Assembly: GCA_937920275.1 (NCBI GenBank)
Contig: CALGVD010000078.1
Span: 1-45,029, forward strand
Direction: 5' to 3'
From: an uncultured Pseudomonadota bacterium
GTDB lineage: Bacteria > Pseudomonadota > Gammaproteobacteria > Steroidobacterales > Steroidobacteraceae
DNA: 45,029 bases
In this document: piece by piece, positions 1 through 45,029 of the stretch
How the letters are laid out: each line of letters begins with the position of its first letter
Position numbering within the stretch: position 1 is the first letter of the stretch
The notes under the pieces: model-generated
Databases searched by the model: none
The model's input: only the letters and a program-made list of their open reading frames with translations
Told to the model about the DNA's origin: nothing
Position numbers and translations under genes: made by a program

Positions 1-89
1 GCAACGGCCACATGATGACCATGGTCAGCCAACGCCTCACCGACGAAGAGAAGGCTGCGCTCGCCAACTACATCCAGGGCCTGCGCTGA
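1..89 (+). CDS. cytochrome c, C-terminal end only (probably cytochrome c4)
   Basis: Only the last 28 codons are in the window, ending with TGA at 87-89. The visible tail has methionines (NGHMMTM) that could include a haem axial ligand. They are followed by the LTDEEKAALANYIQGLR helix that typically closes class I c-type cytochromes. The stop overlaps the dsbA start (TGATG). In many gammaproteobacteria a periplasmic dihaem cytochrome c4 lies directly upstream of dsbA, so c4 is the favoured identity. The haem-binding CxxCH motifs lie outside the window, so family and haem number are inferred from the tail and context. Confidence 0.7.
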   Translation, partial: NGHMMTMVSQRLTDEEKAALANYIQGLR

Positions 90-793
90 TGCGCACGCTC
101 GCCCTCGCGCTGCTCGCGATGATCGCCACCGGCGCGACCCCGCATGCGCTCGCGCAAGGCACGCCGGCGGCGCGCCCCGCGGCGGCACCCCCCGTCAGCA
201 CGCCGATCCCCACCAAGTGGCAGGCCGGCCGTCACTACCGCCTCCTCAACCCTGCCGTGCCGAACACTATCGCGCCGGGCAAGGTCGAGGTCGTCGAGGT
301 GTTCTGGTATGGCTGCGGCGCCTGCTACATGCTCGATCCGTATCTCGAGAGCTGGAAGAAGACCAAGCCCGCAGCGGCCGAGCTCGTGCGCCTCCCGGTC
401 ACCTGGAACGACAGCGCCAAGCGCCACGCGAAGCTCTTCTATGCGCTGCAGGCGCTGAAACAGGACGGGCGCCTCCATACCAAGGTCTTCGACAGCATCC
501 ATCGCGGCGGCAACGGCCTCATCGCCCGCGACGACGCGAGCACGCTCGCCCTGCAGCGGGACTGGGCGAAGGCCAATGGCGTCGATCCAACGGCCTTCAC
601 CAACGCTTGGAACTCCATGTCGGTCGATGTGAAGCTGCGCCAAGCCGATGACCTCGTGCGCCGCTACCGCGTCGAGGGCACGCCGGCGATGATCATCAAC
701 GGCAAGTACTTCACCGACATCAACTCCGCTGGTGGCGTGCCGCAGATGCTCGAACTCATCAACGCCCTCGTCGCTGCGGAAACCCGCCGCTGA
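89..793 (+). CDS. dsbA: thiol:disulfide interchange protein, DsbA family
   Basis: 234 residues. A signal peptide occupies about residues 1-22 (hydrophobic core, then PHALAQ), so the protein acts in the periplasm, where DsbA oxidises paired cysteines in newly exported proteins. A thioredoxin fold carries the active site FWYGCGACY with Cys76 and Cys79. The cis-proline loop is VEGTPAMIING, with Thr198-Pro199. The dipeptide between the cysteines is Gly-Ala rather than the usual Pro-His of DsbA, which should alter redox potential. The start overlaps the stop of the upstream cytochrome, so the two are probably translationally coupled. Length is close to the usual 210-220 for DsbA plus a Pro/Ala-rich stretch after the signal peptide. 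Confidence 0.9.
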   Translation: MRTLALALLAMIATGATPHALAQGTPAARPAAAPPVSTPIPTKWQAGRHYRLLNPAVPNTIAPGKVEVVEVFWYGCGACYMLDPYLESWKKTKPAAAELVRLPVTWNDSAKRHAKLFYALQALKQDGRLHTKVFDSIHRGGNGLIARDDASTLALQRDWAKANGVDPTAFTNAWNSMSVDVKLRQADDLVRRYRVEGTPAMIINGKYFTDINSAGGVPQMLELINALVAAETRR

Positions 794-838
794 GACCGCG
801 GCGCGCGCCCCAGATCGTGCGCGCCAGACGGTGCGCCG

Positions 839-1816
839 ATGATCAGTAGTTTCCTGCTCGACGCCTCCGGCCTGCATCGTCGCGAGGTCGCCCAGGGCAC
901 ACCGGTGCCCGACGGCTCGATCTGGGTCGATCTGCTCGAGCCCTCCGCCGAAGAAGAACAACGCCTCGAGTCGCAGTTCGGCATCGATGTGCCGACCCCC
1001 GAGGAGATGCGCGAGATCGAGACCTCGAACCGCCTCTACGAAGAGGCCGGTGTGCTCTACATGACGGCGACCGTCGTCACCAAGATCGAGACCGACCGCC
1101 CCGAGAGCAGTCAGGTCACTTTCATCCTGACGCCTGACACGCTCGTCACCAACCGCTACACCGATCCGCTGCCGTTCCGCCGCTTCATCGCCTATGCCGC
1201 GCGTCATGCCGGACATTGCGCCACTGCGATCGCCGTGCTCGCGGGGCTGCTCGAGGCGCTCGTCAACCGCATCGCCGATGTGCTCGAGCGGATCGCCGCC
1301 GACATGGACACGCTGTCGTCCGAGGTGTTCACGCCGCCTGCGCCCGGTATGCGTCGCCGAACCCGTGACTACCGCGCCATCCTCGAGCGCGTCGGTCGCG
1401 CGGGCGATCTCAACTCCAAGGCACGCGAAGCCCTCTCCAGCCTGTCGCGACTGCTCGTGTTCCTGCAGCAAGCCGAGCATCCGCAGATGAACACCGAGAT
1501 GCGCCACCGCCTGCGCACCCTGTCGCGCGATGTCAGCCAGATGAGCGACCACGCCGGCTTCATCGCCTCGAAGGTGCAGTTCCAGCTCGATGCGACGCTC
1601 GGCATGATCAACATCGACCAGAACAACATCCTCAAGATCTTCTCGGTCGCCACGGTCGTGCTGCTGCCGCCGTCGGTGATCGGCGCCATCTTCGGCATGA
1701 ACTTCGACCTGATCCCGGCCGCCAGCCAACCCTGGGGGTTCTGGGGCGCGATCGGCCTGATGGTGGTGTCCGCCATCGTGCCCTGGTGGGCGTTCAAGCG
1801 GCTGGGGTGGTTGTAG
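839..1816 (+). CDS. corA: magnesium/cobalt transporter CorA
   Basis: 325 residues. The N-terminal part is the acidic cytoplasmic funnel domain, followed by long helices. The C-terminus has two membrane segments with the signature GMN at residues 286-288 (IFGMNFD), the selectivity filter of CorA channels, and ends with a short positively charged tail. CorA assembles as a homopentamer in the inner membrane and admits Mg2+ and, less well, Co2+ or Ni2+. It lies 45 bp after dsbA on the same strand. I see no terminator between them, but functional coupling is not implied. Length matches the family (about 316-350). Confidence 0.93.
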   Translation: MISSFLLDASGLHRREVAQGTPVPDGSIWVDLLEPSAEEEQRLESQFGIDVPTPEEMREIETSNRLYEEAGVLYMTATVVTKIETDRPESSQVTFILTPDTLVTNRYTDPLPFRRFIAYAARHAGHCATAIAVLAGLLEALVNRIADVLERIAADMDTLSSEVFTPPAPGMRRRTRDYRAILERVGRAGDLNSKAREALSSLSRLLVFLQQAEHPQMNTEMRHRLRTLSRDVSQMSDHAGFIASKVQFQLDATLGMINIDQNNILKIFSVATVVLLPPSVIGAIFGMNFDLIPAASQPWGFWGAIGLMVVSAIVPWWAFKRLGWL

Positions 1817-1817
1817 T

Positions 1818-1823
1818 TATAAT
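1818..1823 (+). promoter_or_regulatory. -10 box of the tRNA-Arg promoter
   Basis: A perfect TATAAT ends 8 nt before the tRNA 5' end, the correct distance for initiation at or just before the mature tRNA. The -35 region falls inside the last codons of corA. TTCAAG at 1793-1798 (19-bp spacer) is the nearest match and is weak. Confidence 0.6.
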
Positions 1824-1831
1824 GACCGTAG

Positions 1832-1908
1832 GCGCCCGTAGCTCAGCTGGATAGAGTACTGCCCTCCGAAGGCAGGGGTCACAAGTTCGAATCTTGTCGG
1901 GCGCGCCA
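1832..1908 (+). tRNA. tRNA-Arg (anticodon CCG)
   Basis: A 77-nt cloverleaf. The acceptor stem GCGCCCG pairs with CGGGCGC, followed by discriminator G and an encoded CCA at 1906-1908. The D arm contains AGCTGGATAGA. The anticodon stem CTGCC/GGCAG encloses the loop CTCCGAA with anticodon CCG, reading the arginine codon CGG. The T arm carries GTTCGAATC. It lies just after corA with its own -10 box. Confidence 0.97.
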
Positions 1909-1940
1909 ACCCACACCCACGCGGCGGCTCTCCTAAACCC

Positions 1941-2816
1941 TCAGCCCCCCGCCACCCGCGCCATCAACGCCCGGATCGCGGTGTTCGCACGATAGCCGGC
2001 GGTGCCGAACTCGCGGTTGATCTCCATGTGGTTGCCGGGATCGGGGACGCGCTCGACCCGCAGACCGGCCTGCTGCAAGGCATCGCCGAACTGCGCTGCC
2101 TGTTCACGCGCATCGATGCGCGATTCGGCGAACACGATCAGCCAGTCGGGCGGGTCCGCGGCGTCGACATGGGCGATCGGCGAGAGCGTGCGCTGGCGGT
2201 CGGGATCCTCGCCGAAGGCATCGCCATAGAGCTTGCGCGCGAGCGGGCCGCGCAGCTTGAATTCATTGGAGACATCGTAGCCGGCACCGTCGAGCAGGAT
2301 CACGCCACGCACGGCGGCGCGGTCCGCGCCGAGATAACGCCCGTCGGTCGCGACCAAGGCCGCGAGGTGCGCGCCGGCGCTGTGCCCCATGATCAGGATG
2401 CGGTCCGGGTCGAAGCCGAGGCGCGCGGCATCCGCGCGCAGCGCGCGCAGGCCGGCCGCGACGTCCTGCGCCTGCTGCTCCACCTGCGCATCCGGTAACA
2501 CCCGGTAGCCGACCGACGCGAACGCCCAGCCCGCCTCGCCGAACCACTGCGGCTTGGCGCGGACCCGCTCCGGACTGCCCATGCGCCATGCACCGCCGTG
2601 GATATAGACCGCCAGCGGCGGCCGCGGGGCGGTAGCGGGATAGACGGTCACCACCTGTCGGGCATGGTCGCCATAGCGCAGGGTCGTATACGCCGACGAC
2701 GCCGGGACCGCAGCGCCGACCCAGGCGGCAGCACCGAGGATCATCGTCACAGTGACCGTTACGGCGACCGTCACAGCGGGCTGTCGGCGGCGGGGCGAGG
2801 GGGTCAGGGTGTCCAT
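1941..2816 (-). CDS. exported alpha/beta hydrolase (esterase/lipase-like)
   Basis: 291 residues. An N-terminal hydrophobic segment (about residues 13-42, rich in alternating Thr and Val) looks like a signal peptide or anchor. The oxyanion-hole motif HGGAW starts at His73. The nucleophile elbow GHSAG has Ser146, and a C-terminal NHMEIN supplies the likely catalytic His. These place it in the hormone-sensitive-lipase/BD-FAE-like esterases. Substrate cannot be inferred. It stands alone on the minus strand between tRNA-Arg and a divergent peroxiredoxin gene. The 142 bp before its start is shared with that gene, and I see no convincing promoter hexamers in it. Confidence 0.85.
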
Positions 2817-2958
2817 CCGGTAGATCCGTGGGGTCGGGGGCCAAGTCAGGGATCATCAGACCAGGCACGCTGGAGTTCCGTTCCCCACGATTGCCAAGCT
2901 GTCATCCGTTGCCCCATCATCCCACCCCTCCCCTGCCCCCGCAAAAGGTCGTACTGCC

Positions 2959-3567
2959 ATGGATCGCCTCACCAAGACCGTTTCTGCCTGGACCGTCACC
3001 GCCTCCGGCTTGTTCGCATCAGCCGCCGTGGCGCTCCTCGCGCTCGTAAGCCCCGCGACGATGGCGGCTCCTGCCGCTTCTGCCGCTTCTGCTGCTTCTG
3101 CGGCGCCTGAGGCCGGCCAAGCCGCCCCGGCGTTCCGCCTACAAGATCAGACCGGCGAATGGCGCTCGCTCGCGGATTACCGCGGCAAGTGGGTGGTGCT
3201 CTATTTCTATCCGAAGGACGGCACGCCGGGCTGCACCACGCAGGCCTGCGAGATCCGCGACGACATCTTCGCGTTCCGCCGCGCCAACGCTGCGGTGCTC
3301 GGGGTCAGCGTCGATGCCGTGGACTCGAAGAAGGGGTTCGCCGAGGAGAACAACCTGCCCTTCCCCGTGCTGTCAGACAGCACCGCCGCCACCACCAAGG
3401 CCTACGGCGCGCTGACCAGCTACCCGCAATTCAAGCTCTACAACATCTCCCGCCGCGATACTTTCATCATCGACCCGCAAGGCCGCATCGCGCGCCGCTA
3501 CGAGAACGTCAACGCCGAAGGTCACTCGAAGATGGTGCTCGCGGAACTGGCGAAACTACAGAAATAA
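2959..3567 (+). CDS. exported peroxiredoxin, Bcp/PrxQ type
   Basis: 202 residues. The catalytic domain (about residues 53-202) has FYPKDGTPGCTTQACEIRD with peroxidatic Cys92 and a second cysteine, Cys97, five residues on, the PrxQ/Bcp arrangement. The enzyme reduces H2O2 and organic hydroperoxides using a thiol reductant. Unlike E. coli Bcp, it carries an N-terminal extension of about 50 residues: a hydrophobic segment at 12-36, then an Ala/Ser repeat (ASAASAASAA). This suggests export to the periplasm or membrane anchoring. An AAAGGT Shine-Dalgarno lies upstream of the ATG. The gene is followed by a separately promoted cytochrome gene. Confidence 0.9.
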   Translation: MDRLTKTVSAWTVTASGLFASAAVALLALVSPATMAAPAASAASAASAAPEAGQAAPAFRLQDQTGEWRSLADYRGKWVVLYFYPKDGTPGCTTQACEIRDDIFAFRRANAAVLGVSVDAVDSKKGFAEENNLPFPVLSDSTAATTKAYGALTSYPQFKLYNISRRDTFIIDPQGRIARRYENVNAEGHSKMVLAELAKLQK

Positions 3568-3579
3568 GGCTGGGGCGGC

Positions 3580-3585
3580 TATAAT
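3580..3585 (+). promoter_or_regulatory. -10 box upstream of the cytochrome c5 gene
   Basis: A perfect TATAAT, 33 nt before the GTG start at 3619 and just after the peroxiredoxin stop. The -35 position (around 3557) is poor. Likely promoter for the cytochrome gene. Confidence 0.5.
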
Positions 3586-3618
3586 CCGTCCTATCAACCG
3601 CGTACCACAGGCACCATC

Positions 3619-4134
3619 GTGAGCAAGCAGGACTCCAAGTTCTTCAACATCTTCAGCCTCGTGCTGGGCATCCTCATCGTGATCACGGTGGTGCTGTTCG
3701 CGATGGCGCGTTCGGTGGGTGACAACACCCAGAAGGCGCACCTGCTCTCCGATCCGAAATATGTGGCCGCCGTCGAGGGTCGTGTCGGTGAGGCCGCGGT
3801 GGCCGTGGTCGGGCAGGACAACTCCGCCCTCGCCATCGCGCCCGCGGCCGGCGTCGGCCCGTTGGTCGCTGTCGCGCTGCCAGACGATGGTCCCGCGGTC
3901 TATGAGACCGTCTGTGGCGCCTGCCATCTCAACGGCATCGCCGGCGCGCCCCGCTCCGACGACAAGGCCGCCTGGGCACCGCGCATCGCGCAGGGCACCA
4001 CCACGCTCTACAAGCACGCCATCGAAGGCTACCAAGGCAAGGGCGGCTACATGCCGCCGAAGGGTGGCCGTGTGGACCTCACGGACGAGCTCGTGCAGGC
4101 CGCCGTCGACCACATGATCGCCAAGGCGCAGTAA
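3619..4134 (+). CDS. membrane-anchored cytochrome c5 family protein
   Basis: 171 residues from a GTG start. Residues 8-31 form one transmembrane anchor. A linker of about 60 residues leads to a class I cytochrome c domain with one haem site, CGACH (Cys99, Cys102, His103), and the axial Met145 in GYMPPKGG, typical of cytochrome c5. It should sit on the periplasmic face and carry electrons in respiration. Its stop is 12 bp from the stop of the convergent comM gene. Specific partners cannot be named. Confidence 0.9.
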   Translation: MSKQDSKFFNIFSLVLGILIVITVVLFAMARSVGDNTQKAHLLSDPKYVAAVEGRVGEAAVAVVGQDNSALAIAPAAGVGPLVAVALPDDGPAVYETVCGACHLNGIAGAPRSDDKAAWAPRIAQGTTTLYKHAIEGYQGKGGYMPPKGGRVDLTDELVQAAVDHMIAKAQ

Positions 4135-4146
4135 GCCCGACCCGTA

Positions 4147-5700
4147 TCACCCCTGCTCGGCACCGAGCGCCCGCCGCAGAGCGAGCGCTTCGGCCAGATG
4201 CACCTCCTCGATCGAGGTCGCCCCGGCCAGATCAGCCAGCGATCGCGCCACCCGCAAACACCGATGGCGTGATCGCAGGCTGATCGCGAGCGGTCCGCGG
4301 CCGCTTGCGAGCAGCCGCCCGGCACCCGCAGAGATCCCGAGCCGCTCCTCGAGTCGTGCCGCAGGCAACGCGGCGTTGAGGCAGCCTTGCCGCCGCCACT
4401 GCCGCTCGCGGGCAGCGGCGATGCGTGCGCGCAGCGGCGCGTCATCGCAGGGTGCCCGGGCACGATGCTGGGCGAGCTCCGCCTCGCCCACCGCACCGAG
4501 CATCACCCGCAGGTCGAGACGGTCGAGCAAGGGCCCCGAGATCCGCGCGCGGTAACGCTCCAACTGTGCGGGCGAGCAGCCGCAAGCCGGTGCGCCGCCG
4601 CGCCCACCTGCGTTGTTCGCCGCGTACCCGCAGGGACACGGGTTCATCGCCGCGATCAGCTGGAAGGCCGCCGGATACTCGGCTTGTTGGCCGATCCGCG
4701 ACACCACTACCTGCCCGGACTCGAGCGGCTCGCGCAGCGCCTCGAGCACGCGTCGATCGAACTCCGGTAACTCGTCGAGGAACAGCACGCCGCGATGCGC
4801 GAGGGTGATCTCTCCGGGGCGGGCGTCGCGCCCGCCACCGATGATCGCGCTCGCCGAGGCCGTGTGGTGCGGTGCGCGGAACGGTCGCGGCAAGCGCTCG
4901 GCCGTGAGCCGACGGCGTGTGTCGGACGACGCCCCGGCGATCGAGGCGATGAGGGCGACTTCGAGCGCCTCGCGCGGCTCGAGCGGCGGCAGCAGTGCGG
5001 GCAACCGTTGTGCCAGCATGCTTTTGCCGCAGCCCGGCGGCCCGACGAACAACAGGCTGTGGCCGCCGGCAGCCGCCGCTTCCAAGGCGCGTTTACCGAG
5101 TGCTTGGCCGCAGACATCGGCGAGACTCAGCGTGGGGGGCAGGTCGTCGTCCACCGCTTCGACACACCTCGGTTCCTGCCCGGCGGAGCGGCCCTCGAGG
5201 ATCGCGCAGAGCGCCAGCAAGCTCGGCGCGGTGACCGCCCGCGCGCCCGGCAGCCAACGCAGATCCGCGGCATTGCCCTTCGGCAACACGAGCGACCGCC
5301 CGGCCTCGGCGGCTGCGGCGGCCGCAGGCAACGCACCGCGCACCACGCGTATCTCGCCGTCGAGCCCCAGTTCGCCGAGGAATTCGTGATCGGTGAGGTC
5401 TCCTCGCGGTCGCAGTTGCCCCGAGGCGAGCAGTATCGCCACAGCGACGGCGAGATCGAAGCGACCGCCGTCCTTCGGCAGATCGGCGGGAGCGAGGTTG
5501 ACGGTGATGCGTCCGGCGGGGAACTCGAAGCCCGAGTTGACGAGCGCCGCACGCACCCTTTCTTTGCTCTCCTTCACTTCGGTGCCGGCGAGCCCGACCA
5601 GCGTGAAGCAGGGCAGACCGGCACCGAGGTGCGCCTCGACCTCGACCGGCGGTGCAGTCAGCCCGACCTGCGCACGACAAGCGACGCGGGCGAGCGCCAC
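4147..5700 (-). CDS. comM: ComM/YifB family AAA+ ATPase (Mg-chelatase-like)
   Basis: 517 residues from a GTG at 5700. The reading frame stays open far upstream, but family alignment (ALARVACRAQVGLTAPPVEVEAHL) fixes the start here, close to E. coli YifB (about 506). The N-terminal part is the ChlI/Lon-protease-like domain. Walker A is GPPGCGKS at residues 220-227 and Walker B is GVLFLDELPEF. A cysteine cluster (NPCPCGY ... ACGCSP) lies near the sensor region, and the C-terminus is the Mg-chelatase C domain. ComM acts as a hexameric helicase promoting branch migration during natural transformation. It starts 10 nt after the ubiK stop, so the two form an operon. Confidence 0.93.
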   Translation of the reverse strand: MALARVACRAQVGLTAPPVEVEAHLGAGLPCFTLVGLAGTEVKESKERVRAALVNSGFEFPAGRITVNLAPADLPKDGGRFDLAVAVAILLASGQLRPRGDLTDHEFLGELGLDGEIRVVRGALPAAAAAAEAGRSLVLPKGNAADLRWLPGARAVTAPSLLALCAILEGRSAGQEPRCVEAVDDDLPPTLSLADVCGQALGKRALEAAAAGGHSLLFVGPPGCGKSMLAQRLPALLPPLEPREALEVALIASIAGASSDTRRRLTAERLPRPFRAPHHTASASAIIGGGRDARPGEITLAHRGVLFLDELPEFDRRVLEALREPLESGQVVVSRIGQQAEYPAAFQLIAAMNPCPCGYAANNAGGRGGAPACGCSPAQLERYRARISGPLLDRLDLRVMLGAVGEAELAQHRARAPCDDAPLRARIAAARERQWRRQGCLNAALPAARLEERLGISAGAGRLLASGRGPLAISLRSRHRCLRVARSLADLAGATSIEEVHLAEALALRRALGAEQG

Positions 5701-5710
5701 TGCCGCGATC

Positions 5711-5965
5711 TCAGCCCGCGGGACCGGGCGGGAGACGCGACTCGAGTTCGGCGATCCGACGCTCCAGCGCTTCGAGGCGCGTGCGCGTGCGTTCGAGCAC
5801 ACGCGACTGCGCAGTGAACTCGTCGCGCGCGACCAGATCAAGCCGCGTGAGGTTGGCGCGCAGCACCGCACGGAAGTTGGACTCGAGGTCTTGCTGCATG
5901 CCGCGGACGGCAGGGGGCACGCTCTCAAGGAGTCGGCGCGCGAGATCGTCGATGCGGAAGTCCAT
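5711..5965 (-). CDS. ubiK: ubiquinone biosynthesis accessory factor UbiK (YqiC/BMFP family)
   Basis: 84 residues, MDFRIDDLARRLLESVPPAV at the N-terminus. It has two helical parts ending in a strong coiled coil (VLERTRTRLEALERRIAELE), the BMFP/YqiC pattern. In E. coli UbiK helps UbiJ in aerobic ubiquinone biosynthesis and has membrane-fusing activity in vitro. The start was chosen over a longer open frame because GAGGA lies 8 nt upstream of this ATG and the length fits the family. ubiK-comM divergent from glnK-amtB matches the order known in pseudomonads. Its partner gene ubiJ is also in this window (35409-36023). Confidence 0.9.
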   Translation of the reverse strand: MDFRIDDLARRLLESVPPAVRGMQQDLESNFRAVLRANLTRLDLVARDEFTAQSRVLERTRTRLEALERRIAELESRLPPGPAG

Positions 5966-6264
5966 GGCGTGATCCTCGATGGATGTGGTGGTCGATGGTC
6001 TCGGGCAGCGTCCGCCCGAGGATGCCCCGGAATGACGCAAGCCGCCGCGGCAGGGGGGCCAAAACGGTGCAGGCACCCCCGCCTGCGACATCGACAGGGC
6101 TCGGAAAACCCTGTTTTGCCGCATCCGGGCGATGGCACGGTTTCTGCAACCCCCACCTGCCCAGACGACACACGAAGGATAGCGCGCTTACGACAAGGAA
6201 CGAGAGCGACATTTGTGCCGCGATCGTCAAGATTCACAGCCCCGCCACAGGGGCGGGGATGGCG
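5966..6264. promoter_or_regulatory. 299-bp divergent regulatory region between ubiK and glnK
   Basis: No gene is visible here. Besides the sigma-54 promoter (listed separately) it holds several inverted repeats. CTCGGGC/GCCCGAG at 6000-6020 may fold in the ubiK leader. GGTGC-AG-GCACC at 6066-6077, about 55 bp upstream of the sigma-54 box, contains half-sites resembling NtrC boxes but in the outward orientation. ACAGGG/CCCTGT lies at 6095-6115. The NtrC reading is speculative. Confidence 0.45.
6133..6148 (+). promoter_or_regulatory. sigma-54 (RpoN) promoter of glnK-amtB
   Basis: TGGCACGGTTTCTGCA matches the -24/-12 consensus TGGCAC-N5-TTGCA at every conserved position except one (C for the first T of TTGC). 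GG and GC have the required spacing. It lies 116 nt before the glnK start on the correct strand. Sigma-54 plus NtrC control of glnK-amtB is well established in proteobacteria, so this operon is probably induced under nitrogen limitation. Confidence 0.85.
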
Positions 6265-6603
6265 ATGAAGATGATCACCGCGATCATCCGACCCCACAAG
6301 CTCGGCGACCTCGAGCAGGCTGTGGCGCGGATCGGCGTGCAGGGGATGACGGTCACCGAGGTGCAGGGCTACGGCCGGCAACACGGTCACCTCGAGGTGT
6401 ATCGCGACGCGCAGTACCGCGTCGACTTCACGCCCCGCATACAGGTACAGATCGCGGTGGACGATGGCCTCGTCGAACCGCTGGTCGAGGCGATCGCGAA
6501 CGTGACGCGCACAGGGAAGGTCGGCGACGGAAGGATCTTCGTCGCCGGCGTCGGACAGGCGATCCGAATCCGCACCGGTGAGACCGGTGCGGCGGCGACA
6601 TGA
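6265..6603 (+). CDS. glnK: nitrogen regulatory protein P-II (GlnK)
   Basis: 112 residues, exactly the family length, starting MKMITAIIRPHKL. The T-loop GYGRQHGHLEVYRDAQYRVDF contains the tyrosine equivalent to Tyr51 (QYRVDF), uridylylated in proteobacterial P-II proteins. The C-terminal GKVGDGRIFV region contributes to ATP/2-oxoglutarate binding. An alternative ATG lies two codons upstream (6259). I prefer 6265 because it matches family N-termini and the G-rich ribosome-binding stretch is better spaced. GlnK trimers block the AmtB channel when nitrogen is plentiful. The stop is followed 26 nt later by amtB, so the two are co-transcribed from the sigma-54 promoter. Confidence 0.96.
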   Translation: MKMITAIIRPHKLGDLEQAVARIGVQGMTVTEVQGYGRQHGHLEVYRDAQYRVDFTPRIQVQIAVDDGLVEPLVEAIANVTRTGKVGDGRIFVAGVGQAIRIRTGETGAAAT

Positions 6604-6629
6604 CACTGCAGACACCGGGAGAAACCACG

Positions 6630-7982
6630 ATGACCACCATGACTTCACTCACCCGCAGATGGACGGCCGCCATGCTCGGCGTCGCCGCATTGTCGGCCGC
6701 GCTCGCGCCCGGCCTCGCACTGGCACAGGATGCGCCGGTACCCGACAAGGGCGATACGGCTTGGATGCTCGTGTCCACACTGCTCGTGGTGCTGATGACG
6801 GTGCCCGGACTCGCGCTCTTCTACGGCGGTCTGGTACGCGCCAAAAATATCCTCTCGGTGCTGATGCAGGTGATGGTCGGCTTCTCGCTCATCGTCGTGC
6901 TGTGGTGCATCTACGGTTACTCGCTTGCGCTCACCGAGGGCAACGCGTTCATCGGCGGCCTCGACCGACTGTTCCTGAGCGGCACCTTCGACCCCGCCAC
7001 AGGTTCGTTTGCGACCGCAGCGACCTTCACCGATGGCGTGGTGCTCACGGAGCTGCTCTTCGTGGCGTTCCAAGCCACCTTCGCCGGCATCACCTGCTGC
7101 CTGATCATAGGCGCCTTTGCCGAGCGCATGCGCTTCTCGGCGGTGCTGATCTTCATGGTGATCTGGTTCACCATCTGCTACATCCCGATCGCTCACATGG
7201 TCTGGGGGCCGGGCGGTCTGCTGCTGGAGGAAGGCGCTCTCGATTTCGCCGGCGGCACAGTGGTGCACATCAACGCGGGCGTCGCCGGTCTGGTCGGCGC
7301 CTACATGGTCGGTAAGCGCGTCGGACTCGGCCGCGAGCCGATGCCGCCCCACAACCTCGTGCTCACCATGGTCGGCGCCTCGCTGCTGTGGGTGGGCTGG
7401 TTCGGCTTCAACGCCGGTTCCGCGCTCGAGGCCAACGACTCTGCGGTATTGGCCTTCTTAAACACGTTGCTGGCCACGGCCGGCGCCGTGGTCGCCTGGT
7501 CCGCCGCCGAGTGGATCCTGAAGAAGCATGCCTCGATGCTGGGCGCGGCGTCGGGCGCGATCGCGGGCCTCGTCGCCATCACACCGGCCGCGGGTAACGT
7601 CGGCCCGATGGGCGCGCTCATCATCGGTCTCGTCGCCGGCGTCGTGTGCCTGTGGGGCGTCACTGGCCTGAAACGCCTGCTCAAGGCGGACGACTCGCTC
7701 GACGTATTCGGTATCCACGGCGTCGGCGGTATCGTCGGCGCGCTGCTGACCGGCGTGTTCTACCCGGCGTCGATGGGCGGACCGGGCGGTGTCGACGCTA
7801 CGGTCGGCGGCCAGGTGCTGATTCAAGCCGGCAGCGTCGTGTTGACGATCGTCTGGTCCGCGGTCGCGGCATTCATCGCCTTCAAGATCGCCGATCTGGT
7901 GGTCGGCCTGCGCGTACCGGAGGAATCCGAGCGCGAGGGTCTCGATACCACCGAGCACAACGAGCGCGCCTACACGAGCTGA
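6630..7982 (+). CDS. amtB: ammonium transporter AmtB
   Basis: 450 residues from the ATG at 6630, preceded by GGGAG 9 nt upstream. An in-frame ATG at 6600 overlaps the glnK stop but has no ribosome-binding site. A signal peptide of about 31 residues (ending GLALAQ) is followed by 11 expected membrane helices. Family motifs include FYGGLVRAKN near the N-terminus, the AFAERMRF loop, DFAGGTVVHINAG and DVFGIHGVGGIVGALLTGVF, which contains one of the twin pore histidines. It forms a trimer in the inner membrane and is gated by GlnK. A strong terminator follows. Confidence 0.96.
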   Translation: MTTMTSLTRRWTAAMLGVAALSAALAPGLALAQDAPVPDKGDTAWMLVSTLLVVLMTVPGLALFYGGLVRAKNILSVLMQVMVGFSLIVVLWCIYGYSLALTEGNAFIGGLDRLFLSGTFDPATGSFATAATFTDGVVLTELLFVAFQATFAGITCCLIIGAFAERMRFSAVLIFMVIWFTICYIPIAHMVWGPGGLLLEEGALDFAGGTVVHINAGVAGLVGAYMVGKRVGLGREPMPPHNLVLTMVGASLLWVGWFGFNAGSALEANDSAVLAFLNTLLATAGAVVAWSAAEWILKKHASMLGAASGAIAGLVAITPAAGNVGPMGALIIGLVAGVVCLWGVTGLKRLLKADDSLDVFGIHGVGGIVGALLTGVFYPASMGGPGGVDATVGGQVLIQAGSVVLTIVWSAVAAFIAFKIADLVVGLRVPEESEREGLDTTEHNERAYTS

Positions 7983-8040
7983 GCGCGCTTCACAGAGTTC
8001 CTTTGGTGTCTGATCTAAGCCCCTGACATCAACCCCCCTC

Positions 8041-8071
8041 GGGCGGCGATCGCAAGGTCGCCGCCCTTTTT
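8041..8071 (+). terminator. Rho-independent terminator after amtB
   Basis: A perfect 9-bp GC-rich stem, GGGCGGCGA (8041-8049) with TCGCCGCCC (8058-8066), and an 8-nt loop, followed directly by five T residues (8067-8071). It closes the glnK-amtB transcript and isolates the next gene. Confidence 0.9.
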
Positions 8072-8093
8072 CTTTCCGGGCGGGGTCGCCTGT

Positions 8094-8099
8094 TAAGAT
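8094..8099 (+). promoter_or_regulatory. -10-like box 6 nt before a start codon (possible leaderless promoter)
   Basis: TAAGAT is followed by exactly 6 nt and then the ATG at 8106. Initiation about 7 nt after the box would put +1 on the start codon. No purine-rich ribosome-binding site precedes the ATG, and the -35 region is not recognisable. The same geometry appears at 34139 and 34624. Confidence 0.45.
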
Positions 8100-8105
8100 G
8101 CACGG

Positions 8106-9005
8106 ATGCGTACGGGCTTTCTGGGTCTCGGCGCCATGGGAGCCCCCATGGCGCGCAACCTGCACAAGGCGGGGATGCTGCAGGGCGTCTGGAACCGCAG
8201 CGCCGCGCGCGCTTCAGACCTCGCCGCGGAACTCGGCTGCACCCACGCCGCAACCCCCGCGGACCTCGCCGCCGCCTGCGAGGTGCTCGTCCTCTGCGTA
8301 TCCGCCGACACCGATGTCCTCGAGGTCGTCCGGGCGCTCGCCCCTGGGCTCAAGCCGGGCAGCCTCATCATCGACTGCTCGACCGTCTCAGCGGCCACCG
8401 CGGAAGCTGCCGGCGCGATCGTCGCCGCGCATGGCGGTGCCTTCCTCGACTGCCCGGTGAGCGGCGGCACCGAGGGCGCCCGCCAAGGCACTCTCGCGAT
8501 CATGTGTGGCGGCGCAGACGCGGATTTCGCGCGCGCCCGACCCGTACTCGCGGCGATGGGCAAGACCCTGAGTCTGTTCGGTCCGATCGGCGCCGGCCAA
8601 GCCACCAAGGCCACCAACCAGATCATGTGCGCGGGGATCATCCGCGCCGTCGCCGAGGCCATGGCCTTCGCGCGCGCGCAGCGCCTGCCGCTCGATCAGG
8701 TCGTCGACACTTTGGGCAAGGGCGCAGGCTCGTCCTGGTACTTCGTGAACCGCGCGCCCAACATGGTCCGCGGTTCCTTCCCCGCAGGATTCCGCATCGC
8801 ACTGCACGCCAAAGATCTGCGTATCTGCCGCGATATGGCGGCGGCCTGCGGCGTTTCTTTGCCTGTCGTGGAAGATGTGCTGCGCGAATACGAAGAACTC
8901 ATCCGTCGCGGTCATGGCGACGAGGACATCTCCGCGATCTACCGCCTGAAGCAGGAACTCTTCGAAGCGGCGCCGATCAGCAACCCGCCGGCCTCTTCAC
9001 CGTGA
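8106..9005 (+). CDS. NAD(P)-dependent beta-hydroxyacid dehydrogenase (HIBADH/GarR family)
   Basis: 299 residues. The N-terminal Rossmann motif is GFLGLGAMGAPMA (residues 4-16). The substrate-binding signature is DCPVSGGTEGA (116-125). The catalytic lysine is Lys168 in GAGQATKATNQ. Members include 3-hydroxyisobutyrate dehydrogenase, tartronate semialdehyde reductase and 6-phosphogluconate-like reductases. Which substrate this one uses cannot be told, since no catabolic partners are nearby. It follows a terminator, so it begins a new transcript. Its TGA overlaps the ATG of a 14-codon reading frame leading into dapF, so it may be the first gene of a dapF-xerC operon. Confidence 0.9.
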   Translation: MRTGFLGLGAMGAPMARNLHKAGMLQGVWNRSAARASDLAAELGCTHAATPADLAAACEVLVLCVSADTDVLEVVRALAPGLKPGSLIIDCSTVSAATAEAAGAIVAAHGGAFLDCPVSGGTEGARQGTLAIMCGGADADFARARPVLAAMGKTLSLFGPIGAGQATKATNQIMCAGIIRAVAEAMAFARAQRLPLDQVVDTLGKGAGSSWYFVNRAPNMVRGSFPAGFRIALHAKDLRICRDMAAACGVSLPVVEDVLREYEELIRRGHGDEDISAIYRLKQELFEAAPISNPPASSP

Positions 9006-9049
9006 TGGACCGCTGCGTCTACCGCGACCGCGCCGCACTCGGCGGCTGA
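9005..9049 (+). CDS. 14-codon reading frame linking the dehydrogenase gene to dapF
   Basis: The sequence encodes MDRCVYRDRAALGG. Its ATG overlaps the upstream stop (TGATG at 9003-9007) and its own stop overlaps the dapF start (TGATG at 9047-9051). No function is proposed for the peptide. The arrangement could pass reinitiating ribosomes from the upstream gene to dapF. It could also be chance. Confidence 0.3.
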   Translation: MDRCVYRDRAALGG

Positions 9050-9873
9050 TGATCCGCGCCTTCACCAAGATGCACGGCCTCGGCAACGACTTCGTCGTGG
9101 TCGAGGCGGCCACCGACGCCGCGTTGCCCTCCGCGGCTGCATGGCGCCGGCTCGCCGATCGCCATACGGGGATCGGCTTCGATCAGGCGCTCGTCATCCT
9201 CCCCCCGCGCCGCGACGGCACGGACGCCTACTGGCGCATCTTCAACGCGGATGGCGGCGAGGTCGAGCAATGCGGCAACGGCGCACGCTGCGTCGCCGAA
9301 TGGCTGCGTCTCGCCGGTCGCACGGACGAGGCCGCTCGACCGCTACGCCTCGAAAGCGCTGGCGGCGTCATCGCAGCGCGCTTCGACGCACCGGGGGTCG
9401 TCTCCATCGACATGGGCGTACCACGGTTCACCGACCCCGCCGAGCACAGCCTCGACCTCGAGGGTGAGACGATCCGCTTCACACAGGTATCGATGGGCAA
9501 CCCACACATCGTGCTGCGTGTGCCATCGATCGACGCAGCGCCGGTCGCCACGCTCGGTCCCGCGCTGGAATGCCACCCGATGTTCCCGCAACGCACCAAT
9601 GTCGGCTTCCTCGAAGTCATGGGCCGCGACGCCGGACGGCTGCGGGTCCACGAGCGCGGCGCGGGCGAAACGCTCGCCTGCGGCACAGGCGCCTGCGCAG
9701 CGATGGCCGTCGGCCGTCGAGCCGGCCTCTTCGATGAGACTGTGACGCTCCATCTGCGCGGCGGCGCACTCACGCTGCGCTGGCCGGGCGGCGACGCACC
9801 GCTCTGGATGACCGGCCCCGCCACCGTCGCGTTCCGCGGCGAGATCGAACCCTCTGATCTCTTTGGAGACTGA
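9049..9873 (+). CDS. dapF: diaminopimelate epimerase
   Basis: 274 residues, the family length. The N-terminus has KMHGLGNDFVVVEA. The two catalytic cysteines are Cys75 in EQCGNGARC and Cys211 in LACGTGAC, lying symmetrically in the two homologous domains. The enzyme converts LL-diaminopimelate to the meso form for peptidoglycan and lysine synthesis in the cytoplasm, without cofactor. Its stop overlaps the DUF484 start (TGATG). The dapF-DUF484-xerC order is characteristic of gammaproteobacteria. Confidence 0.96.
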   Translation: MIRAFTKMHGLGNDFVVVEAATDAALPSAAAWRRLADRHTGIGFDQALVILPPRRDGTDAYWRIFNADGGEVEQCGNGARCVAEWLRLAGRTDEAARPLRLESAGGVIAARFDAPGVVSIDMGVPRFTDPAEHSLDLEGETIRFTQVSMGNPHIVLRVPSIDAAPVATLGPALECHPMFPQRTNVGFLEVMGRDAGRLRVHERGAGETLACGTGACAAMAVGRRAGLFDETVTLHLRGGALTLRWPGGDAPLWMTGPATVAFRGEIEPSDLFGD

Positions 9874-10541
9874 TGCTGATGATCACCGCCCAAGATGTCT
9901 GCCGATTCCTGGAGAAACAGCCCGACTTCTTCGTCGATCACCCCGAACTGCTCGAGGCGCTGCATGTCCCGCATCGCACCGACGGCCAGACCGTGTCGTT
10001 GGTCGAACGGCAGGTGAAGGTGTTGCGCGCCAATCAAGCCGAGACGCGTCAGCGGCTGGCGACGCTCATCCGCAACGCGCGCGACAACGAAGCGCTGGTC
10101 GGGCATATGCACCGGCTGGCACTGCGGTTGATCGCAGCAAAGATCGCAGCACCGGCTGGCGCCCCGACGGCTCTCGAGCAGCTCGCACCGCTGGTCGAAG
10201 CCGCGATGCGCGAGGACTTCGGCGTGTCACCGGCGCGGCTATTGGCTCCGGCGGCGGTGCCGAAGAGCTTGCGCAGCACCTTGCTTGCATCGGGCTCGCC
10301 ACACTGTGGCCGACTGCGCGAGGACGATCGCCACGCCCTGCTCGGCGCGGTGGCCGAGGGCGTCGGGTCGATGGCGCTCGTGCCGCTCGGCGCCGGCGCC
10401 GCGCAGGGGCTGCTGGTGCTCGGCAGCGCCGACACCGTACATTTCCATCCGGGCATGGCCACCGACTTCCTCACCCGCATCGCTCAACTCCTCTCCACCG
10501 CACTCGCAGCGGCGACGGTGGCGCCTGCCGCACCGACATGA
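9873..10541 (+). CDS. DUF484 family protein (GAF-like)
   Basis: 222 residues. The N-terminus VCRFLEKQPDFFVDHPELLEAL is the hallmark of DUF484. It is followed by a helical linker (about 45-75) and a GAF-like domain (about 90-215). Function is not established, but the gene is conserved between dapF and xerC in many gammaproteobacteria (YigA-like position in E. coli). Two ATGs are possible, at 9873 and 9879. A GGAG at 9865-9868 fits the second better. The stop overlaps xerC (ATGA). Confidence 0.85.
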   Translation: MLMITAQDVCRFLEKQPDFFVDHPELLEALHVPHRTDGQTVSLVERQVKVLRANQAETRQRLATLIRNARDNEALVGHMHRLALRLIAAKIAAPAGAPTALEQLAPLVEAAMREDFGVSPARLLAPAAVPKSLRSTLLASGSPHCGRLREDDRHALLGAVAEGVGSMALVPLGAGAAQGLLVLGSADTVHFHPGMATDFLTRIAQLLSTALAAATVAPAAPT

Positions 10542-11437
10542 CCCCCGAGGCGCAGGACTGGGTCACGCGCTACGGCGTGCACCTCGGTGCCGAGCGCCGC
10601 CTGTCGCCGCACACCCGCTCCAACTATCTGCGCGAACTGCAGGCGCTCGCCGGATGGTGCGACCGCCAAGGGATCGCGGACTGGCGCACCCTCGACACCC
10701 AGCATATCCGGATGTTCGCCGCACGCTCGCATGCCGGCGGCCTCGCGCCGCGCAGCGTGCAGCGCCGGCTCTCCGCGGTGCGCAGCTTCCTGCGCTGGCT
10801 GCAGCGCGAGAAAATCATCAGCGGCAATCCGGCGGTGGATGTGCGGGCGCCCAAGACCCGCCGGCGACTGCCCGTCACCGTCGATGCCGACCAGATCGCC
10901 CGCCTGCTCGACTTCCAGCCCAAGGCGCCGCTCGAGCAGCGCGATCTCGCGCTGATGGAGCTCCTCTACTCGTCGGGTCTACGATTGGCTGAACTCGTGG
11001 GTCTCGATCTGCCCGACCTCGACCTGCCTGACCGCACCGTACGGGTCACCGGTAAGGGCCGGAAGGTGCGTATCGTGCCGGTCGGCCGCAAGGCCGTGAC
11101 AGCGCTTGAAGCGTGGTTGCGTACCCGGGCGGACCTCGCCAAAGAGGGTGACCCCGCCGTGTTCACCGGTCGCAGCGGACGGCGCATCGGCCCACGAGCG
11201 GTCCAGGCCAGGGTCGCGTACTGGGCGCGGCGGCAAGGGCTGCCGATGCACCTGCACCCGCACCTCTTCCGGCATTCTTTCGCCTCCCATCTGCTCGAGT
11301 CGAGCCAGGATCTGCGAGGCGTGCAGGAACTTCTGGGCCATGCCGACATCGCCACCACCCAGGTCTACACTCACCTTGATTTCCAGCATCTCGCCCGCAT
11401 CTACGATCAGACACACCCTCGCGCCCGCCGCAAATGA
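10538..11437 (+). CDS. xerC: site-specific tyrosine recombinase XerC
   Basis: 299 residues from an ATG overlapping the DUF484 stop (ATGA). The frame is open further upstream, but this start gives the family length (298 in E. coli). The N-terminal core-binding domain spans about 1-95 and the catalytic domain about 110-290. The catalytic set is complete: Arg149, Lys173, His242-x-x-Arg245, His268 and Tyr277 in TTQVYTHLD. XerC with XerD resolves chromosome dimers at dif. XerC is preferred over XerD because of the dapF-DUF484 context. Confidence 0.95.
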   Translation: MTPEAQDWVTRYGVHLGAERRLSPHTRSNYLRELQALAGWCDRQGIADWRTLDTQHIRMFAARSHAGGLAPRSVQRRLSAVRSFLRWLQREKIISGNPAVDVRAPKTRRRLPVTVDADQIARLLDFQPKAPLEQRDLALMELLYSSGLRLAELVGLDLPDLDLPDRTVRVTGKGRKVRIVPVGRKAVTALEAWLRTRADLAKEGDPAVFTGRSGRRIGPRAVQARVAYWARRQGLPMHLHPHLFRHSFASHLLESSQDLRGVQELLGHADIATTQVYTHLDFQHLARIYDQTHPRARRK

Positions 11438-11467
11438 CCTGACGGCGACAGCCTCAAGGACGGAACC

Positions 11468-12013
11468 ATGACCGACAGCTTCAATCCCCACGGCACCACG
11501 ATCGTGGGCGTCCGCCGCAATGGCATCGTCGCCATCGGCGGCGACGGCCAAGTGACCCTCGGCACCACCGTGATGAAGGCGAACGCGCGCAAGGTCCGCA
11601 TGCTCGGCCAAGGGACGGTGCTCGGCGGTTTCGCAGGCGGCACCGCCGACGCCTTCACGCTCTTCGAGCGCTTCGAGGGCAAGCTCGACAAGTTCGGCAA
11701 CCTCACCCGAGCCGCCATCGAACTTGCCAAAGATTGGCGTAGCGATCGCTACCTACGACGCCTCGAGGCCTTGCTGCTCGTCGGTGACCCTCAAAAATTG
11801 TTCGTGATCTCGGGCAACGGCGATGTGATCGAACCCGAGCACGACCTCGTCGCGATCGGCTCGGGCGGGCCGTTCGCGCAGGCCGCTGCCCGCGCCTTGA
11901 TGGAGAACACCGGACTCGGCGCGCGCGATATCGTCGAGCGCTCGCTCGGCATCGCCGCCGACATCTGCATCTACACCAACCGCAATCTCGTCATCGAGGA
12001 GCTGCACGCATGA
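11468..12013 (+). CDS. hslV: ATP-dependent protease HslVU, peptidase subunit
   Basis: 181 residues, with AAGGA 7 nt upstream of the ATG. The catalytic threonine is Thr10 in [12 protein letters not shown], so nine residues (MTDSFNPHG) must be removed to expose the N-terminal nucleophile. E. coli HslV has only the initiator Met before the Thr. The GGDGQVTLG and RKVR segments are typical. HslV forms a double hexamer stacked on the HslU ATPase and degrades cytoplasmic proteins under heat stress. The stop overlaps hslU (ATGA). Confidence 0.96.
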
Positions 12014-13350
12014 GCGACCCCCTGACGCCGCGCGAGATCGTCGCCGAGCTCGACAAACACATCATCGGCCAGCAGGCCGCCAAGCGCGCCGTCGCCATCG
12101 CACTGCGCAACCGCTGGCGTCGCATGCAGGTCGGGGAGCCGTTGCGCGCCGAGATCACGCCCAAGAACATCCTGATGATCGGTCCCACCGGCGTCGGCAA
12201 GACCGAGATCGCCCGCCGCCTGGCGCGACTCGCACGCGCGCCCTTCGTGAAGGTCGAGGCGACCAAGTTCACCGAGGTCGGTTATGTCGGCCGCGATGTC
12301 GATTCCATCGTCAAAGACCTCGTCGAGGCCTCGATGAAGCTGCTCCGCGAGGAACAGCTCGCCGGCGTGCAGGATCGGGCGGCTGATGCCGCCGAAGAGC
12401 GCCTGCTCGATGCGCTCTTGCCGAAGCCGCGGATGATGGGCTTCTCGACCGACGAACCCGCGGCACCGCGCGATGCCGATACCCGCCAGAAGTTCCGCAA
12501 GATGCTGCGTGAAGGCGCGCTCGACGACCGCGAGATCGAACTCGAGCTGCAGGGTACGATGCCGGGTGTCGACATCATGGTGCCGCCCGGCATGGAAGAG
12601 ATGCAGCAGCAGCTGCGCTCGATGTTCAAGGACCTCGGCGCAGGACGCAGCAAACCGCGCAAACTCAAGGTGCGCGAGGCGCGCAGGATCCTGCTCGAAG
12701 AGGAGTCCGCCAAACTCGTCAACGAAGAGGAACTGCGCGCGGCGGCGGTGCACAACGCCGAACAGAACGGCATCGTGTTCATCGACGAGATCGACAAAGT
12801 CTGCCGACGGCAGGAATCCTATGGCGCCGATGTCTCGCGCGAGGGCGTACAGCGCGACCTGCTGCCGCTGGTCGAAGGCTGTACCGTCAACACCAAGTAC
12901 GGTGCGCTCAAGACCGACCATGTCCTCTTCATCGCCTCGGGCGCCTTCCACCTCGCCAAGCCCTCGGACCTCATCCCCGAGTTGCAGGGCCGGTTCCCGA
13001 TCCGCGTCGAGCTCGATTCCTTGCTGGTCGAGGATTTCGTGCGCATCCTCACCGAACCCGATGCCTCGCTCACGCGGCAGTACACCGCACTGCTCGCCAC
13101 CGAAGGCGTCGGCATCGAGTTCACCACCGAGGGCATCCGCCGCATCGCCGAGATCGCCGCACAGGTCAACTCGAACACCGAGAACATCGGCGCGCGGCGC
13201 CTGCACACCGTCATGGAGCGCCTGCTCGAGGAGCTCTCCTACGATGCTGTCGAGCAGCGTGGCAGCACCGTGGTGATCGACGCAAAACGTGTGGAGGAGA
13301 GCTTGGGTGCGCTCGCGCAGGACGAGGATGTCAGCCGCTTCATCCTCTGA
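12010..13350 (+). CDS. hslU: ATP-dependent protease HslVU, ATPase subunit
   Basis: 446 residues (E. coli 443). [20 protein letters not shown] opens the AAA+ domain. Walker A is GPTGVGKT at 58-65 and Walker B is IVFIDEIDK near 260. The family-specific I-domain lies between them, at roughly 110-240. The C-terminus has the sensor II segment [15 protein letters not shown] and ends in the short tail that docks HslV. HslU unfolds substrates and threads them into HslV. It is translationally coupled to hslV. I see no sigma-32 promoter that I would trust. Confidence 0.97.
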
Positions 13351-13365
13351 CCGAGCCACGATCGT

Positions 13366-13746
13366 GTGAGCGATCTCGTCCTCGGGCTGATCGTGCTGAT
13401 CGTGGCAGCGGTACCCATCTCGCTGGGTGTGCTGCTGCTCGCAGATGGCGCCGGGCTCGACGGTGAGGGGCGCACGCGCCGATGGATCTGGGTCGCGCTC
13501 GCCGCCCTGGCCGTACCAGGGCTTGCGTGGACGGGCGTCGCCGCTTGGGGCTGGGCAGGCGAGGCGCACCTCAAACCGCTCTGCCAAGCCTTTGCGACGC
13601 CTGAGTATCGCGCCACCACGCCCGTGCAGCCGGGCGATATCCTGCTCGATGCACTGCCCAGCGCGTCCCCGCCGCCAGCGTGGTCCCGCGCGTTCGGTGC
13701 ACAGCTCATCACCGATCCTGCCTCACCTGCCGCTGCGGCATCGTGA
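13366..13746 (+). CDS. hypothetical protein with two membrane segments
   Basis: 126 residues from a GTG, 15 nt after the hslU stop. Hydrophobic segments lie at about 4-27 and 41-62. An Ala/Pro-rich tail without recognised motifs follows. Codon usage matches its neighbours, and the position suggests co-transcription with hslVU. I do not recognise the family. The stop overlaps a further short frame (GTGA). Confidence 0.6.
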   Translation: MSDLVLGLIVLIVAAVPISLGVLLLADGAGLDGEGRTRRWIWVALAALAVPGLAWTGVAAWGWAGEAHLKPLCQAFATPEYRATTPVQPGDILLDALPSASPPPAWSRAFGAQLITDPASPAAAAS

Positions 13747-13880
13747 GCGGCAGCAAGACCGTGCGCGCCGAGCGCTCGCCGTGGCCCGGCGGCGACGGGG
13801 TGGCGAAGTTCGTGGCGCGGGGACGGCAACCGGACGCGACCGTCGGAGCGCCGATGACCCCGGCGACGCTGCGACCCTGA
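13743..13880 (+). CDS. possible 45-residue small protein
   Basis: A GTG-initiated frame overlapping the preceding stop (GTGA). It encodes a basic peptide (VSGSKTVRAERSPWPGGDG then VAKFVARGRQPDATVGAP) with no hydrophobic segment or known motif. It could be a real coupled small gene, or the remnant of a longer C-terminus of the preceding protein after a frameshift. It ends 9 bp before the convergent DUF1501 gene. Confidence 0.25.
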   Translation: MSGSKTVRAERSPWPGGDGVAKFVARGRQPDATVGAPMTPATLRP

Positions 13881-13889
13881 GGTCGGCTG

Positions 13890-15296
13890 TCAGGTCAGGA
13901 ACCCGAGGTTGCGCGTCGCGAAATTGTTGATGCTGGGCGCCACCTTGACGAGGTCCGTATCGGTCACCCCGAACCAGCTGGCAAGCGTCGCCGCGTACTG
14001 ATCGGCGGAGACCGTCGGGATGATGCGCCCACCACCGATCTCGAGGGTGCTGCCGATCTCGAGCAACGGATAGTCGCCATAGAAACGACCCCCGCGCACG
14101 GCGCCACCTGCGACCAGTTGTACGCCGCCCCAAGCATGATCAGACCCGTCGCCGTTCGAGGTGAGCGTCCGGCCGAAGTCCGAATGCGTGAACAGCGTGA
14201 CGCTGTCCTGCAGGCCGATCTCAGCCACCGCGTCGTGGAACATCTTGATCGAGTTGCTGACATTGGACAGCAAGCCCGGCTGGTCGTCGAGCAGCGTGTC
14301 GTGCTGGTCGAAGCCGCCCACCGACACGAAGAAGATCTGCCGCGACATCGACAGCTGCGACCGCGAGGCGATCATCTTGGCGACGGTACGCAGCTGGGTC
14401 TGCAACGGCGTGAGCGTGACACCCGTGTTCGGCAGTGCTGCGAAGTTCGGGCCCGCAGCGATCGCGGCGTTGACGCGGTCGGCGTACTGCAGAGCGCGCC
14501 GCTGCACGGTGGCGAAGCTGCGCTCGTACATCGTATTGGTGGAGGCGCCACTGCTCGCCGCCAGCAAAGCTTCGAACGAACTCCGACGGCCGCCCGCCAC
14601 CCCGGTGGTGCCGAGGCCGGTGAAGGTGGCTGCGCCGGTGGCACCCGAGACGTACGGACGCGCGACCTCGCCCGCCTGGAAGAAGGTCTGGCCCGCCAAG
14701 GAGACATTGAGGGCGAGCTGTTGATCGGCGGTGCGCGCGGCGAGCACATCAGCCACGCGGCCCGCCCAGCCGGAGCGCATGACGGCGCGACCCCGCAGGC
14801 TGTGCCACTGGTCTTGCTGGTCGTTGTGCGAGAACAGTTGTGGTGGCAGCGTATGCCCGCTGGTCGCAGCGCTCTGGTACTGCGCCTTGGTGGTGGGCCG
14901 CAGCAACGGACCGATGTTCGGCAGCACGGCGAGCCGACCGGCAGCGAAGAGGTCACGCACGCCGGTCATGCTCGGATGGAAGCCGAAGCTCGGATCTCCG
15001 GCGACTTGTCCCACGCGGGTGATCGGCAGCAGCGCCGCACGATCGATCGCGAGGCTCGATGCCGTACCGCCGCCGCGCGAGCGGGCATAGGCGTTGTACT
15101 CGGCGGTGCTGTTGGGCACCACCATGTTCCAGGAATCGTTGCCGCCGAACATGAAAAGGCACACCAACGCCTTGTAGTCGCTGAAGCCACCGGTGCCCGC
15201 CGCCTGCGCCCACACGGTGTCCGGCGTCCGACCGAACGCGTACAACGTGCCACCCGCGGCAGCGGCCCGAAGGAACTTGCGGCGTTGGTGGTTCAT
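13890..15296 (-). CDS. DUF1501 family protein, Tat-exported
   Basis: 468 residues. The N-terminus HQRRKFLRAAAAGG is a twin-arginine signal, so the protein is exported folded. The body has LFMFGGNDSWNMVVP near residue 50, FSHNDQQDQWHS, and the FTHSDFGRTLTSNGDGSDHAWGG segment typical of DUF1501, a family related in fold to alkaline phosphatases and sulfatases. Substrate is unknown. The start is 4 nt from the stop of the upstream DUF1800 gene. The two families very commonly occur as such a pair, so they probably act together in the envelope. Confidence 0.88.
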   Translation of the reverse strand: MNHQRRKFLRAAAAGGTLYAFGRTPDTVWAQAAGTGGFSDYKALVCLFMFGGNDSWNMVVPNSTAEYNAYARSRGGGTASSLAIDRAALLPITRVGQVAGDPSFGFHPSMTGVRDLFAAGRLAVLPNIGPLLRPTTKAQYQSAATSGHTLPPQLFSHNDQQDQWHSLRGRAVMRSGWAGRVADVLAARTADQQLALNVSLAGQTFFQAGEVARPYVSGATGAATFTGLGTTGVAGGRRSSFEALLAASSGASTNTMYERSFATVQRRALQYADRVNAAIAAGPNFAALPNTGVTLTPLQTQLRTVAKMIASRSQLSMSRQIFFVSVGGFDQHDTLLDDQPGLLSNVSNSIKMFHDAVAEIGLQDSVTLFTHSDFGRTLTSNGDGSDHAWGGVQLVAGGAVRGGRFYGDYPLLEIGSTLEIGGGRIIPTVSADQYAATLASWFGVTDTDLVKVAPSINNFATRNLGFLT

Positions 15297-15300
15297 GCGT

Positions 15301-17079
15301 TCATCTCTGCAGGGCGTATTCGGGCGAGGTCACGACGAAGTAGATCGCATCGGCGGTCCGCGTGGCGAGCGCATTGGCCGGGTTGGTGGTCGGCACGGTC
15401 GTCCGCTCGATCTGGGCCTTGGTCTCCGCTTTCAGGGCGGCCGACATCTGCCCCGCACCACCGAGCAGCTTGTCGGCGACGCGGTTGACGAGCGCCTCGG
15501 AGTCCGCCGCCAGTGCGAGTTCGCCCGTGGTGTTGATGTACATGTCGTCGGCGTTGAGGGTCGCGGCCTGAGCCTGCGTACGCGCGAAAGCTTGGGTGTA
15601 GAAATAATTGGTGGTGGAGGCCGCGAGGATCTCGGTGCCGAGCTGCATCTCGGGGGAGACATAGCCACCGTCGGAGATCTCGCCGGGCGGCGCGTAGAAC
15701 GGACTGAAGAAATTGAACACGGAGGGCGACAACCCCTGCCCCTGGCCGAACTGCGCCGTGGGCGTACGACCCGTGAAGTTGCGGCCGACGCCGAGTTTGC
15801 CGCTCGTCGAGGTGACCGCAAAGGCACGCCAGAACTGCGTCAATCGCAGCAACGGCTCCTTCAGCTTGCCCGCGACCGCGCCCGCAGGGGGATTACGCGC
15901 CTCGGCATCGAGCAGGATCGCACGGACCACCGCTTCGAGGTTGCCGCGGCGACCGCTGCCGTCGTTGTTGAAACGCTCGGCCACACGCTGCACATAGGCC
16001 CGCGAGGGATTGCTCGTCACCAATTTCTGGATCAACTGCTTGGAGATGAACGGACCGACGTTCGGGTGGTTGAAGATGTTGTCGAGCGCGTCCGCGAGGT
16101 CTTTGGCGCCAGTCTGGTTCGCAGGCAGCAGGCCGTTCGGCAGCGCAACACCGTTGTAGTTGAGGAGTTGTTTGGTGCCGGTTTCGTGCTGCTCGGCGTA
16201 GAGCTGCATCGGTTTGACCTGGTTGAAGTTCGCCGAATAGGCGCGCTCGACCCGCGTATTGTTGAAGGTGCAGGTCGGGAGTGTGCTCGGGCAGGCCCAG
16301 TTCCAGCCGGTGAACACCCGCGCGAACCCCTCGGTCTCCACTTGACCAAAGGTCGGGATCGGCTGACCGGTGGCGTCGTTTTGTACACTGCCATCGAGGT
16401 TCAGTTGCACGAGGCCGACGCTGAACAACTGCGCCAATTCGCGGGCATAGTTCTCATCGGGACGCAGGTTGGTGTTGGCGGCGGCGCGACGGTTGCCGAG
16501 CATCGAGAGGTAGATGCCCATCGCCGGGTGCAGCGTGACGTCCTCGAGCAGCGTGCGGAAGTTGCCGAAGGCGTTGCGCGCCAACATGTCGTGGAAATCA
16601 GCGGTGGCGAAGGGCAGATTATTGAGCGCACCCACCTGCGAGACCACCATGATCTGCGAGAGCGCGAAAGCCACGCGTTGCCGCAATTGGTCCTCGCCGC
16701 GCAAGGCATTGGTGAACCACTGCTCTTGCCGGAAGGTATTGAGGGTCGCCGGATTGAACCCGGTCGGTACCGGAGTCGGGTAGGCGGCGACGACGGCGGG
16801 CAGCAGCAATTGTGTCGGCTTGGCGATCTCGGCGTCGATCCACCGCGAATAGGCGTTGGTCACATCACCCAAACCGATCAACCGGGACGCCTCGGCGTCG
16901 GTCGCGCCGAAGGTGGTCTGGTTGAGGAAACGGAAGGCCTCGACTTTGCCGAGGGGCGCAGGCGGTGGCACCACGGCTTGGGGCGGTGTCGACGAGCCGC
17001 CACCGCCACCACCGCCACAGGCGGCGAGGAAGCCGAGCATCAACGCCGACAGGACCGGTCTTACCCTCGAAGATGGCAC
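15301..17079 (-). CDS. DUF1800 family protein, probable lipoprotein
   Basis: 592 residues from a GTG at 17079. I chose this start because GAGG precedes it by 6 nt and it gives a compact lipoprotein signal: basic start, hydrophobic stretch, and lipobox LAAC followed by seven glycines. A longer open frame starting at 17145 would read through a perfect inverted repeat. The DUF1800 domain follows (FLNQTTFGATDAEASRL at its start, GLSPSVFNFFSPFY near the C-terminus). Function is unknown. It is co-transcribed with the Tat-exported DUF1501 protein. The gene lies downstream of a two-component pair on the same strand. Confidence 0.85.
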   Translation of the reverse strand: MPSSRVRPVLSALMLGFLAACGGGGGGGSSTPPQAVVPPPAPLGKVEAFRFLNQTTFGATDAEASRLIGLGDVTNAYSRWIDAEIAKPTQLLLPAVVAAYPTPVPTGFNPATLNTFRQEQWFTNALRGEDQLRQRVAFALSQIMVVSQVGALNNLPFATADFHDMLARNAFGNFRTLLEDVTLHPAMGIYLSMLGNRRAAANTNLRPDENYARELAQLFSVGLVQLNLDGSVQNDATGQPIPTFGQVETEGFARVFTGWNWACPSTLPTCTFNNTRVERAYSANFNQVKPMQLYAEQHETGTKQLLNYNGVALPNGLLPANQTGAKDLADALDNIFNHPNVGPFISKQLIQKLVTSNPSRAYVQRVAERFNNDGSGRRGNLEAVVRAILLDAEARNPPAGAVAGKLKEPLLRLTQFWRAFAVTSTSGKLGVGRNFTGRTPTAQFGQGQGLSPSVFNFFSPFYAPPGEISDGGYVSPEMQLGTEILAASTTNYFYTQAFARTQAQAATLNADDMYINTTGELALAADSEALVNRVADKLLGGAGQMSAALKAETKAQIERTTVPTTNPANALATRTADAIYFVVTSPEYALQR

Positions 17080-17112
17080 CGCAGACCTCGTTGTCAGGAC
17101 TTCAGCTGCGAG

Positions 17113-17139
17113 TGTATCGGAGGCTCCACGACCGATACA
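17113..17139 (-). promoter_or_regulatory. perfect inverted repeat upstream of the DUF1800/DUF1501 operon
   Basis: TGTATCGG and CCGATACA are exact reverse complements separated by 11 nt, so their centres are about 19 bp (nearly two helical turns) apart. The repeat lies 34 nt upstream of the chosen GTG start, in the gap after the response regulator gene. No T-run follows, so it does not look like a terminator. It is a candidate operator, possibly for the adjacent FixJ-type regulator. That link is inference. Confidence 0.5.
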
Positions 17140-17209
17140 GCACATGACCCGCCCCGCACTCGCGAAAGAAATGTGAAGTTCCGTGTGGAGATCGGAGCCG
17201 CCCCGTCCG

Positions 17210-17836
17210 TCACGCCGACTCGAGGGTCAGGCTCATGCGGACGACATCGGCCAAGGTGTCGCAGCCGAGTTTCTCCATCATGCGGGCCTTATAGACCTCA
17301 ACGGTCCGTGGGCTGATGGAAAGCTCCACGGCGATCTCCCGGTTCTGCTTGCCGCGACCGAGCAGCGTCAACACCTGTCGCTCGCGCGGCGTCAGAGCGC
17401 CGATCCTCGCCCACCGGGCGTCGGTCTCCAATCGGCGCTGGTAGACACGGGCGTCCTCGGAGATGGCGTACGACAGCACATCCGCGAGGATATCTTCGTC
17501 GACGGGTTTCTCGAGGAAGTCGACGGCTCCGCCGCGCAGTGCAGCGCGCGTCGTCGAAACATCGCCGTGCGCGGTGAGGACGACGACCGGCAGGGCGATC
17601 GATCGCTTGCGCAGCTCGAACATCAGTTCCAGACCCGTCATCTGCGGCATGCGCAGATCAGTGAGTACGCAGCCGCGGCTGTCGACACCGATCGCACTCA
17701 AGGCCGCCTCTGCCGAGTCGAAGCTCTCGACGACAAGGCCGCGAAGTTCGAGCAACAATCGTAGCGCATCGCGCACCGCAGCATCGTCGTCCACCAACCA
17801 TACCTTGTGGATCGGTTCGGTGACTGACAGGGTCAT
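17210..17836 (-). CDS. two-component response regulator, FixJ/LuxR type
   Basis: 208 residues. The receiver domain (about 10-128) has the acidic pair in LVDDD (Asp16-Asp18), phospho-acceptor Asp60 in LTDLRMP, the switch Thr in VVLTAHGD and Lys in EKPVDE. The LuxR-type helix-turn-helix (about 145-205) reads LTPRERQVLTLLGRGKQNREIAVEL and RTVEVYKARMMEKLG. This is the FixJ/TtrR class of transcription activators. The start overlaps the kinase stop (ATGA), so kinase and regulator are made together. Confidence 0.94.
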   Translation of the reverse strand: MTLSVTEPIHKVWLVDDDAAVRDALRLLLELRGLVVESFDSAEAALSAIGVDSRGCVLTDLRMPQMTGLELMFELRKRSIALPVVVLTAHGDVSTTRAALRGGAVDFLEKPVDEDILADVLSYAISEDARVYQRRLETDARWARIGALTPRERQVLTLLGRGKQNREIAVELSISPRTVEVYKARMMEKLGCDTLADVVRMSLTLESA

Positions 17837-19476
17837 ATGCGGTCTCCGGTGAGTGCTGCGGTCGGCAAAGACAGTACGAAGCAGGCGCCGCCGAGACTCG
17901 AAACGCCGAGCGTCAGGCTGCCGCCGCAGGCCTCGGCCAGTGATCGACTGACCGCGAGGCCGACGCCCATACCGTCAGGCTTCGAAGTGACAAACGCCTT
18001 GAAGAGTTCGTCGTGCACCGGCGAGGGGATGCCACCGCCATCGTCGTCCACCACGATACGCACCAGACCTCCAGATACCGTCGCGTCGATCTCGACCGAC
18101 CGCGTCGGTCTGCCGTCGGTGGCATCGAGCGCGTTGGTGAGGAGGTTGGCGAGGATCACGCCGACGAACACGCGGTCGGCATACACCGTCATGCCGCTGT
18201 CTATCGGAGTCACCCTGATCTCTGCGCTGATGACACGATCGGAATGGCGCAGGGTGTCGATGATCTGCGCCAAAAGCGGCTGCATCAGCAGCGGTTCCAG
18301 TTGCGGATCGCGGCCCGCATAGAAGTTCCGCAGTCGGCGCAAGGTATCCGAGGCCCGCAAGGCTTCGTTGGCGGCCTTACGCAGCGTAGGTGCGAGCCGC
18401 GGGTCCCCCCCATGACGCTCGCCGACCATGATCTCGCCGGCCCGTAGGTAGCCGACCAAGGCGGTGAGCGGTTGATTGAGTTCGTGGGCGAGCGTCGACG
18501 CGAGTTCGCCGGTCAACGCCACCCGCGAGGCGCGGGCGAGACTCGTCTCACGGCTCCGCAATTCTATCTCGCGTTGCAGCGCGGAACGGGCGGAGTCATG
18601 GCGCTCCGTGATCACGGCGCCGAGCGCGAGGCCTGTCGCCAACAGGATGGACATCAGTAGCTGCAGGTCCAGCAACGGCGCGACCTCGGGCAGGCGCTGC
18701 ACACCGAGGATGAGACCGGCCTGCAGCGCGACGGCGGCCAGCAAGAATCCCGGCACACCCCAGGTGAGCGCGGCGGCGATCGCCGGGATGAATAACAGAT
18801 AGAAGAACCGCAGATCCTGCGGATCGCCGATCAGGAACACCAAGGTGAGCGCACCGACGATTCCGAGCAGCACACCCGTGAAAGCCACCGGCTGCTGACG
18901 GATCACGCTCGCCAGCATGCCCGCGGCAGGCAACCGCAGCAACAGCGGGGTCAACAGCAGAATACCGTTGAAGTCGCCGACCGCATATCGCGCCAAGGCT
19001 GGACCGAACATGCTCTGCGGCACCGGACCGAACGCCGTGTACACGCCGACGCCGACCAGCGCCGCAGCCAGGGCCGTCACAGCGGCCACGACGATGAACC
19101 GTAGCGTGCTCGACAGCGTCGCGCCGATACCCGCGACACCGATGCGCTGCATGATGTGCGCCGCAGAGGCATAGACCGCAGCCACTCCCAGAGCGTGCAG
19201 CAACAGCACCCACGCTGGCGACGGCACACCGCGGATCACGACCTCGGAGACCAGCAACGCCAGCACGACCCACCCCACACCCCGTGGATACGCCAAGAGG
19301 AAGGCCAGCGCGAGCCCCGTCTGCGGCGACAGGGGCGTGATGCCGAGCTTCAGCACCGGCTGCACGAAACTCATCGAATCCAGAGCGACATGCGCCAGCA
19401 GATAGGCAACGACGAGACCAGGGCCAGCCCGTACGGTGATGCCCGGATGCAAGCTGACGCCCGACTGGTGAATCAT
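17833..19476 (-). CDS. sensor histidine kinase with MASE1-type membrane domain
   Basis: 547 residues from the ATG at 19476. An ATG at 19536 in the same frame would leave only 15 bp to the divergent gene. The N-terminal 290 residues contain about eight to ten hydrophobic segments of MASE1 character (including RYAVGDFNGILLLTPLLL). A short linker leads to the H box HELNQPLTALVGYLRAGE with His331. The N box is NLLTNALDA, and G boxes DDDGGGIP and GMGVGLAVS follow. The NQPL variant is shared with FixL/DctB-type kinases. The signal is unknown. It pairs with the overlapping FixJ-like regulator. Confidence 0.9.
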   Translation of the reverse strand: MIHQSGVSLHPGITVRAGPGLVVAYLLAHVALDSMSFVQPVLKLGITPLSPQTGLALAFLLAYPRGVGWVVLALLVSEVVIRGVPSPAWVLLLHALGVAAVYASAAHIMQRIGVAGIGATLSSTLRFIVVAAVTALAAALVGVGVYTAFGPVPQSMFGPALARYAVGDFNGILLLTPLLLRLPAAGMLASVIRQQPVAFTGVLLGIVGALTLVFLIGDPQDLRFFYLLFIPAIAAALTWGVPGFLLAAVALQAGLILGVQRLPEVAPLLDLQLLMSILLATGLALGAVITERHDSARSALQREIELRSRETSLARASRVALTGELASTLAHELNQPLTALVGYLRAGEIMVGERHGGDPRLAPTLRKAANEALRASDTLRRLRNFYAGRDPQLEPLLMQPLLAQIIDTLRHSDRVISAEIRVTPIDSGMTVYADRVFVGVILANLLTNALDATDGRPTRSVEIDATVSGGLVRIVVDDDGGGIPSPVHDELFKAFVTSKPDGMGVGLAVSRSLAEACGGSLTLGVSSLGGACFVLSLPTAALTGDRI

Positions 19477-19551
19477 GCCGTCCGCTCGGGCCGAAGGTGG
19501 GCGGTGGAGTTTAGGTGGCGTAGTCGTACGGTTCAACCGTGGGGGTTTGAT

Positions 19552-20685
19552 GTGCGATCCACCATCAGGTTCGGGATCGAGGAAGAGTTCTTCCTCAGTG
19601 ATCTGAGGACCGGCGACATCGTACGCCGTCCGCCGGCAGCATTCGTGGGCGACTGCCGTCGCGCGCTGGGCGAACGGCTCTCGAGCGAACTTCTTCAGTG
19701 CCAGCTAGAGACGACGACACCGGTCGTCTCCTCCCGAGACGAGGCACGGCGGCACTTGGTGACGAGCCGCGCCGAACTCATCCGGATCGCTGAACGCTAC
19801 GGCATAACAGTGGTCGCTGCGGGCACCCATCCGCTCGCGCAATGGCGTGGCCAGCTCGGAAGCCGGGCGCTGCGGTACCGTCAGCTCTTCGACGACTTCC
19901 AGATCATCGCGCAGCGCAACCTGCTCTGCGGCCTACATGTCCATGCCGAGGTCCCGCCGACGGTGGACCGGATCCTGCTCATGAACCAAGTGATGCGCTG
20001 GCTGCCGATGCTGCTGGCGCTCAGCGCCTCGTCCCCGTTCTGGGCCCGGCGCGACACCGGGATGATGAGCTATCGACAGAGCGCCTACGACGAATGGCCC
20101 CGCACCGGCATCCCGCGGTTGTTCCGGGATGAAGACGAGTATCGACGCTATATCAGCGTGCTGATCGCCGCCCGCGCCATCCCTGACGAGAGTCATATCT
20201 GGTGGGCGATACGCCCCTCCTCGCGCTATCCGACGCTGGAACTGCGCATCGCCGATTCCTGTCCGCGCCTGGACGACGCCATCTGCATCGCTGACCTGTT
20301 CCGGACCCTCGTCCATCAACAGATCGGCGCGATCCAATCGGGCGTGGCGCAGTGCAGCGACGGCATTGAGCGTCTGCTCATCGAGGAGGACCGTTGGCAG
20401 GCCAAGCGGTTCGGTGTAGGCGCGCGGTTCATCAGCCCCCCAGCTGCCGAGCCGCTGGATCTGTCGTCCACCCTCGACCGATTCGTCACGACCTGCGGAT
20501 CAGCGCTCGATGAGATCGACACCGCATGGGCCATCGACCACGCTCGGACGATCATCCGCTGCGGCAGCAGCGCCGACCGCCAACGCGCGATCCATGCCGA
20601 CGCCAGAGCTCGAGGCTTGCCTGAGCGGCAGGCGTTGCGCCAAGTGGTCGATGCCTTGGTCGCGGAGACGAGAGGCCAGAGCTAG
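19552..20685 (+). CDS. carboxylate-amine ligase, YbdK family (glutamate-cysteine ligase type 2)
   Basis: 377 residues from a GTG at 19552. The frame is open upstream, but the family begins here (RSTIRFGIEEEFFLSD) and E. coli YbdK has 372 residues. Motifs include the ATP/metal-binding GIEEEF, CGLHVHAEVP and WWAIRPSSRYPTLELRIADS. Family members ligate amino groups to glutamate; E. coli YbdK has weak glutamate-cysteine ligase activity, and the physiological substrate is uncertain. It is divergent from the MASE1 kinase, with 75 bp between starts, and convergent with the CarH-like gene. Confidence 0.88.
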   Translation: MRSTIRFGIEEEFFLSDLRTGDIVRRPPAAFVGDCRRALGERLSSELLQCQLETTTPVVSSRDEARRHLVTSRAELIRIAERYGITVVAAGTHPLAQWRGQLGSRALRYRQLFDDFQIIAQRNLLCGLHVHAEVPPTVDRILLMNQVMRWLPMLLALSASSPFWARRDTGMMSYRQSAYDEWPRTGIPRLFRDEDEYRRYISVLIAARAIPDESHIWWAIRPSSRYPTLELRIADSCPRLDDAICIADLFRTLVHQQIGAIQSGVAQCSDGIERLLIEEDRWQAKRFGVGARFISPPAAEPLDLSSTLDRFVTTCGSALDEIDTAWAIDHARTIIRCGSSADRQRAIHADARARGLPERQALRQVVDALVAETRGQS

Positions 20686-20740
20686 CCCTCAGGGTGGTGG
20701 GCCTTATCTACCCGCGCATTCGGGCCCCAGAGGTCCCCGC

Positions 20741-21679
20741 TCAAGAGTAATGCTGCGCCGAGAGCAGATCCAGACGCTGCTCGAAGTCCTGGCCCGTGGG
20801 CAGCATCACGCAGCCCGGCGGCATTTCCTCGGTCAACAACATCCGCGCCGCGAAGCCACCGACCCATACCTCGCACCGACCCCGCAGCGCATCGGCGAGG
20901 GTTGCCAGCTGCTCGAGCGCCGGCACTTCGTTCTCGGGCATGACGAGTGACACCAACACCGCGCGCGCCTCGACCTCGAGGGCGAAGCGGGCGAGCTCCT
21001 CCGCCGGGCAATCAGCGCCGAGATAGTGCGTCCGGAACCGGCGCGTCGCCGCCAGCCAACTGCACATCAGGATACCGAGCTCATGACGCTCGCCGGAGAG
21101 CGTCGCCAGCACGAGACAGGGCCCCTGGTCGTTGCGCAGGTATCCCCGCGACACGGAGATGATCAGACGGCGCACGATGTCGGTGACCCTATGCTCCTGT
21201 GCGATCGACACTTCGCCGCGATGCCAACGCTCACCGACCTCACGGAGTAGCGGCACCAACACCGAGTGCACCACCTCGCTGGGCGGCAAGAGCGCCACGG
21301 CTGAAGTCAGCACTTCCTCGACGCCGTAGAGGTCCGAGCGGACCGTGGCGTCGAGCGCCCGATCGACATAGGACTGGCCGCGGGTCGGGCCGGGCTGAGC
21401 CTGGCCGCCAGAGTCTGCGATCAGTTCGGCGAGCGCGTCCGCATCGAGCTTGGCCAGGCGGCTGATGGTGTGACCGAGTTCAGTGGCGGTACGCAACAGG
21501 CGCAATCGACCGACATCCGCGGCCGTGTAGGACCTGCGGCCACCGGCATCCCGGCAGGGCTGTACGACCTCGTATCGACGCTCCCAAGCCCGCAAGGTCT
21601 CGACACTCAGCCCTGTGGCTTGGGACACCGCCTTGGTCGTGAACGGCCCACTGGGGGGATACGATGCGGGCTTGTCCAT
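20741..21679 (-). CDS. CarH/LitR-type B12-dependent photoreceptor and MerR-family repressor
   Basis: 312 residues. A MerR-type winged helix (about 12-80) has TTKAVSQATGLSVETLRAWERRY and GGRRSYTAADV. A four-helix B12 cap domain (about 100-185) follows, then a Rossmann cobalamin-binding domain (about 186-305). The cap has the Wx9EH motif (Trp152, Glu162, His163) with His153 next to the tryptophan. The Rossmann domain has the lower cobalt ligand His199 in GERHELG. These match Trp131, His132, Glu141, His142 and His177 of Thermus CarH. So it probably binds adenosylcobalamin, represses DNA as a tetramer in the dark and releases it in light. The start at 21679 is chosen because the third operator repeat overlaps it and the N-terminus fits the family. 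Confidence 0.92.
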   Translation of the reverse strand: MDKPASYPPSGPFTTKAVSQATGLSVETLRAWERRYEVVQPCRDAGGRRSYTAADVGRLRLLRTATELGHTISRLAKLDADALAELIADSGGQAQPGPTRGQSYVDRALDATVRSDLYGVEEVLTSAVALLPPSEVVHSVLVPLLREVGERWHRGEVSIAQEHRVTDIVRRLIISVSRGYLRNDQGPCLVLATLSGERHELGILMCSWLAATRRFRTHYLGADCPAEELARFALEVEARAVLVSLVMPENEVPALEQLATLADALRGRCEVWVGGFAARMLLTEEMPPGCVMLPTGQDFEQRLDLLSAQHYS

Positions 21680-21700
21680 GTTTTGTTCAGGTTTTGTCCA
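21668..21700 (-). promoter_or_regulatory. three tandem 11-bp repeats: probable CarH operator
   Basis: Reading the minus strand, TGGACA (21700-21695), TGAACA (21689-21684) and TGGACA (21678-21673) recur at exactly 11-bp intervals, with A-rich flanks after the first two. The last copy is part of the photoreceptor start codon (ATGGACAAG). A fourth related box, TGTACA, lies 15 bp upstream at 21710-21715. CarH proteins bind head-to-tail to 11-bp direct repeats with a TnnACA core, so this is probably an autoregulatory operator that also covers the divergent amine oxidase promoter. Confidence 0.75.
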
Positions 21701-21722
21701 CCTAAAAGATGTACAAGATATT
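21694..21722 (+). promoter_or_regulatory. probable promoter of the amine oxidase gene
   Basis: TTGTCC (21694-21699), a 17-bp spacer and GATATT (21717-21722): each hexamer matches the sigma-70 consensus at 4 of 6 positions. The -35 element coincides with the first CarH-type repeat, and the TGTACA box lies in the spacer, so repressor binding would block RNA polymerase. Confidence 0.5.
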
Positions 21723-21831
21723 GACGGACCTCCCACCGGATGTCACGGTTTTCCCGACGACCCTCATCCGCCTTCTGCCATGAGCGTTCTGCCATGATGC
21801 GAGGCATCGACCCGCTGCGAGGTGGCTGCCT

Positions 21832-23280
21832 GTGACCCTCTCCCGTCGAGATTTCCTGATCTCATCCGCCGCCACCTCCTTCGCGAGCGTGGCGCCTGGC
21901 GTGCGCGCCGCCGGCAACGGTCAGCCCGATGTGATCGTCATCGGTGCCGGGCTTTCGGGCCTCGAGACCGCACTGACCCTCGAAGAGAACGGCTTCAAAG
22001 TATTGGTGCTCGAGGGGCGTCATCGCATCGGCGGTCGCCTCTACACCCTGTTCGACCTGCCGGGCCATCCCGAAGCGGGCGGCAACACCCTATCGAACGC
22101 CTATGGCCGTACGCTCGCCGCGGCGCAACGCAACGGCGTCGAGATCGTGAACCTCGCGCCGAGGACGTCCGGGAACCGCACCGGCCAGGCACTTTTCATC
22201 GGCGGTGAACATGTACCGCTTGCGGACTGGGCGGCGCATCCACGCAACCCGTTCACAGGTGATTCGCGCAAGCTGCCGCCTTGGGGCTGGGCCGCTGCGA
22301 TCTTCCGGCAGCACATGCCCTTCAAAGATCTGGCGAACTGGCACGACGCCGCACACGCGCAGCATGACATCTCCGTGCATGATTTCCTCTCTGCGCAAGG
22401 CGCGACCGACGCACAGATCCGCCTCGGCTACGACACCAACATCGCCTACGGCACCACCGCGCGTGATGTCTCGCTCTTGCAGCAGGCTTCCGCCAACCAC
22501 TGGCAGGCCGTGAACCGCAGCGCGGCGACCACGGAGCTGCTGCTCGGTGCCTGCAAGGGCGGCAACCAGAACCTGCCGATCGCCATGGCCCGCCGGCTCA
22601 AGGGCGACCTGCTGCAAGGCAAGCGTGTCGCAGGGATCGAAGCGGGTGCCACCGGAGCGGTCGTGCGCTGCGCCGATGGCTCACGGTACTCCGCCAAGGC
22701 GGTCGTCTGCTCGATGCCGTTCTCGACGCTGCGCGATGTCGCGATCGATCCGCTGCCGCCTGGGCTGCAGCACAAGGCCATCCAGACTCTCGGCTACCTC
22801 CCCATCACCCAGTTCCACCTGCTCGCCAAGGAGCCGTTCTGGGAGACGGACGGCCTCTCGCCCTCGATGTGGACCGACGGACCGCTCGGCATGGTGCTCG
22901 CCCAACGCTTCGGCCGCAGCGACAGCGAGGTCACGAGCCTCACCGCGTGGTGCCGCGGCCTGAACGGCCTCTCCATCGACCGCTTCGGCATCGAGGAAGG
23001 CAAGCGCATGATCCTCGACGAATTCGCACGGCTGCGGCCCGCCTCCAAGGGTCTGCTCACCGTGGGCGCGGTGCACTCCTGGACCGCCGACCCGTTCGCC
23101 GCGGGCAGCTGGGCGATCTTCCAACCCGGACAGGTACGCGAGCTGCGCGCCGCGATGGCGCTGCCACACCAGCGGCTGTTCTTCTGCGGCGAGCACACCG
23201 CCCTCGGCAGCCGCGGCTTCGAAGGCGCGCTCGAATCATCGGAGCGCGTCTCACTGGAGGTGCTCACCGCTCTCGGCTGA
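21832..23280 (+). CDS. Tat-exported flavin-containing amine oxidase family protein
   Basis: 482 residues from a GTG preceded by GAGGTGG. The N-terminus LSRRDFLISSAATS is a twin-arginine signal, so the flavoprotein is exported folded. The dinucleotide fold is VIVIGAGLSGLETAL, followed by LEGRHRIGGRL. The C-terminus has FFCGEHTALGSRGFEGALES, the FAD-binding end of the monoamine/polyamine oxidase superfamily. Substrate is unknown. The divergent CarH-like gene and shared operator suggest light or B12 control. The FabH-like gene follows after 94 bp on the same strand. Confidence 0.88.
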   Translation: MTLSRRDFLISSAATSFASVAPGVRAAGNGQPDVIVIGAGLSGLETALTLEENGFKVLVLEGRHRIGGRLYTLFDLPGHPEAGGNTLSNAYGRTLAAAQRNGVEIVNLAPRTSGNRTGQALFIGGEHVPLADWAAHPRNPFTGDSRKLPPWGWAAAIFRQHMPFKDLANWHDAAHAQHDISVHDFLSAQGATDAQIRLGYDTNIAYGTTARDVSLLQQASANHWQAVNRSAATTELLLGACKGGNQNLPIAMARRLKGDLLQGKRVAGIEAGATGAVVRCADGSRYSAKAVVCSMPFSTLRDVAIDPLPPGLQHKAIQTLGYLPITQFHLLAKEPFWETDGLSPSMWTDGPLGMVLAQRFGRSDSEVTSLTAWCRGLNGLSIDRFGIEEGKRMILDEFARLRPASKGLLTVGAVHSWTADPFAAGSWAIFQPGQVRELRAAMALPHQRLFFCGEHTALGSRGFEGALESSERVSLEVLTALG

Positions 23281-23374
23281 CCCGGCTGACGACGCGTGGA
23301 AGCGGGCCGCCAAGGGGCGTATCCTGCGGAGTTCGCCCGAAAAGCCGGGCCAGACCACGCGCGAGGGACACCAT

Positions 23375-24454
23375 ATGCCGAATGCGGCCATCACCGGTTG
23401 GGGCAAGTGCCTTCCGCCCAATATCCTGTCGAACGGCGATATCTCGACCTTCATCGAGACCAACGACGAGTGGATCTCCTCCCGCACCGGCATCTGTGAG
23501 CGGCGCATCTCCCATACCTCGCTCAATGACCTCTTCCATGTCGCCGGCGCCCGCGCCCTCGCCTGCGCCGGCCTGCAGGGCAGCGACATCGACCTCATCG
23601 TCATCGGCTCGACCACCTATGACGACCAGTGCCCGAACGCGGCCTCCAGCCTGCAGCAGCGTCTCGGCGCCGAGGGCTGCGCCGCGATGGACCTCAACAC
23701 CGCCTGCACGAGCTTCCTCTATGCGCTCTCCACGGCGACCGCGATGATCCGCAGCGGCGTGGTGCGCACGGCGCTGGTCGCGGGCGGCGAGCTCATCTCA
23801 CCCTTCATGGACTGGAACGACCGCAATGTCGCCGTGCTGTTCGGCGATGGGGCTGCCGCCGTGGTGCTGCAGGCCACCGACCGCGACGAGGGTCTGCAGA
23901 TCGAGAAACTCGGCTGCTACGGCGAGTCCCGCGAGATCCTCCGCATCCACGGCATCGGCGGCGCCTACACGCATCAGGGTCGCCTGCTCGGTGCCACCGA
24001 GTGGCAGTTCGAGGGTCAGGAGATCTTCAAGAAGGCCGTCCACGGCATGGGCAGCGCCTGCGAGGATGTCTTGAAGCGCGCCGGCCTCAGCCCCGACGAC
24101 ATCGACCTCGTGATCCCGCACCAGGCGAACCTGCGCATCATCGAATCGGTCGCCAAGCGCGCCGGTGTCCCGATGGAGCGCGTGTATGTGAACGTGCAGC
24201 GCTACGGCAACATGTCGGCGGCGACCGTGCCGGTGGCGCTCTGCGAGGCGCTCGAAGACGGCCGCGTGCGTCCGGGTGCGCAGCTGCTGATGCCCGCCTT
24301 CGGCGGCGGTCTCACCTTCTGCGCGCACCTCGTGCGCTGGGGTGAGCGCATCACGCCGCTCGCCAGCACCGATATCGATCTGCCGCCCGCATCGCGCAGC
24401 GCACTCGAGATCGTGATGGGCTATCGCGCTGCACGCGGGGCTGCGATCGCGTGA
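23375..24454 (+). CDS. beta-ketoacyl-ACP synthase III-like protein (FabH family)
   Basis: 359 residues, with GAGGG ahead of the ATG. The catalytic triad is visible: Cys111 in LNTACTSFLYAL, His249 in IPHQANLRII and Asn279 in RYGNMSAA. The GDGAAAVVL segment is also typical. FabH condenses acyl-CoA with malonyl-ACP. It is longer than E. coli FabH (317), with a C-terminal extension after GGGLTFCAHLVRWG. It is not in a fatty-acid gene cluster, so it may be a specialised paralogue for a branched or secondary product. Its stop overlaps the transporter start (GTGA), implying coupled expression. Confidence 0.9.
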   Translation: MPNAAITGWGKCLPPNILSNGDISTFIETNDEWISSRTGICERRISHTSLNDLFHVAGARALACAGLQGSDIDLIVIGSTTYDDQCPNAASSLQQRLGAEGCAAMDLNTACTSFLYALSTATAMIRSGVVRTALVAGGELISPFMDWNDRNVAVLFGDGAAAVVLQATDRDEGLQIEKLGCYGESREILRIHGIGGAYTHQGRLLGATEWQFEGQEIFKKAVHGMGSACEDVLKRAGLSPDDIDLVIPHQANLRIIESVAKRAGVPMERVYVNVQRYGNMSAATVPVALCEALEDGRVRPGAQLLMPAFGGGLTFCAHLVRWGERITPLASTDIDLPPASRSALEIVMGYRAARGAAIA

Positions 24455-25698
24455 GCCCCGCTGCGCCCGGTGCGACCCACGCGCCAGGCGCACCCGATCC
24501 ACGGCGACGCATGCTGCCGGTCGCCGCAATGGCGCTGTTCATCGACTCGATGGGCATCGGCATCATCATCCCGGTGGCGCCCACGCTCATCATGGAGCTC
24601 TCAGGACTGTCCATCGCAGAGGCCGCGCCGATCGCCGGCTGGCTCACGCTCTCCTATGCGCTGATGCAGTTCGTCTTCTCGCCGATCCTCGGCAACCTGA
24701 GCGACCGATATGGCCGCAAGCCCATCTTGCTCGCCTCACTTGCCGCGCTCGCCATCGACTATGTGCTCATCGGCCTCGCACCGACGCTGGCGTGGCTCTT
24801 CGTGGGACGGATCATCGCGGGCATCGCGGGCGCCACCTTCGCCACCGCCAACGCCGTGGTCGCCGACATCATCCCGCCCGAGAAGCGCGCCAAGTATTTC
24901 GGCTTCAACGGTGCCGCATGGGGTCTTGGGTTCGTGATCGGCCCCGTGATCGGGGGTCTGCTCGGCCAGTACGGGCCGCGTGTGCCGTTCTTCGCCGCCG
25001 CCGCATTCACCGCGGTCAACTTCTTCATCGCGCTCGCCGTGATGCGCGAGACCCTGCCGCCCGCCGACCGCCGCGAGTTCTCGGCGCGCCGCGCCAATGC
25101 GCTCGGCGCGCTGCAGTCGATGCGCCGCATCCCCGGGGCGATGCGGGTCCTGTTCGTGCTCCTCATGTACCAGATCGGCCACGACACCCTGCCCTCCACC
25201 TGGGTCTGGGTCACGATGGCGAAGTTCGGATGGACGGAGCGCGACATCGGTCTGTCCCTCGCCGTCCTCGGTTTCGGCACCATCATCGTGCAAGGCGGGC
25301 TGGTCGGACTCTTCACCAAGCGCATCGGCGAACACCGCACCGCGCTGCTCGGCCTCGCCTGCGGCGCGATCGGATTCGTCGGCTATGCGTTCGCGACGAC
25401 GCCCACGATGCTGTTCGCGAGCGTGCCGCTCGCCTGCCTGATCGGCCTCACCATGCCCGCATTGCGCGCGATCCTCTCCCGTGCGACGCCCGCCAACGCC
25501 CAAGGCGAACTGCAGGGCGCGATCGCCGGGATCGTGAGCTTCACCGCCGTCGTCATCCCGTTCACGATGACGCATCTCTTCAGCTGGGCGACCGCGACCC
25601 ACCCGCCGTTCCCAGGCGCGTCGTTCCTCGCGGCGGCGGTGGCGCTCGCGGTGGGCGCGGCGGTGTTGGTGCGGGTCAGGGTGCCGGGGCGGGCTTAG
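24451..25698 (+). CDS. major facilitator superfamily exporter, TetA-like (DHA1)
   Basis: 415 residues from a GTG overlapping the FabH-like stop. Twelve hydrophobic segments are expected. The TetA-class N-terminus is FIDSMGIGIIIPVAP, motif A is GNLSDRYGRKPILLAS between helices 2 and 3, and motif C-like glycines appear in GFVIGPVIGGLLGQYGP. It is likely a proton-driven efflux pump. Tetracycline transport is not implied, since many chromosomal DHA1 members share these motifs. The last 23 bp overlap the end of the convergent DUF3617-like gene. Confidence 0.88.
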   Translation: MSPAAPGATHAPGAPDPRRRMLPVAAMALFIDSMGIGIIIPVAPTLIMELSGLSIAEAAPIAGWLTLSYALMQFVFSPILGNLSDRYGRKPILLASLAALAIDYVLIGLAPTLAWLFVGRIIAGIAGATFATANAVVADIIPPEKRAKYFGFNGAAWGLGFVIGPVIGGLLGQYGPRVPFFAAAAFTAVNFFIALAVMRETLPPADRREFSARRANALGALQSMRRIPGAMRVLFVLLMYQIGHDTLPSTWVWVTMAKFGWTERDIGLSLAVLGFGTIIVQGGLVGLFTKRIGEHRTALLGLACGAIGFVGYAFATTPTMLFASVPLACLIGLTMPALRAILSRATPANAQGELQGAIAGIVSFTAVVIPFTMTHLFSWATATHPPFPGASFLAAAVALAVGAAVLVRVRVPGRA

Positions 25699-26272
25699 CG
25701 TTCGCCCGCAACGGAACGATCGGCGCTGAGGCGATCCCGAACGGACAGCGACCGATGCGCTCCATCACGCCCGTAGATCTGCTCGAGATACCACGACGAG
25801 TGCCATCAGGCGAGATATACCAGGAAAAAATATCGATCTCGCGCTCGAGACGACGCCGGAAGTCGCCTCGCAGGACCTTACGACTACCGATGAGCATCGA
25901 CGCGCCTTGAGCGCGCCACCGTACCCAGGGGGAGACCATGGAGAAGCTCAGAGACTGCATGTTCACATTATGCGAAACGATGCCGTTCTTGTCGTCGGAC
26001 ACCACATGCACGATAGACGAACCGGCTAGCAATCGTCCGGCGATGCTGGCATCACCCCAACCTCGCGCCATCGCCGCACCGTCGTTGATGCAGATCCGCG
26101 ACCGCTCGGGCGGCGGCGGTTTGACCTCAGGTCCCGAAGCAGGCTCGAACTTGATATCCATCGACTCGCTCGTCGTCTCCCAGACGCCGGTCCGCATGCT
26201 GACCGGTTCCGCACGGACCAAACCGCCGATCATCGACATGGTCCATACCGCAAGCATGATGCAGCGCTTCAC
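25676..26272 (-). CDS. exported DUF3617-like protein (last gene of a four-gene operon)
   Basis: 198 residues from a GTG at 26272, with GGAG 7 nt upstream, 4 nt after the preceding stop. A signal peptide spans about residues 1-22 (MLAVWTMSMIGGLVRAEP). The mature part begins MRTGVWETTSES, the GLW-type opening of DUF3617 proteins. Near the end, GDFRRRL is followed later by ERIGRCPFG, matching the same positions in the neighbouring paralogues. One domain is present instead of two. Function unknown; probably periplasmic. Confidence 0.6.
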   Translation of the reverse strand: MKRCIMLAVWTMSMIGGLVRAEPVSMRTGVWETTSESMDIKFEPASGPEVKPPPPERSRICINDGAAMARGWGDASIAGRLLAGSSIVHVVSDDKNGIVSHNVNMQSLSFSMVSPWVRWRAQGASMLIGSRKVLRGDFRRRLEREIDIFSWYISPDGTRRGISSRSTGVMERIGRCPFGIASAPIVPLRANAKPAPAP

Positions 26273-26276
26273 GGCG

Positions 26277-27335
26277 TCACTCCGGTTTCGCCGGACAGTC
26301 GCCCAGCCGTGTGATCTGCAACTCCGACCGGATGTTCTCCCGACGGCTCGATGCATGGACGACATCGGTGACATGACGGACCTGAAGACGCTTTGAGAAA
26401 TCGCCCGTGATCTCCGAGCGTGATGCGATGTCGAGTGGCGGCGTCTCGAACTGCAGATCCGAAGCCATGATGCGATAGGACGGCAGTCGGCAGCGAGTCG
26501 TTGTCACGATGCCATCGGACGACTGGATCGCCTCCACCTGCGCGACGGCCATGCATAGGTTACCGGGCAGCAGGACCGGAACGGGGGCGGTGTCCTTCTT
26601 CGGATATCGAAGACACTCCTCGAACGTCTCGGTCGTCGGCGCGCCGCCATCGACCATGGTGGTGATCCGTGTCGCCCACAGGCCGGTGCGCATCTGCGGC
26701 CGCTCGGGGAGCGTCGCAGCGTTTTCCTCGACCTGTGGCTGAAGCGTCTTGGTGCCGGAGGTCGGCGACTTGTCGGCGGGGTCCATGATCCATCGGCTAA
26801 GATCGTCCGGCGGCAGGTCCGCTGGGCAGGAGGTGCTCTGCCACGCAGCGCGGGTGATGCGGCGTGTTGTCTGCCGCTCTCCCGGCGGCGCTTCATAGAC
26901 CGTCTCATTGTCCCGCACGAAGGCTTTCCGCAGATCTCCGGTGAATTCGGAGCGTGAAGTGATCCGGGTCTCCAGGTTCTTGAAGTCGAGCGGTCCCCGC
27001 CCCCGAGCCTCGATGATCCGGGCGTCATGAGGTCTGCTCGCCGGTATCCTGCACTCCACCTCGACGATCAGCGTCTTGCCGTCGGGGGATCTCCGCGACT
27101 CGATACGGCTGCAGTCGGCAGGACGATCCGCGGAGTACAGCCCCCGCAGCCCGACACAATCCCGGATCGTCCGCGTCTCGACGGGCTTGCCCTCGCGCTG
27201 CGTCTCGATCTCGAAGGTCCAGAGACCAGCCTCGAGCAGGGGGATCTCGGGAGCGGGCGGCTGCTTCGCGCAGGACCCCAGAGCCATCGCGACGCTGACG
27301 ACCAACAACATCCTGCACGACCTGGCCATCGTCAT
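26277..27335 (-). CDS. two-domain DUF3617-like lipoprotein
   Basis: 352 residues from the ATG at 27335 (ATG at 27329 also possible). The lipobox MALGSC follows a basic, hydrophobic N-terminus, so it should be lipid-anchored. Two related domains follow. The first begins PEIPLLEAGLWTFEIETQ and the second RPQMRTGLWATRITT. Each has an early TRTIRDC- or TFEECL-type cysteine, a later Cys-Arg pair, a SRSE-TGD segment and a closing G-D-C-P or equivalent. The first domain is very close to that of the 28023-29078 product. Function unknown. Confidence 0.65.
   Translation of the reverse strand: MTMARSCRMLLVVSVAMALGSCAKQPPAPEIPLLEAGLWTFEIETQREGKPVETRTIRDCVGLRGLYSADRPADCSRIESRRSPDGKTLIVEVECRIPASRPHDARIIEARGRGPLDFKNLETRITSRSEFTGDLRKAFVRDNETVYEAPPGERQTTRRITRAAWQSTSCPADLPPDDLSRWIMDPADKSPTSGTKTLQPQVEENAATLPERPQMRTGLWATRITTMVDGGAPTTETFEECLRYPKKDTAPVPVLLPGNLCMAVAQVEAIQSSDGIVTTTRCRLPSYRIMASDLQFETPPLDIASRSEITGDFSKRLQVRHVTDVVHASSRRENIRSELQITRLGDCPAKPE
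27158..27225. repeat. 68-bp segment nearly identical to 28903-28970
   Basis: This stretch, inside the first domain of the lipoprotein gene, differs from 28903-28970 at only 3 of 68 positions in the same orientation. Elsewhere the two genes differ much more. It is consistent with tandem duplication followed by local gene conversion or strong constraint. Confidence 0.85.
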
Positions 27336-27360
27336 CTTTGTCTCGATACCACAACGTCTA

Positions 27361-28026
27361 TCAGCGTGTGGACGCGTCGTCAGAGGGCGCATCGCGGACC
27401 GCCTTTTTGAGGTCCTCATCGGTGACAAATCCAGGCCCGATACCGGGAGGGCAGGGACCTTGCCGCTCCCATACCGTGATCTCGTGTTCGATCGTGGCCT
27501 CACCCTGCGAGTGGCCGGAGCGCAACTGCTGAGTCGCGCTCCAGTAGTCGTTCTCGTACCGACTAGGGTTCTCGATGCGGGTCACAGAACGTGCCGCCGA
27601 TAACGCTAGGCCGCGATCGCCGCCGAGACTGAACCAGGGGCTCCTCATGGAGATCCGATAGTCGGAAACGTACCCACTTTGAAGGCTGTAACGATCGCCG
27701 GCGGATGCAGAACGTACAACCCAGACCGGTTTTGTCGGTGAAACGAACTTCGAAAGCGTCATATCTTGCCGATGAACATACGGTTCCGGACGACAGTATC
27801 GAGAATTCGCAGCTGCCACGGCGTCTCTAGCTGCGGCTTTGGCGCTTTTGATGGCCTCATCCTGCTCCGTATCGTCTGTGAGTATTCGACGCTCGACCGC
27901 TCGCCAGAGCGACAGCGCAGACGCCGACTGGTCAGCGTAGACCGCACTCGGCACCAAGAGATGCGTCGCCGCCATCAACAACACGGGCAATCGTTGGAGT
28001 TTGCGCCTGCCCGCCCGACTGTTCAC
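27361..28026 (-). CDS. hypothetical exported protein within the DUF3617-like operon
   Basis: 221 residues. A signal peptide runs to about residue 31 (LLMAATHLLVPSAVYA). The mature protein is rich in Ser/Arg/Tyr, with an Ala-rich helix (SAKAAARDAVAAAN) near the start. I do not recognise a family, but near the C-terminus ITVWERQGPCPPG resembles the closing RIGDCP or RIGRCP of its neighbours, so it may be a diverged member. Its ATG overlaps the upstream stop (ATGA), and the next gene starts 25 nt after its stop, which supports expression as one unit. Confidence 0.6.
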   Translation of the reverse strand: MNSRAGRRKLQRLPVLLMAATHLLVPSAVYADQSASALSLWRAVERRILTDDTEQDEAIKSAKAAARDAVAAANSRYCRPEPYVHRQDMTLSKFVSPTKPVWVVRSASAGDRYSLQSGYVSDYRISMRSPWFSLGGDRGLALSAARSVTRIENPSRYENDYWSATQQLRSGHSQGEATIEHEITVWERQGPCPPGIGPGFVTDEDLKKAVRDAPSDDASTR

Positions 28027-29078
28027 GGTTTTCGCGCCTCTTCGCTAGGGCAGTCTCCGATCCGAACGAGTTCGTTCGTAGAAACGACGGAACTTCGACG
28101 CCCCGATGGATAAGTGACCTCGGTATGGTGGTGGACACTGAAGCGCGCAGAGAAATCACCCTTGAACTCCGATCGCGACTCGATCGCTGCTCCACTTCGC
28201 TCGAAATCGAGATCCGCGACCATGAAATGGCTCGACGACGCCTCGCATCGAATCGTCGTATCGAAACCCTCCGCGGTGGAAGCAGCCTCGGCGCGATACG
28301 CGAGCCCACAGACCCCCCAAACCTCCATCTTCGGGATGGAGACCCCACCCCGATCGAGTACCGAGGGCACACAGTGCTGCGTCTCCTCGATGACCGGCTT
28401 GCCCTTGTCCGTACGGGTGACGAGCTTGCTCGACCACAGACCAGCCCGCATGACCGGGCGGGTCGGTAGACCGCCGAGCGGATTGTCGACGGACGGATCC
28501 ACCATCGGCGCAGCCGCCGGAGCGGGCATCCGAACCCAGCGCCGCAGGTCATCCGGCGGGAGGTCCGTCGGGCAGGCTGCCGCCTGCCACACGCCACGCG
28601 TGACGCTGCGCGTCGTCTGGCGTTCTCCGGGCGGTGACTCGACGGTGGTGAGGTTGTCCCGCACATAGTTCCGGCGGAAGTCACCCGTGAACACCGAGCG
28701 CGAGGAGATCGAGATCCCGGGCTCTGCATAGTCGAGCAGTCCGCGCCCACGGTCTTCCGGCAACCGATGTATGGCCGTCAGCCTCGGCAGCACCGCACAC
28801 GCCATCTCCACGACGAGTTGTCGGCCATCGGCTGAGCGACTGGCGTCGATGCGCGAACAGTCCGTCGGCCGTTCGGCGGAATAGAGCCCGCGCAGATCCA
28901 CGCAATCCCGGATCGTCCGCGTCTCGACGGGCTTACCCTCGCGCCGCGTCTCGATCTCGAAGATCCAGAGCCCGGGCTCGAGCAGCGGGATCTTGGGAGC
29001 GGGCGGCGGCGCAGCGATCGCCCACTGCGCTGCCGTGACGAAGCAGAGACCGACAGCGATGCGGGGCGTCAGGACCAT
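28023..29078 (-). CDS. two-domain DUF3617-like exported protein (first gene of the operon)
   Basis: 351 residues from the ATG at 29078. A signal peptide runs to about residue 23 (GLCFVTAAQWAIAAP). There is no lipobox, unlike its paralogue at 26277-27335, which has almost the same length and two-domain plan. The first domain begins PKIPLLEPGLWIFEIET and shares GKPVETRTIRDC and LRGLYSA with the paralogue. The second begins RPVMRAGLWSSKLVT and ends VRIGDCPSE. Function unknown. It is first in an operon of four exported proteins. Confidence 0.65.
   Translation of the reverse strand: MVLTPRIAVGLCFVTAAQWAIAAPPPAPKIPLLEPGLWIFEIETRREGKPVETRTIRDCVDLRGLYSAERPTDCSRIDASRSADGRQLVVEMACAVLPRLTAIHRLPEDRGRGLLDYAEPGISISSRSVFTGDFRRNYVRDNLTTVESPPGERQTTRSVTRGVWQAAACPTDLPPDDLRRWVRMPAPAAAPMVDPSVDNPLGGLPTRPVMRAGLWSSKLVTRTDKGKPVIEETQHCVPSVLDRGGVSIPKMEVWGVCGLAYRAEAASTAEGFDTTIRCEASSSHFMVADLDFERSGAAIESRSEFKGDFSARFSVHHHTEVTYPSGRRSSVVSTNELVRIGDCPSEEARKP
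28903..28970. repeat. 68-bp segment nearly identical to 27158-27225
   Basis: Second copy of the repeated segment, in the same orientation, 1745 bp away. It encodes the shared part around GKPVETRTIRDC. Confidence 0.85.
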
Positions 29079-29084
29079 GCACCG

Positions 29085-29113
29085 AAATTGCACCCAGCGT
29101 GCGCGGCTGTCAA
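29085..29113 (-). promoter_or_regulatory. candidate promoter of the DUF3617-like operon
   Basis: A perfect -35 TTGACA (29113-29108) is followed by 17 bp and a poor -10, CAATTT (29090-29085). The -10 ends 6 nt before the ATG at 29078, so the transcript may start at or next to the start codon. No ribosome-binding site is visible before this ATG. Confidence 0.45.
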
Positions 29114-29121
29114 CACCGCCC

Positions 29122-29160
29122 AAAAAAACAGACGGCCCGCGGAATCGCTCCCGCGGGCCG
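29122..29160 (-). terminator. Rho-independent terminator after the bTHX gene
   Basis: A perfect 10-bp stem on the minus strand, CGGCCCGCGG with CCGCGGGCCG, has an 8-nt loop. After a short TCTG spacer comes a run of seven T residues (complement of the A run at 29122-29128). It separates the bTHX gene from the DUF3617-like operon. Confidence 0.85.
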
Positions 29161-29192
29161 CTGCGACCTGTGCCCTGACAGGACCGGCTTCG

Positions 29193-29318
29193 TTATTTCT
29201 TGGTGCCGGTCTTCTTGGCGACGCGCTTCTTGGCGCGCACCGGATCCTTCGGACGGCTCTTGCCGAACGAACCTTGATAGATCTTCCCGCGACGGGTCCT
29301 GGTGTCTCCCTTGCCCAT
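29193..29318 (-). CDS. 30S ribosomal protein bTHX
   Basis: 41 residues, MGKGDTRTRRGKIYQGSFGK at the start, then a very basic tail rich in Lys and Arg. The pattern MGKGD-x-x-T-x-RGK-I-x-x-G-x-x-GKSRP is that of ribosomal protein THX, a short peptide that sits in the head of the 30S subunit. GGAGA lies 8 nt upstream of the ATG, and a strong terminator follows. A 7-bp inverted repeat (CCGCGCA/TGCGCGG, 29341-29357) lies in the 55-bp gap after korB. It is short enough to be missed by gene finders. Confidence 0.93.
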   Translation of the reverse strand: MGKGDTRTRRGKIYQGSFGKSRPKDPVRAKKRVAKKTGTKK

Positions 29319-29373
29319 GTCCTGCTCTCCAACGAGATATCCGCGCATCGTGCGCGGGCGCAAGTGTAGCCCG

Positions 29374-30432
29374 TCAGCGGTACCGCGCCAACACCTTCTC
29401 GAGCGCCTTGGCGCCCGGGACCAACTTACCGAACGGCACCCCGTTCAGAGGCTGGTCGGGGCTGCGGTTGAGCGCATGGAACTCGGTATCGGTGGTCGAC
29501 CGGCAATGCAGCAGCCCGGTGAGGTACTCGCCCCGGGCGATATGCTGCTGCACAGAGTCGTAGGCGGCATGCGCGTCGGTCGGGTCATAGCCCTCGGTCA
29601 ACTTGCGCAGCAGCACACGGCTACCGTCGTGCAGCATCACCGGCACCGCCTCGCCCGCGCCGTAGTCGGTCTTGATCTCGCGCTGGAAGGGGACATAGTC
29701 GGCGGCGACCGCGGGCTCGTAATGCTCGCGGGTGTACTGGTAGCTCTTGGTCGAACCCTCATGGTCGTTGAAGGTGACGCAAGGCGAGAGCACATCGATG
29801 AGCGCAAAGCCCGGGTACTCGAGGCCCGCCTGGATGAGCGGCACGAGCTGTGCCTTATCGCCCGAAAAGCTTCGCGCAACGAAGCCCGCGCCCAAGTTCA
29901 TGGCGAGCAGCACCGGGTCGATGGGCGGCTGCTGGTTGACCTCGCCTTTTTTGGCCTTGGTACCGATGTCCGCCGAAGCCGAGAACTGGCCCTTGGTCAG
30001 GCCATACACACCGTTGTTCTCGATGATGTAGAGCATGTCGGTGTTGCGGCGGATGGCGTGGCAGAACTGCCCGAGACCGATCGAGAGCGAATCGCCGTCT
30101 CCCGAGATGCCGATGTAGTAGAGGTCGCGGTTGGCGGCATTGGCGCCCATGGCGATCGAGGGCATGCGCCCGTGCACGGAGTTGAAGCCGTGCGCGCCGC
30201 CGACGAAATACGCCGTGGTCTTCGAGGAGCAGCCTATCCCTGAGAGCTTGACGAGGTTCTCGGGGCGCAGCGAGATGCCCCAGGAGGCTTCGATGATCGC
30301 AGCGGTGATGCTGTCGTGGCCGCAGCCCGCGCAGAGCGTCGAGAGCGAGCCTTCGTAGTCGCGTCGCGTGAGGCCGAGCTCGTTGCGCGGCAGCGAGGGG
30401 TGGGCGATCTTCGGCTTCGGGATGTAGGTCAT
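29374..30432 (-). CDS. korB: 2-oxoacid:ferredoxin oxidoreductase, beta subunit (probably 2-oxoglutarate)
   Basis: 352 residues. The thiamine diphosphate site is GISGDGDSLSIG through IENNGVYGLTKGQ (108-149). Four cysteines suited to the beta-subunit [4Fe-4S] cluster are Cys34 and Cys37 in CAGCGH, Cys68 in GIGCSSK and Cys218 in LSPCVTFN. With the alpha subunit it oxidatively decarboxylates a 2-oxoacid to acyl-CoA and passes electrons to Fe-S carriers. Substrate assignment to 2-oxoglutarate rests on resemblance to KorB and is not certain. The start overlaps the korA stop (ATGA). Confidence 0.92.
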   Translation of the reverse strand: MTYIPKPKIAHPSLPRNELGLTRRDYEGSLSTLCAGCGHDSITAAIIEASWGISLRPENLVKLSGIGCSSKTTAYFVGGAHGFNSVHGRMPSIAMGANAANRDLYYIGISGDGDSLSIGLGQFCHAIRRNTDMLYIIENNGVYGLTKGQFSASADIGTKAKKGEVNQQPPIDPVLLAMNLGAGFVARSFSGDKAQLVPLIQAGLEYPGFALIDVLSPCVTFNDHEGSTKSYQYTREHYEPAVAADYVPFQREIKTDYGAGEAVPVMLHDGSRVLLRKLTEGYDPTDAHAAYDSVQQHIARGEYLTGLLHCRSTTDTEFHALNRSPDQPLNGVPFGKLVPGAKALEKVLARYR

Positions 30433-32261
30433 GACGCGACTCCCGTGACGGCACGGCGGCCTTCGCCGAGGTCCGCGAGCACGCCGTCCACGATGAACTT
30501 GGAGGACACGGGCAGGCCGCTGTAGTGCAGCAGCGAGCGCAGCTTCGACTTCTCGACGCGGGTCTCGAGGGTCAGCAGCGACTTCAGCTGCGCGTCACGG
30601 TTCTGCTCGACCACATAGATGATCTCGTGCGCCGCGAGGAACTTCTCGACCTCCTCGCCGAACGGGAAGCCGCGCACGCGCATGTAATCGAGCTGCACAC
30701 CGCGCGAGGCGATGACATCGAGCGCCTCGTGGATCGCGCCATCGCAGCTGCCGAGCGAGACGATCGCCGCCTGCGTGTCGCCGCTGCCCTGGAACACGGG
30801 CTCCGGCACGAGGCGCTTGGCGGTCGCGAACTTTCGCACGAGCCGATCGAGCACGATCTGATACTCGGTCGCATCTTCCGTATAGGTGCCGAACTGCGTG
30901 TGACCTGAGCCGCGCGTGAAATACGCGCCCTTCGGGTGCACGCCGGGGAAGGTGCGGTAGGGGATGCCGTCCTCGTCCTTGTCGACATAGCGGTGGAACT
31001 TCTCGATCTTCTCGAGCTCCTCGCGCCCGAGCACCTTGCCACGGTCGGGCTTCCACGCGTCGTCCCACTTGAGGTCTCGGCACATCCAATCGTTCATGCC
31101 GATATCGAGGTCGAGCATCACCATGATCGGCGTCTGCAGACGCTCGGCGAGATCGAAGGCCTGGACGGCCATATAGAAGCACTCTTCCGGGTTGGCGGGA
31201 TACAGGCAGACATGCTTCGTGTCGCCGTGCGAGGCATAGGCCGCCGCGAGCAGATCGCACTGCTGTGTCCGCGTCGGCATGCCGGTGGACGGCCCCACAC
31301 GCTGCACATCAAACAGCACCGCCGGCACCTCCGCGTAGTACGCGAGACCCAGGAACTCGCCCATCAGCGAGACGCCGGGCCCGGAGGTCGCCGTGAAGGC
31401 GCGCGCGCCGTTCCAATTGGCGCCAAGCACCATGCCGATGGCCGCGAGCTCATCCTCGGCCTGGATGAAGGCGAAGTTGGCGTGGCCGGTCTCCGGATCC
31501 ACGCGCAGCTTGTCGGCGAAGGACTTGAACGCGTCCATCAGCGAGGTCGACGGCGTGATCGGGTACCACGCGGCGACCGTGGCGCCTGCGTAGACGCAGC
31601 CGAGCGCCGCTGCGGTGTTGCCGTCGATCATGATGTGACCGGCCGTCTTGTCCATCTGCTCGACACGCAGGGGGAGCGGACAGACGAAATGCGCCCTCGC
31701 GTAGTCGTAGCCCAACTGGATGGCCTGCATGTTGGACTCGACGAGCGCAGGTTTCTTGGCGTAGGTCTCGGCCAAAAGTTCCCGGATACGCGCAAGGTCG
31801 AGGTCGAGCAGCGCCGCGAGCACGCCCGCGTAACAGATGTTCTTCATGAGGATGCGCGTGCGCACGCCCTTGAAGTTGTCGTTGCACAGGCCGGCAAGCG
31901 GCACCCCGAGCACCGTCACATCGTCGCGCTTCAGCAGCGCCGGTCGCGGCCAAGTGGAGTCGTAGATGAGGTAGCCGCCCGGTGCCACCTCGCGCACATC
32001 GCGTGCGTAGGTCTCGGCGTTCATGCAGACCATGATGTCGACCTTGCCCGAGCGCGCGACATGGCCGTCCTTCGACACGCGGATCTCGTACCAGGTCGGC
32101 AGCCCTTGGATGTTGGAGGGGAAGTAGTTCTTGCCCATCACCGGGATGCCGCTGCGGAAGATCGACTTCATCAGCAGCGTGTTGGCGCTCGCCGAACCGG
32201 TGCCGTTGACCGAGGCGATCTTGATGGCGAAGTCGTTGACGCGGGAAGGCACAGCGCTCAT
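30429..32261 (-). CDS. korA: 2-oxoacid:ferredoxin oxidoreductase, fused gamma-alpha subunit
   Basis: 610 residues from the ATG at 32261. The gamma domain (about 10-185) opens with KIASVNGTGSASANTLLMK and includes FPSNIQGLPTWYEIRVS. The alpha domain follows, with GNTAAALGCVYAGATVAAWYPITP, the TSGPGVSLMGEFLGLAYYAE segment and RVGPSTGMPTRTQQCDL. Gamma-alpha fusion is typical of KorA-type enzymes. The start overlaps the stop of the GltD-like gene (ATGA), and the stop overlaps korB, so all three are translationally coupled. Confidence 0.92.
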   Translation of the reverse strand: MSAVPSRVNDFAIKIASVNGTGSASANTLLMKSIFRSGIPVMGKNYFPSNIQGLPTWYEIRVSKDGHVARSGKVDIMVCMNAETYARDVREVAPGGYLIYDSTWPRPALLKRDDVTVLGVPLAGLCNDNFKGVRTRILMKNICYAGVLAALLDLDLARIRELLAETYAKKPALVESNMQAIQLGYDYARAHFVCPLPLRVEQMDKTAGHIMIDGNTAAALGCVYAGATVAAWYPITPSTSLMDAFKSFADKLRVDPETGHANFAFIQAEDELAAIGMVLGANWNGARAFTATSGPGVSLMGEFLGLAYYAEVPAVLFDVQRVGPSTGMPTRTQQCDLLAAAYASHGDTKHVCLYPANPEECFYMAVQAFDLAERLQTPIMVMLDLDIGMNDWMCRDLKWDDAWKPDRGKVLGREELEKIEKFHRYVDKDEDGIPYRTFPGVHPKGAYFTRGSGHTQFGTYTEDATEYQIVLDRLVRKFATAKRLVPEPVFQGSGDTQAAIVSLGSCDGAIHEALDVIASRGVQLDYMRVRGFPFGEEVEKFLAAHEIIYVVEQNRDAQLKSLLTLETRVEKSKLRSLLHYSGLPVSSKFIVDGVLADLGEGRRAVTGVAS

Positions 32262-34048
32262 CGGGCGACCTCTTGATCGATCGCATGCGGCCACTTGACC
32301 CATGATTTCTGCATGTCCCAGGCAGCGGTCGGGCAGCGCTCGGCGCAGAGCCCGCAGTGCACGCAGACATCCTCATCCTTCACCATCACGCGGCCCGTGT
32401 GCTTGAGCGGTTCGCTGACATAGAGCGCCTGCGTGACATTGGTCGCCGGCGCCTTCAGCCGGGTACGCAGGTCCGCCTCGACACCGTCCGGCGTCATGGT
32501 CAGACAATCGACCGGGCAGATGTCGATGCAGGCGTCGCACTCGATGCAGAGCTTGGCGTCGAACACCGTCTGCACATCGCAGTTGAGACAGCGCTGCACC
32601 TCGGCGACGACCTGCTCGGCGGTGAAGCCGAGCTCGACCTCGATATCGATGTTCTTGAAACGCTCTTTGAGCGAGACATGCGGCACGAGACGGCGCTCGA
32701 TGCCGCTGTAGTCGTTGTTGTACGACCACTCGTGCATGCCCATCTTGCGGCTCTGCAGGTTGACCCCGGGCGCCATGCGCTCGCTCGCCGGCTTGCCCTG
32801 GCAATATTGATGGATGGAGATCGCGGCCTGGTGGCCGTGCTCCACCGACCAGATGATGTTCTTGGGGCCGAAGGCCGCGTCGCCGCCGAAAAACACGCCC
32901 GGACGCGTGCTCTCGTGCGTCACCGCATCGACCTTCGGGACCTCCCACTTGTCGAACTCGATGCCGAGGTCGCGCTCGATCCAGGGGAAGGCGTTCTCCT
33001 GACCGATCGCGAGGATCACATCGTCCGCCGGCAGGAACTCCTCGGCTGTGACGCGCTCGCCGGTGATGCGACCCTGCGCATCGACCTCGTATTCCATGAC
33101 ATCGAACAGCATGCCTTTGAGCTTGCCGCCCTCGATCACGAAACACTTGGGCGAACGGTTGATGACGATCTCGACGCTCTCGGCCTCGGCATCCTCGAGC
33201 TCCCACTCGGACGCCTTGAAGAACTGCCGCGGCTTGCGTGCCATCACCTTCACGCTCTTGGCGCCCAAGCGCAGCGAACTGCGGCAGCAGTCCATCGCGG
33301 TGTTGCCGACGCCGATGATCAACACGGTCTCACCCACCGACTTCACATGCTCGAACGCGATCGATTCGAGCCAGGTGATGCCGATGTGGATGTTGGCGGC
33401 ACCTTCCTGCCGGCCGGGCAGGTTCAATTCTTTGCCCTTCGGCGCGCCGGAGCCGACGAAGACGGCATCGAAACCCTCTTCTTCGAGGAGCTTGCGCATC
33501 GACTCGATGCGATGGCCAAGGCGCAGGTCCACGCCCATATCGACGATGGCAGCGACCTCCTCGTCGATCACAGGCCCGGGCAGGCGGAACGAGGGGATGT
33601 TGGTGCGCATCAGCCCACCGGCGATGGCGAACTGCTCGAAGATCGTGACCTCGTAGCCGAGCGGCATCAGGTCGTTGGCGACGGTGAGCGAGGCGCAGCC
33701 CGCGCCGATGCAAGCGATCTTCTTGCCGTTCTTCTGCGTCGGGATGGGCGGCAGCCGGTCGCGGAACTCGTCCTTGTGGTCGGCGGCGACGCGCTTCAGG
33801 CGGCAGATGGCGACCGGTTTTTCCTCGACACGGCCGCGGCGACAAGCCGGCTCACAGGGCCGATCACAGACCCGCCCGAGGATGCCCGGGAAGACGTTCG
33901 AGCGTCGGTTGACGAGGTAGGCGTCGGTGAAACGCCCTTGGGCGATCAGCCGGATGTACTCCGGTACATCGGTGTGGGCAGGACATGCCCACTGGCAATC
34001 CACGACCTTATGGAAATAGTCGGGATGCGAAGTGTCCGTTACAGCCAT
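32258..34048 (-). CDS. GltD-like Fe-S flavoprotein with C-terminal ferredoxin domain
   Basis: 596 residues from the ATG at 34048. The N-terminal [4Fe-4S] region of GltD/DPD type has Cys18, Cys22, Cys61, Cys65 and Cys69. The FAD fold follows at [18 protein letters not shown], where the usual GAGPAG is GAGCAS. The NAD(P) fold is [15 protein letters not shown], with [12 protein letters not shown] and [12 protein letters not shown] later. The C-terminal 110 residues hold two ferredoxin-like clusters: [15 protein letters not shown] and [12 protein letters not shown]. With KorA and KorB it probably transfers electrons between the 2-oxoacid oxidoreductase and NAD(P)H. I do not call it glutamate synthase, since no large subunit is present. 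Confidence 0.88.
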
Positions 34049-34138
34049 CAAACCCCCCGTCTGACGATCGACCACACATCACCCGAGTATCGGAGAGCCG
34101 CGGCCAAATGTCACCGTGTGCAAGGGCTGCCCGACCGT

Positions 34139-34144
34139 TAGGAT
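34139..34144 (+). promoter_or_regulatory. -10-like box 6 nt before the DUF971 start (possible leaderless promoter)
   Basis: TAGGAT, then GCGCCC, then the ATG at 34151. The spacing equals that at 8094 and 34624. No ribosome-binding site is seen, and the -35 region is weak. Confidence 0.4.
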
Positions 34145-34150
34145 GCGCCC

Positions 34151-34531
34151 ATGGACACACCACCCCGGAACGACCGTCTGGAAATGCCCGTCCCGACCGA
34201 ACTGCGCCTGCGCCGCCAGTCGCGGGTGCTGGAGGTCGCCTTCGGCCCGGACGAGCAGTACGCCCTCCCCTTCGAGTTCTTGCGCGTGCAGTCGCCCTCG
34301 GCCGAGGTCAAAGGCCACGGCCCCGGCCAGGAGACGCTGGTGCTCGGCAAACAGACGGTGGGGATCCGCGAGATCGAACCGGTGGGTCAGTACGCCGTAC
34401 GGCTCGTGTTCGACGACGGCCACGACAGCGGCCTCTACAGCTGGAAGTACCTGCAGGAGCTCGGCCGGGACCAGGCAGCGCTCTGGACGCGGTACCTGGA
34501 GCGGGTGGCCGCGGCGGCAGCCGACCGCTAG
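34151..34531 (+). CDS. DUF971 (GBBH-like N-terminal domain) protein
   Basis: 126 residues. The core matches the gamma-butyrobetaine-hydroxylase-like N-terminal domain: [35 protein letters not shown], then [25 protein letters not shown] and [11 protein letters not shown]. Stand-alone members are common in gammaproteobacteria near hslVU or ubiE, and some are implicated in Fe-S or metal handling. Function here is unproven. It is divergent from the GltD-like gene, with 102 bp between starts, and is followed by ubiE after about 104 bp. Confidence 0.85.
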
Positions 34532-34623
34532 ACCGGAGCCTGGAGAGGATCTGCCCGACCTCGGACCTGAGTGTCCGGACACGGTTTTGTTCCTTCGCGG
34601 CGCCGATTGCCAGAGGCAGCCGG

Positions 34624-34629
34624 TACAAT
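34624..34629 (+). promoter_or_regulatory. -10 box 6 nt before the ubiE start (possible leaderless promoter)
   Basis: TACAAT matches the -10 consensus at 5 of 6 positions and ends 6 nt before the ATG at 34636. A GAGGGG lies in those 6 nt but touches the start codon, too close to serve as a normal Shine-Dalgarno. No good -35 is seen. Confidence 0.5.
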
Positions 34630-34635
34630 GAGGGG

Positions 34636-35394
34636 ATGGACGCTCCGCGGGACGGAAAAACCACGCATTTCGGCTTCGAGGAGGTCGCCTGGGAGGACAA
34701 AGCCCAGCGCGTACGGGGCGTGTTCGATTCGGTCGCCCCCCGCTACGACCTCATGAACGATCTGATGTCCGGCGGCCTGCACCGCGTCTGGAAGCAGTTC
34801 ACGCTCTCCCAGACCCACCTGCGCCCCGGCCAACGGGCGCTCGATGTCGCAGGCGGTACCGGCGACCTCGCACGCGGACTCGCAGCCCAGGTCGGCGAAC
34901 AGGGGCTCGTCGTGCTCTCGGACATCAACGGCGCGATGCTCGCCCACGGCCGAGACAGGCTCCTCGATGTCGGTCTCACCCGCGGCATCGCCTACGCGCA
35001 GGCCAACGCCGAGCGCCTCCCGTTCGCGGACAGCAGCTTCGACTGCGTCACCATCGCCTTCGGCCTGCGCAATGTCACCGACAAGGCGGCCGCCCTCGCC
35101 TCGATGCGCCGCGTGCTGCGCCCGGGCGGTCAACTGATGGTCCTCGAGTTCTCGCAGCCGGTGGCACCCGGCCTCAAGCCCCTCTACGACGCCTATTCGT
35201 TCCGCGTCCTGCCCTTCCTCGGCCGCGTGATCGCCCGCGACGAGGACAGCTACCGCTACCTCGCCGAGTCCATCCGCAAGCATCCCGACCAGGAGACCCT
35301 GCTCGGCATGATGCGCGAGGCGGGTCTCGAAGATTGCCGCTACCACAACCTCTCCGGCGGGATCGTGGCGCTGCACCGCGGCTACCGTTACTGA
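34636..35394 (+). CDS. ubiE: ubiquinone/menaquinone biosynthesis C-methyltransferase
   Basis: 252 residues (E. coli 251). The N-terminus has [10 protein letters not shown] and [17 protein letters not shown]. The SAM-binding motif I is [14 protein letters not shown], and the family signature is [15 protein letters not shown]. The end ALHRGYRY matches E. coli. It methylates the demethoxy-benzoquinol ring carbon in ubiquinone synthesis, and demethylmenaquinone where present. ubiE-ubiJ-ubiB form one operon, as in E. coli. Confidence 0.96.
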
Positions 35395-35408
35395 CCGCTG
35401 TCGCCCGC

Positions 35409-36023
35409 ATGCTGACCGAACTCGTCGAAAACCTTTTGAACCGCAATCTCGGCGCCTCGCCCCGGGCGCGCGAGCTCTGCGCCGCGCTGCGCGGACGCCG
35501 CCTGCGCATCACGATCAGCGGCCTCGGCTTGCGCATCGGACTCGAATCCTTGGGCAGCACGCTACGGATCGCACGCGATCCGGACGGCGAGTTCGACGCC
35601 GAGGTCGAGGGCAGCCCCGTGAACCTCGTCGCTCTCGCAGGTCCCTCGCCCGAGCACCTGTTGCGGTCGGGCGCCGTACAGGTGCGCGGGGACACGGAGC
35701 TTCTGCAGCGCTATCGTGAGCTCGGTCTTCTGCTGCGCCCGGACCTCGAAGAGGAGCTGTCCCGCTTCGTCGGCGATGCGCCCGCGCACCAGGTCATGCG
35801 GTTCGCGGGCAAAGTGTTCGGCTTCGGTCGCCACGCCGCCGATACCGCGGTGCAGAACGCCGCCGAGTATTTCGCCCACGAACGCGGCGACCTCGTGCCT
35901 GCCGCTGAAGCAGAGGCGTTCATGAGCGATGTCGATCGTCTGCGCGAGGATGTCGATCGTACGGAGGCGCGGATCGCCCACATCGAAGCGCGCTTGGCGG
36001 CCATCGCAGAGCCGGCACCATGA
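35409..36023 (+). CDS. ubiJ: ubiquinone biosynthesis accessory factor UbiJ (SCP2 domain)
   Basis: 204 residues (E. coli 201) from the ATG at 35409, 14 nt after ubiE. The N-terminal SCP2-type lipid-binding domain covers about 10-110. A helical region and a coiled coil (DVDRLREDVDRTEARIAHIE) follow. UbiJ binds quinone intermediates and organises the soluble Ubi complex together with UbiK, whose gene is at 5711-5965. The stop overlaps the ubiB start (ATGA). Confidence 0.92.
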   Translation: MLTELVENLLNRNLGASPRARELCAALRGRRLRITISGLGLRIGLESLGSTLRIARDPDGEFDAEVEGSPVNLVALAGPSPEHLLRSGAVQVRGDTELLQRYRELGLLLRPDLEEELSRFVGDAPAHQVMRFAGKVFGFGRHAADTAVQNAAEYFAHERGDLVPAAEAEAFMSDVDRLREDVDRTEARIAHIEARLAAIAEPAP

Positions 36024-37681
36024 AGCTTCGCGTGATGGCGCGCCTCATCCAGATCCAACGCGTTCTGGTGCGTCACGGACTCGACGATTTCGTGCGCGAG
36101 ACGCACCTCTACCGCCCGCTGCGCTTCGTGTTCCTCGCCTCACCCTGGACCTGGCTCGAGCGGCGTAAAGAGGCCCCGCGCGCTGAGCGCCTGCGGCTGG
36201 CGCTCGAGGAGCTCGGCCCCATCTTCATCAAGCTCGGGCAGGCGCTCTCCACGCGTCGCGACCTGCTCCCGCCCGATATCGCCATGGAGCTCGCCAAGCT
36301 CCAGGACCGCGTGCCGCCGTTCGACAACGAGACCGCGCGCGCCATCATCGAGAAGTCGCTCGGCAGACCCGTCACCGAATCCTTCGCGACTTTCGAAGCG
36401 CAACCGCTCGCGGCGGCCTCGATCGCGCAGGTGCACGCGGCGACGCTGAAAGACGGTACCGATGTGGTCATCAAGGTGCTGCGCCCCGGGATGAAAGAGA
36501 TCATCTCGCGCGATCTCGAGGTGATGCACGAGCTCGCGCGTCTCGCCAAGACCCACTCCACAGAGGCGCGGCGGCTGCGCGTCGACGAGATCGTCGACGA
36601 ATACGAGAAGACCATCCTCGACGAGCTCGATCTGATGCGCGAAGCCGCCAACGCTTCGCAGCTCAAACGAAATTTCGAAGGATCATCGCTGCTGCATGTG
36701 CCGACGGTGTATTGGGATCTCTGCCGCATCGATGTGATGGTCATGGAGCGCATCCGCGGCGTGACCATCAGCGACATGGATACCCTGCGAGCCAAGGGCG
36801 CAGACATCGCGATGCTCGCCGCGAACGGTGTGAAGATCTTCTTCACGCAGGTGTTCCGGCACAACTTCTTCCACGCCGACATGCACCCCGGCAACATCTT
36901 CGTGCTGATCGACGATCCAGCGAACCCCCGCTATGCCGCCATCGACTTCGGTATCGTGGGCACGCTCGACATCCGCGACCAACACTACTTGGCCGAGAAC
37001 TTCCTCGCCGTGTTCGACCGGGATTACCGCCGCGTGGCGGAACTACATGTGCAGTCGGGTTGGGTGCCGCCCGACACCCGCGTCGACGAGATGGAGTCCG
37101 CCATCCGCACCGTGCTCGAACCCATCTTCGACCGGCCGCTCAAAGATATCTCGTTCGGCACCATCCTGCTGCGCCTGTTCGACATCGCACGCCGTTTCGA
37201 CATGCGTATCCAGCCGCAGCTGATCCTGCTGCAGAAGACGCTGCTGAACATCGAGGGCCTTGGCCGCGACCTCTATCCTGAGCTCGACATCTGGCAGACC
37301 GCGGCGCCGATCCTGCGCGAGTGGATGTCGGACCGGATCAGCCCGCGTGCGCAGATCAAGCACCTGCGCAGGAACCTGCCTGACATGCTGACCGCGATGC
37401 ATGCGCTGCCGTCGTTGGTGAAGGTGGCGGTACAGCAGGCCGAGGACGGCAGATTCGCGTTCGGTGTGCGCTCGGAGGAGCTCGCCGCGCTGCGCGAGGA
37501 GATCCGCCTCTCGGAGCGGCGGCGCAACGGCACCCTGGTCAGCGTCGCGCTGGGACTCGGCAGTCTGCTGTGGCTCGGCTTCGAGATGGAGCCGCGCATC
37601 ATCGGCACACTGCTGCTCATCGCCTCGGGCGTGATGCTGTGGCGGGTCAGACGGACCGGTCGGGCGCTCAACCGGGCCTGA
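36020..37681 (+). CDS. ubiB: ubiquinone biosynthesis protein UbiB (atypical kinase/ATPase)
   Basis: 553 residues (E. coli 546). The family KxGQ motif is FIKLGQALSTRRDLLPPD near residue 75, and the alanine-rich loop replacing the usual P-loop is PLAAASIAQVHAA near 135. The catalytic and metal residues lie in HADMHPGNIF and AIDFGIVG. Two C-terminal hydrophobic segments anchor it to the inner membrane. UbiB is an ATPase thought to extract or deliver lipid-soluble quinone precursors. Its last 14 bp overlap the end of the convergent trpA gene. Confidence 0.96.
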   Translation: MKLRVMARLIQIQRVLVRHGLDDFVRETHLYRPLRFVFLASPWTWLERRKEAPRAERLRLALEELGPIFIKLGQALSTRRDLLPPDIAMELAKLQDRVPPFDNETARAIIEKSLGRPVTESFATFEAQPLAAASIAQVHAATLKDGTDVVIKVLRPGMKEIISRDLEVMHELARLAKTHSTEARRLRVDEIVDEYEKTILDELDLMREAANASQLKRNFEGSSLLHVPTVYWDLCRIDVMVMERIRGVTISDMDTLRAKGADIAMLAANGVKIFFTQVFRHNFFHADMHPGNIFVLIDDPANPRYAAIDFGIVGTLDIRDQHYLAENFLAVFDRDYRRVAELHVQSGWVPPDTRVDEMESAIRTVLEPIFDRPLKDISFGTILLRLFDIARRFDMRIQPQLILLQKTLLNIEGLGRDLYPELDIWQTAAPILREWMSDRISPRAQIKHLRRNLPDMLTAMHALPSLVKVAVQQAEDGRFAFGVRSEELAALREEIRLSERRRNGTLVSVALGLGSLLWLGFEMEPRIIGTLLLIASGVMLWRVRRTGRALNRA

Positions 37682-38438
37682 GCGCCCTCAACCAAGCCGT
37701 CGGATCCTCGCCGCGCTCGAGCACCTCGACCAGCGCCGAGCCGACCACCACGCCTTCAACGGTACCGCACAGGCGCGCGACCTGCGCCGCGGAGCGGATG
37801 CCGAAACCCGCACAGACCGGCACCGGCGAGGCGGCACGCACGCGCGCAAGATACTCGAGCACGCTGTCGGGCACCTCGACGGACTTACCGGTGGTACCGG
37901 TCATGGTGACGGCATAGACGAAGCCCTCGCTGGCGGCGCAGACCTGCGCCAGACGCGCAGGCGTGGTCACCGGCGTCACCATCTGTACGAGCGCGACGCC
38001 CGCGTTCTGCAGCGCAGCGCGCAGGTCATCGCCCTCGTCGAACGGCAGATCGGGGACGATGAAGCCGCAGACGCCGACCGCTGCAGCATCGGCCGCGAGC
38101 TTCTCGTAGCCGTACTGCAGCAGCGGGTTGAGGTAGCTCATCAAGACGAGCGGCGCAGCCGGTCGCTGCATCGCACCGAGTTCGGCGAGGATCCAGCGCA
38201 GGCTCACGCCCTGGGTGAGCGCCACCTGGCTCGATCGCTGGATGGTCATGCCGTCCGCCATCGGGTCGGTGAACGGCACGCCGATCTCGACCACATCTGC
38301 GCCCGCCGCCACGGCGTGCAGATGCTCACGGAACTTTTGAGCCTCGGGGAAGCCGGCGGTGAGGAAGGCGACGATGGCGGTGCCGCCGTCTGCTGATGCG
38401 GTGCGGATCGCTGCGCTCAAGCGATCGTGCGGCTTCAT
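37668..38438 (-). CDS. trpA: tryptophan synthase, alpha subunit
   Basis: 256 residues. Catalytic residues Glu51 and Asp62 lie in VVEIGVPFTDPMADG. The phosphate-binding loop is PVCAGFGIRSAAQV, followed by GVVVGSALVE. It cleaves indole-3-glycerol phosphate to indole and glyceraldehyde 3-phosphate and channels indole to TrpB. It is the last gene of the trp operon. The start overlaps the trpB stop (ATGA). The coding ends of trpA and ubiB overlap by 14 bp, so any terminator of one lies inside the other. Confidence 0.97.
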   Translation of the reverse strand: MKPHDRLSAAIRTASADGGTAIVAFLTAGFPEAQKFREHLHAVAAGADVVEIGVPFTDPMADGMTIQRSSQVALTQGVSLRWILAELGAMQRPAAPLVLMSYLNPLLQYGYEKLAADAAAVGVCGFIVPDLPFDEGDDLRAALQNAGVALVQMVTPVTTPARLAQVCAASEGFVYAVTMTGTTGKSVEVPDSVLEYLARVRAASPVPVCAGFGIRSAAQVARLCGTVEGVVVGSALVEVLERGEDPTAWLRALRPG

Positions 38439-39715
38439 CGCTCGACTCCCTGTGCGTGGACGCCTGACCGCTCGCCGTCGAGCAGCGTACGCTGCAGCGT
38501 CGGCATGTCTTTGTCGCCACGGCCTGACATGTTGAGCAACAGGTGCTTGCCTGGATTGCGCGCGGCCCAGCGCTTGGCGCCGTGCAGGGCATGTGCGGTC
38601 TCGAGCGCAGGCAGGATGCCCTCCATGCGAGCGCACTCCTGCAGCGCGTCTAGCGCCTCCTCGTCGGTCGCAGACTCGTACTGCACACGACCTGCGGCGA
38701 GCAGCAGCGCGTGCTCGGGGCCGACGCCGGGATAGTCGAGGCCCGCCGAGATGGAGTCGGTCTCGTAGATCTGTCCGTTCTCATCCTGTAGCAGCAGGGA
38801 ATAACAGCCCTGCAACACACCCGGCCAGCCGTAAGAGAGGCTCGCGGCGTTCTGGCCGAGCGCGCTGCCGCGCCCACCCGCCTCGACGCCGATGATGGCG
38901 ACATCCCGATCCGCGACAAAGGCGTGGAACATGCCGATGGCGTTGGAGCCGCCGCCGACACAGGCGAACACGGCATCCGGCAAGCGCCCTTCGCGCTTCA
39001 GGAACTGCTCTCGTGCCTCGCGACCGATGATGGATTGCAGTTCGCGCACGAGATAGGGATAGGGATGCGGCCCCACCGCCGAACCGAGCAGGTAGAAAGT
39101 GCCGTTCGGATCGGAGACCCAATCGCGCAGCGCCTCGTCGATGGCGGCACGCAATGTCTGGTCGCCGCCCGTCACCGGCACCACCTCGGCGCCCATCAAT
39201 CGCATACGACCGACATTGGGCGCTTGGCGCTCCATGTCGATCGCGCCCATGTAGACCGTACAGGGCAAGCCGAGACGCGCACAGGCCGCCGCACTCGCCA
39301 CGCCATGCTGGCCGGCGCCGGTCTCCGCGACGATACGCTGGGCACCGAGGCGCTGGGCAAGCAGCGCCTGACCGAGGGCGTTGTTGATCTTGTGCGCGCC
39401 CGTGTGCGCGAGGTCCTCGCGCTTGAACCAGACCTCGGCACCCCAAGCGGCCGAGAGCCGCGGCGCATGCGACAACGCGGTCGGGCGACCGACCCAGGAA
39501 TCGAGCTGCCCGGCGAGTTCGCGCTGGAAGTCCTCGCGCGGCAGGTGCTCGCGCATGCCCGCTTCGAGACGCTCGAGCGCCGGGATCAGCGTCTCGGGCA
39601 CATAGCGGCCACCATACGGTCCGAAGCGGCCACGGGCGTCGGGGAAACGGCCGGCAAGCTCGGCATCGAGCAACTGCTGCTGCTCGGCCGGGGTGAATCT
39701 GACGTTGGCGTTCAT
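38435..39715 (-). CDS. trpB: tryptophan synthase, beta subunit
   Basis: 426 residues from the ATG at 39715, 10 nt after the trpF stop. A TTG at 39751 in the same frame would overlap trpF and is less likely. The N-terminus carries FGPYGGRYVPETL. The PLP lysine is Lys109 in HTGAHKINN, and the phosphate-binding loop is CVGGGSNAIG. It joins indole and serine to make tryptophan. This is the TrpB1 type that works with TrpA. Confidence 0.97.
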   Translation of the reverse strand: MNANVRFTPAEQQQLLDAELAGRFPDARGRFGPYGGRYVPETLIPALERLEAGMREHLPREDFQRELAGQLDSWVGRPTALSHAPRLSAAWGAEVWFKREDLAHTGAHKINNALGQALLAQRLGAQRIVAETGAGQHGVASAAACARLGLPCTVYMGAIDMERQAPNVGRMRLMGAEVVPVTGGDQTLRAAIDEALRDWVSDPNGTFYLLGSAVGPHPYPYLVRELQSIIGREAREQFLKREGRLPDAVFACVGGGSNAIGMFHAFVADRDVAIIGVEAGGRGSALGQNAASLSYGWPGVLQGCYSLLLQDENGQIYETDSISAGLDYPGVGPEHALLLAAGRVQYESATDEEALDALQECARMEGILPALETAHALHGAKRWAARNPGKHLLLNMSGRGDKDMPTLQRTLLDGERSGVHAQGVER

Positions 39716-39725
39716 GTGGATGCGC

Positions 39726-40337
39726 TCATTGTCTGGGTTCCTCGAGGTCAAACTGCGCTGCAGCCGCTCGGGCGGCCACCACGAAGTCGGTTATCTTTGA
39801 TGATGATTTCGTGCCGGGCGTCGACTCGACGCCGCTCGACACATCGACACCCCACGGACGGACTGCCCGGATCGCATCGGCGACATTGCCCGGATTCAGG
39901 CCGCCCGCGAGCAGCACTTCGGTACGCTCCGCCAAGGTATGGGCACGCGCCCAATCGGCGGTACGGCCCGTGCCGCTCACCGCACCCTCGTAGAGTACCC
40001 GCTCCGGCAACCGCTCGGGGAGCGTCGCGCCCTCGCGCAGTACCGGTAGCAGCCGCGCGCGGGCGCGGGGCGAGAGCGTCGCGACATCCTCGATGTCCGT
40101 CTGGATCAGATCGGGCGAGAAGATGTCGAGGATCTCTTCCACCTCGGCGGTCGTCGGATGCAGGGTGACGGCGACGCAGAGCGCACGGCCACGCGCAGGG
40201 GCCGCCAACGCCGCAGCCTCCGCAGGTGTCACGCGCCGCACCGAGGGGGCGAACACGAAACCGATGGCATCCGCGCCTGCGGCCAGCGCAGCGTCGACGC
40301 CCTCCGGCGTGGTGAGTCCACAGATCTTCACGAACAT
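39726..40337 (-). CDS. trpF: phosphoribosylanthranilate isomerase
   Basis: 203 residues. It opens MFVKICGLTTPEGVDAALAAGAD with the catalytic Cys6. LAGGLNPGNV and GVDVSSGVE are the phosphate-binding signatures. Two family positions differ: the usual VQLHG is IQTDI, and the general-acid aspartate (LLDN in E. coli) aligns with Glu in VLYEGAVSGTG. The enzyme performs the Amadori rearrangement of phosphoribosylanthranilate. Its start overlaps the end of trpC by 10 nt. Confidence 0.93.
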   Translation of the reverse strand: MFVKICGLTTPEGVDAALAAGADAIGFVFAPSVRRVTPAEAAALAAPARGRALCVAVTLHPTTAEVEEILDIFSPDLIQTDIEDVATLSPRARARLLPVLREGATLPERLPERVLYEGAVSGTGRTADWARAHTLAERTEVLLAGGLNPGNVADAIRAVRPWGVDVSSGVESTPGTKSSSKITDFVVAARAAAAQFDLEEPRQ

Positions 40338-41224
40338 GCCGCACCGTCCCTGCGCGATCGGTGCTGCAGCGCCACGCGCGCAGCGCCCAGCATCGCTCCG
40401 GCGAGCTCGCGGGGTGCCCCACCCGTCATCAGCGCGCTGCCGACGAGCGCAAGATCGTAACCGCAGGCGGCGAGCCGCGCGGCATCCGCGGGTGTCGCGA
40501 CACCGCTCTCGGCGACACGCGCGACCCATGAGGGCAGCTGACCCACCATCTCCTCGAGTCGCCCCGGCACGACCTGCAGCGTGACGAGGTCGCGACAGTT
40601 GATGCCGAGCAGCAGCGACTCGCCGAGGCTCCCGCCGACGGTCGGACGCCGCGGCCCCAGCAGCTGTGCCGCGAGTCCGATGTCCTCGGCATCGAAGGCC
40701 TCGAGCAATACGAAGAGTCCGTGCTCAAGCGCTGCATCCATCAGCGCTTCGAGCGCGGCGCGCGGCAACATACGCAGGATCAGCAGCACTCCGCCTGCAC
40801 CGGCAGCGCGCGCTTCCAACACCTGATACGGATCGACGAGGAAATCTTTGCGCATCGCCGGGATGCCGTGTGGCGCGAGCGCTGCGGCGGCCTGCGCGAG
40901 GTGCGCAAGGTCGCCATCGAAACGGGACGGCTCGGTGAGCACCGACACCGCGGCGGCACCCGCGTCGGCATAGGCCAGCACGCGCCGCGTGACATCCTCA
41001 TCGCGTGCATCGCGCAGTGCGCCGATGGCCGGCGAGCGGAGTTTCATCTCGGCGATGAGATCGAACCCCTGAGGTGATAGCTGCAAGCGAGGGGCCGGTG
41101 GCAGGTCGCGCAATCGTGCGCGCAACTCCGACACCGGCAAGCGTGCGCGTGCCGCTTCGGTTCGGTCGCGGCTCGATGCCGCCATACCCGCCAAGAAGTC
41201 GCCCGCCTCCACGCCTGCGTTCAT
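40328..41224 (-). CDS. trpC: indole-3-glycerol phosphate synthase
   Basis: 298 residues. The (beta-alpha)8 barrel has FDLIAEMKLRSPAIGAL (the first catalytic Lys segment), IPAMRKDFLVDPYQV, LLGINCRDLVTLQV and AESGVATPADA. It converts carboxyphenylamino-deoxyribulose phosphate to indole-3-glycerol phosphate. It is not fused to TrpF, unlike E. coli. The ATG at 41224 overlaps the stop of the second of two 5-codon minigenes between trpD and trpC. Confidence 0.95.
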   Translation of the reverse strand: MNAGVEAGDFLAGMAASSRDRTEAARARLPVSELRARLRDLPPAPRLQLSPQGFDLIAEMKLRSPAIGALRDARDEDVTRRVLAYADAGAAAVSVLTEPSRFDGDLAHLAQAAAALAPHGIPAMRKDFLVDPYQVLEARAAGAGGVLLILRMLPRAALEALMDAALEHGLFVLLEAFDAEDIGLAAQLLGPRRPTVGGSLGESLLLGINCRDLVTLQVVPGRLEEMVGQLPSWVARVAESGVATPADAARLAACGYDLALVGSALMTGGAPRELAGAMLGAARVALQHRSRRDGAACS

Positions 41225-41262
41225 ATTGGGGCGCTCATATTGGAGCGCTCATGCTGGGGCCC
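41221..41262 (-). repeat. three 14-bp tandem repeats forming two ATGA-linked 5-codon minigenes
   Basis: On the plus strand TCATATTGGGGCGC, TCATATTGGAGCGC and TCATGCTGGGGCCC follow each other. On the coding strand each unit begins with ATGA. The first ATGA (41252-41249) contains the trpD stop and starts ATG-AGC-GCT-CCA-ATA-TGA. Its stop lies in the second ATGA (41238-41235), which starts ATG-AGC-GCC-CCA-ATA-TGA. That stop lies in the third ATGA (41224-41221), the trpC start. Both minigenes encode MSAPI. The unit length is not a multiple of three, so no alternative in-frame trpC start is created. Confidence 0.85.
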
Positions 41263-42307
41263 TCGCGCCGAACTCCGCGATCGCTCGCAGGAGACCCGCC
41301 GCGCGTCCATCGTCGATGGCCGCCCTGGCCTGCGCCAGACCCTCGGCCGGGGTCGCTGCGACACCGGCCACCTCCAACGCGAGCGCAGCGCCCATGTACA
41401 ACGCATCGCGGTGCGCGCCGCGGTCATGGCCCTCGAGCACGGCGCGCAGCGACGCGGCGTTCGCCGCCGCATCACCGCCCGCGAGATCCTGCGGCGTGCA
41501 GGGCGCAAGCCCATAGTCGGCAGGCGTGCGCGTACTACGGCGTACCGTTCCCGCGCCACCCTGCACGTCGAACAGCGTGAACGGTCCTATCGGTGTCGGC
41601 TCATCCCAGCCGCCCGCGCCGTGCACCACGAACGCGCGACGGACGCCGGGCAGACCCGCGAGCGCGGACGCCATCAACTCGGCCATCGCCTCGCTGTAGG
41701 CGCCGACCAACATGTAGGGCGGCGCAGCGGGGTTCGTCAGCGGCCCCAATACATTGAACAAGGTGCGTACACCGAGCGCCTGGCGCACCGGACCGATGGC
41801 CTTCATCGCGGGGTGGTAATGCGGCGCGAACAGGAACGTGAAGCCGGTCGCCGTGAGGCACGCCCCGGCGCGGGTCTCATCAAGCGGCAGCGGGAGCCCC
41901 AATTGCTCGAGCACATCGGCGCTACCCGAGCGGCTCGAGATGGAGCGGTTGCCGTGCTTGATGACGGGCAGCCCGCAAGCGGCCACCAGCAGCGCCGTGC
42001 CCGTGGAGATGTTCACACTGCCCGAGGCATCGCCACCTGTACCGACGATGTCGATGGCGCGGGCCTGCAGCGCAGGATCCACAACCGGACGGAGTGCGAG
42101 TTCGCGCATGGCGCTGGCGAAGCCACGCAGCTCATCGGCGACGACCCCCTTGCTGCGCAGCGCCGCGAGCAGCGCGCCGGCGAGCGCCGGCGGCAGCGCA
42201 GGGTCGGTAAGCGCGCGTAGCGTGTCGGCCGCCTCGCCTTCGGTGAGATCAGTGCGATCCAATACCCGCTCCAGAAGCGGTCGTAGCGATTGCGGGTCAG
42301 CCATCAC
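41249..42307 (-). CDS. trpD: anthranilate phosphoribosyltransferase
   Basis: 352 residues (a second ATG follows immediately). [17 protein letters not shown] is the PRPP-binding signature and [20 protein letters not shown] the anthranilate/PRPP site. GPLTNPA and the [13 protein letters not shown] region are also typical. It attaches phosphoribose to anthranilate. It is separate from trpG, unlike the E. coli fusion, but overlaps its end by 11 nt. Confidence 0.96.
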
Positions 42308-42932
42308 GACGCCCTCCGCGCTGCCGCAAGAAGTTCGCCATCAGCAGAGGTCCCTCGGGCGACAACACACTCTCGGGGTGGAACTGCACACCTTCGACCA
42401 TCAAGTCCCGGTGACGCAGACCCATGATCTCACCCTCGGCGGTGCGCGCCGTGACGATCAGTTCCGGCGGCAGCGACTCGGGCTGGGCGATCAAAGAATG
42501 ATAGCGGCCCGCTTCGCAGGGGTTCGGCAGACCGGCGAAGAGACCTGCACCGTCGTGCGTCACCATCGAAGTCTTGCCGTGCATCAGCCGCCCGGCGCGG
42601 ACGACTTTACCGCCGAAGACTTCGGTGATCGATTGATGGCCGAGGCAGACCCCGAACACGGGCACGAGCCCCGCGAAGGCGCGGATCATGTCCATCGAGG
42701 TGCCGGCGTCGTAGGGCGTGCCCGGCCCCGGTGAGATGCAGACATGGGTGGGCGCGAGCGCGAGCGCCGCCTCGACGCTCAAGGCGTCGTTGCGGTGCAC
42801 CGCGACCTCGGCACCCTGCATCAGGAAGGCCTGCACGAGGTTGTAGGTGAAGGAGTCGTAGTTGTCGATGAGCAGCAGGCGCACACCGTGGCCCGCATCG
42901 CCCATCGCTGCATGCGATACAACGCCGCTCAT
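42297..42932 (-). CDS. trpG: anthranilate synthase, glutamine amidotransferase component
   Basis: 211 residues. A class I amidotransferase: [16 protein letters not shown], the oxyanion segment ISPGPGTP, the nucleophile Cys in FGVCLGHQS, and the His-Glu of [13 protein letters not shown]. It supplies ammonia to TrpE. The protein could also serve aminodeoxychorismate synthase (PabA role), since many bacteria share one subunit; the sequence does not decide this. The ATG at 42932 overlaps the trpE stop (ATGA). Confidence 0.95.
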
Positions 42933-44323
42933 GAACCTTCTCCCGCCATCGCCAACGCCCGCGCGGCCGAGCCGCTCTTGGCGAGCACCTCTTCGTATTC
43001 GCTCTGCGGGATGCTGTCGGCGACGATGCCCGCGCCCGCTTGGTAGCTGTATTCATCGCCGCGGAAGACCAGCGTGCGGATGGTGATCGCCTGATCCATG
43101 TCGCCCTGCGCACCGAAGTAGCCGACCGTGCCGCCATAGAGCCCGCGTCGCACCGGCTCCAGTTCGTCGATGATCTCCATCGCGCGTACCTTGGGCGCAC
43201 CGACCAGCGTGCCTGCGGGGAAGGCCGCCGCGAAGAGGTCGAAGGCATCACGCCCCGGCGCAAGTTCGCCGCGAACACCGCTCACGATGTGCATGACATG
43301 GCTATAACGCTCGATGGAGCGGTAGGGTGAGACATGCACGCTGCCTGCCTGTGCTACGCGCCCGAGATCGTTGCGGGCCAAGTCGACCAGCATCACATGC
43401 TCCGCGTTCTCTTTGGCATCGGCGAGCAACTCCTGCTCGAGACGCCGGTCTTCGGCATCGTCCTCGGCTCGCGGTCGGGTGCCCGCGATCGGACGCAGCT
43501 GCGCGTGTCCCCCAGAGAGCTTCACCAACGCCTCGGGCGAGGAGCCGACCACGGTGATGTCGCCGAGCGAGAGGTAGTACATGTAGGGCGAGGGATTGAT
43601 GAGACGCAGCGCGCGATAGGCGTCGAAGGGATCGACCGAATGCCGGCCACCGAAGCGGACCGACAGCACGAGCTGATAGACATCGCCCGCGGCGATGTAT
43701 TCTTTGGTGTGCGCGACGCCTGAGAGGAACTCGTCCTGTGACATGGACGCCGTCGCCGGCGAGAACCCGCCCGAGGGCCGTACCGGCGGCAAAGGACCGC
43801 GCAGCGCCGCGATGACTTCGCGCCGCAGCGACTGCCGCTCGGCCTCGCTGCCCGAATGCAGCAGCGCGATGCCACGCGTCAGGTGATCGAACACCAACAG
43901 CGACGAGGGCGCGACATAGTGCATGTCCGGTACGGACGAGGCCGAAGGCGCGCGCGGCGCCAGACGCTCGAACCAGCGCACGACATCGTAGGACGAATAG
44001 CCGACGAGCCCACCCGCGAGCGGGAAACCCGGCCCGGCACCGGGGGCCGTCGGCCGCGGCGCCCGCGCGAGCGCCTCGCGCAGCAGGGTCAAGAGCTCCG
44101 CCTGTCCGGCCGGGAGTGCGAACCGCTGTTTGCCGAACCAGTGACCGTCGGCGTCAAGCCGCAGTTCAAACGCCGCGTCACCGAAACCGATGAAGGAATA
44201 GCGCCCCAAGCGCTCACCGCCCTCCACGCTCTCGAGCAGGAAGGTCGGCTTGAAGGCCTGCAGCTTCAGGAACGCCGAGACCGGCGTGTCCAGATCGCCT
44301 GAGATGTCGAATGGTGGCTTCAT
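42929..44323 (-). CDS. trpE: anthranilate synthase component I
   Basis: 464 residues. The N-terminal part has [19 protein letters not shown], which includes the LLES element involved in tryptophan feedback inhibition. The chorismate-binding domain has [48 protein letters not shown] and [15 protein letters not shown]. With TrpG it makes anthranilate from chorismate. The N-terminus is short relative to some family members, but no in-frame start exists upstream. The only ribosome-binding candidate, GGGGTGGG, ends 11 nt before the ATG and lies in the 3' arm of the attenuator hairpin. Confidence 0.96.
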
Positions 44324-44329
44324 AAACGC

Positions 44330-44361
44330 AAAAACCCACCCCGGAGTGTTCCGGAGATGGG
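44330..44361 (-). terminator. trp attenuator (terminator hairpin 3:4)
   Basis: On the minus strand CCCATCTCCGGA (44361-44350), loop ACAC, then TCCGGGGTGGG (44345-44335) form an 11-bp stem with one bulged T, followed by TTTTT (44334-44330). It stands immediately before the trpE ATG at 44323. The 5' arm can instead pair with GGAGAGGG (44418-44411), which itself can pair with CCCTCC (44428-44423) at the end of the leader coding region. This is the four-segment layout of transcription attenuation. Confidence 0.88.
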
Positions 44362-44419
44362 TTCGGGTGGTTCTATCCTCGTGTGTGAGATTCGAACAGC
44401 AGCGCCCGCGCCCTCTCCG

Positions 44420-44488
44420 TCAGGAGGGACGCCACCACCACCAACGGCCGAGGCCGAGGTGCGAGGTCTGGATGTGCTGCATGTTCAT
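44420..44488 (-). CDS. trpL: trp operon leader peptide with four consecutive Trp codons
   Basis: 22 codons: MNMQHIQTSHLGLGR, then four TGG codons (44443-44432), then RPS and TGA at 44422-44420. Ribosome stalling at the Trp codons when tryptophan is scarce would mask CCCTCC (segment 1) and free GGAGAGGG (segment 2) to pair with the terminator 5' arm. Completed translation would leave the terminator to form. The -10 box ends only 8 nt before the ATG, so the leader mRNA may have almost no 5' untranslated region. Confidence 0.92.
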   Translation of the reverse strand: MNMQHIQTSHLGLGRWWWWRPS

Positions 44489-44496
44489 CGAGGTCG

Positions 44497-44526
44497 AGTA
44501 TCCCTTTCTAGGAGAAGGGGAGTCAA
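44497..44526 (-). promoter_or_regulatory. trp operon promoter
   Basis: TTGACT (44526-44521; 5 of 6 to consensus), an 18-bp spacer and GATACT (44502-44497; 4 of 6). Expected initiation lies around 44488-44491, at or within 3 nt of the leader ATG. I do not see a TrpR-type operator. Confidence 0.7.
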
Positions 44527-44612
44527 GGGAGGATTGGGGGGATGGCAAGCGCCGCCGCCTCACCGTCACCGCGCATAGCGGCGTCCAGGGTCCGTGGCCT
44601 AGAGATGTGCCG

Positions 44613-45029
44613 TCACCCGAGCGCCATCGCCCAACGGATGAGTCCGTGGACCGACAGACCGGTCACCACAAGACCCACGGCGATGATGGCGTAACGCGGT
44701 GGCACATGCTTCGCCACCCAGGCGCCGAGCGGCGCCGCGAGCACACCGCCACCGAGCAGCGCGATCACGAGGTCGTAACGCTGCCAGTCGAAGGTGAAGA
44801 GGAAGGTGATCGAGATCGCGAGGGTGACAAAGAATTCTGCGGCGTTGGTGGTGCCGATCGCATAGCGCGGCGGCACGCCGCGCGCGATCAAGGTAGGGGT
44901 GCAGACCGTGCCCCAGCCGCCGCCACCGATGGCATCGAGGAACCCGGCGACGCCACCCAAGGCATGGCTCGGGGCGCGCGCGAGGCCGGGCTCGTCACGC
45001 CGGAACGCACGGCGCAGCAACAGGATCCC
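44613..45029 (-). CDS. TSUP (TauE/SafE, YfcA-like) family permease, C-terminal part
   Basis: 139 codons to the window edge; the 5' end is missing. The second-half repeat of the family is clear: ALGGVAGFLDAIGGGGWGTVCTPTLI followed by GVPPRYAIGTTNAAEFFVT. Three further hydrophobic segments lie downstream, with the short loop AKHVPPRYA. TSUP proteins are inner-membrane carriers, often linked to sulfur compounds or organic anions; the substrate is not deducible. It reads toward the trp promoter on the same strand, with 86 bp between. I see no clear terminator in that gap. Confidence 0.88.
   Translation of the reverse strand, partial: GILLLRRAFRRDEPGLARAPSHALGGVAGFLDAIGGGGWGTVCTPTLIARGVPPRYAIGTTNAAEFFVTLAISITFLFTFDWQRYDLVIALLGGGVLAAPLGAWVAKHVPPRYAIIAVGLVVTGLSVHGLIRWAMALG

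Follow-up and report, generated by a model that had tools for sequence, protein, structure and literature searches.

What does a putative B12 photoreceptor of the CarH/LitR family control when its operator runs into its own start codon and the gene facing it encodes a putative amine oxidase? The question is raised by a stretch of 45,029 nucleotides (the window; contig C78 of a 2.7-Mb genome), in which a litR/carH-type gene of 312 aa (20741-21679, minus strand) diverges from a flavin amine oxidase-like gene of 482 aa with a GTG start (21832-23280, plus strand; PF01593, E 1.1e-50).

The photoreceptor candidate is composed of a MerR-type HTH, a B12-binding four-helix domain and a Rossmann domain. 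The Pfam models MerR_1, B12-binding_2 and B12-binding all score above cut-off (55.1, 48.6 and 37.1 bits) and the closest solved structures in the PDB are CarH entries (E 1e-31); the NCBIfam CarH equivalog NF052513 gives 145.3 bits, below its curated cut-off of 400. The preliminary description had listed W152, H153, E162, H163 and H199 as cofactor residues. Counted from the ATG at 21679, all five are present at these numbers and align with W131, H132, E141, H142 and H177 of Thermus CarH, four of which (W131, E141, H142 and H177) are named in the accessible portion of PMC11796333; the same portion gives the light-response signature GxxW, EH, GxxH and GxxxP.

Residues and signature were tabulated for 42 proteins (19 of the genus including that of the window, L020 and 22 others) in addition to Thermus CarH; L022, L026, L034, L035, L036-L069, L070-L079 and L089 are outside these tables. 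The signature is present in the window protein and in all 18 proteins of L002-L019 (19/19), and the five cofactor residues are likewise kept in 19/19 scored genus proteins. The protein of L020 departs from the signature at a single position, with Asp in place of the Gly of GxxH. Among the 22 more distant homologues, 19 carry Glu-Arg instead of Glu-His and three have the complete signature. As most scored relatives are without the His pocket, the genus has kept it, or regained it. Several of the distant homologues (L021-L033, L080-L088) lie, by eye, between ABC-F-like ATPase and Mla-like transport genes. A regulator that no longer senses light, being a CarA-like or a redox- or B12-status repressor that retained the operator, is an unlikely reading of the locus. 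It would fit the search of the own genome for adenosyltransferases of the CobA/CobO/BtuR type only, which returned none, and the presence of Arg for His142 in 19/23 homologues scored outside L002-L019 (L020 included), by which the pocket is changeable within the family. Its weak point is the 19/19 retention of residues and signature within the genus. The dN/dS of LitR is 0.13-0.22.

On the minus strand of the window, the region ahead of litR reads TGTACA-N9-TGGACA-N5-TGAACA-N5-TGGACA, with unit-to-unit steps of 15, 11 and 11 bp. The palindromic TGTACA (21710-21715) is followed by unit 1 (TGGACA, 21695-21700), unit 2 (TGAACA, 21684-21689) and unit 3 (TGGACA, 21673-21678), all three on the minus strand; since the litR ATG occupies 21679-21677, unit 3 overlaps the start codon and falls within ATGGACA. 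The triple TnnACA-N5-TnnACA-N5-TnnACA occurs once in the window against 0/100 shuffles, and this is its single match in the whole 2.7-Mb genome (a backward control pattern also matches once). The stricter TGNACA-N5-TGNACA is found genome-wide at two overlapping places in the litR operator and at one other place (backward control 1), inside a reading frame that by eye resembles an ABC-F ATPase. The 11-bp repeats that had been described as running into the photoreceptor ATG are thus confirmed, with the claimed positions and steps. An RNA-family scan of the window matched a tRNA alone, and relatives of the locus sought among viral contigs were not found.

Conservation of the repeats in orthologous regions had been named beforehand as a test that could refute the proposal. 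It was assessed in a table of 21 loci (the window, L002-L020 and L022), from which L021, L023-L069 and later loci were left out as having another architecture, belonging to other groups, being partial or duplicating the same contigs. Among records that bear a title, L002-L019 come closest in LitR of this type (74-96% identity); they are metagenome-assembled genomes, labelled in part as Steroidobacteraceae and otherwise as Gammaproteobacteria, Proteobacteria or Nevskiaceae; the 'Klebsiella pneumoniae' titles of L002 and L016 look wrong, because both loci match the window genes as the others do. For L017 and L018, the litR start was shifted upstream by hand (33 and 9 nt, respectively) to in-frame, motif-bearing ATGs.

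The test was passed: tandem 11-bp TnnACA units that end in the start codon occur in 21/21 loci, with TnnACA at the positions of both unit 2 and unit 3 in every one. Three units are found in 15/21 loci and two in 6/21 (L010, L011, L013, L017, L018 and L020), unit 1 being the third unit. Because the spacing from the uppermost unit to TGTACA stays constant (15 bp in 20/21 loci, 16 bp in L020), three- and two-unit loci differ by one whole 11-bp unit. When the two lowest units are aligned with the ATG as sole anchor, the T, A, C and A columns are invariant in 7/7 cases and the other columns in 0/12 across the 21 loci; start-codon columns are left out of this count, which is unchanged without the two hand-moved loci. 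As a check on phase, the loci that match in both units were counted at each shift: 21 at the true phase, 15 at a shift of 11 (one unit up) and none at each of the remaining 13 shifts tried.

That the repeats are due to chance or to coding sequence is barely credible. Unit 3 does overlap a conserved N-terminus, and its conservation could be partly attributable to the protein sequence (Met-Asn-Lys). Codon 2 of litR is, however, GAC, AAC or CAC (Asp, Asn or His) and codon 3 starts with A in 21/21 loci, a base constancy despite a varying residue 2 that fits constraint at the DNA level. Unit 2, moreover, lies outside the gene as read, yet keeps TnnACA in 21/21 loci while its other columns vary, and the triple is matched neither in the shuffles nor a second time in the genome. 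As the compared loci are kin, the constraint extends across one genus plus L020 and does not reflect independent origins. In 25 more distant homologue loci that were scanned, no array of tandem units was seen to extend to the start codon; two TnnACA 11 bp apart occur in 5/25 (L024, L026, L027, L028 and L032). The start-codon-anchored architecture is seen here solely in the window genus and L020, whose LitR finds 2/369 genomes of a class-wide sample at E 1e-75, one of them the window's own genome. The proposal of a CarH-type photoreceptor with autorepression is well supported by its predicted domains, its signature residues and the conservation of its operator.

The gene on the other side of the operator differs among these loci. 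In 18/21 (L004-L020 and L022), the divergent neighbour of litR is a secreted fasciclin (FAS1) gene with a signal-like N-terminus, whereas the amine oxidase takes this place in 3/21. PF02469 was confirmed for the FAS1 partners of L006 and L020, and L015 was counted as FAS1-type from a 66-aa fragment cut by a contig end; L020, labelled Pseudomonadales, also carries FAS1. LitR is present in 20 of 24 genus genomes and the linked fasciclin in 16 (72-100% to the query). Wherever this linked type occurs, it stands adjacent to and divergent from litR on the same contig (16/16 same-genus genomes); in G435, by its coordinates probably the genome of L015, the contig ends within it. The linked fasciclin was sought and not found in the three genomes of the window clade (G000, G032 and G426), nor in any of the four genus genomes without LitR. 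The FAS1 partner of L006 matches ig-h3 (E 9.4e-37) more strongly than the carotenoid-binding AstaP 8c18 (E 5.5e-12). According to the accessible text of PMC10147662, an algal FAS1 binds carotenoids, the cyanobacterial FAS1 tested did not, and sequence alone does not decide the property; with AstaP the weaker match, carotenoid binding here would be a guess.

In the putative FAS1 leader (L006:3863-3948, minus strand, and 11 other loci), a hairpin whose loop contains AGG(A) is conserved about 20 nt downstream of the putative -10, and most loci add a further GGA close to the ribosome site. Its covariation is weak (1/6 pairs changed on both sides, three pairs broken in two loci); we presume a likeness to CsrA targets in its GGA motifs.

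Predicted promoters of the two genes would overlap face to face, given mirrored motifs on both strands. Above the array, the litR strand reads [AG]TGACA-N14-NGTCANNNT in 20/21 loci, with TGTCAANNT in the 18 FAS1-type loci. In the window, this corresponds to a putative litR -35 (GTGACA, 21741-21746, minus strand; [AG]TGACA in 20/21 loci, ATGAAG in L010) 17 bp from a putative -10 (CAATAT, 21718-21723, minus strand), which in FAS1-type relatives is, by eye, the extended -10 TGTCAANNT. The opposite strand reads TTGACA-N14-TGTCA[CT]NNT in 17/18 FAS1-type loci and CTTCATCCT in L010; in the window, a putative divergent extended -10, TGTCACGGT, would lie at 21741-21749 (plus strand). A strict sigma-70 consensus scan of 21600-21860 returned no promoter, so these positions rest on the conserved geometry. 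The litR transcript would then start near TGTACA, with the array inside its 5' leader. A site of the LitR family between transcription start and start codon is known in Pseudomonas mendocina, as the accessible text of PMC9758184 describes. One terminator-like stem (21723-21737, minus strand) covers the putative litR promoter; being weak, with 0.2 expected in shuffles, it was not taken as real.

In 18/18 FAS1-type loci, the putative FAS1 -35 (TTGACA) doubles as a TnnACA unit, one 11-bp step away from TGTACA, which is why the photoreceptor would be expected to control FAS1 as well as itself. In Thermus and Myxococcus, a CarH direct repeat is known to enclose a -35 box, according to the accessible part of PMC9304148. 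It is improbable, in our judgement, that FAS1 escapes repression by LitR and perhaps even profits in the dark, with LitR shutting off a fully overlapping litR promoter. The overlap of the putative promoters, in which the -35 of one covers the extended -10 of the other and vice versa, would allow this, as would the position of the main array on the litR side only, upstream of the FAS1 -35; the 11-bp step between that -35 and TGTACA, like that of known CarH operators, points to control of FAS1.

In the three amine-oxidase loci, the divergent box reads TTGACG, TTGACG and GTGACG (TTGACA in 0/3); in the window, it is TTGACG and lies at 21721-21726 (plus strand). In the LitR tree, the window clade groups with the FAS1-bearing L004, L005 and L013 (92/92) and is surrounded by a larger group of FAS1 bearers. 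The deeper order is not resolved and L020 sits on a long branch, which leaves some doubt about the state at the root; the simplest history would be loss of FAS1 in the window lineage. Since the three amine-oxidase loci belong to a single clade, the missing FAS1 and the decayed box coincide once and not three times. In L005 and L011, a homologue of the amine oxidase is found on the FAS1 strand at a distance of about 3.6 kb, which suggests a route by which a deletion could bring the oxidase to the operator. The own genome has a single fasciclin match, on contig C68. As a relocated target it was rejected: at 50% to the linked fasciclin it is a paralogue, and neither TnnACA-N5-TnnACA nor TGTACA-N9-TnnACA occurs in the initial 20 kb of C68, where it lies.

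The preliminary description had also placed the amine oxidase under control of the photoreceptor. Any nearby promoter of this gene must share about 150 bp with the operator, so light control is plausible by position; against it stand the rarity of the oxidase as neighbour and the decayed divergent -35 in just those three loci. The encoded protein has monoamine oxidase as its best PDB match (E 5.6e-23) and, by eye, a Tat-like N-terminus. That it is a true, adapted and light-induced target with its promoter inside the operator, for instance TTGTCC-N17-GATATT with the -35 inside unit 1, is a tentative reading that we hold at somewhat below even odds. The operator is kept in all three amine-oxidase loci, and roughly 150 bp separate the starts of litR and the oxidase gene, which has AGGTGG of its own ahead of the GTG (by eye). 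The operator half of the region shows few differences in the alignment (the deletion in L003 lies further down), and litR and the oxidase gene are both under purifying selection (dN/dS of the latter 0.12-0.19). Nevertheless, the ancestral -35 has decayed in this clade, and the alternative hexamers are weak and differ among the three loci (TTGTCC/TTGTCT, GATATT/GATAGT).

The surroundings of the pair vary as well. In the window, litR is separated from a DUF1800/DUF1501 pair by a block (17210-20685) that encodes a YbdK-type carboxylate-amine ligase, a MASE1 histidine kinase and a LuxR-type response regulator. In L002 and L003 (LitR 96 and 94% identical), DUF1800 directly follows litR, so the block was either gained in the window or lost in those two loci. 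Downstream of the amine oxidase (23375-25698), a KAS III-like enzyme is encoded together with an MFS exporter related to Tet families, below their cut-offs.

By gene content, the host is an anoxygenic phototroph. Contig C91 of the same genome encodes BchC, BchZ, PufL, PpsR, a (bacterio)chlorophyll synthase and BchP, all above curated cut-offs, and a phytoene synthase (crtB) homologue below its cut-off. Reaction-centre genes are present in 20/24 genus genomes; where completeness reaches 90% and contamination does not exceed 5%, the count is 12/12. Of 60 sampled family genomes (own included), 22 have LitR homologues, 11 reaction centres and nine both (Fisher p 0.0011, uncorrected for relatedness); LitR homologues were counted at E 1e-20 or better, so the Glu-Arg type is included. 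On contig C91 of G000 (about 21631-24078), a protein with a B12-binding domain adjoins ppsR. It may constitute a second B12-linked regulator in the genome, of the AerR/PpaA type.

A carotenoid or photosynthesis target was rejected for the strict motif only, on the basis of scans of the whole genome, of C91 and of the photosynthesis regions of L113 and L114. The strict-operator scans returned the own operator, the ABC-F ATPase-like frame and a cytochrome-oxidase subunit-like frame only (names by eye), and no strict operator was found on C91; the looser TnnACA-N5-TnnACA was absent from the first 20 kb of C91, which hold the crtB homologue. The mark of a carotenoid-controlling CarH was not found, TGNACA-N5-TGNACA being confined to the own operator and one intragenic match. 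The earlier remark that the light response would be unusual, given a target outside the carotenoid genes, holds in essence but overlooked the phototrophic host and the conserved fasciclin partner.

Taken together, we give a probability of roughly 0.7 to the reading that the locus encodes a class I light-relieved autorepressor of the adenosylcobalamin (AdoCbl) type, whose ancestral partner was FAS1. The protein would be a class I CarH/LitR photoreceptor-repressor. In the dark, its AdoCbl-bound oligomer would sit on two or three tandem TnnACA units and block litR transcription; these units would take up the litR leader, beginning shortly after the transcription start and ending in the start codon. 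In the light, the Co-C bond would break, the oligomer dissociate and litR be expressed. In the presumed ancestral form, retained by most of the genus, the putative divergent promoter of a secreted FAS1 would share the intergenic region; in a phototroph, this protein would probably serve in photo-oxidative stress or adhesion. In the window lineage, FAS1 would have been lost, the divergent box would have decayed and the amine oxidase would have moved beside the operator, with or without inheriting its light control. We consider it an even bet that, in this genus of phototrophs from fresh water, the B12 photoreceptor forms a dedicated two-gene switch, governing itself through ATG-anchored 11-bp units that are gained or lost and one secreted fasciclin through a combined -35 and unit, instead of pigments, and that one lineage exchanged the fasciclin for an amine oxidase.

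As far as the accessible sources describe it, CarH/LitR is known chiefly as a carotenoid switch, with class II acting on photolyase and similar genes. A search of the open-access literature (subscription papers being mostly outside its scope) found no paper on a fasciclin together with LitR or CarH. If true, a LitR-fasciclin pairing in bacteria with bacteriochlorophyll genes would be a new output for B12 light-sensing and would tie it to a protein class linked elsewhere to photo-oxidative stress. The gain and loss of 11-bp units with the start codon as anchor would further offer a natural series on the number of units that the repressor needs.

Fasciclins with a link to photo-oxidative stress occur in Azospirillum and Rhodobacter. 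That of Azospirillum brasilense is under RpoE-ChrR and tied to flocculation and, by a cited title, to photo-oxidative stress (PMC10949492, accessible part), and in Rhodobacter sphaeroides RSP_1409 increases under such stress (PMC7074977, accessible part). They differ from the fasciclin described here in being under RpoE-ChrR control or plainly stress-induced, and the accessible parts of both sources mention no B12 photoreceptor partner. The class II LitR proteins of Pseudomonas (PplR1, PmlR2), as far as the accessible texts describe them, have the TGTACA core in common with the window, and PmlR2 has one site between transcription start and start codon, as proposed here. They possess one of the two B12-binding domains, whereas the window protein has both, and their spacing is N12 against N9 plus 11-bp tandem units. 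The operators of Bacillus megaterium LitR/CarH and of myxobacterial CarH have variable numbers of TnnACA repeats, as found here, and the crtI-carH pair of the Sorangiineae is likewise divergent; the partners named in the accessible texts are carotenogenic, unlike those of the window genus. CarH of Thermus thermophilus (class I LitR) shares with the window the domain order, the five cofactor residues and three tandem 11-bp units. The accessible part of PMC9304148 defines the CarH operator as three tandem 11-bp nnnnTnnACAn repeats, and the window operator conforms to this tandem definition of class I CarH/LitR. Unlike for Thermus CarH, no strict-form carotenoid or photosynthesis operator was found in the window genome. 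Furthermore, one unit of the Thermus operator includes the promoter -35, as the accessible text describes, whereas the units in the window would fill the leader of the regulator's own gene and end in its start codon.
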